Assembly (NCBI RefSeq): GCF_001590835.1
Contig: NZ_LTAQ01000002.1
Location: 45,812-109,811 of the forward strand
DNA: 64,000 bases
From: Bacillus gaemokensis
Lineage (GTDB): Bacteria; Bacillota; Bacilli; Bacillales; Bacillaceae_G
Reading direction: 5' to 3'
Under the pieces are notes generated by a model that did no database searches, was not told the DNA's origin, and saw only the letters and a list, made by a program, of their open reading frames with translations. Shown here piece by piece: positions 1 through 64,000 of this stretch (position 1 is the first letter of the stretch; each line of letters starts with the position of its first letter). The position numbers were made by a program, and so were the translations under genes.

Positions 1-527
1 CCTTGTTTTCCAGCTTCTAGCTTCACAAACTCTAACGATACGTAACCTTCTTTTCCTTTATAACTTATCTTCGCCCAGCCGTTTGCTTTTCCTAAAACTA
101 TTACTTTTTCATCCTTTTGAACAAAACCAACAATTGAACTCCCTAAAACTGGACTATTACGCACATTCAACCTTGTCGCTGTAACAACTCCACTTTCTTT
201 TTTCTCGTCATTAATTGTAGTTTGTTGGTTTTGCCCAACATTAGATGTTTTTTCTAATAACTTTAAAAATTGTAGAGAGACATAACCTTCTTTCCCCTCA
301 TGAGAAATTTTAGCCCACTCTTTTTCTTTTCCTAAAATCTGTACGGTTGTCCCTTTCTTTGCTTTTCCTACAATTTTACTTTGTGTTGTCGGCTGTTCAC
401 GTATATTTAAATTTGTTGCATTTACTGTCGCTAAATTTTCACTTTCCGCTAAAGCATGAGTGGAAACAAGAGATGCTGTTGTTGCTAAAAATGTACCTGT
501 TATGATTTGTTTTGTTATTTGTTTCAT
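1..527 (-). CDS. Exported bacterial SH3-domain protein, 3' part outside the window
   Basis: The visible N-terminal part has a signal peptide (MKQITK..., cleavage probably after THALA) and two SH3b repeats of about 65 residues. Each carries the NLNIREQP/RLNVRNSP start and the GWAKISYKGKEGYVS-type end. SH3b domains bind peptidoglycan, and in the B. cereus group they usually precede an NlpC/P60, amidase or 3D catalytic domain, which would lie beyond the left edge, so the enzyme type cannot be named. The ATG at 527 is the only in-frame start after a stop. It has no Shine-Dalgarno close by; a GAGGGAGGG block lies about 38 bases upstream, which is unusual. Sure: exported SH3b protein. Unsure: catalytic activity. 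Confidence 0.8.
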   Translation of the reverse strand, partial: MKQITKQIITGTFLATTASLVSTHALAESENLATVNATNLNIREQPTTQSKIVGKAKKGTTVQILGKEKEWAKISHEGKEGYVSLQFLKLLEKTSNVGQNQQTTINDEKKESGVVTATRLNVRNSPVLGSSIVGFVQKDEKVIVLGKANGWAKISYKGKEGYVSLEFVKLEAGKQ

Positions 528-766
528 ATGATTATTCGAATATAAACAATGTTATATTCTTTAACCCTCCCTCTTCAAAATCAATCTAGTATTCATCTTA
601 ACATATCTTTCTCTAATCATTCTCCAATTGAATTTATTAAACAAATCTTGATTTAACAAGCCTTTTTTTCTATATATAGTTTTTTTTCATAAAATTCCTT
701 TCGCTATGAAATATTACAAAATATGTATTTTAGATGGAGTATTATTTTGTACTTAGGAGGAAAACC

Positions 767-1132
767 ATGATAAAAATCACCACTCTAGCATTAGCACTAT
801 CTTTATCCTTTTTTAGTGGTCTAAGTAGTGGACATGCTGCTAAATATGAAGTTCATACAATAGGTAACAATGCAGTTGCCCAATATGGCGATGATTCTCA
901 AGGCGGCAACGGTTCTCAAGACGGCGGTTCTCAAGGCGGCAATGGTTCTCAAGGTGGCGGCTCTAAAGCTGGCAATGGTTCAAATAATGGGAAAGTAAAA
1001 GGTCAAAGTACTACAGAACAAGGTGGTAAACTACCTAATACCGCAACTCAGTACCCTACAGGAATCTTAGTAGGGATTACTACATTCCTACTTGGAATCA
1101 CTCTATTTGTTCGTAGAAAACAAGTAAAATAA
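767..1132 (+). CDS. Small LPNTA-motif cell-wall-anchored protein
   Basis: The 121-residue product has a signal peptide ending near GHAA, a low-complexity middle of Gly/Asn/Ser/Gln repeats (GGNGSQ, GGGSK) and a C-terminal sorting signal: LPNTA, a hydrophobic span and an RRKQVK tail. The ATG at 767 is chosen because AGGAGG sits 7 bases upstream; an upstream in-frame ATG at 734 lacks a ribosome binding site. LPNTA, with Ala in place of Gly, is the class D sortase (SrtC) signal. In B. anthracis such substrates (BasH, BasI) are linked to peptidoglycan, so this looks like a SrtC substrate, but no sortase gene is adjacent. The repeats give no hint of a ligand. Monocistronic, followed by a hairpin. 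Confidence 0.85.
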   Translation: MIKITTLALALSLSFFSGLSSGHAAKYEVHTIGNNAVAQYGDDSQGGNGSQDGGSQGGNGSQGGGSKAGNGSNNGKVKGQSTTEQGGKLPNTATQYPTGILVGITTFLLGITLFVRRKQVK

Positions 1133-1186
1133 ATCAAACAAAATATCTCCGTCTAAAAAATACATAATAAAAATAAGGTAACACTT

Positions 1187-1222
1187 TAATTAGTGGAGGA
1201 TGCCTTCATCCCCCACTAATTA
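1187..1222 (+). terminator. Hairpin downstream of the LPNTA gene
   Basis: TAATTAGTGG pairs with CCACTAATTA, extended by GGATG/CATCC across one mismatch. It is followed only by TTTCCC, so it is a weak rho-independent terminator or a stabilising 3' structure. Confidence 0.55.
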
Positions 1223-1437
1223 TTTCCCTCACCAACCCACATTTTCCAAGTAGTTAATACAATCCCCTATCTAAATCTTTTCTGTTTGAGTTGGGGAGAG
1301 TAGCATTCACAAACAAATGACCCTCTATCTATAACTTTGAGATAAATGTTCCTTTTATTACTTAGGGAATGGGACCTTGAAATATATTATTTAAGCTAAT
1401 TTGATTAAGAAAAAATATTAGCTAACAACTAAGAACA
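1223..1437. other. Intergenic, no gene seen
   Basis: AT-rich spacer between the LPNTA gene and the end of proS. A short stem (AGCTAAT at 1394 with ATTAGCT at 1417) could act as a weak terminator for proS on the minus strand. No ORF with a ribosome binding site was seen. Confidence 0.4.
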
Positions 1438-2868
1438 TTAATATGCCTTTCCCCAATAAACCATCTGCTCTGCTTTTTTACCACAACATACACATTCTTC
1501 TGCTAGTTGCTCTTGCTCAAATGCTATACAACGTGATGAGACCCCAACTACTTCTTTTAATTTCTCTTCACAAGCGAGCTCACCGCACCACATCGCTTTA
1601 ATAAATCCTTGTTTTTCATCGGCTATTTTCTTCATTTCTTCAAAAGTCGTAACACGGTATGTGTTTTCATCACGAAATGCCTTTGCTTTATTGAATAAAG
1701 AATTGTGGATTTCATCGAGTAACGATGTAATACGCTCTTCTAATTGATCCATTGATACAAACTCTTTTTCTTTCGTATCACGTCTTACAAGTACCACTTG
1801 ATTCTTCTCTATGTCTTTTGGACCAACTTCTAATCGAACTGGAATCCCTTTCATTTCATACTCATTAAATTTCCACCCCGGTGTTTTATTACTAGCATCT
1901 ATTTTCACGCGCGCAACTTTTTGAATACGTCCTTGCAAGTGTGCTGCTTTCTCTAACACACCTTCTTTATGCTGAGCGATCGGTACGATAACAACTTGTA
2001 ATGGCGCGACTTTTGGAGGCATCACTAGACCATTATTATCACTATGAACCATAATAAGTCCACCGATCATCCTTGTTGATACACCCCAAGATGTCTGGTG
2101 TACATATTGCCATTTTCCATTACGATCTAAAAACTTAATATCAAATGCTTTGGAGAAATTAGTCCCAAAATTATGAGATGTTCCCGTTTGAAGCGCTTTT
2201 CCATCATGCATTAAACTTTCAATCGTATATGTTGCTTTCGCACCTGCAAACTTTTCTTTTTCTGTTTTCTGTCCTTTAATTACTGGAATCGCTAAATAAT
2301 CTTCACAGAACGAAGCGTATAGATTCAAAATATTTAATGTTTCCGCTTGAGACTCCTCTGCTGTTTCATGAATTGTATGACCTTCTTGCCATAAAAATTC
2401 AGTTGTACGAAGAAATGGTCTCGTCGTTTTTTCCCAGCGAACTACTGAACACCATTGATTATATAATTTCGGTAAATCATTATAAGATTGGACAATTTTT
2501 GAAAAATGCTCGCAAAATAGAGTTTCAGAGGTTGGACGCACACAGAGTCGTTCCGCTAACTTCTCATCCCCTCCATGTGTAACCCATGCTACTTCAGGTG
2601 CGAATCCTTCCACATGATCCTTCTCTTTTTGTAGTAAACTTTCTGGAATAAACATTGGCATATACACATTTTCATGACCAGATTTTTTTAATTTTTCATC
2701 CATTACCTTCTGGATATTTTCCCATAATGCATATCCATATGGACGTAAAATCATACATCCTTTCACACTTGAATAATCAACTAGTTCAGCTTTCTTTACA
2801 ATATCGGTATACCACTGAGCGAAGTCCTCTTCCATTTTGGTAATAGCTTGCACTTGTTCTTTTGCCAT
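1438..2868 (-). CDS. proS: Prolyl-tRNA synthetase, short (archaeal-like) type
   Basis: Class II aminoacyl-tRNA synthetase that charges tRNA-Pro with proline in the cytoplasm. The 476-residue length, the RPTSETLF motif 2 region, [17 protein letters not shown], and the absence of the INS editing domain between motifs 2 and 3 identify the eukaryote/archaeon-like ProRS. The usual bacterial enzyme is about 566 residues, so this is probably the second ProRS known in the B. cereus group. A C-terminal zinc-type cysteine cluster (CGELAC...CVCCGKKA) precedes the terminal Tyr that is typical of this class. The ATG at 2868 is chosen over the longer frame because a GGAGGAAAG ribosome binding site lies just upstream and the extra N-terminal codons fall in the T-box leader. 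Confidence 0.95.
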
Positions 2869-2884
2869 ATTACTCTTTCCTCCT

Positions 2885-3120
2885 TTAGAAAATAAAAAAA
2901 GCCCGTGTCCCCAAAATAGGGACCGAGCTTTTGCCGGCGTTACCACCCTGATTCATATACAAATAAATTGTACATGCTCTCTTTTTGATAACGGGAACTT
3001 CCCGCTGCATATGCAGAACGCAAAGGTAGGTTCCATATCGTCTTTTTAAGAATCTCTCAGCCAAATGGATTCTCTCTCTGCAAAAAGGTGAGACATGTAC
3101 TAATCCTTTTTCATCGTTAT
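2885..3120 (-). promoter_or_regulatory. T-box riboswitch (proline, CCU specifier) with terminator
   Basis: Reading the minus strand, the leader has the GGATTAGTACATG start of stem I, the GGCTGAGAG segment, a specifier loop GAA-CCU-ACC (specifier codon complementary to 3030-3028) and the T-box antiterminator sequence AGGGTGGTAACGCC (2951-2938). A GC-rich terminator hairpin (2930-2894) ends in a T run, about 25 bases before the proS start. Uncharged tRNA-Pro should pair with the CCU and the T-box bulge and allow read-through into proS. Specifier and target agree, which supports the call strongly. Confidence 0.95.
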
Positions 3121-3227
3121 GACGAAATAAATTTGTTGAATATCATAATATAAATCCCATTTTAAAACAATAGCTAATTTTCTTATTTTTATATATTCTT
3201 TTCATTTTTTTCTGTTTTATACTGGAT

Positions 3228-3512
3228 CTATACATACTTTCCACGGAAGATTTTTATGAATTGATGAGTAATCATACCGATTAGCGTTCCTACTAAAACA
3301 AAGAAACAGGCGATACCATATCCCATTCCCTCCCATCCTCCAATAGCGAAGATTGTAACAGGAAAGAAGATTAAACAAAGAAGAATTAAAATAAGTGCGA
3401 AAATAATATCAAATCTTCTATGTGGAAATTGTTTCTTTAATACAAACGAAACAGCAAATACAATAAGAATTGTTATAGCTCCAATTATAAAAAACACTTC
3501 AAATCCGTTCAT
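3228..3512 (-). CDS. Small membrane protein, YesK-like
   Basis: The 94-residue product has three predicted membrane spans: an N-terminal one after MNGFEVFFI, a central one in the FALILILLCLIFFPVTIFAI stretch and a C-terminal GIACFFVLVGTLIGMI. A basic KKQFPHRR loop follows the first span. The ATG at 3512 follows GGAAGGAGAG at a good distance and is preferred to the in-frame ATG at 3530. Size and pattern resemble YesK-type membrane proteins of bacilli, whose function is unknown. No operon partner. Confidence 0.6.
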   Translation of the reverse strand: MNGFEVFFIIGAITILIVFAVSFVLKKQFPHRRFDIIFALILILLCLIFFPVTIFAIGGWEGMGYGIACFFVLVGTLIGMITHQFIKIFRGKYV

Positions 3513-3665
3513 CCCACTCTCTCCTTCCATTCATTCCCTTATAATTATTATAAATTTAAAAATTCTAAAAATAAACAATAAACTTTTTTCGAAAACAAGT
3601 TTTTATAACCAGGTATTAATAGTAATATATAATAATAGATTACATATAATTAGGAGGTATAAACG

Positions 3666-4979
3666 ATGGGAAAATCATTAACAAATCATGTAATCATTTT
3701 ATCTTTCGACTGTTTATCAGCTTTAGATTTCCCTATATTACAAAAACTTCCTCATTTTAGCTCTTTAATCGAACAAGGTGCAATCGCACGAAAAGTAGAA
3801 GCTATTTATCCTTCCGTAACATACCCAAGTCACGCCACCATTGTAACTGGTAATTATCCAAACAAACATGGCGTTGTAAGTAATACATTGCTTCAGCCAG
3901 GCAAGGAATCACCCGATTGGCATTGGTATCGCCGTTCTATTAAAGGAACGACATTATATGACGAAGCTCGAAAAGCCAATTTAACAACAGCTGCCCTTTT
4001 ATGGCCTGTTACAGGAAGAGCAAAAATCGACTACAACTTGCCTGAGATTTTTCCAAACAGACCGTGGCAGAATCAAGTTCTTGTTTCTTTATTTAGTGGC
4101 AGTCCATTATATCAACTAGACTTAAATCGTCGTTTTGGTCATATTAGAAATGGATTATCTCAGCCTGAACTTGATGATTTCGTCCTTGCCTCTGCTGTAC
4201 ATACCATTCAAACCAAAAAACCTAACATCATGTTTGTCCACTTTACAGATTTAGACACTCAAAGACATTATCATGGTTTTACGTCTGAAGAAACAACAGC
4301 AGCTATTCAAAGGCATGATGAACGCCTAGGGAAGATTATCAGTGTATTAAAAGAAAATGGCATGTACGAAGAAACTACAATCATTGCCCTCGGTGATCAT
4401 AGCGCCTTAAGTGAAAATAAAGCTATCCAACTCAATAATCTTTTCAGGAAAAAAGGACTACTTTCAGTAAGCAAGAGTGGAAAACTAACAGATTGGAAGG
4501 CTTATTGTCAAAGTTGTGATGGTTCTGCTTACGTACATGTAAAAGATAAAAATGATACTGAAACCATTCAAACAGTCCAACGCCTTCTTGAAGAACTTCT
4601 GCAAAATAAACAAAATGGTATTGAGTTTATACTTCATGACGAAGCTGCAAAAGAGTGTGGAGCTGATGGAAATTGCCTTTTTATGCTAGAAGCTCGCGAA
4701 GGCTATTACTTTGTAGAGAATCATACAGGTGATTTTATAAAAGAAATTACAGCAAAAGATGTAACTTCCAGTAAAAAATATACGTTTGGTACACATGGTT
4801 ACTCTCCGACAAAACCAAACTATGAAACAATTTTTATCGCTGCTGGGAAAGGGATTCGTCAAGGTACAATCATTCCCTATATGCGGCTCATCGACGAAGG
4901 ACCTACTATTGCGAGGTTACTCGGGTTACATCTCGGTGAAACAGACGGAACTGTGATAGAGGATTTACTTCAATTGTAA
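3666..4979 (+). CDS. Alkaline-phosphatase-superfamily phosphodiesterase/nucleotide pyrophosphatase
   Basis: The 437-residue protein has the metal-binding and nucleophile pattern of the nucleotide pyrophosphatase/phosphodiesterase branch. LSFDCLSALD holds the first metal-site Asp, YPSVTYPSHATIVTGNYPNKHG holds the nucleophile Thr, and DLDTQRHYHG, GDHSA and GTHGYSPT supply the remaining metal ligands. It should hydrolyse a phosphodiester or pyrophosphate bond; the substrate cannot be read. No signal peptide is evident, so it is probably cytoplasmic. AGGAGG lies 8 bases before the ATG. It stands alone, 108 bases upstream of an MFS gene on the same strand that has its own ribosome binding site. 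Confidence 0.85.
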   Translation: MGKSLTNHVIILSFDCLSALDFPILQKLPHFSSLIEQGAIARKVEAIYPSVTYPSHATIVTGNYPNKHGVVSNTLLQPGKESPDWHWYRRSIKGTTLYDEARKANLTTAALLWPVTGRAKIDYNLPEIFPNRPWQNQVLVSLFSGSPLYQLDLNRRFGHIRNGLSQPELDDFVLASAVHTIQTKKPNIMFVHFTDLDTQRHYHGFTSEETTAAIQRHDERLGKIISVLKENGMYEETTIIALGDHSALSENKAIQLNNLFRKKGLLSVSKSGKLTDWKAYCQSCDGSAYVHVKDKNDTETIQTVQRLLEELLQNKQNGIEFILHDEAAKECGADGNCLFMLEAREGYYFVENHTGDFIKEITAKDVTSSKKYTFGTHGYSPTKPNYETIFIAAGKGIRQGTIIPYMRLIDEGPTIARLLGLHLGETDGTVIEDLLQL

Positions 4980-5087
4980 AGAAATGTGTATATATGTAAA
5001 AGTTATGTAAAACTTACCCTTGTTTCTCTTTTTACAATTTTTATTTTTGTACACTAATGTTAGAACAATTTTAAGGAGGAACATTAT

Positions 5088-6371
5088 ATGAAAAAAATGT
5101 CCAGACAAGAAAAAAGCTGGATATTGTATGACTGGGCAAACTCGGTGTACTCGCTTATCATTACAACTGCACTATTTCCTATTTATTTTAAAACTGCCGC
5201 AAAAGAGGCTGGCCTATCTGGAGCGACTTCAACAGCTTTTTGGGGGTATGCGAATTCTTTCTCTACACTGTTAATTTCTATTCTTGCCCCAATTCTTGGC
5301 ACGGTTGCAGATTATAAAGGATTTAAAAAACGCTTCTTCACATTCTTTTTTGGACTCGGTATTATATTTACAAGTATGCTAGCCGTTGTACCTACATCAC
5401 AGTGGTACTTACTACTAGGTTGTTATATGCTTGCTTTAGTGGGATTTGCTGGAGCAAATATTTTTTATGATGCGTTCTTAGTAGATGTCACAACAGAAGA
5501 TAGAATGGATCGTATTTCAACACGTGGCTTTGCATTAGGCTATATTGGCAGTACCATTCCTTTTATTGGATGCATTGTACTTATTATACTTGCGCAGAAA
5601 GGAACAATTCCATTATCTGTTGGTATCGCTAGTCAAATTTCCTTTGCAATTACAGCTCTTTGGTGGGGATTATTTACGATTCCAATGCTTAAAAATGTAG
5701 AACAAACACACTACATTGAACATCATCCAAAGCCAATTACGATGAGCTTTAAACGTTTAGCCAATACTTTTAGGAACATCAAACAATACAGAACTGTATT
5801 TTTATTTTTACTCGCTTACTTTTTCTATATTGATGGCGTTGATACAATTATTACAATGTCCACTGCTTATGGAACAGACCTTGGCATTAGTGCAACAAAC
5901 CTGCTTATTATTTTATTTGTAACGCAAATTGTCGCTTGTCCATTCGCCTTGTTATACGGTAAACTCTCCGAAACATTTACAGGTAAAAAGATGTTATATG
6001 TCGGTATTATTATTTATATCATTATTTGTGTATATGCTTATTTTCTAAAAACAACACTCGATTTTTGGATTCTAGCAATGCTTGTCGCAACTTCTCAGGG
6101 CGGGATTCAAGCACTTAGCCGCTCATATTTTGCTAAATTGGTACCGAAAGAATCTGCTAATGAATTCTTCGGTTTTTATAACATTTTTGGTAAGTTCGCA
6201 GCTATTATGGGACCTATACTAGTTGGTGTAACAACTCAATTAACAGGAAAAACAAATGCTGGTGTACTAAGTATTACGGTCTTATTTATTATCGGCGGAT
6301 TTTTATTAACACGTGTACCCGAAAATGCTACTTCTGTTACATCACCGGCTCCAAAGTCAGAAACATTATAA
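5088..6371 (+). CDS. MFS transporter, UMF1/Atg22-like family
   Basis: The 427-residue integral membrane protein has about 12 spans. The N-terminal SRQEKSWILYDWANSVYSLIITTALFPIYF is characteristic of UMF1 (YxiO-like) transporters, and FYDAFLVDVT, QGGIQALSRSYFAKLVP and NEFFGFYNIFGKFAA are further family signatures. Related yeast Atg22 exports amino acids from the vacuole; the bacterial substrate is unknown. The ribosome binding site AAGGAGG precedes the ATG. A strong hairpin follows directly. Confidence 0.9.
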   Translation: MKKMSRQEKSWILYDWANSVYSLIITTALFPIYFKTAAKEAGLSGATSTAFWGYANSFSTLLISILAPILGTVADYKGFKKRFFTFFFGLGIIFTSMLAVVPTSQWYLLLGCYMLALVGFAGANIFYDAFLVDVTTEDRMDRISTRGFALGYIGSTIPFIGCIVLIILAQKGTIPLSVGIASQISFAITALWWGLFTIPMLKNVEQTHYIEHHPKPITMSFKRLANTFRNIKQYRTVFLFLLAYFFYIDGVDTIITMSTAYGTDLGISATNLLIILFVTQIVACPFALLYGKLSETFTGKKMLYVGIIIYIIICVYAYFLKTTLDFWILAMLVATSQGGIQALSRSYFAKLVPKESANEFFGFYNIFGKFAAIMGPILVGVTTQLTGKTNAGVLSITVLFIIGGFLLTRVPENATSVTSPAPKSETL

Positions 6372-6372
6372 T

Positions 6373-6408
6373 AAAAAATGTCCCTTCTATATGAAAGGGA
6401 CATTTTTT
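6373..6408. terminator. Bidirectional rho-independent terminator
   Basis: AAAAAATGTCCCTT pairs with AAGGGACATTTTTT around a short loop. A and T runs on both sides let it serve the MFS gene on the plus strand and the membrane protein gene ending at 6419 on the minus strand. Confidence 0.9.
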
Positions 6409-6418
6409 TATGAATCTA

Positions 6419-6817
6419 TTAACGATATCGTTTTACCACTAAGAATTCCACAGCCGGCTTTACAACAATCGCAGCACATAGGGCAAATAAAAGCGGTATA
6501 TTTTGAAAATCAATCCAGTTGCTAAAGCCAACTGAAGCAAAGAATAAGCCAAAAATTAAAACAACTAACACATAGTATGTAATACTTGCACTCGTTTTTA
6601 ACACATGTTTTTCTAGTTCATCTTCCCCTTTTTTTCCACCTGGTCCATCAATATCATGCCATGTTAAATATTTAAAAATATGGTGTAATGCTATACTACA
6701 GACGAATAAGGCATACCAATTCACGCGAAGCTCCGTTAACCAATAATAGAGTGCAAATGCCATGGCACTTACACCTACTACAAACATAAACAATAAACTT
6801 ATTTTACTTTTCCCCAA
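6419..6817 (-). CDS. Four-span membrane protein paired with an XRE regulator
   Basis: The 132-residue product has about four membrane helices and one charged cytoplasmic loop (HDIDGPGGKKGEDELEKHV). It starts with TTG at 6817, 14 bases after an AAGGGGAG ribosome binding site, and lies 12 bases downstream of the XRE regulator gene, so the two are co-transcribed. Two-gene units of a small HTH regulator and a small membrane protein are common in bacilli, and the membrane partner often modulates the regulator. Its biochemical role is unknown. Confidence 0.7.
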   Translation of the reverse strand: MGKSKISLLFMFVVGVSAMAFALYYWLTELRVNWYALFVCSIALHHIFKYLTWHDIDGPGGKKGEDELEKHVLKTSASITYYVLVVLIFGLFFASVGFSNWIDFQNIPLLFALCAAIVVKPAVEFLVVKRYR

Positions 6818-6829
6818 TCTTTTCTCCCC

Positions 6830-7024
6830 TTACTGCTTATACATAAATAATTTATCAACCGTTGTGCCTAACACTTCAGCTAAACGAAAGGCTAATGCTA
6901 AACTTGGATCATATTTATTATTTTCAATTGCATTTATCGTCTGTCTTGATACCTTGCACTTATCAGCTAATACACCTTGTGAAATCTTATTTTCAGTGCG
7001 TAATTCATAAATTTGGTTTTTCAC
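6830..7024 (-). CDS. Small XRE-family transcriptional regulator
   Basis: The 64-residue protein is a single Cro/CI-type helix-turn-helix: IYELRTENKISQ, LADKCKVSRQTINAIENNKY (recognition helix SRQTINAIE) and a final LAEVLGTTVDKLFMYK. The GTG at 7024 is chosen because AGGAG lies 8 bases upstream and all of the N-terminal HTH is included. It probably represses its own two-gene operon through the perfect palindrome at 7041-7058, which sits between the promoter and the ribosome binding site. Confidence 0.85.
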   Translation of the reverse strand: MKNQIYELRTENKISQGVLADKCKVSRQTINAIENNKYDPSLALAFRLAEVLGTTVDKLFMYKQ

Positions 7025-7040
7025 ATCATTTCTCCTAACC

Positions 7041-7058
7041 TGTAAAATCGATTTTACA
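7041..7058 (-). promoter_or_regulatory. Perfect 18-bp palindromic operator
   Basis: TGTAAAATCGATTTTACA is a perfect inverted repeat located just downstream of the -10 box and just upstream of the regulator's ribosome binding site. Binding by a dimeric XRE repressor there would block transcription start, so it is the likely autoregulatory operator. Confidence 0.7.
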
Positions 7059-7063
7059 TCATC

Positions 7064-7092
7064 AGTATATATTTGGTGCATATCGTTGTCAA
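7064..7092 (-). promoter_or_regulatory. Near-consensus sigma-A promoter of the XRE operon
   Basis: On the minus strand, TTGACA (7092-7087) and TATACT (7069-7064) are separated by exactly 17 bases. The expected start point falls at the edge of the 7041-7058 palindrome. Confidence 0.8.
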
Positions 7093-7104
7093 AAAATCTC
7101 CATA

Positions 7105-7133
7105 CAAAAAAGGAGCATAAATCGCTCCTTTTT
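7105..7133 (-). terminator. Rho-independent terminator of the MFS gene
   Basis: AAAAAGGAGC pairs with GCTCCTTTTT around a 7-base loop. On the minus strand it ends in a T run, 20 bases beyond the MFS stop codon. Confidence 0.85.
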
Positions 7134-7152
7134 GCATGACGCAACAAAGTTC

Positions 7153-8394
7153 CTACACAAAAGAATCTGTAAGTTCTTTTTTATTCGTATCCTCTTGTTT
7201 ATTTCCAACTTCTTCATTTATCTTCATACGTAAAATTGGTAAAACCGCAAGTAGAATAAGCAACATCGCTATAGAAAACACAGCAATAATTGAAGTCATT
7301 TCTTTTAATCCTCCAGCTAGAGAATTTCCAATTAACACAGCTCCCATAAAAAGCGGTAAGATGGTACCATTTACACGCCCTACCATCTCTTCTGGTACAA
7401 GCTTAATCATAAGTGTCCCAACAACAACGTTAACGCAAGCTAAACAAATTCCTGTTCCAAATCTCATCAAACTAGTAATCCAAAATGATGTAGACAGTCC
7501 TTCCACCAGAAATGACATAGCTAGCATCACCATTCCAAACACAAACATTTTCTTCGGATGTACCTTTGAAGCAAAAACAGCTGCAACGATACCTCCTATT
7601 AACATCCCTATTCCATCAGCCGCTGCTAAATATTGAACAGCTTCCTTTTCCATCCCTAACCGCTCAATAACAAGGAATACTTCTAATGGATTCGTTAATC
7701 CAACTGCTAAACCCATGATCGCAAAGGTAATTGTAATCATACATAAATTTTTTGTTTGAAGAACATATCTCCAGCCCTCTTTTATATCATTCCTTAATGA
7801 GGTACTCACAGTTTTCTCTTTTTCAATCCATCTTGGTAAAAAAGAAAGAGTTATAGCAGATAGCACAAATAAACCAATTAAACTGTATAGCGAAGTAAAC
7901 AATCCAAACTGTATATAAACAATTGACCCTACAACCGGACCGAAAATGATAAATAACGACTGTAACGTTTGATTGATTGCAATTGCATTTGCGACATGCT
8001 TTTCTTCTACATAGCGTTTAAATATCCGTGATGATGAAGGCTGAGAGAACTGCCCGACGATAGCCGAAACAAACGCTGCAAAAAATATAGCCTGCCAATA
8101 ATCCAGCTTTAACAATAAAACAATCCCTATAATAGATAATAGGCTTAATATGTCTCCAGCTACCATCGTCCGCTTAGGATTCCAACGATCTGCTAGTGCA
8201 CCACCAATAAATGAAAAAATAAAAATCGGTGCGTATTCCATAACAGATAATAATGAAACCGAAACCGGATCATTATTTGTTCGCTCCATAATGAAATACA
8301 AAAGTGCCATATTTCGAATCCAAATCGCAAACTGCTGTAAAATATCAGACGCCATAACAAGCATAAATGCACGATTTCTAAATAAAGCTTTCAT
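7153..8394 (-). CDS. MFS exporter controlled by the adjacent TetR repressor
   Basis: The 413-residue protein has 12 predicted spans in the MFS_3 (TetV/enterobactin-exporter-like) arrangement: SDILQQFAIWIRNMALLYFI at the start, GGALADRWNPKRTMV as motif A, and ARFGTGICLACVNVV-like segments later. The C-terminal tail is charged. Such proteins export drugs or hydrophobic metabolites by proton antiport; the substrate is unknown. The start is preceded by AGGAGATAAG. An operator copy at 8412-8430 lies directly before the ribosome binding site, and the tetR gene begins 648 bases upstream with a second copy, so the pair forms an inducible efflux module. Confidence 0.85.
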   Translation of the reverse strand: MKALFRNRAFMLVMASDILQQFAIWIRNMALLYFIMERTNNDPVSVSLLSVMEYAPIFIFSFIGGALADRWNPKRTMVAGDILSLLSIIGIVLLLKLDYWQAIFFAAFVSAIVGQFSQPSSSRIFKRYVEEKHVANAIAINQTLQSLFIIFGPVVGSIVYIQFGLFTSLYSLIGLFVLSAITLSFLPRWIEKEKTVSTSLRNDIKEGWRYVLQTKNLCMITITFAIMGLAVGLTNPLEVFLVIERLGMEKEAVQYLAAADGIGMLIGGIVAAVFASKVHPKKMFVFGMVMLAMSFLVEGLSTSFWITSLMRFGTGICLACVNVVVGTLMIKLVPEEMVGRVNGTILPLFMGAVLIGNSLAGGLKEMTSIIAVFSIAMLLILLAVLPILRMKINEEVGNKQEDTNKKELTDSFV

Positions 8395-8411
8395 CTTATC
8401 TCCTCTTTCCT

Positions 8412-8430
8412 AAACCGACCGTTCAGTCTA
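8412..8430 (-). promoter_or_regulatory. TetR operator copy before the MFS gene
   Basis: AAACCGACCGTTCAGTCTA, with the near-palindromic core GACCGTTCAGTC, is identical to the copy at 9057-9075 in front of the tetR gene. Duplication in front of both genes of the pair marks it as the regulator's binding site. Confidence 0.7.
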
Positions 8431-8457
8431 TTTTTGTATAAGAAAAAAGCTGCCGAT

Positions 8458-9042
8458 TTAAGATTCAGCTGCCATTCCTTGTAGTAATACATCAATTGCC
8501 TTTTTGTAAATTCGCTTCATTTCTGTAGAGTCTAACTCATAGTAAAGCATCCCAAGCCCAGATAATAAACCATTTACAATGTACATAAGATCCCTGGTAT
8601 CTCCTTGACGGAACTCTCCAGATTTTATGCCTTCTTCAATTAACTTTTCAATAACAACGTATGATGCCCTTGCTAAAGCAAGCATTTCATCTAAAACTTC
8701 TTTGCTCACAACTTGACTTGTAGAAAACTCTTCAACTGCACTAAAAATAGGATGCTGGGTGTCCTCTACATGATACTCTGCAAGACCATATAATTTTTCG
8801 GTACTCGTACGATACTGTTTTTCTTTTTCATTCCATTTTTCCAGCCAATCGTACGTATGTTGTTTCACTACGAATAAAAATAATTCTTCTTTACTTTTAA
8901 AATGATAATAAATGCTACCTTTACTGCGCTCAGTAATTTCACAAATGTCTTCCATAGATGTTGCAGCATATCCTTTTTTTGAAAACAAATCTTCCGCTTG
9001 GTATGCTATTTCTTTTTTTATCTCTTCTGCACTTTTTCTCAT
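8458..9042 (-). CDS. TetR/AcrR-family repressor
   Basis: The 194-residue protein has a TetR N-terminal domain: IAYQAEDLFSKKGYAATSMEDICEITERSKGSIYYHFKSKEELF, with the recognition helix in SKGSIYYHF. The C-terminal ligand domain is all-helical. It lies upstream of and on the same strand as the MFS gene and shares an operator sequence with it, so it is probably the efflux pump's repressor and also represses itself. The ATG at 9042 follows GGGG at a suitable distance; an in-frame GTG two codons earlier is possible. Confidence 0.9.
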   Translation of the reverse strand: MRKSAEEIKKEIAYQAEDLFSKKGYAATSMEDICEITERSKGSIYYHFKSKEELFLFVVKQHTYDWLEKWNEKEKQYRTSTEKLYGLAEYHVEDTQHPIFSAVEEFSTSQVVSKEVLDEMLALARASYVVIEKLIEEGIKSGEFRQGDTRDLMYIVNGLLSGLGMLYYELDSTEMKRIYKKAIDVLLQGMAAES

Positions 9043-9056
9043 ATTCACACCCCATC

Positions 9057-9075
9057 AAACCGACCGTTCAGTCTA
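9057..9075 (-). promoter_or_regulatory. TetR operator copy before the tetR gene
   Basis: Identical 19-base copy of the site at 8412-8430, 15 bases before the tetR start codon. It fits negative autoregulation. Confidence 0.7.
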
Positions 9076-9122
9076 ATAATAACAAATATATAACCTCTTT
9101 TACAAGAGGTTATATTCCTTAT

Positions 9123-9266
9123 TTAGGAAAATACATTTTCAAACCATATTCGAAATGTATGGATAGTTCCAACTTTAAAGCCCAGTTTAACAATAAATAC
9201 TCCCCCTGCAACTAATAACCAAAGAGCTACCCTCCCTTTGTTTTTAACTTTTGGTTTCTTCTTCAT
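9123..9266 (-). CDS. 47-residue single-span membrane protein
   Basis: Short ORF starting MKKKPKVKNKGR, followed by one hydrophobic span (VALWLLVAGGVFIVKLG) and a short amphipathic tail ending ENVFS. The ATG at 9266 follows AAGGGG at 7 bases; an in-frame ATG at 9272 is too close to that site. The positive N-terminus predicts an N-in topology. Upstream lie two copies of an 18-bp palindrome (9343-9360, 9388-9405). Function unknown; the ribosome binding site and coherent topology make it a likely real gene. Confidence 0.6.
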   Translation of the reverse strand: MKKKPKVKNKGRVALWLLVAGGVFIVKLGFKVGTIHTFRIWFENVFS

Positions 9267-9342
9267 TCTCATTCCCCTTATAATATCATTAATTCTGTAT
9301 TTATAAATACAATAAACTTATATAGCTAAACTCTAAACATAT

Positions 9343-9360
9343 TAAACAAACATTTGTTTA
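9343..9360. promoter_or_regulatory. 18-bp palindrome, operator-like, copy 1
   Basis: TAAACAAACATTTGTTTA has 8-bp arms that match perfectly around a 2-bp centre. It is of the kind bound by TetR-family dimers. It lies 77 bases upstream of the 47-residue protein's start. Confidence 0.5.
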
Positions 9361-9387
9361 GCTGATTTTATGCAGTTTCATACCAAC

Positions 9388-9405
9388 TAATCAAACGTTT
9401 GTTTA
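9388..9405. promoter_or_regulatory. 18-bp palindrome, operator-like, copy 2
   Basis: TAATCAAACGTTTGTTTA is the same motif as copy 1 with one arm mismatch. The spacing between the two copies is 45 bp start to start. A third identical copy is at 19994-20011. Confidence 0.5.
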
Positions 9406-9435
9406 AAAAGAAATACGCTCACAAAGAGCGTATTT
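9402..9435 (-). terminator. Rho-independent terminator of the Gly-rich protein gene
   Basis: AAATACGCTC pairs with GAGCGTATTT around ACAAA. The minus strand continues with TCTTTTT, just beyond the stop codon at 9440. Confidence 0.85.
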
Positions 9436-9439
9436 CTCA

Positions 9440-9694
9440 TTAATCTCCACCTCCACCACCGCAGCTTCCACCATCTCCTCCAGAAAATCCACTATCTCCT
9501 CCAAAGGAACTTCCACAGTCATGGGAATTATCATTATCAGATCCTGCAAAAAAAAGTGGTGTAGAAGTAGCTGTAGTCGTAGTATCGCCAGTACCTGACT
9601 TATAAAGGTTTGGTTTACGTTTATGAGACCTTACTTCTTTTACAATCATTCCAACTAGTACTATAAACAACAATGCTCCTATTACAAAACCCAT
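9440..9694 (-). CDS. Small membrane-anchored protein with a Gly/Ser/Asp/Cys-rich tail
   Basis: The 84-residue product has an N-terminal membrane span (MGFVIGALLFIVLVGMIV), a basic segment (RSHKRKPNLYKSG), a Thr-rich linker and a tail in which Gly, Ser and Asp alternate with two Cys and end in a poly-Gly run. The tail resembles the GGG-C ends of DUF4381/TPM-type membrane proteins, but no catalytic domain is present. The ATG at 9694 follows GGAAGGGGAG. Function unknown. Confidence 0.65.
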   Translation of the reverse strand: MGFVIGALLFIVLVGMIVKEVRSHKRKPNLYKSGTGDTTTTATSTPLFFAGSDNDNSHDCGSSFGGDSGFSGGDGGSCGGGGGD

Positions 9695-9715
9695 ATAAAA
9701 CTCCCCTTCCATATA

Positions 9716-9850
9716 TTAAATTACCTGTATTGCTCGTTCTATCTTCTCTAAGGAAATAAATCACGACTCACGAAGTATCTCTTTCCCTTCATGGAATAAT
9801 AAAACTGTTGGTGCCGTAAATACTAAATATTCCTCTGAAATTTCTTTCAT
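9716..9850 (-). pseudogene. Truncated thioredoxin-fold gene with an internal stop
   Basis: Starting 12 bases beyond the DUF1992 stop, the minus strand encodes MKEISEEYLVFTAPTVLLF, then HEGKEILRES, a TGA, and in the same frame FISLEKIERAIQVI and TAA. FTAPT with its cis-proline and the following strand-turn-strand is the C-terminal half of a thioredoxin. The N-terminal half with the CxxC site is absent, and the TGA replaces what is probably an Arg codon (CGA). It still has an AGAGGG ribosome binding site. A remnant, not a working redox protein. Confidence 0.65.
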
Positions 9851-9861
9851 GTTTATCCCTC

Positions 9862-10233
9862 TTAGCGTAATTTCCGAAACACTTGATCTTGATACATTCG
9901 AAATGCTGAAGATTCCTTTATTTTTCTCTTTTCCATTAACTGTTGAAAACGAAGAGTTTTCGCAGTTAACTCCTCTTTTAATTTTTCTCTCTCTGTTTCA
10001 TCGTAACAACAAGCAATTAAATCCTCTATTTTCAACATATCCTTTTGTAGTTCCATCTCTGCTGGGATCATTCCAGCGTTTTTCAAAATCTTATAGCTCA
10101 TTCTAAGGTCCGGGGGTACCATTGAAAGGTCTTCTAATTGCAGTGGTTTTCCTTTACCAGGCAGATCATCAAGATCACCGTTATTGATTGCCTGACGAAT
10201 TTTTTCTTCAGCAATGCCCAAGAAAACATCCAT
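9862..10233 (-). CDS. DUF1992 (DnaJ-homologue subfamily C28-like) protein
   Basis: The 123-residue protein matches the conserved DUF1992 pattern. IAEEKIRQAINNGDLDDLPGKGKPL is followed by PPDLRMSYKILKNAGMIPAE and a charged helical C-terminus that ends in a coiled-coil-like ELTAKTLRFQQLMEKRK. Cytoplasmic, function unknown in bacteria. The ATG at 10233 has GGGAGG upstream. The next sequence downstream is the thioredoxin remnant. Confidence 0.85.
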   Translation of the reverse strand: MDVFLGIAEEKIRQAINNGDLDDLPGKGKPLQLEDLSMVPPDLRMSYKILKNAGMIPAEMELQKDMLKIEDLIACCYDETEREKLKEELTAKTLRFQQLMEKRKIKESSAFRMYQDQVFRKLR

Positions 10234-10431
10234 CGCTCTCCCTCCCTTACATATTTTTACTATTATTTTACATGAAATTTCACAATGCTGCTATGATATG
10301 AAACAATAATTTCACACAATTTTTTCTCAAATTGTCCTCTAAAATTAAGTTTTCAGATTTTTTAGACTGTAAATTTATATATAATTCGCATTATAACTAT
10401 TCATGTAATTGAGAAACTCCTTCCTACTAAA

Positions 10432-10446
10432 ATAAAGCGTTTACAT
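10432..10446. promoter_or_regulatory. Candidate cre (CcpA) site upstream of the chitinase
   Basis: The minus strand reads ATGTAAACGCTTTAT, one mismatch from the WTGNAANCGNWNNCW consensus. Catabolite control of chitinase would make sense, but the site is 163 bases before the start codon. Confidence 0.45.
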
Positions 10447-10515
10447 AAAATCTTACATTTGTTACGATGAAATCACGCCATCTCCCTTGTATAGACTTCG
10501 TGATGTCTGTTCATT

Positions 10516-10546
10516 TTGACAATCTAGACATTTTTACGTCTAGATT
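10516..10546 (+). promoter_or_regulatory. Chitinase promoter region with inverted repeat
   Basis: TTGACA (10516-10521) is followed by a 9-bp inverted repeat, AATCTAGAC (10521-10529) and GTCTAGATT (10538-10546), with an 8-base spacer. The right arm covers the position of a possible -10 (TCTAGA or TAGATT). The repeat therefore looks like an operator laid over the promoter. Confidence 0.5.
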
Positions 10547-10608
10547 CATTCTGATTTATTGGCAATAGCCATTAAATATATCTTTTTATTTCGAAAGGGG
10601 AAATGACT

Positions 10609-12633
10609 ATGAGGTCAAAAAAAATCACATTTCTATTCCTATCTCTACTACTCTTCTTACCTCTTTTTCTTACAAATTTTATAACTCCTAATCCTGTCTC
10701 AGCAGATTCATCCAAAACAAATCAAAAAATTATTGGGTACTTTCCTTCTTGGGGTATTTATGGCCGAAATTATCAAGTTGCTGACATCGATGCATCAAAG
10801 CTTACTCATTTGAACTATGCCTTTGCTGATATTTGTTGGAATGGCAAACATGGAAATCCTTCTACTCATCCTGATAACCCAAATAAACAAACATGGTCCT
10901 GTAAAGAATCTAGTGTACCACTGCAAAATAAAGAAGTACCTAATGGCACCCTTGTACTAGGCGAACCTTGGGCTGATGTTAATAAATCTTTTCCCGGTTC
11001 AGGTTCAACATGGGAAGATTGTGACAAATATGCCCGTTGCGGAAATTTTGGTGAACTGAAACGCCTAAAAGCAAAGTACCCCCACTTAAAAACCATTATC
11101 TCAGTCGGAGGCTGGACATGGTCCAATCGTTTTTCTGACGTAGCTGCTGATGAAAAAACTCGGAAAGTATTTGCAGAATCTGCCGCGGCTTTCATTCGTG
11201 AATATGGATTTGATGGTGTAGATTTAGACTGGGAATACCCAGGTGTTGAAACGATTCCTGGAGGAAGCTATCGCCCAGAAGATAAGCAAAATTTCACATT
11301 ACTTCTTCAAGATGTCCGAAATGCTTTAAATAAAGCAGGCTCTGAAGATGGGAAACAATATTTATTAACAATTGCCTCAGGTGCAAGTCAGCGTTATGCT
11401 GACCATACAGAACTGAAGAAGGTTTCACAAATTGTCGATTGGATTAACATCATGACATATGATTTTCATGGTGGCTGGGAAGCAACATCTAATCATAATG
11501 CTGCATTATACGGTGATCCGAAAGACCCAGCAGTTGGTACAAAGTTTTATGTCGATGGAGCTGTTGAAATTTATAAAAATGAAGGTGTACCAGCTGATAA
11601 AATTGTATTGGGTGTTCCTTTCTATGGCCGCGGCTGGAAAAGCTGCGGGAAAGATAACAATGGACAATATCAACCTTGTAAGCCAGGCAGTGATGGAAAG
11701 CTAGCTTCTAAAGGAACTTGGGATGATTATTCCACAGGAGACACAGGTGTATATGATTACGGTGATTTAGCGGCTAACTATGTAAACAAAAATGGCTTTG
11801 TTCGTTACTGGAACGACACAGCTAAAGTCCCGTATTTATATAACGAAACTACTGGAACGTTTATTAGCTATGATGATACAGAGTCTATGAAACATAAAAC
11901 AGATTATATAAAAACAAAAGGTTTGGGCGGGGCAATGTTTTGGGAGTTAAGTGGTGACTGTCGTACAAGTCCAAGATATAGTTGTAGTGGTCCAAAACTG
12001 CTTGATACGTTAGTTACAGAATTACTAGGCGGACCTATTAACCAAAAAGATAGTTTACCTCCAACAAACGTAAAAAACATTACAGTTACAAATAAAAATT
12101 CAAGCCTAGTTCAATTATCCTGGAATGCATCTACTGATAATGTTGGTGTTACAGAATATGAAGTAACTTCTGGAACTGAGAAATGGAAAACAACCACGAA
12201 TACTATTACGATTAAAAATTTAAAACTCAATACAGAATATACTTTTTCAATTGTTGCGAAAGACGCAGCAGGAAATCAATCACAACCATCTTCCATTACA
12301 GTTAAAACCGATGATGGAAGTACAACCCCACCAGGCGGAAATAGTAACGTGACATTTGCAGTTACTTCAAACTGGGAAAATGGCTACAATTTTTCTATTA
12401 TAATTAAAAACACAGGAACAACCCCTATTAAAAACTGGAATTTGGAATTTGATTATAATGGAAGTTTAACACAAGTTTGGGACTCTAAGCTTGTAAGTAA
12501 TACAAAGAATCATTACGTCATTACAAACGCGGGATGGAACGGCGATATTCCTGCTGGTGGAACAATTACAATTGGAGGTGCTGGAACAGGAAATCCAGCC
12601 GAAATTCTAAATGCTGTAGTTCTCGGAAATTAA
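10609..12633 (+). CDS. chiB: Secreted chitinase, GH18-FnIII-CBM2
   Basis: The 674-residue exported enzyme hydrolyses chitin. Signal peptide about residues 1-32 (cleavage after PVSA); GH18 catalytic domain about 38-465 with SVGGWTWS and the catalytic DGVDLDWE (Glu209); a fibronectin type III domain about 488-570; and a carbohydrate-binding module family 2 domain about 580-674. The domain order and length match the 74-kDa chitinase B of B. cereus/thuringiensis. The ATG at 10609 follows AAAGGGG at 8 bases; the ATG two codons earlier is too close. Monocistronic, with an operator-like repeat and a cre-like site upstream and a strong terminator downstream. Confidence 0.95.
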   Translation: MRSKKITFLFLSLLLFLPLFLTNFITPNPVSADSSKTNQKIIGYFPSWGIYGRNYQVADIDASKLTHLNYAFADICWNGKHGNPSTHPDNPNKQTWSCKESSVPLQNKEVPNGTLVLGEPWADVNKSFPGSGSTWEDCDKYARCGNFGELKRLKAKYPHLKTIISVGGWTWSNRFSDVAADEKTRKVFAESAAAFIREYGFDGVDLDWEYPGVETIPGGSYRPEDKQNFTLLLQDVRNALNKAGSEDGKQYLLTIASGASQRYADHTELKKVSQIVDWINIMTYDFHGGWEATSNHNAALYGDPKDPAVGTKFYVDGAVEIYKNEGVPADKIVLGVPFYGRGWKSCGKDNNGQYQPCKPGSDGKLASKGTWDDYSTGDTGVYDYGDLAANYVNKNGFVRYWNDTAKVPYLYNETTGTFISYDDTESMKHKTDYIKTKGLGGAMFWELSGDCRTSPRYSCSGPKLLDTLVTELLGGPINQKDSLPPTNVKNITVTNKNSSLVQLSWNASTDNVGVTEYEVTSGTEKWKTTTNTITIKNLKLNTEYTFSIVAKDAAGNQSQPSSITVKTDDGSTTPPGGNSNVTFAVTSNWENGYNFSIIIKNTGTTPIKNWNLEFDYNGSLTQVWDSKLVSNTKNHYVITNAGWNGDIPAGGTITIGGAGTGNPAEILNAVVLGN

Positions 12634-12635
12634 GT

Positions 12636-12674
12636 AAAAAGCGGTATCTCTTATTCTCTGAGATACCGCTTTTT
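12636..12674 (+). terminator. Rho-independent terminator of the chitinase gene
   Basis: AAAAAGCGGTATCTC pairs with GAGATACCGCTTTTT around a 9-base loop, 3 bases after the stop codon. Confidence 0.9.
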
Positions 12675-12797
12675 CTAATCTTTCTTTAATTTTCTTGCTA
12701 TTCCATTACCCAAAGACTGTAATCCTTGAACAAGAATAATTAAGATAAAGGCTGTTGCATACACAAAACTATTGATCATTTCTAGAAATAATACTGA
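12675..12797 (-). pseudogene. Remnant of a MetI-like ABC permease C-terminus
   Basis: In one open frame the minus strand encodes a hydrophobic span (FVYATAFILIILVQGL) followed by QSLGNGIARKLKKD and TAG. This is the form of the last membrane helix and cytoplasmic tail of methionine-type (MetI/MetP) permeases, ILIxLVQxxQxxGNxxARKLxxR. The frame is closed upstream by TAA at 12800 and no ribosome binding site precedes the internal ATG. About 40 codons of a gene of about 220 remain, so it looks like deletion debris. Confidence 0.5.
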
Positions 12798-12892
12798 TTA
12801 TAAGCAATAATCGTATACAAGTTATACTCATAATTAATATACTAGGTAACAGTAAATACTTTATACAGAAAAATGAAAAGAGGCTACATTGT

Positions 12893-13210
12893 ATGCACGA
12901 AGAAAATGCTATACAAACCCTACTACTATCTCAGATAGAAAAACTGTCCCAATCCTTTCATTATGATTTTTTATATGAGATAGAACAACAAAAAGCACTC
13001 TGCCAAATTCTTTTAAGAGATGATAACGGCTCAATTGTAGCAACACCGCTTAGTTTCCAAATGTCAATAAACGAAGTGGCAGGCAAAGGAGAATTTATTT
13101 TTTATAACGAACATGGTGAATTTCATCGCCAGAAATTTGATATTTATACGGAAGACAGCATTGTTAAATTACTATTATTTATTCAAGAACGTTTACAAGT
13201 AAACCAATAA
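12893..13210 (+). CDS. Conserved hypothetical, 105 residues
   Basis: Soluble acidic protein without a signal peptide or membrane span. It begins with a charged helix (MHEENAIQTLLLSQIEKL), and its centre alternates short strands (ALCQILLRDDNGSIVATPLSF, GEFIFYNEHGEF). I do not recognise a family. AGAGG precedes the ATG, and a strong terminator follows, so it is a single-gene unit. Confidence 0.6.
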   Translation: MHEENAIQTLLLSQIEKLSQSFHYDFLYEIEQQKALCQILLRDDNGSIVATPLSFQMSINEVAGKGEFIFYNEHGEFHRQKFDIYTEDSIVKLLLFIQERLQVNQ

Positions 13211-13216
13211 ACTGTA

Positions 13217-13250
13217 TGAAGGCAGCTATATAAAAATGTAGCTGCCTTCC
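13217..13250 (+). terminator. Rho-independent terminator
   Basis: GAAGGCAGCTA pairs with TAGCTGCCTTC, followed by CTTACATT. It ends the 105-residue gene and may also serve the ABC-F gene from the other side. Confidence 0.75.
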
Positions 13251-13278
13251 TTACATTCTCACTAAAATGGCTTCTCTC

Positions 13279-14820
13279 TTATTCTTTAGTAATATTCATT
13301 TCTTCCATATCCCAAACGCGAGTAATCCAAGACTCATAAAAAGAAGGCTCATGAGAAACAAGTAGAATTGTTCCTTGATAGTGTTCTAAAGCTTCTTTCA
13401 ACGCCTCTTTCGCCTGTACATCTAAATGATTTGTTGGCTCATCTAAAATTAGAACATTACTCTTCATTAATAAAAGTTCACATAGACGTACTTTTGTTTG
13501 CTCTCCACCACTTAACGAACTAAGCGGCTGACGAATATGCTCTTCCTTTAATCCACACTTTGCCAGAGATTGACGAATTTCTTTTTGCTTCATATCTGGG
13601 CGCCCTGACCATACTTGCTCAAGCGGTGTAATTTCTGCCGCAAATTCTTCTTGAGCAAAATACGCAGGGTTTACCCGCTCTCCAATATGAACGGTCCCGC
13701 TTAACGGTTTAAGTCGACCCAGCAATGTTTTTAGCATTGTTGTTTTTCCAATTCCATTGTGACCAACAATGGCAATCTTTTCGCCCCTTTTCACTTGTAA
13801 ATTAAAGGCTGGAAATAATGGCTCTATATAACCTATTTGAAGTTGATCCACTTGTAATATACGACTCACCGGCTCCGTATGAATTTGAAAATGAAAGCGC
13901 GGTCTTGGTGCATCACTAATTTTTCTAACCCTTTTCATTTTCTCTAATACCTTTGCACGACTTTTAGCCTGTTTCGCTTTTCGGATTTTATTCTTTTGAA
14001 TAAACCCTTCCAAATTAGAAATTTCCTTTTGCTGTCTTATATAAGCCGCTTGTAATTGCTCTTTCTGTAGTTGATAACTTTCTAAAAACCTTTCATAATT
14101 CCCTGTATATCGCTTAATTGTTTGCCCTTCTAAATGATAAATAACATTCGTAATATCATTTAAAAACGATGCATCATGTGAAACGACAATATAAGCATGT
14201 TCGTACTCTTGTAAATATGATGTTAGCCACTCTATATGAACGGCATCTAAATAGTTCGTTGGCTCATCTAACAATAAAACATCTGGTTTTTCTAACAGAA
14301 GCTTTCCAAGCAATAACTTCGTACGCTGTCCACCGCTTAACTTCGAAACTTCCTTCTCCATACCTAGTTCTAACAAGCCTAATCCCGTTGCTATTTCGTC
14401 TATTTTTGTATGAACTTGATAAAAACCCGAGCTCTCTAGTACATGTTGCAATTCTCCATATTGTACTAATAATTTCTCTAAATTCATTTCCTGTGCCATC
14501 TTTTCAGCAATGACAATCATTTCACGTTCAATTGTATACAAATGAGAAAATGCGCTTTGCAAGTATTCCTCAATTGTTGTTCCTACTTGTAAATCAATAT
14601 GCTGCTCTAAAAACCCCACCTTCACATGTGGAAACCAATCAATCGTTCCCCCATCAGGCAAAATTTCTCCTGTTAATAGACGAAGCAATGTCGATTTTCC
14701 TGCTCCATTTCTTCCCACAAGTCCAACATGTTCACCTTGTAATAACCGAAAACAAGCATTATATAAAATGGTTTTATCGCCATACATATGTTTTAAATTT
14801 TCTACTGTTAATACGCTCAT
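13279..14820 (-). CDS. ABC-F family ATPase (YfmM-like)
   Basis: The 513-residue soluble protein has two ABC domains: Walker A GRNGAGKST and GHNGIGKTT, signatures LSGGQRTK and LSGGEQTK, and Walker B followed by LLLDEPTNYLD and LILDEPTNHLD. A linker of about 80 charged residues (ISNLEGFIQKNKIRKAKQAKSR...) lies between them, and no membrane domain is present. ABC-F proteins act on the ribosome E site as translation factors or as antibiotic-resistance (ribosome protection) proteins. The ATG at 14820 follows AAAGGAGAG. The leader contains a short ORF and two terminator hairpins, suggesting induction by a ribosome-targeting drug; that is inference. Confidence 0.88.
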   Translation of the reverse strand: MSVLTVENLKHMYGDKTILYNACFRLLQGEHVGLVGRNGAGKSTLLRLLTGEILPDGGTIDWFPHVKVGFLEQHIDLQVGTTIEEYLQSAFSHLYTIEREMIVIAEKMAQEMNLEKLLVQYGELQHVLESSGFYQVHTKIDEIATGLGLLELGMEKEVSKLSGGQRTKLLLGKLLLEKPDVLLLDEPTNYLDAVHIEWLTSYLQEYEHAYIVVSHDASFLNDITNVIYHLEGQTIKRYTGNYERFLESYQLQKEQLQAAYIRQQKEISNLEGFIQKNKIRKAKQAKSRAKVLEKMKRVRKISDAPRPRFHFQIHTEPVSRILQVDQLQIGYIEPLFPAFNLQVKRGEKIAIVGHNGIGKTTMLKTLLGRLKPLSGTVHIGERVNPAYFAQEEFAAEITPLEQVWSGRPDMKQKEIRQSLAKCGLKEEHIRQPLSSLSGGEQTKVRLCELLLMKSNVLILDEPTNHLDVQAKEALKEALEHYQGTILLVSHEPSFYESWITRVWDMEEMNITKE

Positions 14821-14903
14821 TTTTTCTCTCTCCTTTTTCATATGACTAACAAGCCAAATAGAGAGAACAGCAAAATAAAGATCCTATTTAATTGTGTACA
14901 TAG

Positions 14904-14935
14904 AAAAATGGGTAAGGTGAATACACCTTACCCAT
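14904..14935 (-). terminator. Leader terminator B of the ABC-F gene
   Basis: Perfect 12-bp stem, ATGGGTAAGGTG with CACCTTACCCAT and a 4-base loop, followed on the minus strand by TTTTT. It lies about 84 bases upstream of the ABC-F start, with no complete gene between it and the promoter region, so it acts as an attenuator rather than a gene end. Confidence 0.75.
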
Positions 14936-15001
14936 TACAATTTATTATTGTAAAAAAGGATTAAGGTTCTTTACCTGCTGTCTTCAATTTGGCTTAAACT
15001 T

Positions 15002-15025
15002 TAAAAATGGGCAGACTTCTCCCAT
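15002..15025 (-). promoter_or_regulatory. Leader hairpin A of the ABC-F gene
   Basis: On the minus strand ATGGG pairs with CCCAT (extended by AGA/TCT), followed by a T run, starting 2 bases beyond the leader ORF stop. Its arms have the same ATGGG/CCCAT sequences as the arms of terminator B, so the two can exchange partners to form an antiterminator. Confidence 0.55.
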
Positions 15026-15026
15026 A

Positions 15027-15065
15027 TCAAGCTAAAACCATTTGAAGAACAGTTGATAAAGTCAT
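15027..15065 (-). CDS. Putative 12-residue leader peptide of the ABC-F attenuator
   Basis: MTLSTVLQMVLA, starting with ATG 6-9 bases after AAAGGAGTGAAAGG, a far stronger ribosome binding site than a random short ORF would have. It ends in TGA immediately before hairpin A. Its position matches the leader peptides that control ABC-F resistance genes, in which drug-stalled ribosomes change leader folding. Confidence 0.5.
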   Translation of the reverse strand: MTLSTVLQMVLA

Positions 15066-15182
15066 CTTATCCTTTCACTCCTTTATAAATCATTATTGTC
15101 TTATAATAAGCATGGACTATGCTCTTATATTTTATTCGTTATGAATCATTTTGTTCCTCTTTTTCTTTATAAATTTTTTCTA

Positions 15183-15231
15183 AACGAAAAGCATCTTAGC
15201 AGTCATTATATAAGGACCGTTAAGATGCTTT
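15183..15231 (-). terminator. Rho-independent terminator of the thi transport operon
   Basis: AAAGCATCTTA pairs with TAAGATGCTTT across an inner loop. It lies directly after the thiZ stop on the minus strand and separates this operon from the ABC-F leader. Confidence 0.8.
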
Positions 15232-15233
15232 CA

Positions 15234-15983
15234 TTACTTCTGCATATAAGGAGCTAATATACCTAAAATCTTCGCTTTATCTTCTTTTAATTCAAGAGAT
15301 GTCAGCATGTCCATCGTACGTGGACGAGATAAGTTAACATTTACTTCACCCACAATGGTTGCCGGCCTTTGTGACATGATAAACACGCGATCAGACAATA
15401 ATATTGCTTCATCTAAGTCATGCGTTACCATAACAATTGTTTGCTTTTCTTGATGCCAAGAATTTAAGAGCCAGCTATGTACTTCCATCTTTGTAAATGC
15501 ATCTAGCTTGCCAAACGGTTCATCAAGTAGCATAATCGGTTTTTCACATAAATAAGTACGGAGAAAGCTAATACGTTGACGCATACCACCGGATAATGCA
15601 TCTGGATAATGATTTGCGTATTCAGCCAGACCAAACTGTTGCAAAGCTTCCATTCCTTCTGCAAGCCGCTCTTTCTTTGGCTTCCCTTCAATTTCTAATG
15701 GAAGCACAATATTTTGCAAGGCTGAGCGCCACGGAAGCAATAAATCTTGCTGCGGCATATAACTGACAATATCCTGCTTTTGAACAGGTTCATCGTTATA
15801 AATTACCTCTCCACTAGTTACCTCTTCAACACTCGCAATCATATTTAATAGCGTACTTTTTCCGCAACCACTTGGTCCTACGAACGAGACAAACTCGCCC
15901 TCTTGTATAGAGGCACTAATCTTTTCTAGTACATTTTTCCCATCAAACGCTTTCACAACATCTTTTATTTGTAATCCAATCAT
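15234..15983 (-). CDS. thiZ: ABC transporter ATPase for a thiamine pyrimidine precursor
   Basis: The 249-residue ATPase has Walker A GPSGCGKST, Q-loop MPQQDLLLPW, signature LSGGMRQR and Walker B/D-loop IMLLDEPFGKLD, the form of the nitrate/taurine/NMT1-type importer ATPases. It is the last gene of the TPP-riboswitch operon and overlaps the binding-protein gene by 4 bases, so translation is coupled. It energises uptake through ThiX. Known ThiXYZ systems import formylaminopyrimidine; the TPP control supports a thiamine-precursor substrate. Confidence 0.9.
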   Translation of the reverse strand: MIGLQIKDVVKAFDGKNVLEKISASIQEGEFVSFVGPSGCGKSTLLNMIASVEEVTSGEVIYNDEPVQKQDIVSYMPQQDLLLPWRSALQNIVLPLEIEGKPKKERLAEGMEALQQFGLAEYANHYPDALSGGMRQRISFLRTYLCEKPIMLLDEPFGKLDAFTKMEVHSWLLNSWHQEKQTIVMVTHDLDEAILLSDRVFIMSQRPATIVGEVNVNLSRPRTMDMLTSLELKEDKAKILGILAPYMQK

Positions 15984-16978
15984 TTTTCACTTGGAAGGAA
16001 TTCATTTGTAAAAGCATCTTTTACATCAATTTTCTTTTTAATAACTTTGTTATCATGTAAGAAATTCATGTAATTCGTCCAAACTTCTTCCTTCTGTACT
16101 CCCCACGCTTTTGCATCATCTTGATACTTCGTACTTAACCACTTTTGACTCTCTTGTACTAACTCTTTATTAATGTCTGGTACATTTTTAATTAAAATAT
16201 CAGCTGCTTCTTTTGGCTCTTTAATTGCAAAGTTGTATCCTTCTGCTGTTGCATTCATGAATTTTTTCACAAAATCTTTATCTTGTTTTGTATGCTTTTC
16301 ACTTGTAATAATGACTGGGCTATAGAAATCTAGCGCTGGATCTAAATCTTTTACCATAATTGTATTTAATTCTTTGCCTTGACGCTTCGCCTCGATACCG
16401 TCCCAACCATAATAAATCCATTCAAAATCCGCATCACGGCCAATTGATTTAAAGAAGTCCGTTTGTCCAAGAACAATCTTTTCTACTTTATTAAAATCAG
16501 CTTGATGTTTATCCATAATTGTTTTTAACGTTGCCTCTTCTGATGGTGATCCCCAGCCTCCATAACGCTTACCTTCAAAATCTTTTGGAGAGCTAATATT
16601 ATCTTTTTTCAACGCTGCAAATGCAGATGTATTATGTTGAATAATTGCCCCGATGGAAACAACCGGAATTCCTTCAACACGAGCTGATGTTACATTTTCT
16701 TGATAACTGACACCGAAATCAGCTTTTCCTGAAGCAATCATTTGCTCTGCTGATACGTTATCACCCGGCTGAATAATTTCTACATCTAAACCTTGTTTTT
16801 TATAGTAATCTTTCGTCTTCGCTACATATAAACCAGTATGATTTGTATTTGGGAACCAATCTAAAACAACTTTTACTTTCTTCCCTTTATCTGTACTCTC
16901 TTCTTTCTTCGCTGCATTACAGCCGACAACGCCAACTGCTAGTAAAGCGGCTAGCATAACTTTTAAGCCTTTTTTCAT
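15980..16978 (-). CDS. thiY: Substrate-binding lipoprotein, NMT1/THI5-like
   Basis: The 332-residue lipoprotein has the signal MKKGLKVMLAALLAVGVVGCN (lipobox VVGC) and an NMT1/THI5-like domain: VKVVLDWFPNTNHTGLYVAK, GDNVSAEQMIASGKADFGVS, YGGWGSPSEEAT. The DWFPNTNHTG segment is typical of pyrimidine-precursor binders. Anchored on the outer face of the membrane, it delivers ligand to ThiX. The ATG at 16978 follows AAAGGACGA. The gene overlaps its neighbours by 4 bases on both sides. Confidence 0.92.
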   Translation of the reverse strand: MKKGLKVMLAALLAVGVVGCNAAKKEESTDKGKKVKVVLDWFPNTNHTGLYVAKTKDYYKKQGLDVEIIQPGDNVSAEQMIASGKADFGVSYQENVTSARVEGIPVVSIGAIIQHNTSAFAALKKDNISSPKDFEGKRYGGWGSPSEEATLKTIMDKHQADFNKVEKIVLGQTDFFKSIGRDADFEWIYYGWDGIEAKRQGKELNTIMVKDLDPALDFYSPVIITSEKHTKQDKDFVKKFMNATAEGYNFAIKEPKEAADILIKNVPDINKELVQESQKWLSTKYQDDAKAWGVQKEEVWTNYMNFLHDNKVIKKKIDVKDAFTNEFLPSEK

Positions 16979-17751
16979 TTTCTGTCGTCCTTTCTGTATA
17001 TCCATGGTGCTGTTATTCTTGCCATAAATTCTACAATAAAATACAAGAATAGCGTCACCATAACGATAATAGCTGCGATACCAAATACACGAGCTGTTAA
17101 AAAGGATTTCGTCGCCCTTGTGAGCATGACACCTAATCCTTCACTCGCTCCAAGCCATTCCCCAATAATTGCTCCCATCACACTGTATGTAACCGCAATT
17201 TTTAATCCTGAGAAAAAGTATGGAAGCACTGCTGGGAATTTGACCTTTTGATAGATTTGCCATTTTGTTGCGCGCATTGTTTGTAATAACTTGAGCATGT
17301 TTTTATCTACTGTTTGAAAACCTTCTAAAATACTAAGAGCAATCGGAAAGAAACAAACAAGAATAACGACCATCACTTTTGGGAGCATCCCATAACCGAA
17401 CCAAATAATAAATAAAGGTGCCAGCACTACAATCGGAATCGTTTGTGAAATAACGAGTAACGGATTAATTAACACACGAAATAACGGAATAACATCCATA
17501 ACAATTGCAATACTCGTCCCAATTACAATCGCAAAGAATAATCCAATGACAACTTCTTGCAGTGTTTGTATCGTATTTGGTAACAATAGATCTTTCATTC
17601 CAATTAGTTCTTGTACAATCGTAGAAGGCTTTGGTAAAATCCATGGTTCAATTCGAAATAATGAAACAGATCCTTCCCATATGGCAATGAGAAGGATAAG
17701 CCAAATCGTTGTAATTGTTATGTTAGATCGCTTCTGGTTTTTCATATTCAT
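16975..17751 (-). CDS. thiX: ABC transporter permease for a thiamine precursor
   Basis: The 258-residue permease has about six membrane spans and a BPD_transp_1 coupling motif (the EAA-loop region around LLQTMRATKWQIYQKVKFPAVLPYFFSGLK). It begins inside the 3' end of the upstream thiamine-binding gene; the ATG at 17751 lies 7 bases after GGAAG, and a second ATG at 17745 is possible. It forms the channel of the ThiXYZ importer in the cytoplasmic membrane. Confidence 0.88.
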   Translation of the reverse strand: MNMKNQKRSNITITTIWLILLIAIWEGSVSLFRIEPWILPKPSTIVQELIGMKDLLLPNTIQTLQEVVIGLFFAIVIGTSIAIVMDVIPLFRVLINPLLVISQTIPIVVLAPLFIIWFGYGMLPKVMVVILVCFFPIALSILEGFQTVDKNMLKLLQTMRATKWQIYQKVKFPAVLPYFFSGLKIAVTYSVMGAIIGEWLGASEGLGVMLTRATKSFLTARVFGIAAIIVMVTLFLYFIVEFMARITAPWIYRKDDRK

Positions 17752-18043
17752 CACGGTACTTCCAAACTTTCTCATCAATCGTTACACCAGTACTTGGACG
17801 ATAATGAATTTTAATAGAAGTAATAACTTCTTCTGCTCCAGCATCGACACAAGCTTGTTGTGCACGCTTAATGACATCAAGAAGCACGTCTAATTCTCCT
17901 TCCAACGTTGTTTCCATCGCACCCACTTCATAACGAACACCTGATTGTTGTACGACCTCAATCGCCTTATCAACAACATCATATACGTCTCTCGTTTTTG
18001 CTTGCGGTACGACTGAAAATGAAATTGTAACTTGTTGTGACAT
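17723..18043 (-). CDS. Thiamine-binding single-domain YkoF/MTH1187-like protein
   Basis: The 106-residue protein has the MTH1187/YkoF fold pattern: MSQQVTISFSVVPQ, a paired-helix region with VGAMETTLEGE and a strand SIKIHYRP. B. subtilis YkoF is about twice as long, with two such domains, and binds thiamine or HMP, so this is a one-domain form that would dimerise. It is the first gene after the TPP riboswitch and precedes thiXYZ. It could sense or chaperone imported pyrimidine. Confidence 0.85.
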   Translation of the reverse strand: MSQQVTISFSVVPQAKTRDVYDVVDKAIEVVQQSGVRYEVGAMETTLEGELDVLLDVIKRAQQACVDAGAEEVITSIKIHYRPSTGVTIDEKVWKYRDEYEKPEAI

Positions 18044-18075
18044 ACTAAAATCCCCCTTGCAAAAAATATTTTGTG

Positions 18076-18116
18076 AAAAAGAAAAGGCTTTCCTACGAAA
18101 TACGCAGGAAAGCCTT
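18076..18116 (-). terminator. Terminator of the TPP riboswitch before the thi transport operon
   Basis: AAGGCTTTCCT pairs with AGGAAAGCCTT; the minus strand continues TTTTCTTTTT. It lies between the TPP aptamer and the first gene and is the expression platform of the riboswitch. Confidence 0.9.
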
Positions 18117-18159
18117 GCATGCAAGTTATTATACAATAACGTTTGCTTACAAACTTTAA

Positions 18160-18245
18160 GTAATTCCCTACGCTGGCATTATCCAGATCAGGTTGAGGGT
18201 CGATGCAATTTACATCCTCTCAGCCAAATGGCTCCCCGGTCTTAA
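18160..18245 (-). promoter_or_regulatory. TPP riboswitch (THI element)
   Basis: The minus strand has GGGGAGCCATTTGGCTGAGAGG, ACCCTCAACCTGATCTGGAT and AATGCCAGCGTAGGGAA in order, the conserved TPP aptamer blocks. Ligand binding should favour the terminator at 18116-18076 and shut off ykoF-like-thiXYZ when thiamine pyrophosphate is plentiful. Confidence 0.97.
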
Positions 18246-18631
18246 TTCGCTTTCATTGTAGCATGATTTATTTTTCCGAACAAACATATAAGGAGTTTCT
18301 TTTTTAAACACGGATACAGATTAATGAAATAAAGTACTTAGTTTTCCCTGCCTGTTCATACATCTCCCTTATAAAAAATTACGTTTATTAAGTATAAATT
18401 TTTCATACAAAATCGTTATATGTTTTTTCTAACTCATACCTCTATACGTAGTACATTCTATTTATAAGTTTTGTAAAATAATTTTACCAAATATAGTGAA
18501 TGTTACTTTTTATGTGTTATATAATAAAAAAGGTTTATATAAAAGGCTTTTATTTGTTTAATTTAATAATTATTATATAAATTAAATTATTCAAAAATAT
18601 CTTACCACATGGATTTTGGAGGTATTTTATC
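18246..18631. other. AT-rich promoter region of dcu
   Basis: No ORF seen. It contains the diverging promoters of the thi operon and dcu, and an AT-only inverted repeat (TTTAATTTA at 18557 with TAAATTAAA at 18578). GGAGG lies 9 bases before the dcu ATG. No clear Fnr box. Confidence 0.4.
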
Positions 18632-19945
18632 ATGTTTTGGCTACAATTTATCACCTTACTACTCTGCATTTTTATCGGTGCGCGCCTTGGTGGTGTTGGA
18701 CTGGGAGTAATGGGCGGAGTTGGTATGGCAATACTCGTATTCGTCTTCCACTTACAACCTACAGCTCCTCCTATTGACGTTATGCTGATGATTCTAGCAG
18801 TAATCACAGCGGCTGGCGCACTGCAAGCCGCTGGCGGAATGGATTATCTTGTTCACCTTGCAGAAAAAGCACTGCGTAAAAACCCAAAGCGTATTACATT
18901 CTTCGCACCTATTGTGACCTATTTATTTACATTGTGCGCTGGGACGGGACACGTTGCTTATTCTGTACTTCCTGTTATTGCTGAAGTATCACGTGAATCA
19001 GGAATTAGACCTGAACGTCCAATGTCAATCGCCGTAATCGCTTCACAACAAGCAATTACAGCAAGTCCAATTTCAGCTGCAACTGTTGCACTTTTAGCAA
19101 TGCTAGCAGATTATAAAATTACATTGTTAGATATTTTAAAAGTAAGTATTCCTTCTACTTTCATTGCTTGTATGTTAGCAGCTTTCGTTGCTAGCAAGAT
19201 GGGTAAAGAATTAAAAGAAGATCCAGAATACTTGAAACGCTTAAAAGAAGGTATGATTCCAAAGCTTGAAGAAAAGAAAGAATTTGTAGGTGCAAAGGGC
19301 GCCAAATTATCTGTTATTCTCTTCTTATTCGCGACTGTTTTTGTCGTTCTTCTTGGTTCATTTGAAGCACTTCGTCCAGGGTGGATGGTAGACGGAAAAT
19401 TAGTTCGTCTTTCAATGCCTAATACGATTGAAATGGTCATGCTAACAATTGCTGCTCTTATTATTCTCTTCTGTAAACCAAATGTGGAAAGCATTGTATC
19501 TGGCAATGTCTTTAAAGCAGGGGCGACAGCTGTTGTTGCTATCTTCGGTATCGCTTGGATGGGAGATACTTTCTTCAACGGAAACCTAAATATGATTCAA
19601 GGATCGATTCAACATTTAGTAACAAGTGCACCATGGTTATTTGCTATTGCATTATTTATCCTATCTATATTACTGTATAGCCAAGCAGCTACAGTACGTG
19701 CTTTAATGCCACTCGGATTATCACTTGGCATTCCACCCGCACTACTTATTGCTATGTTCCCTGCAGTAAACGGTTATTTCTTCATTCCAAACTACGGAAC
19801 AATTGTTGCTGCAATCAACTTTGACCGTACCGGAACAACAGGCATCGGTAAATACGTATTAAATCATAGCTTTATGATTCCTGGTCTTATCGCAACGTTT
19901 GCTTCCATTGGAATTGGAATGCTCTTAATTTCAATCATGTTTTAA
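18632..19945 (+). CDS. dcuA: Anaerobic C4-dicarboxylate transporter, DcuA/DcuB family
   Basis: The 437-residue membrane protein has about 10-12 spans with the Dcu family signatures: RLGGVGLGVMGGVGMAILVF, LCAGTGHVAYSVLPVIAE, SQQAITASPISAATVALL and a C-terminal RTGTTGIGKYVLNHSFMIPG. It exchanges fumarate, malate or aspartate for succinate during anaerobic growth. Single-gene unit with a bidirectional terminator shared with ilvA. DcuA and DcuB are not separable by eye. Confidence 0.92.
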   Translation: MFWLQFITLLLCIFIGARLGGVGLGVMGGVGMAILVFVFHLQPTAPPIDVMLMILAVITAAGALQAAGGMDYLVHLAEKALRKNPKRITFFAPIVTYLFTLCAGTGHVAYSVLPVIAEVSRESGIRPERPMSIAVIASQQAITASPISAATVALLAMLADYKITLLDILKVSIPSTFIACMLAAFVASKMGKELKEDPEYLKRLKEGMIPKLEEKKEFVGAKGAKLSVILFLFATVFVVLLGSFEALRPGWMVDGKLVRLSMPNTIEMVMLTIAALIILFCKPNVESIVSGNVFKAGATAVVAIFGIAWMGDTFFNGNLNMIQGSIQHLVTSAPWLFAIALFILSILLYSQAATVRALMPLGLSLGIPPALLIAMFPAVNGYFFIPNYGTIVAAINFDRTGTTGIGKYVLNHSFMIPGLIATFASIGIGMLLISIMF

Positions 19946-19946
19946 A

Positions 19947-19990
19947 GAAAAAAGCACAAACCTTTTATGATTATAGGTTTGTGCTTTTTT
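19947..19990. terminator. Bidirectional terminator between dcu and ilvA
   Basis: AAAAAAGCACAAACCT pairs with AGGTTTGTGCTTTTTT. A/T runs on both flanks let it end dcu on the plus strand and ilvA on the minus strand. Confidence 0.9.
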
Positions 19991-19993
19991 CTT

Positions 19994-20011
19994 TAATCAA
20001 ACGTTTGTTTA
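19994..20011. repeat. Third copy of the 18-bp palindrome
   Basis: TAATCAAACGTTTGTTTA, identical to 9388-9405 with flanking identity extending to 21 bases. Here it sits between two 3' ends, not in an obvious promoter. Confidence 0.5.
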
Positions 20012-20018
20012 AAAATTT

Positions 20019-21227
20019 TTAGTCAATAATCTCTACGTTATATCCCTTCTTTTCTATCCCACTTAATACTTCTTCAATATGATTTTTATCTTTCGTTTCT
20101 AACGATAAATGGAGCTGCGTATACCCTGGGAACACTTTTGTTCCAATCCGTTCTAAATGTATATGCAATACGTTCGCTTCGAAACTTGTTACGATTTCAA
20201 GTAAATGTTGCAAATGTCCTGGTTTATCTTTAATCATTGTTGCGATATGAACAAAGCGTCCCGCTTCCACCATTCCATGCTCAATAATACGCGTAATAAA
20301 GTTGACATCTACATTACCACCACTTAAAACCGATACGACTTTTTTCTCTTTCACTGGGATTTTTTGATAGAGCAGAGCTGCTAACGAACTTGCACCTGAT
20401 CCCTCTACCAACAACTTATTGCGTTCCAATAGCATTAGCATCGTTCTTGCAATTTCCATTTCGTCTACACAAAAAATATCATCTACGTAACGCTCTACAA
20501 GCTGAAATGTTAAATCTCCTGGCCTTTTTACCGCGATACCATCCGCCATAGTTGGTTCCGCGTTTACTGTTATCACTTTCTTTTCTTGCAACGATTGCTT
20601 CATTCCCGGACAAGCAAGTGCTTGTACACCATATATTTTCACTGACGGTTTTTGTTCTTTAATCGCCATCGCAACACCTGCAATTAAGCCACCGCCCCCA
20701 ACTGGACAAATAACAGCTTCTACATCATCAAGCTGCTGCACGATTTCTAATCCTATCGTCCCTTGGCCAGCAATTATGGCTTCATCATCAAATGGGTGAA
20801 CAAACTTCGCTCCTGTTTGTTCTTTTAAATCAAGTGCATACGCTAGTGCATCATCAAATACATCACCTTGTAACTCCACATGTGCACCGTATCGCTTAGT
20901 TGCAAGTACTTTGCTAAGCGGAGCACCCTTTGGCATCACAATTGTACAAGGAATACCGAGCATATTACTAGAATAGGCAACCCCTTGCGCATGATTACCA
21001 GCTGATGCTGCAACAACTCCATTCTCCAGTTCTCCTTTACCAAGAGAAACCATCTTATTATAAGAACCACGCACTTTGAAAGAACCAGTCTTTTGCAAAT
21101 TTTCAAGCTTTAAGTATACTTCATTATGTGATAGATCACTAAACGTACTCGAATAATCAAGTGGTGTCGTATGTACAACGCCTTTCATTTTTTCATAAGC
21201 AGCTATAATATCTTGGAAAGAAATCAT
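20019..21227 (-). CDS. ilvA: Threonine dehydratase, medium form with ACT domain
   Basis: The 402-residue PLP enzyme deaminates threonine to 2-oxobutyrate. PLP Lys in KTGSFKVRGSYNKM (residues about 52-65), the Asn loop SAGNHAQGVA, the phosphate-binding GGGGLIAG and a C-terminal ACT-like domain (HIATMIKDKPGHLQHLLEIV). The length fits the catabolic/medium TdcB-type form rather than long E. coli IlvA. The ATG at 21227 follows CGGAGG. No ilv or leu genes are nearby, so the role may be catabolic or isoleucine supply. Confidence 0.92.
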   Translation of the reverse strand: MISFQDIIAAYEKMKGVVHTTPLDYSSTFSDLSHNEVYLKLENLQKTGSFKVRGSYNKMVSLGKGELENGVVAASAGNHAQGVAYSSNMLGIPCTIVMPKGAPLSKVLATKRYGAHVELQGDVFDDALAYALDLKEQTGAKFVHPFDDEAIIAGQGTIGLEIVQQLDDVEAVICPVGGGGLIAGVAMAIKEQKPSVKIYGVQALACPGMKQSLQEKKVITVNAEPTMADGIAVKRPGDLTFQLVERYVDDIFCVDEMEIARTMLMLLERNKLLVEGSGASSLAALLYQKIPVKEKKVVSVLSGGNVDVNFITRIIEHGMVEAGRFVHIATMIKDKPGHLQHLLEIVTSFEANVLHIHLERIGTKVFPGYTQLHLSLETKDKNHIEEVLSGIEKKGYNVEIID

Positions 21228-21365
21228 GTTGTCGCCTCCGAAACGATATATATTCATATATGTTAGTTTGAGCGGCAAGATTTGTTTTATACGACAAAAG
21301 AAGCTTACTTACATTTCTATCAACAAATACAGGTTACATATTCTTAATTGATGAACATTCATATA

Positions 21366-21406
21366 CGAAAAAAGGTCGTACAACACTTTCTATGTTGTAC
21401 GACCTT
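21366..21406 (-). terminator. Terminator of the thiM-thiE unit
   Basis: AAGGTCGTACAACA pairs with TGTTGTACGACCTT; the T run follows on the minus strand, 20 bases beyond the thiE stop. Confidence 0.88.
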
Positions 21407-21426
21407 CTACTCTCTCTTACAGAAAA

Positions 21427-22080
21427 TTATCTTTTCACTTGCTCCAACAATTTCTCCATACTTTCATAAGGCGAATTCGCTAAACTAATTGCCGAAATAA
21501 CAGAAACCCCATCTGCCCCTGCATCTATAACAGAAGCTGCATTTTCAATTGTAATTCCACCAATACCGACGATCGGTATCATGATACCTTCTTCTCGAAA
21601 ATGCCTTAATCCTTTTATTCCTTGAACTGCTTTTGTATCCTTTTTTGTATTCGTTGGAAAAATAGGTCCTACACCTAAATAATCCGCTCCATTTGCAATT
21701 GCAAAGCGTGCTTCTTCAATTGTATGAGCAGATACTCCAACAATTTTACCTCCCATTTTTTCACGAACTGATGTAATTCCCTCATCGTCTTGTCCTACAT
21801 GAACACCATCTGCATCTAATGCAATCGCTAATTCTACATCATCATTCACGATAAAAGGAACTTTATATTCTTTACAAAGTAACTGTAACTGCTTTGCAAA
21901 ATGCACTCGTTCTTCTCCAGTTAATGCTCCTTCACCCTTTTCCCGAAATTGAAACAGTGTCACTCCACCATCTAGCGCTTCTTTCATTACTTGTAATGGA
22001 TCCTTTTGGCAATTGTTACTTCCCATAATAAAATATACTAGCAATAACTTGGACATTTGCTTTGTTTCAATACGTGCCAT
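21427..22080 (-). CDS. thiE: Thiamine-phosphate synthase
   Basis: The 217-residue TIM-barrel enzyme couples HMP-diphosphate to thiazole phosphate. Signatures: [33 protein letters not shown]-type binding segment ([16 protein letters not shown]), [25 protein letters not shown] and IVGIGGI. The ATG at 22080 is chosen because GAGGGG stands about 8 bases upstream; the ATG at 22089 touches that site. It lies 15 bases after thiM in the same TPP-controlled unit. Confidence 0.95.
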
Positions 22081-22095
22081 TTCCCTCATCCCCTC

Positions 22096-22905
22096 TTACT
22101 GCACCTCTTGAATCTTTCCATATTTCTCAATATCACTTGCAGCGGTATTTGCTAGCTGATTTAAAAATTCGATTTGGAAACTTCCTGGTCCTAGTTTTGC
22201 TGTTTTAGCAGCAGCTATTTCAGCTGCTACACCATAAAATGTTAATGCAGCAACTGCTGCTTTCACATAATCTTTTTCAACTGCTGCAAATGCTCCCATT
22301 ACAGAAGTTAATAGACATCCCGTCCCCGTAACCTTCGTTAAAATTGGATGACCGTTACGAATCATAACTGTCTGTTCTCCATCTGTAACAATATCTTCTT
22401 TCCCCGTAATAACCGCCACTGTATCTAGTTCCTCTGCTGCTTGTTTTGCAATCTCCACAATATCACCGTTTCCAGTTCCAGCATCCACACCTTTAATTTC
22501 CCACTTTTCATTAATGACGTTGGCAATTTCCGCCGCATTCCCGCGAATCATTGCTAACTTCACTTCACCTGGAATATGTCTTGCAACTTCTGTCCGGTAA
22601 GAGGTTGCCCCTGCACCAACAGGATCAAATAATACTGGTACATGATGTGTATTTGCTGACTTTCCAGCAATAAGCATTGCTTCTACTTCTTCAGGACGAA
22701 GTGTACCCATATTTAAAACAAGCGCACCTGCAATGCTAGCCATTTCAGCCACTTCTTCTTTTGCATACGCCATAACTGGTGATGCTCCTAATGCTAGCAA
22801 ACCATTGGCCGTAAAGTTTGTCACAACAACATTTGTAATATTATGCACAAGTGGATTTGACTCTCTTACTGTCTCCACTACTTTTGCGATTTCTTGTATA
22901 TTCAT
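22096..22905 (-). CDS. thiM: Hydroxyethylthiazole kinase
   Basis: The 269-residue ribokinase-like enzyme phosphorylates salvaged thiazole alcohol. Signatures: [49 protein letters not shown] and the C-terminal anion-hole [11 protein letters not shown]. The ATG at 22905 follows AGGAGATGAAAAGA; the ATG at 22914 is too close to the ribosome binding site. First gene of the TPP-riboswitch unit, directly providing the substrate of ThiE. Confidence 0.96.
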
Positions 22906-22941
22906 TCTTTTCATCTCCTAACTTAGTAATGGGAGATACAC

Positions 22942-22970
22942 AAAAAGACACTTCGCGTATGCAAAGTGCC
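22942..22970 (-). terminator. Terminator of the TPP riboswitch before thiM
   Basis: GGCACTTTGC pairs with GCGAAGTGTC (one G-T pair) around ATAC, followed by TTTTTG on the minus strand. Confidence 0.85.
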
Positions 22971-22987
22971 TGAACATGTGCTTTTAC

Positions 22988-23082
22988 ACTCTCCCTACGC
23001 TGGCATTATCCAACAGGTTCAAATGGTCAACGACAGATTAGCCGTACTCTCAGTTTGCATCCGCAAACTCCCATGTGTTTTC
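22988..23082 (-). promoter_or_regulatory. TPP riboswitch (THI element)
   Basis: The minus strand has CATGGGAGTTTGCGGATG, ACTGAGAGTACGG, TTGAACCTGTTGGATAATGC and CAGCGTAGGGA, the TPP aptamer order with a long variable P3 arm. It controls thiM-thiE by termination. Confidence 0.96.
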
Positions 23083-23164
23083 TTATTCATCTACTTCAGA
23101 GTCTACTCTTATTCTAGTAAAATAACAAGTTACAAGTTTTTGTCTTCTTAATATATAAGTACAA

Positions 23165-23490
23165 ATTGAAAAAACGATATCAAGCCTTTCTTTTCAGGTG
23201 GGAGAGAGCATCCGACCATGCATAGAAGCGGTCAGATCCTTTTTTAGCCCCATGCCAAGTTCAAACAAATTGAAAAAATGAGAGCTGTCCCCTTTTTTCT
23301 TCATAGCCGCAATTTATATGTAAAAACTCAAAAAGAAGTTATCCAATAAAAGTCCGATTGGTGATAGGAATTTCAGTTTATATAAATATAATTTGAAAAA
23401 ACGACATAAAACCTTTCTTTTTAGGTGAGAGGGAGCAGCGACTTATATGTTGAAAAATCAAAATAAAAAATAGTGATAGGAAATTAAAAT
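23165..23490. repeat. Imperfect duplicated intergenic element
   Basis: A 46-base segment at 23165-23210 recurs at 23392-23437 with about seven mismatches (both hold GAAAAAACGA and CCTTTCTTTT). The similarity then resumes (TTATATGT, and GTGATAGGAA at the end of each copy). Copy 1 carries about 90 extra bases, which contain a hairpin (ATCCGACC with GGTCAGAT) followed by CCTTTTTT. No ORF. It may be a B. cereus group dispersed repeat. Confidence 0.5.
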
Positions 23491-23502
23491 CCCTACCACT
23501 AT
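23463..23502 (-). terminator. Terminator of the siderophore import operon
   Basis: ATAGTGATAGG pairs with CCTACCACTAT (one mismatch); the minus strand continues TTTTTTATTTTG just after the yclQ stop. Confidence 0.82.
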
Positions 23503-23510
23503 CTTTCACA

Positions 23511-24458
23511 TTATTTTAAGCCTTTAGATACTTCTTTCACCATTTCTGATACAGATTCAAGTCCGCCACCAGATAGGTACCAGTAGTTTGCATCTAGATA
23601 GATTACATTATTGTTTTTCGCAGCATTTGTTTTGCTAACAAGTTCATTTTCAACAACTTGCTTCGCAGAAGATTTACCACCAACAATAGCACCTCTATCG
23701 ATTACAAATAAGTAATCAGGGTTTTTCTCAAGAATATATTCAAATGTAACGTTGTTACCATGAGTAGATGCTTTAATCTCTTTATCCGCAGGAGTTACAC
23801 CAAACACATCGTGGATAATACCAAAACGAGATTCTGGACCATATGCACTTACTTTACCGTCATTCGCTAAAATAACTAAGCCTTTTTTATCACTTTTCGT
23901 AGCTTTTTCATTTAATGCTTTTACATCTTTTTCAACTGCTGCAATTTCTTTTTTCGCTTTATCTTCTTTACCGAAGATCTTTGCCAACATTTCTGTGTTT
24001 TCTTTAAATGACTTCATATACTCTTTAGTATCTTGTTCTACATAAATTGTTGGAGCAATACCAGAAAATTCTTTATAAGAATCAGATTGTCTTGCAGAAA
24101 TAATAATTAAATCTGGCTTGATTTCATTAATTTTTTCAAAGTCTGGTTCTTTTAAACCACCAACGTTTGTATACTTTTTATCTTTATATTTAGAAAGGTA
24201 TGCTGGTGTATTCTTTTGTGGTACGCCAGTTACTTCAACACCTAATTTATCTAATGTATCTAATGAACCAAAGTCAAATACTACAACTTTTTTCGGGTTT
24301 GTCTTAACTTTTGTTTCCCCTAATTTGTGCTTAATAGTAATCTCTTTCGCTTTACTTTCACTCGCTTCTGTCTTCTTATCAGAAGAAGCATTATTGCTAC
24401 ATGCTACAGCGACGATAGCAAGCATGAAAGTTAATAGTAGCATCGCTAATTTCTTCAC
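23511..24458 (-). CDS. yclQ: Siderophore-binding lipoprotein, YclQ/FatB-like
   Basis: The 315-residue lipoprotein starts with GTG (KKLAMLLLTF..., lipobox VAVAC) 9 bases after AGAGGTGATT. It has a type III periplasmic-binding fold: ITIKHKLGETKVKTNPKKVVVFDFGSLD, PDLIIISARQSDSYKEF, YGPESRFGIIHDVFG and a C-terminal GGGLESVSEMVKEV. This family (B. subtilis YclQ, B. anthracis/cereus FatB) binds ferric petrobactin and dihydroxybenzoate compounds. Last gene of the permease-permease-ATPase-binding protein operon. Confidence 0.88.
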   Translation of the reverse strand: MKKLAMLLLTFMLAIVAVACSNNASSDKKTEASESKAKEITIKHKLGETKVKTNPKKVVVFDFGSLDTLDKLGVEVTGVPQKNTPAYLSKYKDKKYTNVGGLKEPDFEKINEIKPDLIIISARQSDSYKEFSGIAPTIYVEQDTKEYMKSFKENTEMLAKIFGKEDKAKKEIAAVEKDVKALNEKATKSDKKGLVILANDGKVSAYGPESRFGIIHDVFGVTPADKEIKASTHGNNVTFEYILEKNPDYLFVIDRGAIVGGKSSAKQVVENELVSKTNAAKNNNVIYLDANYWYLSGGGLESVSEMVKEVSKGLK

Positions 24459-24531
24459 TTCAATCACCTCTATAAATTTTTTAAAATTATTTTGAATCGA
24501 TAGCAAGTTAGCACTATCAAAATAACTTCTA

Positions 24532-25290
24532 TTATGAAAAATAAATACATATATTATTGCCAGCTATTTCTTCAATATGAATATCCATATCATAAATATC
24601 CTTCAAAACAACCGGGTCAATAATCTCATTTGTTGCTCCTTCTTTCATTACTTTTCCATCTTTCAAAGCAACGATATGATCCGAGTAACAAGAAGCAAAG
24701 TTAATATCATGGATTACAATTACAACTGTTTTACCAAGTTCTTCAACTAAGCGTCTTAGCACTTTCATAATTTGTACGGAATGCTTCATATCTAAGTTGT
24801 TAAGTGGCTCATCTAGCAAAATATACTCTGTGTTCTGAGCAATAACCATTGCGATATATGCCCTTTGTCGCTGTCCACCACTAAGCTGATCTAAGTACTT
24901 ATATTGAATATCTTCAAGCTCCATATAGCGAATGGCTTCCTCAATATGATTCCAGTCTTCTTCAGAAAGATTTCCTTGTGAATATGGAAACCTTCCGAAA
25001 CTAACCAATTCTCGAATTGTAAGTCTTAAATTGATATGATTCGTTTGCTTTAAAATAGAGATTTTCTTTGCAAGCTCATTACTCTTCCATTCTCCAATTT
25101 CTCTATCCTCTATATAGATTTCACCATCATCCTTTTTTAACAGCCTACTCATCATAGAAAGAACTGTACTTTTTCCAGCTCCATTTGGCCCGATAAAAGA
25201 TGTGATTTTCCCTTTTGCTATTTTAATAGAAACATCTTCAACAACATTTTTATTTCCGTATTGCTTTGATATATTTCTTACTTCTACCAT
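24532..25290 (-). CDS. yclP: Iron-siderophore ABC transporter ATPase, YclP-like
   Basis: The 252-residue FecE/FepC-type ATPase has Walker A GPNGAGKST, signature LSGGQRQRAYIA and Walker B YILLDEPLNNLDM, followed by IHDINFASCYSDHIVALKDGK. It begins within the end of yclO (7-base overlap), showing coupled translation. It powers YclNO. Confidence 0.92.
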   Translation of the reverse strand: MVEVRNISKQYGNKNVVEDVSIKIAKGKITSFIGPNGAGKSTVLSMMSRLLKKDDGEIYIEDREIGEWKSNELAKKISILKQTNHINLRLTIRELVSFGRFPYSQGNLSEEDWNHIEEAIRYMELEDIQYKYLDQLSGGQRQRAYIAMVIAQNTEYILLDEPLNNLDMKHSVQIMKVLRRLVEELGKTVVIVIHDINFASCYSDHIVALKDGKVMKEGATNEIIDPVVLKDIYDMDIHIEEIAGNNICIYFS

Positions 25291-26255
25291 GCTTTGCTCT
25301 CCTTTAATAGAAGATAGATGAAGTATACTCCACCAACAAAATTCACAATGACGCTTAAAGTTGTATTAAACTCAAACACTCTTTCAACAATCAACTGTCC
25401 GCCTACCAAGGCGATAATACTAATAAAGATTGAACCTGCTATTAAATATTTGTGCCTATATGTACGTAAACATTCACGTGCAACGTTTACTACAAGTAAC
25501 CCTAAAAATGTAATGGGTCCAACTAATGCTGTAGAAATTGATACAAGAACTGCAATTACAATTAAGAGTTTTTTCACAACTTTGTCGTAGTCTATCCCCA
25601 AATTAATTGCTTCTTCTCTTCCTAGTGATAGTACATCTAATAACTTCAGTTCTTTATATACATATGCAAGAACCAATACAATCCCAATAGTAGATGTTAC
25701 GAGTAACTCTGTTCTCACATTATTTACGCTTGCAAACATTTTCCCTTGAACAATTTGAAACTCATTTGGATCAATGAGTACTTGCATAAAGGATGATATA
25801 CTTTGAAAGAACGTTCCAAATATTAATCCTATTAACAATAGGAAGTAAATATTGTTACCTTCTCTCTTAAAGAGAAATTTATAAAGAAACAATGAAAAGA
25901 CAACCATTAAGCTTACTGATATAAGAAAGTTAATATTTGTATTCATCATTGCGATATGCTGTGATCCGAGTACAAACACAACAAATGTTTGAATAAACAT
26001 ATACAGTGAATCTAAACCGATTACACTCGGTGTCAAAATACGGTTGTTACTAATCGTTTGGAAAATTATAGACGAAAAAGCAATTGCTCCGCCCGTTATA
26101 ACCATTGCCAGCAATTTCTTACCTCTTCTTGGCAATGCATAATCTAATGTATTCATATTTAAGTTAATAAATAAAAATATCCCAATGGCTACAAATGATA
26201 CAATGGCAAGCAATGCCAATATTTTTTTATGACTTGTATGTTTTCTATGCTGCAT
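25284..26255 (-). CDS. yclO: Iron-siderophore ABC permease, YclO-like
   Basis: The 323-residue FecCD-family permease has about nine or ten spans, with RRGKKLLAMVITGGAIAFSSIIFQTISNNRILTPSVIGLDSLY near the N-terminus and GPITFLGLLVVNVAREC before the last spans. It overlaps yclN by 11 bases. One half of the heterodimeric channel. Confidence 0.92.
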   Translation of the reverse strand: MQHRKHTSHKKILALLAIVSFVAIGIFLFINLNMNTLDYALPRRGKKLLAMVITGGAIAFSSIIFQTISNNRILTPSVIGLDSLYMFIQTFVVFVLGSQHIAMMNTNINFLISVSLMVVFSLFLYKFLFKREGNNIYFLLLIGLIFGTFFQSISSFMQVLIDPNEFQIVQGKMFASVNNVRTELLVTSTIGIVLVLAYVYKELKLLDVLSLGREEAINLGIDYDKVVKKLLIVIAVLVSISTALVGPITFLGLLVVNVARECLRTYRHKYLIAGSIFISIIALVGGQLIVERVFEFNTTLSVIVNFVGGVYFIYLLLKESKAW

Positions 26256-27198
26256 ATGCGTTTCTCCTCATCAATAAATAAAGGAATATTCCGCTTCCAA
26301 TCACACCGACTGTAAGGCCGATAGAAATCTCATACGGATAAATCACGACGCGTCCTAATATGTCACATGCAAGTACAAAAACCGCACCTAGTAAAGCAGT
26401 ATGAGGTAAACTATTCTTCAAGTTATCCCCGCGATAAATAGAAACAATATTCGGAATGATAAGTCCTAAAAACGGGATCATACCTACAGTTAACACAACC
26501 AATGCTGAGATTAACGAGACAATAATAAGACCGATATTTAGTACTCGATTATAATTCATCCCTAGGTTCGCCGCAAACTCTTCTCCCATTCCAGCAACGG
26601 TAAAACGATTTGCATATAAAAAGGCGATAATTACAAGCGGGATACTTAAATATAAAATCTCATATCTTCCTTTCATAATCATTGAAAAGTCACCTTGTAG
26701 CCATGAATTGATATTTTGAATTAAGTCATATTTATAAGCAAAGAATGTTGTAATGGAACTAATAATATTCCCAAACATAATCCCAACAAGTGGAATAAAT
26801 ATCGCATCCTTAAACTTAATTCTCTTTAAAATTTGCATAAATAAAAATGTACCAGCTAACGCGAAAATAAATGCAACAAACATTTTTTCAAGTGGGCTTG
26901 CAGTCGTGAATAGCATTAATGAGACTAACACTCCTAGCTTCGCACTATCCATCGTTCCCGCGGTTGTCGGAGATACAAATTTATTTCTACTTAATTGCTG
27001 CATAATTAAACCACTTATACTTAAGCTAACACCAGCAACAATAATACTGATTAAGCGCGGTAATCTACTAATAAATACAATTTGCATTTTCTCTTGATCC
27101 CAATGCAAAATATCAGCTAGATTAACATCTTTTACACCGATAAAAATAGATGCAATTGATAAAACAATAAGCATGATAAATAAATATCTTTTTTTCAT
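26245..27198 (-). CDS. yclN: Iron-siderophore ABC permease, YclN-like
   Basis: The 317-residue FecCD-family permease has SRLPRLISIIVAGVSLSISGLIMQQLSRNKFVSPTTAGTMDSAKLG and GMIPFLGLIIPNIVSIYRGDN, which are the typical helix and loop signatures. The ATG at 27198 begins the hydrophobic N-terminus (MKKRYLFIMLIVLSIAS) as in homologues; the 13-codon extension to 27237 is polar and no better supported. No strong ribosome binding site is visible for either. First gene of the operon, downstream of Fur-box-like sites. Confidence 0.88.
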   Translation of the reverse strand: MKKRYLFIMLIVLSIASIFIGVKDVNLADILHWDQEKMQIVFISRLPRLISIIVAGVSLSISGLIMQQLSRNKFVSPTTAGTMDSAKLGVLVSLMLFTTASPLEKMFVAFIFALAGTFLFMQILKRIKFKDAIFIPLVGIMFGNIISSITTFFAYKYDLIQNINSWLQGDFSMIMKGRYEILYLSIPLVIIAFLYANRFTVAGMGEEFAANLGMNYNRVLNIGLIIVSLISALVVLTVGMIPFLGLIIPNIVSIYRGDNLKNSLPHTALLGAVFVLACDILGRVVIYPYEISIGLTVGVIGSGIFLYLLMRRNAYAA

Positions 27199-27354
27199 AA
27201 TGTCTTCATGGTGCAGATTACATTCTGTTGCCATCATTTGATCTCAAACAGATTATAATCCTATCATTTTATCCCCCTCATCTATTTATAGAATGATATA
27301 CAGGATACCTTCATCAGTAGGTATTCCCTACTACCCGTTCATGCAGGATACAAA

Positions 27355-27379
27355 TGATTTTGATTATCAATTAAAATCA
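27355..27379 (-). promoter_or_regulatory. Fur-box-like inverted repeat
   Basis: TGATTTTGATTATCAATTAAAATCA region: TGATTTT and AAAATCA arms flank GATTATCAATT, which resembles the TGATAAT-ATTATCA core. Located 157 bases upstream of yclN. Confidence 0.55.
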
Positions 27380-27443
27380 TAATTCATATGTATGAATCGA
27401 ATTCCCATCTGACATTTTGACAATAATTTGGTAACCCCTTTTA

Positions 27444-27462
27444 ATGATAATGAAATTCATTT
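27444..27462 (-). promoter_or_regulatory. Fur-box-like site
   Basis: ATGATAATGAAATTCATTT matches most positions of the 19-bp Fur consensus. With the previous site it supports iron repression of yclNOPQ; it is also about 250 bases from topB. Confidence 0.55.
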
Positions 27463-27714
27463 ACAATGTCAACGCATACACTCGGAAATATTTGTTTATA
27501 TCAATCTTTTATTCGTATACATAAAAAAATTCTCTTTCCTAAATCATAGAATAGCTTTCCTTTATTTTTTGAAGTGAATTTCAATTTTGCTAAAGTTTGC
27601 TTACAATGCCGAATATTTAATTGATCACAACGAGTTAGAATCTTCGGCATAACTGAATCAAAAAAGGATGTATGCTATATTAAACTTACGGAAACTTGAA
27701 AGGATGTTTTAAAT

Positions 27715-29904
27715 ATGGCAAAAAGTGTTGTAATTGCTGAAAAACCTTCTGTTGCACGTGATATTGCACGTGTACTACAGTGTGATAAAAAAGGAAATGG
27801 TTATCTGGAGGGCAATAAATATATCGTTACTTGGGCTTTAGGGCACCTCGTTACATTAGCAGATCCAGAAAGTTATGATGTGAAGTATAAAAAGTGGAAT
27901 TTAGAAGATTTACCAATGCTACCTGAACGTTTGAAATTAACAGTGATTAAGCAAACTGGAAAGCAGTTTAATGCCGTTAAGAGTCAACTGACTAGAAGTG
28001 ATGTAAATGAAATAATTGTGGCGACAGACGCAGGGCGTGAGGGAGAATTAGTCGCTCGTTGGATTATTGATAAAGTTAAAATCCATAAACCTATCAAACG
28101 TCTATGGATTTCATCTGTTACCGATAAAGCAATCAAAGACGGCTTCGCAAACTTGAAGCCTGGTAAGGCATACGATAACTTATATGCTTCAGCTGTCGCA
28201 CGTTCGGAAGCTGACTGGTATATCGGTCTTAATGCAACCCGTGCATTAACTACAAGGTTCAATGCACAACTAAACTGTGGTCGTGTACAAACACCTACCG
28301 TAGCCATAATTGCAGGGCGTGAGGACGAAATTAAAAACTTCAAAGCTCAAACATACTACGGTATCGAAGCCCAAACAACAGACAAGTTAAAACTGACTTG
28401 GCAAGATGCTAAAGGCAATGGTCGTAATTTTGCTAAAGAAAAAATCGATACGATTGTGAAAAAGCTCGACAAACAAAATGCTACTGTCGTGGAAATTGAG
28501 AAAAAGCTTAAGAAATCATTTGCTCCTGGTCTTTATGATTTAACAGAGCTACAACGTGATGCGAATAAAATTTTTGGTTACTCTGCAAAAGAAACGTTAA
28601 ATATTATGCAAAAATTGTATGAGCAGCACAAAGTATTAACATACCCTCGTACAGATTCGCGCTATATCTCATCTGATATTGTAGGAACACTTCCAGAACG
28701 TCTGAAGGCGTGTGGAGTAGGAGAATATCGTCCTTTAGCTCATAAGATTTTAAATAAGCCAATAAAATCTGCTAAATCGTTTGTTGATGATAGTAAAGTA
28801 AGCGATCATCACGCCATCATTCCAACAGAAAGCTATGTAAACTTCTCAGCTTTCACAGATAAAGAACGCAAAATTTATGATTTAGTTATAAAACGTTTCT
28901 TAGCAGTTTTATTCCCAGCCTTCGAATACGAGCAACTAACGTTACGTACAAAAATTGGTGATGAAAAATTCGTCGCACGCGGCAAAACAATTCTGAATTC
29001 TGGCTGGAAAGAAGTATACGAAAATCGCTTTGAAGATGACGACGCAGTAGACGATTTAAAAGAACAAATCTTGCCTCGCATCGAAAAAGACGATACATTA
29101 AACATCAAATTAATTGTACAAACATCAGGTCAAACAAAACCACCTGCACGATTTAATGAAGCGACATTACTTTCAGCAATGGAAAACCCTACAAAGTACA
29201 TGGATACGCAAAATAAACAACTTGCAGACACATTAAAATCAACTGGTGGATTAGGTACTGTTGCTACGCGTGCTGACATTATTGACAAGCTATTTAACTC
29301 ATTCTTAATCGAAAAGCGTGGTAAAGATATTCACATTACATCAAAAGGCCGTCAGTTACTTGATTTAATACCAGAAGAATTAAAGTCTCCTACACTAACT
29401 GCTGAGTGGGAGCAAAAGCTTGAGGCAATTGCAAACGGCAAATTAAAAAAAGAAGTATTCATTTCAGAAATGAAAAACTATACAAAAGAAATTGTTGCCG
29501 AAATTAAATCGAGCGATAAAAAATATAAACACGACAATATTTCAACAAAAACTTGTCCAGACTGTGGTAAACCGATGCTAGAAGTAAACGGTAAAAAAGG
29601 CAAAATGCTTGTATGTCAAGATCGGGAATGTGGTCATCGTAAAAATGTATCTCGTACTACAAATGCACGCTGCCCTCAGTGTAAGAAAAAACTAGAACTG
29701 CGTGGTGAAGGCAACGGCCAAATCTTCGCATGTAAATGTGGCTATCGCGAGAAACTTTCTTCATTCCAAGAACGCCGTAAGAAAGAATCTGGTGGTAAGG
29801 TAGATAAGCGCTATGTTCAAAATTATATGAAACAACAACAGAAACAAGAAGAACCTCTGAATAATGCATTAGCAGAAGCATTAAAAGGATTGAAGTTTGA
29901 TTAA
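27715..29904 (+). CDS. topB: DNA topoisomerase III
   Basis: The 729-residue type IA topoisomerase has a TOPRIM domain (SVVIAEKPSVARDIA; ATDAGREGELVARWI), the active Tyr310 in LTYPRTDSRYI, and a C-terminal tail with two Cys4 zinc motifs (CPDCGKPML...CQDRECGH; CPQCKKKL...CKCG). It decatenates DNA and relaxes negative supercoils. AAAGGATG precedes the ATG. Single-gene unit; the terminator is shared with yhgE. Confidence 0.96.
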   Translation: MAKSVVIAEKPSVARDIARVLQCDKKGNGYLEGNKYIVTWALGHLVTLADPESYDVKYKKWNLEDLPMLPERLKLTVIKQTGKQFNAVKSQLTRSDVNEIIVATDAGREGELVARWIIDKVKIHKPIKRLWISSVTDKAIKDGFANLKPGKAYDNLYASAVARSEADWYIGLNATRALTTRFNAQLNCGRVQTPTVAIIAGREDEIKNFKAQTYYGIEAQTTDKLKLTWQDAKGNGRNFAKEKIDTIVKKLDKQNATVVEIEKKLKKSFAPGLYDLTELQRDANKIFGYSAKETLNIMQKLYEQHKVLTYPRTDSRYISSDIVGTLPERLKACGVGEYRPLAHKILNKPIKSAKSFVDDSKVSDHHAIIPTESYVNFSAFTDKERKIYDLVIKRFLAVLFPAFEYEQLTLRTKIGDEKFVARGKTILNSGWKEVYENRFEDDDAVDDLKEQILPRIEKDDTLNIKLIVQTSGQTKPPARFNEATLLSAMENPTKYMDTQNKQLADTLKSTGGLGTVATRADIIDKLFNSFLIEKRGKDIHITSKGRQLLDLIPEELKSPTLTAEWEQKLEAIANGKLKKEVFISEMKNYTKEIVAEIKSSDKKYKHDNISTKTCPDCGKPMLEVNGKKGKMLVCQDRECGHRKNVSRTTNARCPQCKKKLELRGEGNGQIFACKCGYREKLSSFQERRKKESGGKVDKRYVQNYMKQQQKQEEPLNNALAEALKGLKFD

Positions 29905-29936
29905 AATCATAGTTAAAGAAAAAGTACCCACCACAT

Positions 29937-29974
29937 AAAAAAAGGTTCCTACCAAACTTGGTAGGAACCTTTTC
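29937..29974. terminator. Bidirectional terminator between topB and yhgE
   Basis: AAGGTTCCTACC pairs with GGTAGGAACCTT, with A and T runs on either side. Confidence 0.9.
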
Positions 29975-29977
29975 TAT

Positions 29978-32887
29978 TTAGTGAATAATTTTACTTCCTT
30001 TTGCATTCTCAACAAATTTTTCACTCGACTTGTTAATTGGTGTTTTCAGTAATAACGCAATAACAAGCATGATTACAACGAAGACACTTAGCACAAGTAA
30101 GTCACGTATTACAACATCCCAAAGCATTCCGCCCACTGTTTCACGAATGGCACTAATTGCATACGTAAACGGTAAGAATGGGTAAATTGCTTGGAAAAAT
30201 GCTGGTGTCATTTGAATCGGGAATGTTCCGCCCGATCCAGCTACTTGCAGTACAAGTAAAACGATCGCCATCGATTTCCCAACGTTTCCAAAAACAGAAA
30301 CGAGTGAGTATACAATACAAACAAAGACTCCACCGATAAATAAACTGAATACAACAAACCAGAATTTATCGACTACGTACGTACCGAGTAAGAATATATC
30401 ACCCATCGCTACGATAAATGCTTGTGAAAGACCTATCGTTAAGAACGTTAAGAAACGTCCGAAGTAAATCTCATGACTCTTATAATTTGCGCCTTCCTCA
30501 TGTACTTCTACCGTTAATAACGAAACCATTAACAATGCCCCAACCCATAGTGCAAGCACTGTGTAGAACGGTGACATCGCAGAACCGTAGTTTGGCATCG
30601 CAAATAATTTATTCTCTTTTAAATTCACTGGATTTGCAAAGTAATCACTTTGTTTTTCAACATCATTTTTCAATAAGCGTATGATGTCTTTCAAATCTTC
30701 TTCCGATTCAAATTTACGAATTCTATCTGCCATATCTTTAATCTTTTTCTCAGTAGCTGGCATTTCTGCTTTAATATCTTCAACTTTCTTCGTACCTTCT
30801 ACCAAGCCTTTTGATGAATCTTCTAGCAGTTTTTTTACATCTGGAAGCTTTTTATCTGCATCGTTTAAGATCTTAGATGTATTTTTAGACATCTCTTTTG
30901 TACGAGCAATTGCTGCATTAAAGTTTGGAACGATTTCTGAATCGTATCTTGCTAAAATGTCACCTAATTCTGCTGAAACATTTTTCGATACTTCATTAAT
31001 ACTTTCAATTACATCTTTTGCTGGTTGCTGTCCTTTATTAATAGCGTCAATTCCTTTATTAGTTAAATCCATTCCTTTTTCTAGACCATTTTTTGCTTTT
31101 TTCAACTTCGCAATTTGATCATTAAAGTTTTTATCGCTATTTACATCAGCTAAAACTTTGTTGGCATTCTCTAAGACAGGTATCATGTCACCAATCATAT
31201 TTGAAGCTGCTTGGAATTGACCGTTTAAACTATTTAAGGCTACTTTCGTTGAATCTAATCCATTAATACCTTTATTTTGTATATCTTCCACTGCTTTTTG
31301 AGCGTTAGATTTAGCCTCCTCAATACCATCTCTTACTTTATTATATTCAGTCTTTGTCTTTTCGTATGTTTCATTTATTGTATTAGTTGCTTGATCTTTA
31401 AGTTGTCCTGCTTCATTTTTAATTTGTTCAGCAGTACTAACCGCTTTTTGATAATCTGCTACAAATGTTTCATTATAATCTTTTTCAGCTTGATCGATAA
31501 GCCCATTTGCTGCATCTATTTTTTTGTTCACTGCATCTTTCACATCTTGTTTTACTTCTTGACCTGTACCGATAATATTTCCAATGTCTTTAATACCATT
31601 ATTTGCGTTTTCCATAGCTCCTTTAAGCTTGGTTAAACGATCTACTCGTCCTTGGAAAAAGTTTTTTCCAAAGTCAGTCGTTGCTGACTCTTGCAATTTA
31701 GTAACTACATTAATAAGATACGAAATATCAGCAATGCGACCTTGAAGGTTATTAGACACAGCATTAAGATCTTGCTTTGCTTTCTCCGGATCAAAATTTC
31801 CATTTTGCAAGCCATTCATAACGCTTTGCGCATACGCTGTTCCTGCACGTGCTGAACTTAGAACATTATTTACTGTTTGATTAATATTTCTCGCAATATC
31901 TTTATATCCCTCAGTATTCACTTTCGGAAGTTCCGGAAGTTGTATTTGTGGCATTGCCGGGAACTCAGGAAGTGTAGGCAGTTGAGAAATATCAGGAAGA
32001 TTCAAGTCTACTCCTGGCCCCATTAAGAAGTCAGTTATAGTCGCTGCACCATCCATACCTTTTTTCAAGACCGTTAAATCTCTCTTAATTGTTCCTGGCG
32101 CATTATTTAATGTTTCATCATTTCGTGCGAAAAATTCATCTAAACTTTTCAACGTTTCCTGCCCATCATTAATCACACTTTCCACAACCGGTAAATCCTG
32201 TTGTGCAACTTTCACGAGGTCTTGTGCTCTAGAGGCATCGTCTAATGCTGTATCCACCAGTTTATACATTTCTGGGAATTGTGCTTCTAACTTAAATACT
32301 AAGTCTTTTACTTTTTCAATGCTCGGTAAGTTTGCTTCTAAATCGATTCCAAGATCGTTAAAGATTTTAAAAATCTCACCATTTGCTGTTTTAACGAAGT
32401 TTTTACTGATTTCTTCTGTAATGCCCGATGCACCTTTTGCTGTAATTTTTGGTGCAATCGCGTTTACTTTTTCGTTTACAAAGTAATCAAGTTCTGGTTT
32501 TTGCGGGTTATCACTAATAACTGTTGCAATTTTTTCAGAGAAGTCTTTTGGGATCGTAATACTTGCGTAATAATCCCCACGTTCTACTCCATAAATTGCT
32601 TGTTTTTCATCAACAAATTTCCATCCAAGATTTTTGTTCTTTTTTAGTGAATCTACAATTTCGTTCCCGATGTTAATATCTTTTCCTCGCAAATTGGATC
32701 CAACATCTTGGTTAGAAACTGCAATCGGGACTTCTTTTGTGTTTCCATATGGATCCCAAGAAGCCTTAATGTTAAACCATGCATATAACGATGGTAAAAT
32801 CATAAGCCCTAATACAATAACAATTGCAGCCCAATGTTTGGCTACATTCCGTAAGTCTGTCGTATAAATACGCCATATCTGTTTCAT
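29978..32887 (-). CDS. yhgE: YhgE/Pip-domain membrane protein, giant coiled-coil ectodomain
   Basis: The 969-residue protein has an N-terminal span (WAAIVIVLGLMILPSLYAWFNI), an extracellular part of about 700 residues and five or six C-terminal spans of ABC2-permease type. The ectodomain is rich in helices and coiled coils (EQIKNEAGQLKDQATNTIN-type repeats) with a Pro-rich patch (LPTLPEFPAMPQIQLPELP). The YhgE/Pip family includes phage-infection proteins and relatives of the type VII secretion accessory EsaA/YueB. No ESX genes are nearby, so a transport role is only inference. The ATG at 32887 follows AGGTGAT; a GTG at 32899 is the alternative. Confidence 0.88.
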   Translation of the reverse strand: MKQIWRIYTTDLRNVAKHWAAIVIVLGLMILPSLYAWFNIKASWDPYGNTKEVPIAVSNQDVGSNLRGKDINIGNEIVDSLKKNKNLGWKFVDEKQAIYGVERGDYYASITIPKDFSEKIATVISDNPQKPELDYFVNEKVNAIAPKITAKGASGITEEISKNFVKTANGEIFKIFNDLGIDLEANLPSIEKVKDLVFKLEAQFPEMYKLVDTALDDASRAQDLVKVAQQDLPVVESVINDGQETLKSLDEFFARNDETLNNAPGTIKRDLTVLKKGMDGAATITDFLMGPGVDLNLPDISQLPTLPEFPAMPQIQLPELPKVNTEGYKDIARNINQTVNNVLSSARAGTAYAQSVMNGLQNGNFDPEKAKQDLNAVSNNLQGRIADISYLINVVTKLQESATTDFGKNFFQGRVDRLTKLKGAMENANNGIKDIGNIIGTGQEVKQDVKDAVNKKIDAANGLIDQAEKDYNETFVADYQKAVSTAEQIKNEAGQLKDQATNTINETYEKTKTEYNKVRDGIEEAKSNAQKAVEDIQNKGINGLDSTKVALNSLNGQFQAASNMIGDMIPVLENANKVLADVNSDKNFNDQIAKLKKAKNGLEKGMDLTNKGIDAINKGQQPAKDVIESINEVSKNVSAELGDILARYDSEIVPNFNAAIARTKEMSKNTSKILNDADKKLPDVKKLLEDSSKGLVEGTKKVEDIKAEMPATEKKIKDMADRIRKFESEEDLKDIIRLLKNDVEKQSDYFANPVNLKENKLFAMPNYGSAMSPFYTVLALWVGALLMVSLLTVEVHEEGANYKSHEIYFGRFLTFLTIGLSQAFIVAMGDIFLLGTYVVDKFWFVVFSLFIGGVFVCIVYSLVSVFGNVGKSMAIVLLVLQVAGSGGTFPIQMTPAFFQAIYPFLPFTYAISAIRETVGGMLWDVVIRDLLVLSVFVVIMLVIALLLKTPINKSSEKFVENAKGSKIIH

Positions 32888-33110
32888 ATAAGCTATCACC
32901 TAATTATATATTTTTCCTTCTTTAGAAAATGATACATGCATTTTGCAATTATATCATTTTCTACATCGTGGATTAAACGAAAATGCACTATTTTTCCAAC
33001 TAAATCTTTTACTTACTTCATTATATAACGAAGATCAAAAAGCATGCATACAAAATGACCAAATCGGTTTTACATTCAATAATAACAAATATATAGGAAA
33101 TGTCATAAAA

Positions 33111-33144
33111 AATACAAGTATTTTATCTTGGAAATACTTGTATT
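33111..33144 (-). terminator. Second terminator after the malP-EEP unit
   Basis: AATACAAGTATTT pairs with AAATACTTGTATT; T run on the minus strand. It is in tandem with the hairpin at 33155-33187. Confidence 0.75.
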
Positions 33145-33148
33145 CACA

Positions 33149-33187
33149 GAAAAAAATCCTCACAGCTGTTACATTGCTATGAGGATT
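33149..33187 (-). terminator. First terminator after the malP-EEP unit
   Basis: AATCCTCA pairs with TGAGGATT; the minus strand continues TTTTTTTCTG directly beyond the EEP stop. Confidence 0.8.
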
Positions 33188-33196
33188 TCTTCTATA

Positions 33197-33988
33197 TTAT
33201 ATGTCTAATTGAACTTCTACTCCAAAATGATCAGAAATAACATTTCGATTTACACCATTGAAAATAACTTTTGAAGAAATCACCGTTTTTGGTTTGTTAC
33301 TTAAAATAAGATCAATTCGTAAATTTTGTTTATTTTCATCCCAGCCAGCAATTTCTCCTTGGACGGTTGTTCCTTTATCTTTCTCCATCGCTAATTCATA
33401 TGTGTCATACAAGCCTTTTTGCACAAGATAGTCGTAGCCTTCTCCTTGTACGCGAGCATCATTATTAAAATCACCCATTAAAATGGAAAATTCTTTTTCA
33501 TTCACACGCTGCATCAAACAATCCACTTGTCCTTGAAACGACTCTTCCTTATCATTCCACCAACCAAGGTGACATGAATAAAAGGTTATATCCTTTCCTT
33601 TATAAACAATTGTTGCGCTAACGATTTTTCGGGTTTTCCAATACGACGTATCTTTACTTTCAGATATAAAGAAAGAATCTTGTTTTACAATTGGATGTTT
33701 TGTTATAATTGCTAATCCTTCTTCATATACGTCGTAACCAATATGTGAGAAATCCCAAACAATATCGTAGTCTCCTACATTTAGCTTCTCTAACTCTGCA
33801 AGTAATATGAGACCAAAATTGTCTTCTTTCTTGTTACCGCATACATTTTGAGATTTTATAGACTGACTGACCTCTTGCAATGCAATGACATCATAATCCT
33901 CTTCTCGGATTACCTTAGCAAGATACTTTATCTTTTCGATTTGATTCTCTTCTTGCCAAGAGTGACAATTTAAAGTGAGTAATTTCAT
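33197..33988 (-). CDS. Endonuclease/exonuclease/phosphatase-fold protein coupled to malP
   Basis: The 263-residue protein has the metal-dependent EEP fold: LTLNCHSW (Asn), DVIALQEVSQS (catalytic Glu), FYSCHLGWW, LMGDFNNDA (Asp/Asn) and a final ISDHFGVEVQL (His). No signal peptide. It starts 3 bases after the malP stop, so translation is coupled, and it may act on a phosphorylated product of the PTS (phosphatase activity) rather than on nucleic acid; that is inference from context. Confidence 0.82.
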   Translation of the reverse strand: MKLLTLNCHSWQEENQIEKIKYLAKVIREEDYDVIALQEVSQSIKSQNVCGNKKEDNFGLILLAELEKLNVGDYDIVWDFSHIGYDVYEEGLAIITKHPIVKQDSFFISESKDTSYWKTRKIVSATIVYKGKDITFYSCHLGWWNDKEESFQGQVDCLMQRVNEKEFSILMGDFNNDARVQGEGYDYLVQKGLYDTYELAMEKDKGTTVQGEIAGWDENKQNLRIDLILSNKPKTVISSKVIFNGVNRNVISDHFGVEVQLDI

Positions 33989-33991
33989 TTC

Positions 33992-35629
33992 TTATGCACC
34001 TAACATATCTTGAATGTCTGATTTTAATACATCAGCTTTCGGACCATACACCGCTTGAACACCTTTGTCTTTTACAATAAGACCTAAGGCCCCATTTTTC
34101 TTCCACTGTGCTTCTGGTGCAACAATGTCTAGATCTTTTACTGTTACACGTAAACGTGTCATACAAGCGTCTACATCTGCAATATTATCTTTTCCACCTA
34201 ACAAATCAATAACCTTTGTTGCTAGTGAACCTTCTTTTACATTTGTTGCGCTTTCTTCAGACTCATCTTCATTATCAATATAGTTACCTGCACGCCCCGG
34301 CGTTGGTAAATTGAATTTTTTAATTAAGAAATTGAATAATGTAAAGTTTAAACCAAAGAATACCGCTGAGACAACTACAAAGTTAATTAAGTCTCTTGTT
34401 AGTCCTGCGTTAATCATCATTGGTGTACGTGTAATTAATTCAATAAACCCAAATGCATGGACACGTAAGTTAATAAGATCTGCTAATGCAAATGCAAGCC
34501 CTGTTGTAATTGCGTATACAACATATAATACCGGTGCAATAAACATGAACATGAATTCAATTGGTTCTGTTACACCTGTTAAAAATACTGCTAATGCAGC
34601 CGATAAGAACATTGGTTTATATTTTGCACGTTTATCTTTATCCACATTACGGAACATTGCAAACGCAATACCGATTAGTGCTGCTGTTGAACCAATCACT
34701 TGCCCTGCTTTAAAACGAGCTGGAACCACACTATTTAATAGATCATTATAAGCCTTTGTATCGCCGTTTGCTAACAAGTTATTTAAATCTGTAATCCATG
34801 CAAGCCATAACGGATCTTGTCCTGCAACCACTTGACCAACTTTTGATCCAGTTAACATTGTATATGTTCCGCCAAGCTCTGTGTAATTCATCGGAATCGT
34901 TAACATATGATGTAATCCAAATGGTAGTAATAAACGCTCTAATGTACCATATACGAACGGTGCAACAACTGGTGCACTATCTTTTGATGCTGCAATCCAA
35001 CGACCAAATTCATTTAATCCACTTTGGATAAACGGCCACACGAACGATAAAATAATAGCAGTAATTGTAGAACCCACAATTACAACGAATGGTACAAAAC
35101 GCTTTCCGTTAAAGAACGCCAACGCTTGTGGCAATTTATTGTAGTTATAGTACTTATTATATAAGTTAGCTCCTAAGAAACCCGTAATAATTCCTACGAA
35201 GACTCCCATGTTTAATGCTGGTGCACCAAGTACGGAAGTGAAATAATCTTTTACAAGTAAATCCCCTGCTAATAATGAAGAAACTTTTGCTTTTGAATCC
35301 GTTAACATTTCAGCGTTTACGCCAAATATAGCCCCTGTAATTCGGTTTGTTAAGACGAATGCTAACAGTGCTGCAAACGCACCGCCTGCACGGTCTTTTG
35401 CCCAAGATCCCCCAATTGCTACTGCAAATAAAATATGAAGATTTGTAATAATTGCCCAACCGATGTCTTCCATTACTCTAGCAATTGTATGTACTGCACT
35501 TACATCCCCAGCAGACATACCAATTAACTTACCGATGGAAATCATTAAACCAGCAGCAGGCATAACTGCTACAACAACTAGTAATGCTTTCCCGAACTTC
35601 TGCCAAAAATCAAAAGACGTAATTTTCAT
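33992..35629 (-). CDS. malP: PTS maltose/alpha-glucoside transporter, EIICB
   Basis: The 545-residue membrane protein has a PTS_EIIC domain (about residues 1-430, ten spans; KALLVVVAVMPAAGLMISIGK, LPFGLHHMLTIPMNYTELGG) fused to EIIB (about 465-545) with the phosphorylated Cys in DVDACMTRLRVTV. No EIIA domain; it must accept phosphate from another EIIA-Glc. MalL (oligoglucosidase) upstream supports maltose/isomaltose uptake. Its own promoter region holds cre-like sites. Confidence 0.9.
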   Translation of the reverse strand: MKITSFDFWQKFGKALLVVVAVMPAAGLMISIGKLIGMSAGDVSAVHTIARVMEDIGWAIITNLHILFAVAIGGSWAKDRAGGAFAALLAFVLTNRITGAIFGVNAEMLTDSKAKVSSLLAGDLLVKDYFTSVLGAPALNMGVFVGIITGFLGANLYNKYYNYNKLPQALAFFNGKRFVPFVVIVGSTITAIILSFVWPFIQSGLNEFGRWIAASKDSAPVVAPFVYGTLERLLLPFGLHHMLTIPMNYTELGGTYTMLTGSKVGQVVAGQDPLWLAWITDLNNLLANGDTKAYNDLLNSVVPARFKAGQVIGSTAALIGIAFAMFRNVDKDKRAKYKPMFLSAALAVFLTGVTEPIEFMFMFIAPVLYVVYAITTGLAFALADLINLRVHAFGFIELITRTPMMINAGLTRDLINFVVVSAVFFGLNFTLFNFLIKKFNLPTPGRAGNYIDNEDESEESATNVKEGSLATKVIDLLGGKDNIADVDACMTRLRVTVKDLDIVAPEAQWKKNGALGLIVKDKGVQAVYGPKADVLKSDIQDMLGA

Positions 35630-35718
35630 CTGTTTCTTCCTCCCCCTTATTTATAAAATCCCTAATGATATAGATAATAATTTCTTTTTTTCTTGTGAAA
35701 ACGATACCTCGTTTTTCA

Positions 35719-35735
35719 ACGCAAACGTTTTCATA
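35719..35735 (-). promoter_or_regulatory. cre site upstream of malP
   Basis: The minus strand reads TATGAAAACGTTTGCGT, a close match to the CcpA consensus centred on CG. About 90 bases before the malP start. Confidence 0.65.
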
Positions 35736-35748
35736 AACTTATTTTAAT

Positions 35749-35763
35749 AAAAGCGTTTTCACA
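35749..35763 (-). promoter_or_regulatory. Second cre-like site upstream of malP
   Basis: The minus strand reads TGTGAAAACGCTTTT, with the A/T-flanked CG core. Close spacing to the first site is consistent with cooperative CcpA repression. Confidence 0.55.
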
Positions 35764-35789
35764 TTGCAATACAAATTTATGCTTTTTCA

Positions 35790-35820
35790 TAAAAAAAGAT
35801 GCTACGAGAGCATCTCTTTT
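35790..35820 (-). terminator. Terminator of malL
   Basis: GATGCT pairs with AGCATC, extended by A/T pairs; TTTTTTT on the minus strand. It isolates malL from malP. Confidence 0.82.
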
Positions 35821-35822
35821 TA

Positions 35823-37487
35823 TTAAGAAATACGATAAACCCTTGTTTCATAAGGTTTCAACGCAATTGTAGTAATTTTTTCATGTTCTTGTACTTCATA
35901 GTTATTTAAAAGCAAACGTTTGCGTTCTAATACGAATGAATTCTCATTATACATAGCTTCCTCTGTCGAAATATTACTAATTACAACCACTTTTTCATCA
36001 TGTAACGTACGCGTATATGCGTAAATTTGCGAATCATCCTCTAAAATTAAGTCATATGTGCCATAATTCAATACATCATGCTCTTTTTTCAGTGCAATCA
36101 TCTTTTTGTAGAAATTAAAAATAGAATTATCCTCTACTTGCTGCTTTTGAACATTAATTTCTTTATAATTTGGGTTCATTCCAAACCACGGAATACCTGT
36201 TGTAAAACCAGCGTTTTCTTCATCGCTCCATTGCATTGGTGTACGTGAATTATCCCGACAAGATGCCCAGATGATTTCCATCATATCTTGATGTGATACA
36301 CCTTCTGCAATTTTCTCGCGATATAAATTCTTAATTGCCACGTCATCATAATCTTCAATATTTGGAAACTGAACGTTTGTCATACCAATTTCTTGTCCTT
36401 GATAAATAAACGGTGTACCATGCATAAAGAAGTACATTGCACCTAATGCCGTTGCACTTTCACGCCAATATTGTTTATCATTTCCCCATGTAGAAACAAT
36501 GCGCGGTTTATCATGATTCTCAATATACAGTGCATTCCACCCTTTATTTTCTAAACCTTTTTGCCACTTTGTTAACACCTTTTTCAGTTCCACAACATCA
36601 AGTTCTTTTTTCTTTTCGGCATCCCATAAACTTAAATGTTCAAACTGAAATACCATATTAAATTTCCCGTTTTCTTCTCCAACCCAAAGATCAGCATCTT
36701 CAATTTTGACACCGTTGGCTTCTCCAACAGTCATAACATCGTATTTTGCAAATGTATTCTCCTTCAGCTCCTCTAAAAGTGGCTGAATTCCATTTACATT
36801 CATATGTTTATCAAAAGAAGATACATACTTTAAACCTTTTGGATTTGGCATGTCTTTTAGATTTTCTTCTTTTTTAATATGGCTAATTGCATCAACACGG
36901 AAGCCATCAATTCCTTTATCTAGCCACCAGTTTACAGTATCATATAAAGCTTCACGGACCTCTGCATTCTCCCAGTTTAAATCTGGTTGTTTACTTGAGA
37001 ATATGTGTAAGAAATATTGATCTGTTACTTCATCATATTCCCAAGCAGAACCGTTAAAAATACTTTCCCAGTTATTCGGCTCTTCTCCATTCTTACCATC
37101 GCGCCAAATATACCAATCACGCTTTGGATTATCTTTCGAAGAACGTGATTCAATAAACCACGGATGTTCATCACTTGTATGATTAATCACTAGATCAATA
37201 ATTAGCTTCATGCCACGTTTATGTACTTCATCAAGTAGCTCATCAAAATCAGCCATTGTACCAAACTCATCCATAATATCTTGATAATCACTAATATCAT
37301 AACCATTGTCATCATTAGGGGATTTATACATTGGACAAATCCAGATTACATCTATTCCTAAATCCTTTAAATAATCAAGCTTTGCAATAATACCTTGTAA
37401 ATCTCCAATACCGTCGCCATTAGAATCCATAAAGCTACGCGGATAAATTTGATAAGCAACTGCTTCTTTCCACCATGTTTTATTCAT
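35823..37487 (-). CDS. malL: Oligo-1,6-glucosidase / alpha-glucosidase, GH13
   Basis: The 554-residue cytoplasmic GH13 enzyme hydrolyses alpha-1,6 and alpha-1,4 ends of short glucosides. Signatures: WWKEAVAYQIYPRSFMDSNGDGIGDLQGI (with the Ca-site), DLVINHTSDEHPWF, DGFRVDAISHI (nucleophile Asp), VGEANG (acid Glu) and ENHDKPR. The ATG at 37487 follows AAAGGAGAGA. A cre site lies upstream. Likely works on sugar brought in by MalP. Confidence 0.94.
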   Translation of the reverse strand: MNKTWWKEAVAYQIYPRSFMDSNGDGIGDLQGIIAKLDYLKDLGIDVIWICPMYKSPNDDNGYDISDYQDIMDEFGTMADFDELLDEVHKRGMKLIIDLVINHTSDEHPWFIESRSSKDNPKRDWYIWRDGKNGEEPNNWESIFNGSAWEYDEVTDQYFLHIFSSKQPDLNWENAEVREALYDTVNWWLDKGIDGFRVDAISHIKKEENLKDMPNPKGLKYVSSFDKHMNVNGIQPLLEELKENTFAKYDVMTVGEANGVKIEDADLWVGEENGKFNMVFQFEHLSLWDAEKKKELDVVELKKVLTKWQKGLENKGWNALYIENHDKPRIVSTWGNDKQYWRESATALGAMYFFMHGTPFIYQGQEIGMTNVQFPNIEDYDDVAIKNLYREKIAEGVSHQDMMEIIWASCRDNSRTPMQWSDEENAGFTTGIPWFGMNPNYKEINVQKQQVEDNSIFNFYKKMIALKKEHDVLNYGTYDLILEDDSQIYAYTRTLHDEKVVVISNISTEEAMYNENSFVLERKRLLLNNYEVQEHEKITTIALKPYETRVYRIS

Positions 37488-37520
37488 AATAGTTCTCTCC
37501 TTTTGCATTCTTTTAAATTT

Positions 37521-37536
37521 ATGCAAACGTTTTCGT
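37521..37536 (-). promoter_or_regulatory. cre site upstream of malL
   Basis: ATGCAAACGTTTTCGT (plus-strand reading), central CG with AA/TT flanks, 34 bases before the start codon. Confidence 0.65.
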
Positions 37537-37700
37537 AACACTATCATAACAAAATACGGAGAGTTTGCAACGAGAATTTTTACACTATTATTAAATATCT
37601 ACTTTAAAATACGAAATCATACCCCTATTTTATTGTTATCCTGTAAGCTTCATTACTATCCTATAAATTTCTTACTTGTCACATTAAATAAAGTTAACAC

Positions 37701-37745
37701 AAAAAATCATCCAACAATGTCCATTATCTATGACAGTTTGGATGA
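37701..37745 (-). terminator. Terminator of the 227-residue membrane protein gene
   Basis: TCATCCAAC pairs with GTTTGGATGA over a large loop; the minus strand continues TTTTTTG. It leaves about 60 bases after the stop. Confidence 0.7.
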
Positions 37746-37802
37746 CTAGACTTTCATTTTCTTTTTCATTTGGAATTGTTTCTCCTATGGCTTTATCATA
37801 AG

Positions 37803-38486
37803 CTAATTATATATTTTACGATTTTCATTTAATGGATATAATTTAATATTTGGTGCTTTGTTTTCCAATACGGATGTCCCGTAGGCTACTGGAAGTTGAA
37901 AGTGAAATTTTTTTGTTTCATGTCTCTGTAGATAAATAGGTGTTGGTACTTGATAATCCTTCACTTTCTGACTTTTATCTTGATATAAAACAAGTTGCAC
38001 TGATTGCGAATGATTATGGTAATTTTTCAAAGTGACAAAACAAGTTCGCTCAACAGCATCACCCTTTTTCTCAAAGATACATTGACTATCTTCTTTTTTA
38101 TATTCAATTGCTTCTATTCCCTTTTTTCCTGTGTAATACCATGTTTTATCAAGGATTTGCAGCATTTTATTTAGCTTAAATGGCATTGCAATAATAACAA
38201 CACTTATAACCAATACTTTTATTCTATTTAGTTTCTTCAACCAGCTAGAGTCTTTCTTTTCTAACCATTTTATAAGAAATAGAAAAGAAAATAATTGCAA
38301 TACAAAAGATAAAATCAAGATATTTGAAACCTTATAACCCATATACACGTATGTTTCTGCTGGAATTTGATATGCCTGAAATAGTTTTTCCCCAATTGAC
38401 TCATTTGCATTTGGCATTTTTATTAGTAATAATACTCCGATACTATAAAAAATAGCTACCAACCTATCATATTCAATCCGAATCAC
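37803..38486 (-). CDS. Membrane protein of unknown function
   Basis: A product of about 227 residues with three membrane spans (LVAIFYSIGVLLLIKM, ILILSFVLQLFSFLFLIKWL, VLVISVVIIAMPFKL) followed by an extracytoplasmic domain of about 115 residues, largely beta-like with two Cys (QCIFEKK, TCFVTLKN). I choose the GTG at 38486 because AAGGAAGAG is 7 bases upstream. The frame stays open to an ATG at 38567, but that start has no ribosome binding site and lies in the arcR terminator. No family recognised. Confidence 0.55.
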   Translation of the reverse strand: MIRIEYDRLVAIFYSIGVLLLIKMPNANESIGEKLFQAYQIPAETYVYMGYKVSNILILSFVLQLFSFLFLIKWLEKKDSSWLKKLNRIKVLVISVVIIAMPFKLNKMLQILDKTWYYTGKKGIEAIEYKKEDSQCIFEKKGDAVERTCFVTLKNYHNHSQSVQLVLYQDKSQKVKDYQVPTPIYLQRHETKKFHFQLPVAYGTSVLENKAPNIKLYPLNENRKIYN

Positions 38487-38567
38487 TCGCTCTTCCTTCT
38501 CCCTTGTTTTATTATCGATTTTAGCCAACAATGTCGGAATATACAATCTTTTTATATTGGATAACAT

Positions 38568-38601
38568 GAAAAAAGTTCTTCATACGTATATAAAGAACTT
38601 T
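38568..38601 (-). terminator. Terminator of arcR
   Basis: AAAGTTCTT pairs with AAGAACTTT around 12 bases; TTTTTTC follows on the minus strand. Confidence 0.8.
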
Positions 38602-38678
38602 AATTATATAAAATTTGAAAAGGAGAATACATATTTCTTCTGCTATAATACTCCTGTTCACTATCTATTATTATATTT

Positions 38679-39368
38679 TCACATCGAGACTTCTTCAAAA
38701 TAAGTCGGATCATGTATTGTAATCTTTTTACCTAGAACTGTAACAATACTTTCATTTTTTAATTGTTTTAGTACACCACTAACAGTCTCTCGAGACGTTC
38801 CTGATATTTTGGAAATTTCAATTGTTGTAAGTGGGCATGCGATTACAATTTCCTCACCATCTTGCTCTCCTAAATCATTCATTAAATAATTTAATGTTTG
38901 AATGACACGATCTTGTGCATTTGGAATTGTAATATTTTGCACACGATTTTCATTAATTTTTAGTATAGAGGATAATTGCTGAACAACATACATTAGCTGT
39001 ATTCTACTTGATTTCACCATATCTTCAAAAATCACTGTAGGAATATAATACACATCCACATTCGTCATTGCTTCCGCTGTATAAGTATATGATTTATCTG
39101 TAAACATACCACCATAAGGAAAAATAGAAAATCGTTTTACATAGTCTTCATATAATAAATTTCCACTTTGATTTACTCGTTCTAGTTTTACAAAACCATC
39201 TAACATAAGGTATATCCTTTCTCTTGAATCACCTTCTAAAAATAAAAATTGACCTTTCTTATACGTTCGCCAATAGACAAACTCTGTTAAACCTTTCAAT
39301 TTTCTTTCTGTTAAATGAGTAAATAACTCGAACTGCTTCAAGTCTTTAACTACGTTCCGTCTGTTCAT
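38679..39368 (-). CDS. arcR: Crp/Fnr-family regulator of the arginine deiminase pathway
   Basis: The 229-residue protein has a cyclic-nucleotide-binding-like beta barrel (KKGQFLFLEGDSRERIYLMLDGFVKLERV) and a C-terminal winged HTH (TTIEISKISGTSRETVSGVLKQL). No Fnr-type Cys cluster. Placed directly after arcC, as ArcR is in other Firmicutes, where it activates arc genes under low oxygen. Own upstream region and terminator suggest separate transcription. Confidence 0.88.
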   Translation of the reverse strand: MNRRNVVKDLKQFELFTHLTERKLKGLTEFVYWRTYKKGQFLFLEGDSRERIYLMLDGFVKLERVNQSGNLLYEDYVKRFSIFPYGGMFTDKSYTYTAEAMTNVDVYYIPTVIFEDMVKSSRIQLMYVVQQLSSILKINENRVQNITIPNAQDRVIQTLNYLMNDLGEQDGEEIVIACPLTTIEISKISGTSRETVSGVLKQLKNESIVTVLGKKITIHDPTYFEEVSM

Positions 39369-39510
39369 AAAATTCCTTCTCTCTTGCTATATATCGGAGT
39401 AAAACACCAAGAAAGCGCATTCAACATTATTCTATCATAATTTAACTACGTATCTTTTTCCTATGATGAATACTTTATGAACATTAGGTACCAGTAAATT
39501 ACCAGCAAAT

Positions 39511-39543
39511 AAAAAGAATGAAGTTGCTAACTTCATTCTTTTT
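39511..39543 (-). terminator. Terminator of the arcABDC operon
   Basis: AAAAAGAATGAAGTT pairs with AACTTCATTCTTTTT around GCT; strong and symmetric, 27 bases beyond the arcC stop. Confidence 0.9.
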
Positions 39544-39569
39544 GAAATCCCTATTAATAAAAATTTTAT

Positions 39570-40532
39570 TTATACACAAACACATACATCCTGCTTAGAG
39601 ATAATAGTACCTTCTTTTTCTTCTAATGCTTCATATACCTTTTCTAAAGACGTAATAATTGTTCTTCGTTTTGGATCTGCATTCGCAAAACTAATAGCAG
39701 CTTCAATTTTTGGGAGCATGCTTCCTGCTGCAAATTGATTCTCCTGTATATATCCTTCTAATTCATCAACTGTAACAAATTCTAATTTCTTTTGATCTGG
39801 CTGATTAAAATTCACATAAACATGATCAACTGCAGTTAAAATGACTAACGTATCAGCATCTACTAGCTCAGCTAACTTTTGAGCGGCAAAATCCTTGTCA
39901 ATGACAGCTTCAGTCCCTTTTAATCCTTCTTCAGAGTCAATTACCGGGATTCCACCACCTCCAACAGCAATTACTATATTTCCATTCTCTACTAATGAAT
40001 TGATTACTTTATGTTCATGAATACTTACAGGCTTTGGTGATGGAACAACACGTCTCCACCCTCTTCCTGCATCTTCTTTAAATACAGCTTTTGTTTCTTC
40101 CATTAACTTTCTTGCTTCTTCTTCTGTATAAAAAGGACCGATTGGTTTTGTTGGATTTCTAAATGCCTCATCCTTTTCATCGACGACAACACGTGTTATA
40201 ACCGTTGCTACCTCTTTTTTTATATTGCGCTTTTTCAAAGCCTTTTCGATCGCATTCTCCATCCAATACCCAATCATTCCTTGGCTCATTGCACCGCAAG
40301 TATCTAACGGCATTGCCGGTGTTTTTTCTGTTTCTGCTGCCTTTTGTTGTAATAAAATATTGCCTACTTGTGGCCCGTTCCCATGCGCAATAACAATATC
40401 CACGTTATTTTCCATAATCTTAACAAGTTGTTCTGCTGTTCTTTCTAATGCTTCTTGCTGCGCCCCGGCAGTAGCATTTCTAGATTGTATAGCATTTCCT
40501 CCTAGTGCAACTACAATTTTTCTCCGTTTCAT
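39570..40532 (-). CDS. arcC: Carbamate kinase
   Basis: The 320-residue enzyme makes ATP from carbamoyl phosphate and ADP. Signatures: [59 protein letters not shown] and [13 protein letters not shown]. Last gene of the operon, 33 bases after arcD. GGAGG precedes the ATG. It yields the ATP of arginine fermentation. Confidence 0.96.
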
Positions 40533-40564
40533 ATTTCATCCCTCCAGTTGATCTCACAAATTTT

Positions 40565-41989
40565 TTATAAAGTAATACTCCCCGTAATTAATCTGTAAAT
40601 CGCAAAGAATGCTAAGGCACCGATCGCTACAGAGGAGGCTAGTTCCACACGAGTAAATATTTGTTTTGGATTCGTTTGCTTTTGAACATTGTAAAAGATG
40701 AAAATGCCTGGTGCATATAATGTCATTGTTAGTAATAAATACTCTAAGCCAGCTGCATAAATTAACCAAATCCCATATATACTTGCTACCAAACCAATTA
40801 TTATATTTTTTGTTCGATCTTTTTCTTCAGACTGTAAACTATGCTTAAATTGATAAAATGCTGAAAAAGCGTAAGGGATTAAAATAGCAGAGGAAGCGAG
40901 AGAAAACGCAAAGTTATACGCTTGATCGGAAACAACAAATGTTAATAAGAAAATTTGAATCAAACCATTTGTTATCCATAATGAATTTACAGGAGCTTTG
41001 TTTTTATTTTCTTTCGCAAACCACTTTGGAAATACCCCGTCTTTGGCGGCTAAATATGGAATTTCAGATGCAAGTAACGTCCACCCTAACCAAGCACCTA
41101 ATACAGAAATAACTAAGCCTAAGTTAATAAAAATTGCACCCCATTTTCCGACAACACTTTCAAATAAATAAGCCATAGCTGGATTTTTCAGATTAGCAAC
41201 ATCAGCTTGTTGCATAAGCCCTAGAGATAATAGTGTAAGTAGGATGTAAATAATAAGAGTCCCAATTAATCCGATGACAGTTGCTTTCCCAACATCACTT
41301 CGGCTTTTCGCACGGCTTGATAGGACAACTGCCCCTTCTACACCAATAAATACCCAAAGAGTTACAAGCATTGTGCTCTTAACTTGACTACCTACTGCTC
41401 CCCAAGAAAAGGAACCTACTTGTCCCCAAAATCCATCTAAGAAAATATCAATATGAAAGGCGAAAATCCCTACAACAATAAATACAAATACAGGTACTAA
41501 TTTTGCAATTGTTGTTACTAAATTTACAAGTGCCGCTGATTGTACACCGCGTAAAATTAACATATGAACACACCATAGCAATATACTTGCCCCAATAATC
41601 GATGCTACATTTTGTCCCCCTTCAAAAACTGGGAAGAAATAACCTAGTGAGGAGAATAACAATGTGCCGTAAGCTACATTACCAAGCCAAGCGGACAGCC
41701 AATATCCCCATGCACTGTTAAAACCCATAAAATTACCAAACCCTGCTTTTGCATAACTAAAAATACCACCATCTAAATCTGGTCTTTTTACAGTTAAGTT
41801 TTGAAATGATAATCCTAGAGCAATCATCCCGATTCCTGTTACAATCCAACCGATAATAATAGCTCCGGCGCCAGCACCTTTTGCCATATCACTTGCTAGG
41901 TTAAATGCTCCACCGCCTATCATGGAACCAACAACAAGAGCTGTTAAAGTCAATAACCCTAATTTCTTTTCTTCATCCATTACACTCAC
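40565..41989 (-). CDS. arcD: Arginine/ornithine antiporter, APC family
   Basis: The 474-residue protein has 12 spans. Basic amino acid antiporter signatures: KLGLLTLTALVVGSMIGGGAFNLASDMAKGAGAGAIIIGW, and VFIGVEGAVVLSSRAKSRSDVGKAT. Electroneutral exchange of arginine for ornithine. It is placed between arcB and arcC. Confidence 0.93.
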   Translation of the reverse strand: MSVMDEEKKLGLLTLTALVVGSMIGGGAFNLASDMAKGAGAGAIIIGWIVTGIGMIALGLSFQNLTVKRPDLDGGIFSYAKAGFGNFMGFNSAWGYWLSAWLGNVAYGTLLFSSLGYFFPVFEGGQNVASIIGASILLWCVHMLILRGVQSAALVNLVTTIAKLVPVFVFIVVGIFAFHIDIFLDGFWGQVGSFSWGAVGSQVKSTMLVTLWVFIGVEGAVVLSSRAKSRSDVGKATVIGLIGTLIIYILLTLLSLGLMQQADVANLKNPAMAYLFESVVGKWGAIFINLGLVISVLGAWLGWTLLASEIPYLAAKDGVFPKWFAKENKNKAPVNSLWITNGLIQIFLLTFVVSDQAYNFAFSLASSAILIPYAFSAFYQFKHSLQSEEKDRTKNIIIGLVASIYGIWLIYAAGLEYLLLTMTLYAPGIFIFYNVQKQTNPKQIFTRVELASSVAIGALAFFAIYRLITGSITL

Positions 41990-42041
41990 CTCTCTTTAAT
42001 ACGCTATGAATAAATAATAATAGTGAAGGATTGTGCCTAAA

Positions 42042-42076
42042 AGAAGGAGAAAGAAGGAAGATTCTCCTCCTTCTTT
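42042..42076 (-). promoter_or_regulatory. Intra-operon hairpin between arcB and arcD
   Basis: AGAAGGAG (42042) pairs with CTCCTTCT (42067) immediately after the arcB stop; the minus strand continues TTTT. It may be a leaky terminator or a processing structure that lowers arcD-arcC expression relative to arcAB. Confidence 0.5.
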
Positions 42077-43073
42077 ATTCCATATTCCCCAAAGTAGCTG
42101 CCATAACCGCTTTAATTGTATGCATTCTATTTTCTGCTTGATCAAACACTTTAGAATGCTTACTACGGAATACTTCGTCACTAACTTCCATTTCTTTCAA
42201 TCCGTATTTTTCATATATCTCTTCTCCGTAAAGTGTCTCTGCATCATGAAATGCAGGTAAACAATGTAAGAACATCACATTATCATTTCCAGTTTCTTTA
42301 ATCATTTTCATATTTACTTGATATGGTTTCAGTAATGCAATCCGTTCAGCAAATTTATCTTCTTCCCCCATAGATACCCATACATCTGTATAAATTACAT
42401 CAGCACCGGCAACAGCTTCTTTAACATCGCTTGTTACCATTACCCGATCGTTACATTTTTTTGCCATATCAATTACTTCTTGCGCTGGCCATAATGCTTC
42501 TGGTGTACAAATGCGCACCTCCATTCCAACAATTGCACCACCAACTAATAAACTATTTGCTACATTGTTCCGCCCGTCTCCAACGTAAACGAGCTTAACA
42601 TCTTTTAAACGTCCCACATGTTCTTTTATTGTTAATAAATCTGCAAGTGTTTGTGTTGGATGCCACATATCTGTTAAGCCATTCCATACTGGCACACCTG
42701 AATTTTTTGCTAGAGATTCTACGGTCGCGTGATCAAAACCACGGAATTCAATTCCATCAAACATACGCCCTAAAACTTTTGCTGTATCTTCAACAGATTC
42801 TTTTTTTCCAAGCTGAATATCACCTTTACCTAAGTATTCGGGATTGGCACCTAAATCTGTACAAGCTACTGTAAAAGCACAACGTGTACGAGTCGAAGTT
42901 TTTTCAAATAAGAGTGCTACATTTTTACCTTCTAAATAATGATGCGGAATACCATTTTTCTTCTTCTCTTTTAATTCTGCTGCTAAATCTAGAAAATATA
43001 ATAATTCTTCTTCTGTAAAATCTTTTTCAGCAAGAAAACTTCTTCCTTTTAAGTTTGGTTTAGTCATTAACAT
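42075..43073 (-). CDS. arcB: Catabolic ornithine carbamoyltransferase
   Basis: The 332-residue enzyme converts citrulline and phosphate to ornithine and carbamoyl phosphate. Signatures: [32 protein letters not shown] (carbamoyl phosphate), [14 protein letters not shown] and [10 protein letters not shown]. The gene context (between arcA and arcD) marks it as catabolic rather than ArgF. GTAGGGATG lies before the ATG. Confidence 0.95.
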
Positions 43074-43103
43074 GCTTCATCCCTACTTTCTCCATTATTT
43101 ATA

Positions 43104-44336
43104 CTACATATCTTTTCGAACAATCGGCATACTCATACAACGTGGGCCCCCACGACCTCGAGATAATTCCGAACTTAGTACTTCAATAACTTCTATACCA
43201 TGCTCACGTAATAAAGCATTTGATACATAGTTGCGATCATATGTAACAACTACGCCTGGCGCAATTGCCAATGTATTAGATCCATCGTTCCATTGTTCAC
43301 GAGCAGAAGCAATCACATCTCCTCCCCCGCAAGGAATGAGTACTAATTCACTTAAGCCCAATACTTCTTTTAAAGCTTCCATTAAAGATGTACGATGTGT
43401 GATTTTGAGAGTTTCTTCGTCCTGTCCTTTTTCTAAGATATAAATATTCATATTTCCTTTTGGCCCTTGGATAGCTGGATGAATTGTAAATTTATCATAA
43501 TCAACCATTGTAAATACTGTATCTAAATGCATAAATGCTCGGCACTTTGGAATTTCTATCGCTACTACTTTCTTAATTTTATTTTGGCGACTAAATAAAT
43601 TTTTAGCTAAACGCTCAATTGCTTTCGCTGAAGTACGAGCAGATACCCCGATTGCAATTGTTTCTTCATTTAAGATAAGTTCGTCGCCACCTTCAATCGG
43701 AAACTTATAATCACGATCTAACCAAACTGGCACATTATGATTTGCAAATCGTGGATGATATTTAATGATATATTCCATAAACAATGATTCCCGTCTTCGT
43801 GCCGGCTCTCTCATTTTATTAATAGTTAAGCCATCACCTATCGTCGCTGCTGGATCACGAGTAAAATATAGATTTGGCATTGGATCTAAATAGAATGGAT
43901 AATGATCTTCCATTAATTCGTACAGATGTGCTTTCTTACTTGTTTCAATTTCACTTTTACGTACGCCACCCATAATTTTTTGAATCAATTCTTCATTTGA
44001 AAAGGAAAGTAAATACTCTTTTAAAGTTTGATGTGCAACATTTACCTCTGCTTGCCCTTCTTTTAAAATACGATCAACAAATTCTTCCCGAAGCTTTTTA
44101 TCCACTAACGCCTCAGCTACTAGCTTTTCTAAATAAAGAACTTCAACACCCCGATTGCGTAATGTTTGTGCAAAATAATCATGCTCTTTTTGAATAATTG
44201 GTAAATATGGGATGTCATCAAATAATAATTGCTGTAAATAGTCTGGCGTTAAGTTTTCTACTTCCCTACCAGGGCGCTTTAATAAAACTGTTTCTAATTC
44301 CCCAATTTCTGAAGTAACATGTATCGGATGTTTCAT
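43104..44336 (-). CDS. arcA: Arginine deiminase
   Basis: The 410-residue enzyme hydrolyses arginine to citrulline and ammonia. Signatures: [49 protein letters not shown] and the nucleophile Cys400 in [14 protein letters not shown]. First structural gene, following AAAGGAGGT. A cre-like site lies upstream. Confidence 0.97.
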
Positions 44337-44407
44337 TTGTTGTACCTCCTTTTAAATTCGCTTGATGTCTTACAAGTACATAATAAACCGTATGCACTTT
44401 CTTCTTT

Positions 44408-44422
44408 GTGAAAACGCAAACA
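44408..44422 (-). promoter_or_regulatory. cre-like site upstream of arcA
   Basis: GTGAAAACGCAAACA fits the CcpA consensus with one end mismatch, 72 bases before the arcA start. The surrounding 270 bases between arcA and argR are AT-rich; I do not see a clear ArgR box or Crp-type palindrome. Confidence 0.5.
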
Positions 44423-44568
44423 TTCCTTAGTTAAATATTTCACATATTTTTTTAAAAAATAATATATATTTGTATTTTTATAAGTTTTTTTACCACACAA
44501 TTTACAAAATAACTATTTATTACGTATATATGATGCATAATGATTTACTAGTTCATGTTAAAATTCTA

Positions 44569-44607
44569 AAAAAACCTGTTTCTAATTACAATTAGAAACA
44601 GGTTTTT
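44569..44607 (-). terminator. Terminator of argR
   Basis: AAAAACCTGTTTCTAATT pairs with a perfect complement around ACA, directly after the argR stop; T run on the minus strand. Confidence 0.92.
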
Positions 44608-44610
44608 CAT

Positions 44611-45060
44611 CTACATAATCAATCTCAATCTTTCTTCTAAAATCTTTCTATCTGATTGTGATTGGGAAATCACAAGGCATGTATCATTTCCACAAATACA
44701 TCCTACTTTTTCTTTCCAATCTAAAGAATCTAATAATACCCCAATAACATGAGCATTCCCTGGTAATGTTTTAATAATCATTAACTGCTCTACACAATCG
44801 ACCTTCACGACAACTTCTTTCAGTTTTTTCTTTAACTTCATATCCGTTTGTAAACTATCTTCTGAAAAAACCTTATATATCGTTAATCTATTTGAAGAGG
44901 TTACCTTTATTAAATTTAATTCACGAATATCCCTAGAAATAGTTGCTTGTGTAGCCACTACACCTTCGACTTCTAACAATTCTACTAATTTCTCTTGTGT
45001 ATCTATTTCATACTCTTTCACCAATTGTTTAATTAGCCGTTGTCTTTTTTCTTTTTTCAT
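44611..45060 (-). CDS. argR: Arginine repressor/activator, ArgR family
   Basis: The 149-residue regulator has an N-terminal winged HTH (KRQRLIKQLVKEYEIDTQEKLVELLEVEGV, ATQATISRDIRELNLIKV) and the C-terminal hexamerisation/arginine domain (MIIKTLPGNAHVIGVLLDS, GCICGNDTCLVI, the GTIAGDDT-like site). AAGGAG precedes the ATG at 45060. It is upstream of arcA and thus probably the arc-dedicated ArgR paralogue (ArgR2/AhrC-like). Confidence 0.93.
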   Translation of the reverse strand: MKKEKRQRLIKQLVKEYEIDTQEKLVELLEVEGVVATQATISRDIRELNLIKVTSSNRLTIYKVFSEDSLQTDMKLKKKLKEVVVKVDCVEQLMIIKTLPGNAHVIGVLLDSLDWKEKVGCICGNDTCLVISQSQSDRKILEERLRLIM

Positions 45061-45349
45061 AAAAGACACTCCTTCGAATAGTATAGCTTTATTATATCTT
45101 GCTATAATTTCCATCCGAAAGAGATGAGGATAAATGTTGCGGAAACGTTCATAGTTTTGATAGCTTTCCTAAGAATTTGTTTTCTGCAAAATAAAAAAGA
45201 GCTCGACATACTAAAACTGCTACATAGAATCATGAAAAAATACTAGATTTCCTATCTTATCAGAAAAAAATCCCTATAGAAAAATGATGAAAGGAAAGTT
45301 AGGGAATACATGACATACTATAACAATTTCAGATAGGAATGGAATTCAA
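45061..45349. other. Intergenic region between argR and the pilus locus
   Basis: Holds the argR promoter. No credible ORF, no repeated element seen. Confidence 0.4.
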
Positions 45350-45388
45350 AAAAGGTGATCCCTGTTTTCATACAGAAATCACCTTCTT
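45350..45388 (-). terminator. Terminator of the bcpB-bcpA-srtD operon
   Basis: AAGGTGAT pairs with ATCACCTT, with an inner CTGT/ACAG stem; TTTTTT on the minus strand, about 105 bases beyond the srtD stop. Confidence 0.8.
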
Positions 45389-45492
45389 AATGTTTTGTAA
45401 TATTTTTTAGTGTCTTTTACAAATGGATATTTCAAATATCTTACTCACTCATTTTATGCTACATTCTTAAGCTAAAATATCCTTCAAGCTAT

Positions 45493-46317
45493 TTATTTGC
45501 CCTGCTTCCTCTTCTTTCTTCTTTTCATATAAATGAAGAGTACAAGCCCGCCTACAATAACGCCTGAGGCCACTATCATCTTTTTGTCTATCATAGATGG
45601 CTTTGACTTTGAAACTGCTTCTTTTTCTTTTGAATTATAAGGAACGCGGTGTCCTCTAATTAATAGCCGATGTGTATTGACCCCATAAGGCGTACACGTA
45701 ATTAATGTGGCATAATCTTTCTCTTTCACAACTGCTAAATCAGCGGTTTCATTCGGTAACGCAACTTTAATTTGATCCACTTGATAAGCAAGCACTTTAT
45801 CCAATGAATGAATATAAAAAATATCAGATTCCACTAATTTATCCAAATCAGTAAACAATACTGCAGAAGGTAATCCGCGGTGTCCAGTCAAAATTGTATG
45901 GGTACTTTCTCCTCCGACCGGTAAAGATGACTTCTCTATATGACCGACTCCTCGACTTAACACCTCTTCAGAAGTTCCATGGTAAATAGGAAGTTTTACA
46001 TCAATTTTAGGTATTTCAACATACCCCATTACTTCTCCTAAATTTAAAACATCTATATACGATTTCGAATCGCTATTTTTCCCCTCATTAAATGGATCTG
46101 AAAATGATTGATTCTCATTTTGAATCTTTTTGTTATATTCTTCGGCTTCTCTTTCTCTTCGTTCAATTTCTTCCTTTTGAAGTGCTTTTACTTTTTCATC
46201 ATACGTACTAACTTCCGAATAATGCGCTCTCGTTGCTAGCCAATTGCTGACAGTTGGGTATAGAAAAATACTAAGGCCTAATAAAAAAACACATCCAAAA
46301 ATGATATTACGCTTCAT
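45493..46317 (-). CDS. srtD: Class C (pilin-polymerising) sortase
   Basis: The 274-residue membrane transpeptidase has an N-terminal span, a DPF lid motif (74-76), catalytic His146 (LTGHRG), Cys208 (TLITCTPYG) and Arg217 (THRLLIRG), and a C-terminal span with a basic tail. Lid and TCTPYG are class C traits. It joins BcpA subunits through the YPKN lysine and adds BcpB at the tip. AAAGGGG precedes the ATG. It lies 92 bases after bcpA behind a hairpin. Confidence 0.95.
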   Translation of the reverse strand: MKRNIIFGCVFLLGLSIFLYPTVSNWLATRAHYSEVSTYDEKVKALQKEEIERREREAEEYNKKIQNENQSFSDPFNEGKNSDSKSYIDVLNLGEVMGYVEIPKIDVKLPIYHGTSEEVLSRGVGHIEKSSLPVGGESTHTILTGHRGLPSAVLFTDLDKLVESDIFYIHSLDKVLAYQVDQIKVALPNETADLAVVKEKDYATLITCTPYGVNTHRLLIRGHRVPYNSKEKEAVSKSKPSMIDKKMIVASGVIVGGLVLFIYMKRRKKRKQGK

Positions 46318-46349
46318 AATATGCCCCTTTTAGTATGCTAAAATGTCGA

Positions 46350-46379
46350 AAAGAGGAAGACATTTGCTCTTCCTCTTTT
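46350..46379 (-). terminator. Intra-operon hairpin between bcpA and srtD
   Basis: AAAGAGGAAGA pairs with TCTTCCTCTTT around 7 bases; followed by TTTTC on the minus strand. A partial terminator here would make more pilin mRNA than sortase mRNA. Confidence 0.65.
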
Positions 46380-46409
46380 CACATTATATCATTATATTTC
46401 TCTATAACC

Positions 46410-48053
46410 TTAATTTTTTAAAGGTTTTCTTCTGAAGAAAACAAATGCTGCTGCAGCCATTAATACAAGACCTACTACCGTAAATAGGACTGTTCCCATA
46501 CCACCTGTCGAAGGAAGTACCCAACCGCTTTTGTTATTCTCTACAGTTAATTTAATTGTTTGATTCTCTTTGTCAATCGTTACATTGATTGGCTCTTTTA
46601 ATTTTTGGTAAGACTCTTTTTTACCATCTTTTTCATAAGTTGGTGCCTTTGTTTCGACAATTTGGTACTCACCGTATGGAAGGTTATTCCATTTGATAAC
46701 ACCATGCTCATCAGATACACCTTTTACTTCTTTTCCTTCTACTACTACCACATTACCTTTTTGGTCACGTAGTTCAAATTCTGCACCTTGTAATGTCTTT
46801 TTATCATCACCATCAACTTTTGTTAGTGCAATACTACCAGTTGTTGGGACAACAATTACTGGCTTAGATTCCTTTTCACCACTTACATCATTTTTGTTTG
46901 TAAAATCAATTGTTGCTGTATTTGGAATTTCTGTTCCAGCTGCTACGCCTTCTTTAATTTGTGATTTGATTTTTAAATGAAGCTCTTTTTTACCATCTAA
47001 TTTTGAGAAATCTTTTACAGTAGCTGTTACTTTTTGTCCTTCTACAACTACTTCTACCACACTTGAATCCACTTCTACACCATCAATTTTCACAACTGGC
47101 TTCCCTTGAATCACTAATCGATTATCTAGATTATCTGTTACAACGTAATTCTTATAATCTTTAATATCCTCTGGGATTAACGTTTTAATATCATAATTGT
47201 AATCTTTTAACGGATTAATTGGTAAAAGTTCTAGATCATTATTAATCTTTTTGTCAATCGTTGGTTCTTCATAGTTTTTCACTGATACTGGTACTACTAC
47301 ACCAGACTTAATTGTACCCGACTCTGTAATTGAAAACTCATGTTTTGTTGGATCTAAAACATATCCATCTAGCGCTTTTGTTTCTTTAAAGTAGTATTTA
47401 CCATATGATAAGTTTTCTACACGAATTGCACCATCATCACCAGTTTTTAAACCTTCTCCATTTTCAACTACTTTTCCGTCTTCATGATATAAAGTAAATT
47501 CTACACCTTTTAATACTTTATCTTTCGCACCTGTTTTGATTAATTCTACTGCACCACGTTTTGTTTCATTCTTTGGGTACATATGAACATCATAGTTTAA
47601 AGCTTTACCCTCTTTATCTGTCATTGGAATATCAACTGTATACGTGTTTGGATTTAAGTTAACATGAGCTGGACCAGCAATTTCTTTTACTTCATAACGT
47701 CCTAAAGGAAGATCTTTAAATGCAGCTTGTCCATCTTTACCTGTTATTTTTGTCATCGATTTTGCATCTGTAACATCTTTTACAGCTTCTTTTACAATCT
47801 CGCCATCTTTTGTAATCTTTTCAAAAGATTTGATTTGTTTAATTTCAAACGTTACACCTTCTAACGCTTTTGCATCTCCTGGAATTGTTTGACCTGCTTC
47901 CCCAGTTCCTTCACCTGTTGCTGCGCCTTTTTCTTGTTCGTACTTATGAATTGTTAAAGACCCTTTCTCTGGAGCTGCTGCATTCACAAACATGCTTGGC
48001 AACGTTGAAAACATTAATACAAAAATTAAAAGCATACTAAAAATCTTTTTCAT
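46410..48053 (-). CDS. bcpA: Major pilin, BcpA-like
   Basis: The 547-residue wall-anchored pilin. Signal peptide about 1-26 (cleavage after VNAA), the pilin motif YPKN with the acceptor Lys161, Cna-B type domains with E-box segments (YYFKETKALDGY; PYGEYQIVETKAP) that usually hold Lys-Asn isopeptide bonds, sorting signal LPSTG (513-517), hydrophobic span and RRKPLKN tail. The ATG at 48053 follows GAGGAAG. It forms the pilus shaft polymerised by SrtD and is anchored by the housekeeping sortase. Confidence 0.95.
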   Translation of the reverse strand: MKKIFSMLLIFVLMFSTLPSMFVNAAAPEKGSLTIHKYEQEKGAATGEGTGEAGQTIPGDAKALEGVTFEIKQIKSFEKITKDGEIVKEAVKDVTDAKSMTKITGKDGQAAFKDLPLGRYEVKEIAGPAHVNLNPNTYTVDIPMTDKEGKALNYDVHMYPKNETKRGAVELIKTGAKDKVLKGVEFTLYHEDGKVVENGEGLKTGDDGAIRVENLSYGKYYFKETKALDGYVLDPTKHEFSITESGTIKSGVVVPVSVKNYEEPTIDKKINNDLELLPINPLKDYNYDIKTLIPEDIKDYKNYVVTDNLDNRLVIQGKPVVKIDGVEVDSSVVEVVVEGQKVTATVKDFSKLDGKKELHLKIKSQIKEGVAAGTEIPNTATIDFTNKNDVSGEKESKPVIVVPTTGSIALTKVDGDDKKTLQGAEFELRDQKGNVVVVEGKEVKGVSDEHGVIKWNNLPYGEYQIVETKAPTYEKDGKKESYQKLKEPINVTIDKENQTIKLTVENNKSGWVLPSTGGMGTVLFTVVGLVLMAAAAFVFFRRKPLKN

Positions 48054-48092
48054 ATTATTCTTCCTCACTATCTCTATTAATTTTTAACTCTA

Positions 48093-51000
48093 TTAGTTAC
48101 TGCTTCTTTTACGGAAAAATAAAAGTAACGTGATTACCATAAGTATAGTACCGATAAGATAGAAAATAGCGGTCCCTATTCCGCCAGTGTTTGGAATCAC
48201 CCATTCACTCTTCGTATTTTCTACCGTTATTTTTTGTACTGGTGATCCGACTTCTACTTCAATTGGATCTCTCAAAAGCATATAGCCATCCGGTGCCTGT
48301 ACTTCTTTAATCGTATATTTTCCGAACAATAATTGATCAGAAATCGCCTTACCTTTTTCATCTGTTGTTAATTTTCCAACTTCTTTACCGTCTTTGTCTA
48401 AAATCTGAAACACAGCATTTTTCAATTTCAGATTGGAATCTGTAGCATCCACTTTTGTAATTTCAATTATTCCTGTGTCTAGCAATTCATTTTTTACTAC
48501 CAATGACAGTACTTCCTTCATACCCTTTATGATTTCAAAGGATACTGGTTCCTTTAATTCTTTATACCCTGGTAAACCTTTTACTTCTACCAATTTATAT
48601 TTACCTATGGATAAATCAGAAATCGTTGCTTTTCCGTTTTCATCTGTTGTTACTGCCCTTACAGTCTTACCTTCTTCATCTTGGACCTCAAACATTACCC
48701 CTGCTAATGCTTTATTACTGCCTTTGTCCACTTTTGTAATTTCAACAGATCCTTTATCCAGCAATTCATTTTCAAAAGTTATCTCTACAGGAGTTTTTGT
48801 GTCTTTCATTATTTCAAAAGCGTATGATTTATCACTTAGTTTATAACCTTTCGGAGCTTTGACCTCGACTAGTTTATATTCACTGATTGGTAAATCAGTT
48901 GCTCTAGCTTTTCCGTCTTTACCCGTTGTGATTGTTTGAATTACTTGACCATCTTTACTTTGAACTTCGAAAACAGCACCTTCTAATGGAGTGTTGCTAC
49001 CTTTTTCCACTTTTGTAACTTCCAACTCTCCAAAATCGACTGTATCTTCAACTAGCCCGGCATCGATCGTCATATTGTGTTCATCTTCACCAAGCTTGAT
49101 AGTTTCTGAATATCCATCTTTATCAACATTAGAATCAAGTTTTTCATCATTGCCAGCGTTTTTCTTTGTCCACTTGTACCCATCCGGCAACGTAAATCTC
49201 ACTTGGTATTCACCTGGATCTAAATTTACAAATTTGTAGTAACCTGGATTTCCTTTTTTGTCATTACCAGTTCTCGTCATACTAATGACTTTTCCATCTT
49301 TGTCTAGTAATTCTACGACTACACCGTTCACACCAGTGTTTCCATCATTTTGAATTCCGTCTTTGTTTTTATCCAACCAGATGTAATCTCCTAATGAACT
49401 CTTTTTCGAAGCTTTTAGCTGTACACCTACTCGGTTTGGCTCTGCTGGTTGAATCCAATTTCCTGTTACATCATTTATTGCACTATATCCAAATGAATTC
49501 CATGCAATTCCAGCTGAAGCATCCATATCAACAGGTGCACGCATTGTCCATTCTAACGTCGCTGCTTCTCCAGGATATACAAGTTTATCCTTAGCAAATT
49601 CAAACTTAACTGCCGTTACCTTTGTTAAATCTGCTGGTGGCTCTAAAGACCAATTCGGATCATTTGCGCCCTCTGGATTTACAAAAACGTCGTTTCCTTG
49701 TATCAAATCATCACGCTTCGGTTTTGAAACAGTCGTATAATAAATCTTAATAAAGTCACCGTCTGTAAGTTGAATTGGTGACGTTAAATATGGAGTCCAT
49801 TTACTACCACGCTCTTGTACATGATTCTTTGTTTGTAAAACTGACTGGTCACCCTCTGCAGGGAATATATCAATTAAGACACCATTCCTTACCGCTACGG
49901 TTCCACCATTTTCAATTTGCAAACGATATTTCACTTCTCCACCTGGTACTGTCGTTGCTACTTCTGGCGAACCTTTCCAACTATCGTCTAATTCACCTTT
50001 TACATATTTAATTGATTTTAAAGATTGCTCTTCTTCAATATCAATAGCATCTTTGCTTTCAATAATTGGGTCTTTTGTATCTCCATCACCATCGAGGTCA
50101 TTTTCGTCTTTTCCTGTTGGTTGTCCCCATCCATCTTCTGCAGATTTAATTGTTGATACATTAGACATTAAGCCTGCTCCATTGTAAAGCTTGCCTGCCA
50201 TGGCAAAATTATTAACCTTTACTTTGAACTTAACAGTTACAGCATCTCTCGCTGGAACATCTAATTCAGGGAATGTCCATCGTAAAAGCGTTCTTCCTTT
50301 TTCTTTATAATTCGGGATTGCTTCAACTTTTACTTTTTTTGCATCATAAGGTTTTCTATCCCACTCTTCTTTAACAATAGTAAACTTCTCTGAGCCTGGA
50401 ACATATTCCAATCCCTTTGGCAACCAATCTACAATTATTGGCTGTTTTAAAGGAGTAGAACGCCCATCCACTTTACCAGTTAATTCAAATTCAACTTCTT
50501 CTCCCTTGGTATACTTTTCTCCGGGCTTCGTTAATGCTTTTTTCTTAAAAGTAACCCTTGGTTCGGGATTTTCTTTTACTTTTACTTGCGCTGTTGCATC
50601 TTTTATATAGTTCTTTCCATCAATATCATATGAAATATGTGCTGTATTTTTCAAAGTTCCTTCTTTAAAGTTCGGATCGTCCACTTTAAAATACAACCAA
50701 GCCCCTGATCTCATCTCAAAATTCGCAGGCACTTTACCAAATTCATATCGAATTCCAGTTACTTTGTCTCCTTCAGCTAATGGTAAAGAAGAAACATCTA
50801 ACCATTCTCCGTTAGTATTGCCTCCAATAACTTTCCATTCTTTCCACTCTGAATTATTCTTCGTTTTATATAAAAGCTTATATTCACTTACACCTATAAA
50901 TGCACCAGTATGCATTCTCGTAAAACGTAGTCTTTCATCAAAGCGATCGTCTTGAAGAACAAAATTATCTATTTCCTTAGAATATTGATTTTTGATGTTA

Positions 51001-52004
51001 TACAGTGTAAATTCAATTTCTTCATCTTTACTGTACTCAGACTTTGCAGCAGCCTTATTTAAATCTGAAAAAGCTTGCTCAGGGGGAATAACAGGAGGCT
51101 TTTTATTTGAGACTTCAACATACGCATGTGTTTGTTTTGTTAATTCCCTTTCCCCTTTTGGCTTCAGCTTTGCCTCAACCATATTCAGAACTTGTTGATT
51201 TTGATCTTCGCCAAAATTCTCTTCCGGGAACTTCACCTTAACTTTAACGAATTTTTCACCTTCTACATTTTGCAGATCCCATACGACTGTATGTGAATTC
51301 GCATCATACTTCCCATTATCACTCGCTGAAATAAACTGAGCTTCTTTTGGCAAAATATCTTTTATAGAAAGCGAATCGAGTGTAGTTGGACCACTAACGT
51401 GTTTAGCACGAATAGTATATTCAACTTCTTCTCCTGGTTTAATCGTCCATTTGTCAGGAGTTTTACGCATTTCCCACTCTGGTTTCTTAGGTGGCTCCGG
51501 TGGAACTTCTTTTTCATGTGCTATAACAGTTACTTTATTAGAGGTTTTTCCTCCTTGATCCGATACAAAATCGGCTACAGCTGTAGCTTTCGTTCCGTCT
51601 TTTGTTCCCTTTGGAAACTTAACTGTAATAGGAACTGCTTTAGAATCTCCGTTTGGAAGAAAATCTTTAAAGGTATAAATAACGGAATGCGTTTCTTTAT
51701 CGTATACTGCATCCGTACCACCAATCTTCCCATGTCTTACATATTCGACTTCAGGTGGTAGTTTAACAATAATTTTTGCATCTTTATGCCCACCTTCTAA
51801 TCCAAATGTACTTAAATCAAGTTGATATACAAAGTCTTTATCTACATCTTTTTGCGAACCATCTCCACCTTCAACCGAAAGCTTTAAGCTGGCATTCGCT
51901 TCTTTGTCATATGTTGCTGCTTCCACCATATGTATAAATGGCTGTGCAATAATTTGCATTACCATCAAACAAATGACAAATATACTAATCTGTTTACTTT
52001 TCAT
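48093..52004 (-). CDS. bcpB: Pilus tip adhesin, BcpB/collagen-adhesion-like
   Basis: The 1303-residue surface protein. Signal peptide about 1-30; DUF11/adhesin-like domains over about 40-870; an SdrD_B-like domain about 875-990 (GDYIWLDKNKDGIQNDGNTG); three Cna-B/SpaA repeats about 990-1265 (GELEVTKVEKGS..., GSVEITKVDKGS..., GIIEITKVDATD...); sorting signal IPNTG (about 1270-1274), span and RKRSSN tail. IPNTG in place of LPXTG is the known BcpB signal. The ATG at 52004 follows GAGAGGTG. First gene of the operon, 23 bases or so from bcpA, under the c-di-GMP riboswitch. Confidence 0.93.
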   Translation of the reverse strand: MKSKQISIFVICLMVMQIIAQPFIHMVEAATYDKEANASLKLSVEGGDGSQKDVDKDFVYQLDLSTFGLEGGHKDAKIIVKLPPEVEYVRHGKIGGTDAVYDKETHSVIYTFKDFLPNGDSKAVPITVKFPKGTKDGTKATAVADFVSDQGGKTSNKVTVIAHEKEVPPEPPKKPEWEMRKTPDKWTIKPGEEVEYTIRAKHVSGPTTLDSLSIKDILPKEAQFISASDNGKYDANSHTVVWDLQNVEGEKFVKVKVKFPEENFGEDQNQQVLNMVEAKLKPKGERELTKQTHAYVEVSNKKPPVIPPEQAFSDLNKAAAKSEYSKDEEIEFTLYNIKNQYSKEIDNFVLQDDRFDERLRFTRMHTGAFIGVSEYKLLYKTKNNSEWKEWKVIGGNTNGEWLDVSSLPLAEGDKVTGIRYEFGKVPANFEMRSGAWLYFKVDDPNFKEGTLKNTAHISYDIDGKNYIKDATAQVKVKENPEPRVTFKKKALTKPGEKYTKGEEVEFELTGKVDGRSTPLKQPIIVDWLPKGLEYVPGSEKFTIVKEEWDRKPYDAKKVKVEAIPNYKEKGRTLLRWTFPELDVPARDAVTVKFKVKVNNFAMAGKLYNGAGLMSNVSTIKSAEDGWGQPTGKDENDLDGDGDTKDPIIESKDAIDIEEEQSLKSIKYVKGELDDSWKGSPEVATTVPGGEVKYRLQIENGGTVAVRNGVLIDIFPAEGDQSVLQTKNHVQERGSKWTPYLTSPIQLTDGDFIKIYYTTVSKPKRDDLIQGNDVFVNPEGANDPNWSLEPPADLTKVTAVKFEFAKDKLVYPGEAATLEWTMRAPVDMDASAGIAWNSFGYSAINDVTGNWIQPAEPNRVGVQLKASKKSSLGDYIWLDKNKDGIQNDGNTGVNGVVVELLDKDGKVISMTRTGNDKKGNPGYYKFVNLDPGEYQVRFTLPDGYKWTKKNAGNDEKLDSNVDKDGYSETIKLGEDEHNMTIDAGLVEDTVDFGELEVTKVEKGSNTPLEGAVFEVQSKDGQVIQTITTGKDGKARATDLPISEYKLVEVKAPKGYKLSDKSYAFEIMKDTKTPVEITFENELLDKGSVEITKVDKGSNKALAGVMFEVQDEEGKTVRAVTTDENGKATISDLSIGKYKLVEVKGLPGYKELKEPVSFEIIKGMKEVLSLVVKNELLDTGIIEITKVDATDSNLKLKNAVFQILDKDGKEVGKLTTDEKGKAISDQLLFGKYTIKEVQAPDGYMLLRDPIEVEVGSPVQKITVENTKSEWVIPNTGGIGTAIFYLIGTILMVITLLLFFRKRSSN

Positions 52005-52140
52005 ACTCACACCTCTCTATTACTCCCTCTAAAATAAGTATCTACACTACTTTTCTGGATATCACCCCCTTTCAGTTAGAGAGCGGTGGAGTATGAAAAT
52101 TCTATATGTCAAACGACTTGTTAATTTTTAGATAATTCAG

Positions 52141-52193
52141 TAAAACAAAAAGGATTGTCAGGTTACAAATAAAATTTGCAACCTGACAATCCT
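52141..52193 (-). terminator. Intrinsic terminator of the c-di-GMP riboswitch in the pilus leader
   Basis: AGGATTGTCAGGTT pairs with AACCTGACAATCCT, extended by CAAAT/ATTTG to about 20 bp with one mismatch. The T run (TTTTTGTTTT) is on the minus strand. It lies 137 bases before bcpB with no gene upstream that it could end, so it must act on the pilus transcript. Confidence 0.85.
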
Positions 52194-52275
52194 AGTAATA
52201 AGATTTATTACCTTAGACTCAAAGCTTTGCGACCTATTCTTTCAAATAGTGTGCCAATAAATTTATAAATTACAA
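52165..52275 (-). promoter_or_regulatory. c-di-GMP-I (GEMM-I) riboswitch aptamer
   Basis: The minus strand reads GGCACACTATTTGAAAGAAT then AGGTCGCAAAGC, a short loop, GTCTAAGG, an AT stem, and ACTAGGATTGTCAGGTTGC. These match the class I c-di-GMP aptamer order: GCAC, a GNRA-like GAAA loop, the CGCAAAGC core, the CTAAGG tetraloop receptor and the GGTAGC-AGGTTGC-like P3 strand. Its 3' end overlaps the 5' arm of the terminator at 52193-52151, giving competing folds. It precedes bcpB-bcpA-srtD. Confidence 0.9.
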
Positions 52276-52555
52276 TATGACTATTGTATAAAAAAATTTA
52301 AAATTAATCTACTACATACACATTGTTTTTTATTTTATATACTATTTTTAACTATTGTTTCAATTCATATTTCACTCATGCAATACACCTCAATTAACAT
52401 ATAGTAAAACTTCCATTAGCTCTCACAATTCGGACTTTTAGAAGCAAGTATCCCCCTTACTTCCTTTTATACATAACCTGCAATTTAAATACTCTCAAAC
52501 AAGCTATCTCATATACTATATAGAAAATTGTTCTATATAAGAAAGGAGCCTTATC

Positions 52556-53857
52556 TTGAATCAAACAAAACTAACTGGGCGCATCATAATTCCAACAGAC
52601 TCTGAATATGATGTAGCTCGAATAAACTTGAGTTTAAGTATTCCAAAACTTCCTTGTATAATTGTCTTTTGTCAATGTATGTAATGCCTTGAAGTGGGCA
52701 CGTGAACGTCACGTACCATTTCGTGTAAGAAGCGGTCGCCATAGTTATGAAAATTTTTCTCTTCTAAACAATGGACTTATTATTGATGTAAGTGAAATGA
52801 ATCAAATTACGTTTCACAAAAACTGTTTAACAGCAACAATTGAAGCCGGTGCAAATCTTGGTACTGTTTATAAAGAACTTTTGAAATATGGTGTCACACT
52901 ACCAGCTGGCACAAGTGCAAGTGTTGGAGTTGTGGGATTGGTATGTTATCACGTTTATTTGGATTAACGTGTGATCAATTATTAGAAATAGAAATGGTAC
53001 AGGCATCTGGGAAGACAGGAGCCACGTTCATCCGTGCTAGTGAATTAGAAAATCCTGATTTATTTTGGGCATGCTGCGGCGGTGGGGGTGGAAACTTTGG
53101 AATTGTTACCTCATTAACATTTCGTGTTCATCTTATTAAAAATGTCTCGATTTTCTCACTCACTTGGGAATGGAAAGACTTTATTACTGCCTTTGAAGCT
53201 TGGTAAACATGGGCACCTTATACAGATGAGAGGCTCACCTCATCTATTGAATTATTTTCTAAAGAGAGAAATGAAATTGAGGTACAGGGCGAATTTATTG
53301 GTCCTCCTTCTGAACTCTTTGATTTATTAACTCCTCTACTTCATGCAGGATCCCCTACTTTTTTCATCGAGGAAGTTCCTTATATAAAGGCTGTTCAATT
53401 CTTTAATAGTGGTAACATCCCCGAAAAATTCAAACGTTCTGGTTCCTATGTATATAAACCAATTCCGGTGAAAGGAATTCAAATCTTAAAATATTTTCTT
53501 AGTCATGCTCCAAACCCTTCAGCTAGCGTTTGGCATCAATCACTTGTAGGAGCTGTAGAAGACATCGCTCCCAATGAAACAGCTTATTTCCACCGAAAAG
53601 CAATTATTGCTCAAGAATATATTACATTTTGGAAATGTGATGGTGAGGAGGAAGAAAATATACGATGGATTAAGAATTTACGCAATACTATGTCACCATA
53701 TACATTAGGAGACTATGTTAATTGGCCAGATATCGATATTAAGAACTGGCAAACTACCTATTATGGAACAAATTTCCCAAGATTACGTAAAGTAAAAACA
53801 CTGTACGATCCTTGTAATGTTTTTCAGTTTCCACAAAGTATTCCACCCTATTATTAA
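52556..53857 (+). pseudogene. Decayed FAD-linked oxidoreductase with BBE domain
   Basis: The remains of a berberine-bridge-type oxidase of about 445 residues: TKLTGRIIIPTDSEYDVAR and IPKLPCIIVFC at the N-terminus, FAD segment VRSGRHSYENFS, and C-terminal BBE motif YYGTNFPRLRKVKTLYDPCNVF. At least three lesions: a frameshift near 52672; a deletion at 52938-52941 that removes the conserved Gly-rich LTLGGG segment and restores the first frame; and a TAA at 53204 (after EAW) that replaces a sense codon. The frame then continues intact to 53857. The TTG start has GAAAGGAG upstream. Confidence 0.9.
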
Positions 53858-54046
53858 TACAGACAAACTCTTGTTATTTTCTCTCTCAAATCTTATTTTC
53901 ACAAGCCTACATCTAGTAAAAAAGAAGAATATCACCTTCCCTCAGACAATCTTTTTCGCAAAAAATAAAGGGTTTTGCCATTTTATGACTAATATCAAAA
54001 ATACGGGGCAACATTTGTAAAATCTAAAATTGACTGGGGGGTTGGG

Positions 54047-54769
54047 ATGATTCAAGTTCAAAATTTAGTGAAATCATTTGGTTCATTAGATGTTTTAAAA
54101 GGTATTAATTTAGAAGTAAAAGAAAAAGAAGTGGTTGTTTTAATCGGTGCCAGCGGTTCAGGAAAAAGCACTTTACTCCGCTGTCTCAATTTTTTAGAGA
54201 TGTACGATGAAGGGGAAATCCACCTACAAGGAGAACACATTCATCCAAAAAACACAAATTTAAACAAAGTCCGCGAAAACGTCGGAATGGTATTCCAACA
54301 TTTTAACCTCTTTCCTCATATGACCTCATTAGAAAACATCATAGAAGCACCTATTCACGTAAAAAAACTAGACAAAGCGAAAGCCACAGACATCGGGAAC
54401 GACTTATTAAAAAAAGTTGGCTTAGAAGACAAAGCAAATGTAACACCTCACCTATTATCTGGGGGACAAAAGCAACGCGTTGCCATTGCACGTGCCCTTG
54501 CAATGAATCCTAAAATTATGTTATTTGACGAGCCTACATCAGCTCTTGATCCTGAACTCGTTGGAGAAGTACTCGAAGTAATGAAAGAACTTGCTGGAGA
54601 AGGAATGACAATGGTAATTGTTACGCATGAAATGAGCTTTGCACGAGATGTAGCAGATCGCGTCATCTTTATGGATAATGGGAAAATTGTAGAAGATGCG
54701 CCTCCAGAACAATTTTTTTCAGCACCATCAAATGAACGAGCAAAACAATTTTTACGAAACATTTTATAG
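54047..54769 (+). CDS. Polar amino acid ABC transporter ATPase, GlnQ-like
   Basis: The 240-residue ATPase has Walker [11 protein letters not shown]-loop [17 protein letters not shown], signature [17 protein letters not shown] and Walker [17 protein letters not shown], typical of the PAAT family. First of a three-gene operon with a binding protein and a permease. Substrate (Gln, Arg or cystine class) not readable. Confidence 0.92.
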
Positions 54770-54909
54770 AGAGGGACTTCACTCCCCGTGAATACTTAAA
54801 CCGTAAAAATTCATACGGGTAGCCTAATCACCTCACCCATAGAAATTTTCCATATAAAATACGGCGATAGAGCCCGTATGTGCAGGATAAATATATAGGA
54901 GGGGTTTTG

Positions 54910-55704
54910 ATGAGGAAGAAAATATTTACTGTTTTTGCAGCAATCACACTCTGTGCATCTTTTGTACTTGGAGCCTGTAGTAAGGAAAGTAGTACTGCCT
55001 CAACAAGTGGTGAAAAAGAATTTCGCTATGCGATGAGCGGCTTATATAAACCTTTTAATTTCAAAGAAAATGATGGGAAATTACAAGGGTTTGATGTCGA
55101 AATTGGTGAGGCTCTCGCAAAAAAAATGGGAATGAAGCCTGTACCAGTTACAAACCCTTGGGAAACGTTAATTCAAGGGTTAAAAGCGAAAAAATATGAT
55201 GTGATATTAGGTAGTATGGCTATTACAGAAGAGCGATTAAAAGCTGTTAACTTTTCAAAACCTTATTATCGATCTGGTGCACAAATTTTCGTAGCGAAAA
55301 AGAACAATTCCATTTCTTCAGAGGAAAATTTGAAAGGAAAAAAAATCGGTGTTGTAAAAGCAAGTACATTTAAAACGCTCATTGAAAAACATACGAACCA
55401 AATCACAGAATATGATAGTGATGTTACTGCACTTATGGATTTAGAGCCTGGACGTGTAGATGCAGTTATTACGGATCAAATGGTTGGACTTCGTATGATA
55501 AAAGAAGGTAAATCCAATATAAAAGAAGCTGGCAAGCCATTAAACCTTGATGAAATGGGGATTGCAATCCGCAAAGATGATAAAGAAATGGTAAAGAAAG
55601 TTAACAAAGCATTAGATGAAATTATTAAAGATGGCACATATGAAAAAATTAGTAAAAAGTGGTTTGGACGCAATATCCTTGGGGAAGAAGCAAAGACAAA
55701 ATAA
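54910..55704 (+). CDS. Polar amino acid-binding lipoprotein
   Basis: The 264-residue lipoprotein (signal MRKKIFTVFAAITLCASF, lipobox LGAC) has SBP_bac_3 signatures: FRYAMSGLYKPFNFKENDGKLQGFDVEIGEALAKKMG, LIQGLKAKKYDVILGSMAITEER, KKIGVVKASTF, VDAVITDQ and a final ISKKWFGRNIL. The ATG at 54910 follows TAGGAGGGG; an earlier ATG at 54880 is not supported. It captures the amino acid outside the cell. Confidence 0.92.
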   Translation: MRKKIFTVFAAITLCASFVLGACSKESSTASTSGEKEFRYAMSGLYKPFNFKENDGKLQGFDVEIGEALAKKMGMKPVPVTNPWETLIQGLKAKKYDVILGSMAITEERLKAVNFSKPYYRSGAQIFVAKKNNSISSEENLKGKKIGVVKASTFKTLIEKHTNQITEYDSDVTALMDLEPGRVDAVITDQMVGLRMIKEGKSNIKEAGKPLNLDEMGIAIRKDDKEMVKKVNKALDEIIKDGTYEKISKKWFGRNILGEEAKTK

Positions 55705-55774
55705 ATTAAGTTGCTTCTATTCATAAATAAAGATGGACTCCCTCCAAATGGCGATCCATTGTTTATCAATAAGC

Positions 55775-55802
55775 AATGCCCCACCTTAACCGTGGGGCAT
55801 TT
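55775..55802 (+). terminator. Hairpin inside the amino acid ABC operon
   Basis: AATGCCCCAC pairs with GTGGGGCATT around 8 bases, followed by a poor T tract (TGTATCTATTTTCC). Between the binding-protein and permease genes, it probably stabilises or partly terminates the upstream message so that binding protein exceeds permease. Confidence 0.6.
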
Positions 55803-55844
55803 GTATCTATTTTCCTAAATTCATTTTAATATGAGGTGACGCTA

Positions 55845-56537
55845 ATGATTGATATTTTCATATCTACTTATCCAACACTTCTAAAAGCTGTTGTTATGAC
55901 TTTACAGTTAACATTAACTTCTTTATTACTTGGTTCATTAATTGGACTCTTATTTGCCTTCTTTCGAATTTCCAATAACAAAATATTAAACAGCATTGCA
56001 AATGTATATATTGCCGTCATACGAGGGACGCCCCTTATCGTTCAAATTGCAATTTTGTATTTTGGTATTACATCTGTCATCGTCTTCACATCTTTTTGGG
56101 CAGGAGCAATTGCCCTTGCTATTCATAACGGTGCATACATTACAGAAATTTTCCGCGGTTCGATTCAATCTGTCGATCGTGGGCAATTAGAAGCTGCCCG
56201 GTCCCTAGGAATGTCTTATCCACTTGCCATGCGTCGCATTATTTTACCACAGGCATTCCGCCTTTCTATTCCCCCGCTGGGCAATCAATTCATTATCGGA
56301 TTAAAGGATTCTTCACTAGTTGCATATGTCGGGATGCCAGAATTATGGGGCTCAGGTTTATCAATAGCTGCTGGTAATTTTCAACAATTAGACACATATA
56401 TTGTTGTCGGAATTTACTACCTTGCACTTGTACTCTTATTTACTTATCTCGTAAACCGCTTAGAGAAAAAGCTCCAGCGGAAACAAAATAACTCTATGAA
56501 CACACATAAAGGAAAAGAAAAAGCAGTCTCCTTATAG
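55845..56537 (+). CDS. Polar amino acid ABC permease
   Basis: The 230-residue HisM/GlnP-type permease has about five spans and the EAA loop (SVDRGQLEAARSLGMSYPLAMRRIILPQAFRLSIPPLGNQFI). The ATG at 55845 follows GAGGTGA. Its stop (TAG) touches the remnant of another gene, which suggests that a deletion ended right at the operon end. Confidence 0.93.
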   Translation: MIDIFISTYPTLLKAVVMTLQLTLTSLLLGSLIGLLFAFFRISNNKILNSIANVYIAVIRGTPLIVQIAILYFGITSVIVFTSFWAGAIALAIHNGAYITEIFRGSIQSVDRGQLEAARSLGMSYPLAMRRIILPQAFRLSIPPLGNQFIIGLKDSSLVAYVGMPELWGSGLSIAAGNFQQLDTYIVVGIYYLALVLLFTYLVNRLEKKLQRKQNNSMNTHKGKEKAVSL

Positions 56538-57640
56538 GAGAAAATATAAAGCATTCGGTATGATTGCAATGCCATTTTACTTATTACTAGAATGGCTCGG
56601 TCCAATCATTGAAATATTTGGCTACCTGCTATTATTATATTATCTATTATTTGATGAAGTTTTCACCGAATATGTCTTATTACTTTTATCAGCAACGATG
56701 TTATACGGGTCATTTCTATCAGTTGGAGTCGTTTTATTAGAAGAATGGAGTATGAAAAAGCAAAATAGTATTAAAGATTTTACATTCCTACTCCTTTGGT
56801 CTTTAACTGAATCCTTTTGGTATAGGCCACTTACTGTGTGGTTCCGTTTTTTTAGGGCTTTTCCAAAGCCTATTCCGCATAAAAGGCTGGGGGAAAATGA
56901 AGCGAAAATCACTCGAACTTCAATCTTCAGAACGTTTTTGGTGGCTTCGTAGAATCACTTTTCACTTCATTATACTTGCTGTTATTTTGGGAATTGATGC
57001 CACAAAACACAGATTACAACCAACACTTGTAAATGACTCTACAACTTCTGTAAGCTATGGACTCAAGGCCGATCGAAATAAGCAAAACATTCAGCACTTC
57101 AGCGGAAATAAATGGGAAGACTGGACAATAAAAGGTGTAAACCTTGGTATGGCAAAACCAGGTGCATTCCCTGGTAACGCGGCCATTACCAAAGCAGAAT
57201 ATAAACAGTGGTTGAAGCAAATTACACTACCTCTTACAGGAGAACAGTTACCTTTTGAAAAGTTTACTGTTGGAGCACTAACTGCCGGAAATAGTAATCC
57301 AAGTAGCAAAGATTATAATTCACTTGCAGACTTTTCTACTCCATCCAAAGAAACGATTGAAATTCGAATTCCTTGGATGGTATTAAACGCCAAAGCTCCA
57401 AATATAAAAGAGTTTATTGGAGATATTTATACTACTGAAGAAACGGATGGCTTAAATAGTAAGCATACAATCGATAACATTGGCTTCACGGTTCAAATTG
57501 GGGACAAAAATATAACAACCGCCTCAGATGGCGAATATGCTACGTATGACTATAAAAAATGGAGAGATGTCGTCCAATATACGTCCAGACTCAAAAAAAG
57601 TTACTATTACATGCAAAAAACATATCAGAATACAAAATAA
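56538..57640 (+). pseudogene. Remnant of a large glycosyltransferase-2/glycosidase-like fusion gene
   Basis: Immediately after the permease stop the sequence encodes RRKYKAFGMIAMPFYLLLEW and several more membrane spans of a GT2 enzyme C-terminus (FWYRPLTVWFRF). A run of seven T at 56847-56853 shifts the frame; removing one T restores LGLFQSLFRIKGWGKMKRKS, in frame with the ORF at 56897-57640. That ORF holds a span (RITFHFIILAVILGIDA), then VNLGMAKPGAFPGNAAITK, the start of a glycosidase-like domain, and jumps to what looks like its C-terminus (EIRIPWMVLNAKAP, IDNIGFTVQIGD). So the 5' end is missing, a frameshift is present and an internal in-frame deletion is likely. Non-functional remnant. 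Confidence 0.65.
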
Positions 57641-57641
57641 T

Positions 57642-57675
57642 AAAAGCAAGCTACCTCCAAAGTAGCTTGCTTTTA
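57642..57675. terminator. Bidirectional terminator
   Basis: AAAAGCAAGCTAC pairs with GTAGCTTGCTTTT, at the end of the remnant and 39 bases from the desaturase stop. Confidence 0.88.
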
Positions 57676-57713
57676 TATTTATTATTGAAGATTTCAAAAT
57701 AATTCATCTGAAA

Positions 57714-58799
57714 TCAAGGATTTACTTTTTTGACAGTTTCCTGTTTTTCTATATGTTCCTCACGATATGAGATATTCTCAGGGTCTAATCCATTTCCTAA
57801 AGAACCATAAAAATGTTCCTTATGCGGATCAACTAATTCACTACCTTGATAATACACACGAGGTGTATTCCAAAGTGCTGCTAATGCTTTTGTCATTGGC
57901 ATTTCATGATAACGCTCCGGCCACATTTCTTTAATTTTCTCTTTTACTAACGGGTAATATTTTGAACTCATAGCAGGGAACAAATGATGTTCTGTATGAT
58001 ATGAGAAATTGAAATGCAAAGCATCAACCCAGCGCGGCACCGTTACAGACAAACAGTTCGCTAACGGATCATTAACAGGAACGATTGGATTTAAGCGATG
58101 ATTTGTTGCAATATAAGCCATTACAATAAAGTTTGCAATTAATAATGGAATGATATAAGCAAAAATCCATTTCGTAGGACCCATAATAAATAATAAGCTA
58201 ATCCACACTGTCCATGGCAAAAGAAGCTGAAGCCATACAGATTTCTGATTCGATGACTTAAATTCTTTTATAAAATGAAAGAACATACGTGTTGAATGTA
58301 ATGTAAATTGAATTGTTAACGACAGAAAACTAAAGAAAGAACGTACATGTAATGGGAGATGATACACCCAGCTTAAGAACTTACTTTTCTTTAACTTTTC
58401 AAGCGTTGGCCATGCATCCGGGTCATTCTCTTCATGCTGCGTATGCACATGATGAGTAGCATTATGCCACTTTCTCCATAATTTCGGCCCTGTAGACAAT
58501 GGCATAAATGCAATCGCTCCTAAAAAGTCGCGAAGCCAAGCCTTTCTTACAACCGTCCCATGCAAAATCTCATGCCCCAAAAATCCAAGTGATGCAAAAC
58601 ATAATCCGAGAACAATTGCAATCCCAAGATTTGCCCACACATTCAAGTCGAATACACCTATTGTTACTAATCCAGCTACCGCCACAAGTAAATAAGCCAG
58701 TCCACCAAATAAACGAGTTGGCACTGGTTTAAATGCTTTTTTTGGCAAATGTGGCGATACACGTGCTGCATACCATCCAAACGTATGAAGCTCCTTCAT
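57714..58799 (-). CDS. Membrane fatty acid desaturase
   Basis: The 361-residue di-iron desaturase has about four to six spans and three His boxes: GHEILHG, WHNATHH and NFSYHTEHHLFP. It introduces a double bond into membrane lipid acyl chains using ferredoxin-type electron donors. AAAGGGG precedes the ATG. No DesK/DesR pair is adjacent. Position of the double bond cannot be told. Confidence 0.9.
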   Translation of the reverse strand: MKELHTFGWYAARVSPHLPKKAFKPVPTRLFGGLAYLLVAVAGLVTIGVFDLNVWANLGIAIVLGLCFASLGFLGHEILHGTVVRKAWLRDFLGAIAFMPLSTGPKLWRKWHNATHHVHTQHEENDPDAWPTLEKLKKSKFLSWVYHLPLHVRSFFSFLSLTIQFTLHSTRMFFHFIKEFKSSNQKSVWLQLLLPWTVWISLLFIMGPTKWIFAYIIPLLIANFIVMAYIATNHRLNPIVPVNDPLANCLSVTVPRWVDALHFNFSYHTEHHLFPAMSSKYYPLVKEKIKEMWPERYHEMPMTKALAALWNTPRVYYQGSELVDPHKEHFYGSLGNGLDPENISYREEHIEKQETVKKVNP

Positions 58800-59400
58800 C
58801 CTTTTGCCCCTTTCTTATGCTGCGCTTACGCAACTTGCATAAATCCATTCTTGTTTCCAGATTGATATTACTAAGCACTTCTAAAAAGCATTTATTATAA
58901 GTAAAAACATACTCACTCTATCGTCACTTATTTTCGCTTTTATTATTAATGAAAAACATTTCTCTTTTTACTCTTTATCAACCTTTCCACATGATGAATC
59001 ATATCAATAGACTTTCCTTATTGTCAACAACTTTTATGACCTAGTAATAAAATGTGGTTATATTTTTATAACAATACCTTATTTCACCAAAAGAAAAACA
59101 TACATTTTATAAGGTTTTATCCATTATATATATAAATACTTTGACATAATATTAGTCTCCCTATCATCCAGAATAACTTATATATGAATAAAAATAATTT
59201 ATCTTAATATTGGTCTTCTATAAAAATATCCTTTTCATAAAACAAAACAAATAATTATACCGAAATATTAATTCGTTTTATATCTTCCCTCAGATTTTCA
59301 CACACTATACTGCTCTCTTCATTTAAAAATAATCTACATGAATTTTAAATAAATTGGAAAAGTTAAGAGGAAAATTATTCTAAATTAGGAGGGCTACACG
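58800..59400. other. 600-base AT-rich intergenic region
   Basis: Divergent promoter region between the desaturase and the FAD/Rieske gene. I see no ORF with a ribosome binding site, no palindrome longer than a few bases and no riboswitch signature. GGAGGG lies before the gene at 59401. Confidence 0.4.
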
Positions 59401-60927
59401 ATGAAAAATCATTCATTCCCTAAATTTCCAAAACCCTACTGGATCGAATCCACTTCACTCCCAAATTTTCCCAATCTATCTGAAAATATAAAAACAGAAG
59501 TTATCATTATTGGTGCTGGCATTACGGGTATTACAACTGCTTATTTACTTGCTAAAGAGGGAATGAAAGTTGTTTTAATCGATTCTGGAAATATTTTAAA
59601 TGGAACAACCGGACACACGACTGCAAAGATCACTGCACAGCACGACCTCATTTACGATGAACTAATCAATCATTTTGGAATGGAGCAAGCACATCTATAC
59701 TATGAGGCAAATGCAAAAGCCTTACAATTTATAAAAGAAACAGTCCAAACACACAATATTGATTGTGACTTTACTGAGGAAGATGCCTACTTATATACAA
59801 CTTGCAATGATGGATTACGAAAATTAACAAAAGAATATGAAGCTTATAAGAAGCTAAATATTCCTTGTGACTACACCCAATCCATCCCACTTCCTATCTC
59901 AGTTCAAGCAGCACTTATTATGAAAAACCAAGCTCAGTTCCACCCTCTTCGTTATTTAAAAAAACTTGTTGAACAATTTATCGAGATGGGCGGCACAATC
60001 TACGAGCAGACAACTGCAATTGATGTAGAAAAAGGATTCTACCCACAAGTGATTACAAAAGAGGGACATCGCATCACATGTGGATATATTGTCTCTTGTT
60101 CCCATTTCCCGTTTTATGATGCAAATAGCTTTTTCTTCGCAAGACTGTATGCAGAACGCTCCTATGTTCTTGCAATAAAAGCAAAAAAGGATTATCCCGG
60201 AGGCATGTATTTAAGTATTGATGATCCTAAACGTTCCTTACGATATACAACAATAAATGAAGAAAAATTCATTCTTATTGGTGGTGAAAGTCATAAAACC
60301 GGACAGGGAATCAATACGATGCTTCATTATGAGGCGCTACATTCCTTTGCCGAAGAAACATTTGGAATAGATGAGATTCCTTATAGATGGTCAGCACAGG
60401 ACTTAATCACTTTAGATAAAATTCCTTACATTGGACACATCAATGAAAGAAATCCAAACATATTCGTTGCAACTGGATATCGTAAATGGGGAATGACAAC
60501 TGGAACTGCCGCGGCACAGCTCCTAACTGCATCTATTACAAAAATGAATAGTCCTTATAAAGAGCTATTTGCCCCATCACGATTCCATGCCGATCCAGAT
60601 GTGAAAACATTTGTTTCTCAAAACCTAGATGTGGCAAAGCATCTAATTGAAGGAAAACTAGAATTTGCCCTTCGTAAACCTGAAGAACTTGAAAATGGAG
60701 AAGGTGCTGTTGTAAGAGTTCATGGTAAACGAGCAGGTGCGTATAAAGATGATGAAGGAAAACTGCATATTGTCGATACAACTTGTACGCACCTTGGTTG
60801 TGAAGTTGAATGGAACAACGGTGATTGTACATGGGATTGTCCTTGCCATGGATCACGCTTTTCAATTGAGGGGGATGTAATTGAAGGGCCGGCGAATGAG
60901 CCTTTGAAGCGGGTTGACGGAGAATAG
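59401..60927 (+). CDS. FAD-dependent oxidoreductase with C-terminal Rieske domain, YhfW-like
   Basis: The 508-residue protein has a DAO-type FAD domain (VIIIGAGITGITTAYLLAKEG about residues 33-53; YIGHINERNPNIFVATGYRKWGMTTGTAAAQLL) and a Rieske [2Fe-2S] domain with CTHLGCEVEW and CPCHGSRF ligands (two Cys, two His). Domain order and size match B. subtilis YhfW. The redox partner is unknown. Monocistronic, with a terminator. Confidence 0.93.
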   Translation: MKNHSFPKFPKPYWIESTSLPNFPNLSENIKTEVIIIGAGITGITTAYLLAKEGMKVVLIDSGNILNGTTGHTTAKITAQHDLIYDELINHFGMEQAHLYYEANAKALQFIKETVQTHNIDCDFTEEDAYLYTTCNDGLRKLTKEYEAYKKLNIPCDYTQSIPLPISVQAALIMKNQAQFHPLRYLKKLVEQFIEMGGTIYEQTTAIDVEKGFYPQVITKEGHRITCGYIVSCSHFPFYDANSFFFARLYAERSYVLAIKAKKDYPGGMYLSIDDPKRSLRYTTINEEKFILIGGESHKTGQGINTMLHYEALHSFAEETFGIDEIPYRWSAQDLITLDKIPYIGHINERNPNIFVATGYRKWGMTTGTAAAQLLTASITKMNSPYKELFAPSRFHADPDVKTFVSQNLDVAKHLIEGKLEFALRKPEELENGEGAVVRVHGKRAGAYKDDEGKLHIVDTTCTHLGCEVEWNNGDCTWDCPCHGSRFSIEGDVIEGPANEPLKRVDGE

Positions 60928-60944
60928 TATCCTGTAAACTAAAA

Positions 60945-60987
60945 TTGACTAATACAAAACGATATTTCTTTTTGTATTAGTCAATTT
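60945..60987 (+). terminator. Rho-independent terminator
   Basis: TTGACTAATACAAAA pairs with TTTTGTATTAGTCAA around 10 bases, with TTTATT following. Confidence 0.82.
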
Positions 60988-61093
60988 ATTATGAACATCC
61001 TCTTATGTAAGCAACGATAAAATTCGACAATAGAAGGAAAATCTTAATATTCAACCAAATAATACATTAATCTACTAAAAAGAGGTGTATATT

Positions 61094-62404
61094 ATGCAAT
61101 TATCTTCTCCACCTCATCCAGAATCTACAAAAACAACTTTTTCAAGCTCCATTACAAAACTAGTGGTTCTCATCTGCTGGCTTGCTATTCTAGCTGACGG
61201 CTACGACTTAGGTATTTATGGTGCAGTTTTGCCAACACTTCTAGAAGATAAAAGCTGGGCATTATCACCTGCCCAAGCTGGAACAATCGCTAGCTACGCT
61301 CTATTCGGCATGTTTATTGGCGCTATTTTTGTCGGAACTATCACAGATTTTATCGGTAGAAAATGGACATTGGTATTTTGTTTAGCCCTTTTTTCTATCA
61401 CAATGGGCCTTGCTGCAATCGCTTCATCACCCGAACTGTTTGGTCTATTTCGTTTTATCGGTGGTATTGGCCTAGGAGGTGTTATTCCAACCGCCTCCGC
61501 ACTCACGGTTGAATACTCACCTAAAAAACGGCAATCTTTCATTTATGCACTTATGTTTACTGGCTATCCATTAGGAATTGTATTAGGAGCTATTTTATCC
61601 ATGTTTATGCTACAAGAGTTTGGCTGGAGATTCATGTTTGGTATTGGAGTGGTTCCATTACTCCTCATCCCTTTTATCATTCGTTACCTGCCTGAATCTA
61701 TTCAGTTCTTACTTTCTCGCAATCGCCGAGAAGAAGCAGAGAAAATCAGTAAACGCTTCCAAATTCAATTACCTACAAAACAAACAAATTCACATTCTTC
61801 TACAAGCAAAAAACGAAGCGGATTTTTCACGTTATTCTCAAAGAAATACATAACAGCTACACTACTCTTTTGGATCACTTATATAATGGGCATGTTTCTT
61901 ATTTATGGACTAAACACATGGTTGCCACAAATGATGCGTCAAGCAGGCTATCCTCTCGGTTCTAGCTTATCCTTCTTACTGATGCTGAACATAACAGCTG
62001 CGATTGGTGCATTATTTGCCGGAGCTATCGCTGATCGCATCGGGGCTAAAATCGTTATTGGTATCTCTTATCTCATGGCAGCTATCTGTATTGGCTTACT
62101 AACAATACAACCTTCTATTTCTATCATTTATCTTTTAATTGGACTCGCTGGAATTGGCTCAGTTGGTATTACCCAAATATTAAATGCATATGTAACACAA
62201 TACTTCCCGTCGCACGTTCGCGCTACCTCCTTAGGCTGGGGACTCGGTCTTGGACGGATTGGTGCAATTGCCGGCCCAATTATCATTGGCATCTTAATGA
62301 CGCTCCAGTATGATCAAGTGTGGAACTTTTACTTATTTGCATTAGCAGGTCTAATCGCAGCCATCGCTGTCTTCTTTATTCCTAACCAAGATCAAGCGGA
62401 TTAA
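61094..62404 (+). CDS. MFS transporter, aromatic acid:H+ symporter family
   Basis: The 436-residue protein has 12 spans. AAHS signatures: the first-helix DGYDLGIYG (DGxD motif), GTITDFIGRKWTL (motif A), FRFIGGIGLGGVIPTASALTVEYSPKKRQ and a C-terminal AIADRIGAKIV. This family (PcaK, BenK) imports aromatic acids. The ATG at 61094 follows AGAGGTG; the GTG at 61085 overlaps the ribosome binding site. No aromatic degradation genes in view. Confidence 0.88.
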   Translation: MQLSSPPHPESTKTTFSSSITKLVVLICWLAILADGYDLGIYGAVLPTLLEDKSWALSPAQAGTIASYALFGMFIGAIFVGTITDFIGRKWTLVFCLALFSITMGLAAIASSPELFGLFRFIGGIGLGGVIPTASALTVEYSPKKRQSFIYALMFTGYPLGIVLGAILSMFMLQEFGWRFMFGIGVVPLLLIPFIIRYLPESIQFLLSRNRREEAEKISKRFQIQLPTKQTNSHSSTSKKRSGFFTLFSKKYITATLLFWITYIMGMFLIYGLNTWLPQMMRQAGYPLGSSLSFLLMLNITAAIGALFAGAIADRIGAKIVIGISYLMAAICIGLLTIQPSISIIYLLIGLAGIGSVGITQILNAYVTQYFPSHVRATSLGWGLGLGRIGAIAGPIIIGILMTLQYDQVWNFYLFALAGLIAAIAVFFIPNQDQAD

Positions 62405-62405
62405 A

Positions 62406-62447
62406 GTGAAAGGAGCATCAAACTATTGATGCTCCTTTCACTTTCTT
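62406..62447. terminator. Bidirectional terminator
   Basis: GTGAAAGGAGCATCAA pairs with TTGATGCTCCTTTCAC around a 4-base loop. It overlaps the stop codon of the minus-strand gene at 62438. Confidence 0.85.
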
Positions 62448-63205
62448 TCAAACAACATATCGCGAAACAAAACATTCAACTTCTCAATGTCTATCCCTAT
62501 TCCTTTTTCAATTCCCTTTACATATTCTTGATAGTACGTTATCTGCTCCTCTAAAAATTGATTTAATACCTCTATCCTCGGGCCAGCATCTAACTCGATA
62601 CCAGCTTTTTTCTTTATTAGCAGTAGTCTAATTTCCTCTAAAATCTCGCTCTTTAAAGATAACGCCTTAACCAACTTTTCAAATTCGACAGGTGGTAGTG
62701 TCCCTTTTTCTTCTAACCATTTGCATGCTAAAATAGGGCGTAATACATAGAAATACTTTTTCAGCTTTACACGCTCTCCCTGTAAAAATTCACGGTAGTT
62801 TTTTGAAGCCATATGTAAGTAGTGGTAAATCGTTGCTTTAGGGTCAAAATCTTTTTCACTCATTTCCTGTAGGAGTTCTGGAAATTCTGAGTTCTTAGAA
62901 TACACAATTGGCGAACGAACCCATTCTAATAAGGCTGGATTGGATTTTGCGAATAACTGCAGTGCTTTTCTAATATCCCATCCACTTATATCTAAATCAT
63001 CATTAATTGGATATTCAATGACATCACGCTTCTCATTAATAGATAAATACCAATCTAATGAATGAACATATACAAACCTAACATCATAATCACTGTCTTT
63101 TGACGGGAATCCCCATGCACGACTTCCTGATTCCACTGCAAATAAAATTTTCACATCATTCTCTTTCTCGATTCTCTCTAATTCGACTTGAATTTTGTCT
63201 CTCAT
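62438..63205 (-). CDS. ycgL: RlaP-type nucleotidyltransferase, YcgL-like
   Basis: The 255-residue protein has a DNA-polymerase-beta-like core: VESGSRAWGFPSKDSDYDVRFVYVH with the GS and DxD motifs, and a helical rest (ALLEWVRSPIVYS, YLHMASKNYREFLQGE, KKYFYVLRPILACKWLEEKG). It belongs to the RNA-repair-associated nucleotidyltransferase family; the true substrate in bacilli is unknown. The ATG at 63205 follows GAGGGTGAT; upstream in-frame ATGs lack a ribosome binding site. Confidence 0.88.
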   Translation of the reverse strand: MRDKIQVELERIEKENDVKILFAVESGSRAWGFPSKDSDYDVRFVYVHSLDWYLSINEKRDVIEYPINDDLDISGWDIRKALQLFAKSNPALLEWVRSPIVYSKNSEFPELLQEMSEKDFDPKATIYHYLHMASKNYREFLQGERVKLKKYFYVLRPILACKWLEEKGTLPPVEFEKLVKALSLKSEILEEIRLLLIKKKAGIELDAGPRIEVLNQFLEEQITYYQEYVKGIEKGIGIDIEKLNVLFRDMLFERK

Positions 63206-63276
63206 ATGTATCACCCTCATTTTTTGATCATTTCCCTGGAAATTCGACAACTATGATAATAACTTTACTATATTCT

Positions 63277-63305
63277 AAAACAGCTGTCAGGATTCTCCCG
63301 ACAGC
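63277..63305 (-). terminator. Rho-independent terminator
   Basis: CTGTCxGGA pairs with TCCxGACAG; the minus strand continues TGTTTTAG after the 63324 stop. Confidence 0.6.
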
Positions 63306-63323
63306 CTAAAACATCTTCTATTT

Positions 63324-64000
63324 CTATTTCTGATTCTGAGCAACAATTGCTGCGATTCGCTCAAATTCTTTTTGGATTTCATTTTTATACGCATCTACTT
63401 TTGAAAAGTCCATAGCAGTAATATATATTCGCTCTAATTTATCTCGTACGGCTTTTGCTTTTGCTAAGAAAGACATCGCTTCATTCATCTTTGTTTTATA
63501 TTGAATCGAAACATCACGAATTTCTGTAGCATATTTTTCATCCGTTCCTGGAGCAACAATGAGATCATACATATCAATAATCTCATCACCTTCCCGACTT
63601 GGAAAATACTCATGCGGTGCGGTACTATCAAATATCGCAAAACCTAGCTCTCTCACAATAATCATATCGAGGCTATTTGGATCAAACCCACAATGATATA
63701 CCTCCACTTCAAATCCTTTTTCTTCTGCTGCCGCTGCTAACTTTTTTAACATTGTTGATTTTCCAGACCCCGGACGCCCTTTTATAAAATAACGATGCGG
63801 GATAGTCTCTGTTAAGTTTGGAACGAAATCTACCGCACCTTTTGGCGTCGCTGCCCCTAGAAAACGATGTTTTACAATTGCCTTTTTTCCCTTTTCATCT
63901 GCAAATAGTTTCTGTATGAGCTGGATAGTTAATTCATTTGCTTTTTGAAAATCAATATTATCAATATAAATTTTCTCCCAATCGTCATGTATCGCTAATG
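63324..64000 (-). CDS. P-loop ATP-binding protein, 5' part outside the window
   Basis: About 225 C-terminal codons. The frame is open to the edge, beginning near LAIHDDWEKIYIDN, with RFLGAATPKGAVDFVPNLTE and a Walker A, FIKGRPGSGKSTMLKKLA, then VEVYHCGFDPNSLDMII and a Glu/Lys-rich helical C-terminus. The pattern fits the PRK06851-like NTPase family with two nucleotide-binding halves; the first would lie outside. Function unknown. An internal ATG at 63752 is not a true start, because it falls after the P-loop. Confidence 0.75.
   Translation of the reverse strand, partial: LAIHDDWEKIYIDNIDFQKANELTIQLIQKLFADEKGKKAIVKHRFLGAATPKGAVDFVPNLTETIPHRYFIKGRPGSGKSTMLKKLAAAAEEKGFEVEVYHCGFDPNSLDMIIVRELGFAIFDSTAPHEYFPSREGDEIIDMYDLIVAPGTDEKYATEIRDVSIQYKTKMNEAMSFLAKAKAVRDKLERIYITAMDFSKVDAYKNEIQKEFERIAAIVAQNQK

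What the first reader, a model, noticed from the sequence alone, without database searches (positions are those of the whole stretch)
52141..52275. c-di-GMP-I riboswitch with intrinsic terminator in the leader of the pilus operon bcpB-bcpA-srtD
Seen: the ordered aptamer blocks (GGCAC, a GAAAG loop, CGCAAAGC, CTAAGG, AGGTTGC) and a terminator of about 20 bp whose 5' arm uses the aptamer's 3' end. Known: GEMM-I aptamers bind c-di-GMP, and such riboswitches have been reported before collagen-adhesion genes in B. thuringiensis (from memory). Inferred: the aptamer P1 strand (AT-rich 5' segment near 52265-52258 with the CAAATTTTAT segment) competes with the terminator, so ligand would favour read-through (an ON switch), making pili and adhesin rise with c-di-GMP.
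Basis: partly seen in the sequence, partly recalled or inferred. Interest (0 to 1): 0.8.

Follow-up and report, generated by a model that had tools for sequence, protein, structure and literature searches.

The report
c-di-GMP riboswitch before pilus operon
A known kind of RNA sensor for a bacterial signal molecule sits in front of genes for hair-like surface fibres and probably switches them on, and the same RNA seems to carry a second, unreported lock over the start of the first gene.

Summary
Confirmed: window 52265-52174 (-) is a c-di-GMP-I aptamer (RF01051, 69.2 bits, cut-off 35), overlapped by a 20-bp intrinsic terminator, 52193-52151. The genes behind it have the marks of B. cereus bcpB-bcpA-srtD. 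The terminator takes 10 of the aptamer's 22 consensus pairs, so aptamer and terminator exclude each other and ligand should favour read-through: an ON switch, as shown for Bc2/cap in B. thuringiensis (PMC4933901). This part is a new member of a known kind; three searches found no report at this operon. It encloses the strongest anti-SD match compared, without a usual start codon, like the STAB-SD stabiliser of cry3A. Both exceed all 41 control leaders. Folding gives no coupling of this lock to the riboswitch. Its conservation and function are untested: I found no B. cereus-group genome in the collections.

The parts
52334..52363 (-). candidate promoter TTGAAA-18-TATAAA
   Evidence: sequence printed; picked by eye and not listed by the scan, whose rule asks for T at the end of the second hexamer; weak
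52174..52265 (-). c-di-GMP-I aptamer (RF01051)
   Evidence: 69.2 bits, E 1.7e-11, full model; 22 of 22 consensus pairs standard
52255..52255 (-). G at the place of Vc2 G20 (ligand contact)
   Evidence: position 11 of the aptamer, as Bc1 G11 in PMC11218506
52228..52228 (-). A at the place of Vc2 A47 (ligand contact)
   Evidence: position 38, as Bc1 A38 in PMC11218506
52178..52178 (-). C at the probable place of Vc2 C92 (ligand contact); lies in the terminator 5' arm
   Evidence: placed by me through the Rfam alignment and Bc1 C81; inferred
52141..52193 (-). intrinsic terminator: arms 52193-52174 and 52170-52151, then T-rich tail
52077..52099 (-). arm A, complementary to the bcpB Shine-Dalgarno and start codon
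52061..52073 (-). element B, GAAAGGGGGTGAT, 13 nt complementary to the 16S rRNA 3' end with one G-U; STAB-SD-like
   Evidence: once in the window, 0 in 200 shuffles; anti-SD duplex -22.0 kcal/mol; 16S letters recalled
51998..52019 (-). arm C: Shine-Dalgarno 52018-52010, ATG 52004-52002 and first codons of bcpB
48093..52004 (-). bcpB, 1303 aa, IPNTG sorting signal, no YPKN
46410..48053 (-). bcpA, 547 aa, YPKN pilin motif, LPSTG sorting signal
45493..46317 (-). srtD, 274 aa, pilus sortase of class C

Best explanation
The leader of a bcpB-bcpA-srtD pilus operon carries a c-di-GMP-I riboswitch that works as a transcriptional ON switch. As the polymerase leaves the aptamer, the RNA can fold it (shown: model match, 22 of 22 pairs). 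If c-di-GMP then holds outer P3, the strand that the terminator needs is tied up and transcription runs on into the operon (inferred). Without ligand the same strand moves into the 20-bp terminator, which is far more stable once the RNA has grown past about 52163, and transcription stops (energies computed, termination inferred). The read-through mRNA then meets a second control: arm A pairs with the Shine-Dalgarno and start codon of bcpB, with a STAB-SD-like element between them (pairing computed, function inferred). The confidence given is for the ON riboswitch; I put the second lock acting in cells at about 0.35.
For: RF01051 match with all 22 pairs standard and 10 of 22 in conflict with the terminator. 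Holding the aptamer costs 0.4-0.9 kcal/mol for 3' ends 52184 to 52163; the terminator leads by 7.0 at 52160 and 22.5 at 52151. G and A at the places of G20 and A47. Same geometry as Bc2, shown to be ON in vitro and with reporters in cells (PMC4933901). Operon marks: YPKN, IPNTG, LPSTG, class C sortase, match to PDB 3kpt. Second lock: duplex -26.9 kcal/mol, 0 of 2000 shuffles; z -6.2 against -2.6 for the strongest of 41 control leaders.
Against: No ligand or termination data here. Conservation could not be tested. Bc1, also c-di-GMP-I and of this group, did not respond to c-di-GMP in vitro or in vivo in its native leader (PMC11218506). Two other genomes with full-length but distant BcpA show no Rfam match near the operon. 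One model position of the tetraloop-receptor strand departs from the consensus. The second lock looks closed in both riboswitch states, so it is not explained by the riboswitch; as a whole-segment fold it is less striking (z -2.8, 4 of 500 shuffles).
Confidence: 0.85

Rival explanations
1. The aptamer binds c-di-GMP but hardly controls the operon in cells: termination dominates, as reported for Bc1, and the pili are switched by other means.
For: Bc1 binds c-di-GMP by SHAPE-MaP, yet its genes did not respond (PMC11218506). The terminator here is 22.5 kcal/mol ahead when complete.
Against: Bc1 was masked by a second terminator, T2; the scan of 51990-52700 finds one terminator only. Bc2, with the geometry seen here, responds (PMC4933901).
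Confidence: 0.12
2. The switch is OFF, or answers another dinucleotide such as cGAMP.
For: c-di-GMP-I switches of both signs are known; in PMC6366702 (passages) class I acts as an off switch in C. difficile. G20A variants that bind cGAMP are recalled, not looked up.
Against: Aptamer and terminator share a strand, so one excludes the other. The base at the G20 place is G.
Confidence: 0.05
3. The A:C helix and element B are bystanders, or a DNA-level operator; bcpB is translated freely once transcribed.
For: One sequence only, no covariation test possible. A ribosome can load while arm A still pairs with B and the Shine-Dalgarno is open (MFE folds of RNAs ending at 52020 and 52014). With one mismatch allowed, the 11-nt core of B is no rarer than chance (2 found, 1.9 expected).
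Against: 0 of 2000 shuffles match A:C. The exact 13-nt element occurs once in the window and 0 times in 200 shuffles. Both exceed 41 of 41 control leaders. A:C covers just the Shine-Dalgarno and ATG.
Confidence: 0.5
4. Element B starts an unusual leader peptide: an ATC-started frame from 52060 ends in TGA at 52009-52007, just before the ATG, and its translation opens the lock.
For: The frame is open to that stop and B is a very strong ribosome-binding match.
Against: It needs a rare ATC start; no ATG, GTG or TTG lies at normal spacing after B (sequence).
Confidence: 0.06
5. An internal promoter after the riboswitch drives bcpB, so the riboswitch is bypassed.
For: A perfect TTGACA at 52112; one promoter-like site CTGACA-18-AATTAT at 52161-52132 (-).
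Against: No -10-like hexamer 16-18 nt after 52112 (sequence). One search finds 3 promoter-like sites in the region against 4.1 by chance.
Confidence: 0.06

Closest known systems
Bc2 RNA upstream of cap/cbpA, B. thuringiensis BMB171 and 407 (PMC4933901, PMC7423583)
   Same: c-di-GMP-I; terminator arm starts about 75 nt into the aptamer (here 73rd nt); ON switch; controls a sortase-anchored surface adhesin
   Different: Other gene (one large MSCRAMM, no pilus operon named in what I read); A at position 11 where this has G; about 31 nt from terminator to ORF (my arithmetic from its TSS numbers) against 146 nt here, the stretch that holds the second lock
Bc1 RNA upstream of mcpE (PMC11218506)
   Same: c-di-GMP-I with a long expression platform and control proposed at both transcription and translation; G at position 11
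   Different: Two terminators; RBS reported exposed without ligand and trapped with ligand, whereas here the RBS helix is predicted in both states; no STAB-SD is mentioned (0 occurrences); chemotaxis gene
Bc3-5 triple-tandem riboswitch of cspABCDE (PMC4759541)
   Same: c-di-GMP-I in front of an operon of cell-surface proteins in this group
   Different: Three aptamers in tandem; different operon
STAB-SD of cry3A (PMC4113751)
   Same: SD-like match to the 16S 3' end in a 5' UTR that does not start translation
   Different: cry3A has no riboswitch in what I read; here the element lies in the loop of a helix over the start codon; stabilising effect untested
c-di-GMP-II switches of pilA1 and of sortase-substrate adhesins in C. 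difficile (PMC6366702)
   Same: c-di-GMP raises pili or sortase-anchored adhesins through ON riboswitches
   Different: Class II aptamers; the pili are type IV, not sortase-assembled

Membership tests
c-di-GMP-I riboswitch (RF01051) | covariance-model score over the gathering cut-off | tested here: met
   69.2 against 35 bits, full model
c-di-GMP-I riboswitch (RF01051) | consensus helices of P2 and P3 | tested here: met
   22 of 22 consensus pairs standard
c-di-GMP-I riboswitch (RF01051) | ligand-contact bases G20, A47, C92 (Vc2 numbers) | tested here: met
   G52255, A52228 and C52178; the place of C92 is my inference
c-di-GMP-I riboswitch (RF01051) | GNRA tetraloop with its receptor | tested here: inconclusive
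   GAAA loop present; receptor strand has G where the consensus has u (alignment)
c-di-GMP-I riboswitch (RF01051) | binds c-di-GMP | not testable with these tools
   needs in-line probing or SHAPE
ON-type terminator/anti-terminator platform (Bc2 type) | terminator 5' arm made of aptamer 3' strand | tested here: met
   arm starts 20 nt before the aptamer end; 10 of 22 aptamer pairs conflict
ON-type terminator/anti-terminator platform (Bc2 type) | read-through rises with c-di-GMP | not testable with these tools
   needs in vitro transcription
B. cereus BcpA/BcpB/SrtD pilus operon | YPKN in the major pilin only; IPNTG in the minor pilin | tested here: met
   YPKN at BcpA residue 159 and absent from BcpB; IPNTG in BcpB; criteria from PMC3297441. 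BcpA ends LPSTG where that review gives LPVTG
B. cereus BcpA/BcpB/SrtD pilus operon | pilus-specific sortase in the cluster | tested here: met
   class C sortase, 288 against 160 bits
class D sortase | NCBIfam class D models over cut-off | tested here: not met
   79.5 against 165 and 88.4 against 140 bits
STAB-SD | strong complement to the 16S 3' end in a 5' UTR, not starting translation | tested here: met
   13 nt, -22.0 kcal/mol, no usual start codon at normal spacing; that it starts no translation is read from sequence only
STAB-SD | stabilises the mRNA against 5'-3' decay | not testable with these tools
   needs 5'-end mapping and half-life measurements

The most novel reading that the evidence does not exclude
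A double-locked leader in which c-di-GMP opens the first lock and mRNA processing opens the second. Read-through mRNA is born with the bcpB start closed by A:C. After a cut upstream, a 5'-3' exonuclease (RNase J) trims the RNA until it meets a 30S subunit on element B. That removes arm A, frees the start and leaves a stabilised mRNA. The order A, then B, then C is what this needs; cry3A STAB-SD (PMC4113751) and the processing of C. perfringens colA mRNA (recalled, not looked up) are precedents for its two halves.
Probability: 0.13. Interest if true: 0.75.

Novelty: new variant of a known kind. Interest (0 to 1): 0.5.

Why it matters
If true, sortase-assembled pili of this group come under direct c-di-GMP control, linking the signal for sessile life to a second kind of adhesive surface structure besides Cap/CbpA. 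The second lock, if real, would make this leader a case in which a transcriptional riboswitch is followed by a separate translational gate with a ribosome-binding element inside it; this can be tested with the unchanged RNA in vitro.

Tried and rejected
Rejected: P1 as the main competitor (6 pairs, -0.9 kcal/mol). Class D sortase. Coupling of the second lock to the aptamer: constrained folding gives the same pairing of SD and ATG with the aptamer enforced or free. Internal promoter at TTGACA 52112: no fitting -10 box. Other Rfam families in the leader: the other matches with E up to 5 are all below their gathering scores.

Led nowhere: BcpB in genome contigs (none), its first 533 aa in plasmids (none); the leader in plasmids (one 48-nt match; two weak matches, other genera); BcpA and the exact terminator in viral contigs (none). 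ArcA as bait kept the best 80 of at least 590 relatives, at most 87% identical, none titled as a B. cereus-group species. BcpA matched 50 of 299 genomes, full-length only in G180 and G199 (41-42%) and over its second half in G172; five regions around BcpA matches gave no Rfam match. SrtD in plasmids found only sortases under 60% identity.

Limits of the controls: the terminator finder is a simple script. One search skipped three loci as short and misplaced one (L152); redid all 48 with the rule, and its figures replace those. Ten of these 48 are also among the 50 aptamers. ORF picks are crude (41 of 48 loci). In one search two of the 14 control starts (proS, bcpA) were set 3-4 nt off; with corrected starts their z are -1.9 and -0.4, so the lowest of the 14 is -2.4. 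The ten proteins were picked by me from 41 as likely surface or switch-like cases.

Against or neutral: whole-segment fold of the second lock z -2.8, 4 of 500 shuffles; with one mismatch allowed the core of element B is as common as chance.

Full report
1. Observation. All 22 consensus pairs are standard. The terminator, arms 52193-52174 and 52170-52151, has 20 pairs, a 3-nt loop and a T-rich tail; it is the only terminator-like site in 51990-52700, where shuffles give 0.1 on average. The 145-nt segment folds at z -5.2, 0 of 200 shuffles as stable.

2. Surroundings. The riboswitch lies before three genes in one direction: a 1303-aa protein with SdrD_B, DUF11 and SpaA domains and an IPNTG sorting signal, a 547-aa pilin with YPKN and LPSTG, and a 274-aa sortase. 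These fit B. cereus BcpB, BcpA and SrtD as reviewed in PMC3297441 (passages), except that the review gives LPVTG for BcpA. BcpA aligns over residues 165-513 with PDB 3kpt; PMC8619143 (passages) names 3KPT as B. cereus BcpA. The sortase passes the class C model and misses the class D models. I take the window to be from the B. cereus group on this basis and on recalled gene content; no genome is held for it, and I did not identify the species.

3. How the switch should work. Ten of the 22 aptamer pairs, all of outer P3, use bases of the terminator. So does C52178, the probable equivalent of the ligand contact C92 of Vc2; G52255 and A52228 stand for G20 and A47 (numbering through Bc1 in PMC11218506; the place of C92 is my inference). 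Holding the aptamer fold costs 0.4-0.9 kcal/mol for 3' ends from 52184 to 52163; at 52160 the terminator leads by 7.0 and at 52151 by 22.5 kcal/mol. That leaves roughly 20 nt of transcription in which ligand can decide, and it is an ON design. A possible promoter, TTGAAA-18-TATAAA at 52363-52334, was picked by eye and is not among the hits; it would start the RNA about 62 nt before the aptamer. In Bc2 that distance is 76 nt (PMC4933901).

4. Comparison. Bc2/cap has the same geometry and was shown to be ON in vitro and with reporters in cells (PMC4933901; part 1 of 6 and passages read). It has A at position 11, where this switch has G. In nine other genomes 2 of 50 RF01051 aptamers have a best terminator that overlaps the aptamer, both in one genome; 2 are adjacent, 27 lie further downstream and 19 show none by my simple finder. 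In a second set of 48 high-scoring loci, ten of them shared with the first, 1 overlaps, 5 are adjacent, 32 downstream and 10 show none. The overlaps there begin 10-12 nt before the aptamer end; here it is 20 nt. So the deep overlap is uncommon in this sample, but Bc2 has it. Of ten downstream genes that I picked for Pfam out of 41, one has collagen-binding and SpaA domains (L201) and one MucBP, VWA and GBS104-like tip-pilin domains (L205): adhesins under such aptamers recur. The two genomes with full-length but distant BcpA (41-42%) show no Rfam match near it, so this control of such pili is not general.

5. The second lock. Between the terminator stem and the bcpB ATG (52004-52002) lie 146 nt; in Bc2 it is about 31 nt by its published positions. 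Arm A (52099-52077) pairs with arm C (52019-51998), which holds the Shine-Dalgarno and the ATG. The duplex of the start region with the 110 nt upstream is -26.9 kcal/mol; 0 of 2000 dinucleotide shuffles of these 110 nt do as well, the best reaching -24.3. Its z is -6.2, and the strongest of 41 control leaders has -2.6. Among 14 other genes of the window the lowest is -2.4 once two misplaced starts are corrected. As a plain fold of 52105-52000 the signal is milder: z -2.8, 4 of 500 shuffles. In the loop lies element B, 52073-52061, GAAAGGGGGTGAT, complementary over 13 nt with one G-U to the 16S 3' end (letters recalled). At -22.0 kcal/mol it exceeds the bcpB RBS itself (-12.9), 14 other RBSs (-6.1 to -13.6) and the best distal site in 41 control leaders (-16.4). 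It occurs once in the window and 0 times in 200 shuffles; with one mismatch its 11-nt core is as common as chance. No usual start codon follows at normal spacing. This fits the description of STAB-SD in cry3A (PMC4113751, passages). Minimum-energy folds of growing RNA show arm A paired with B, and the SD open, for RNAs ending at 52020 and 52014, then A with C from 52006 on; the fold at 52040 differs. The whole leader has a closed ATG with the aptamer enforced or free, so the model gives no reason to think that c-di-GMP opens it.

6. Shown and not shown. Computed: family membership, overlap, energies, operon marks, and that A:C and element B lie outside my controls. Inferred: ligand response, ON direction, promoter, action of the lock. 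Not testable here: conservation, since I found no B. cereus-group genome in the collections searched. Literature: searches for c-di-GMP riboswitch with pilus, sortase and B. cereus (2 papers), bcpA with c-di-GMP and Bacillus (1 unrelated paper), and c-di-GMP riboswitch with pilin and LPXTG (7 papers; listing seen, passages of PMC7423583 and PMC6366702 read) showed no report of a c-di-GMP riboswitch at this operon. Papers outside that library and supplementary files were not searched. Of PMC11218506 I saw part 1 of 9 and passages, of PMC4759541 and PMC5816809 passages.

7. Verdict. The riboswitch alone is a new member of a known kind, with Bc2-like geometry at a different operon. The leader as a whole, with a helix over the start codon and a STAB-SD-like element after the terminator, is a variant that I did not find described (searched STAB-SD with c-di-GMP riboswitch: 2 papers listed, both by title on 3' UTRs, not read). 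That part rests on one sequence, which is why interest is set at 0.5 and the boldest reading at 0.13.

Noticed in passing
window 46380-46348 (-): A perfect 13-bp hairpin between bcpA and srtD with only a short T run after it; it could lower sortase expression relative to pilin or be a processing site.
   Followed up: partly
window 52662-53857 (+): Pieces of an FAD-binding/berberine-bridge-type oxidoreductase spread over separate reading frames just upstream of the leader; it looks like a broken gene.
   Followed up: no
window 2915-3123 (-): T-box leader (103.6 bits) directly before a prolyl-tRNA-synthetase-like gene.
   Followed up: no
window 18148-18248 (-) and 22975-23084 (-): Two TPP riboswitches, one before an ABC-transporter-like gene set and one before genes that look like thiM-thiE (gene names by eye).
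   Followed up: no
   Followed up: partly
window 45388-45348 (-), approximate: A GGTGAT...ATCACC hairpin with a T run after srtD, the likely end of the operon (sequence printed).
   Followed up: no
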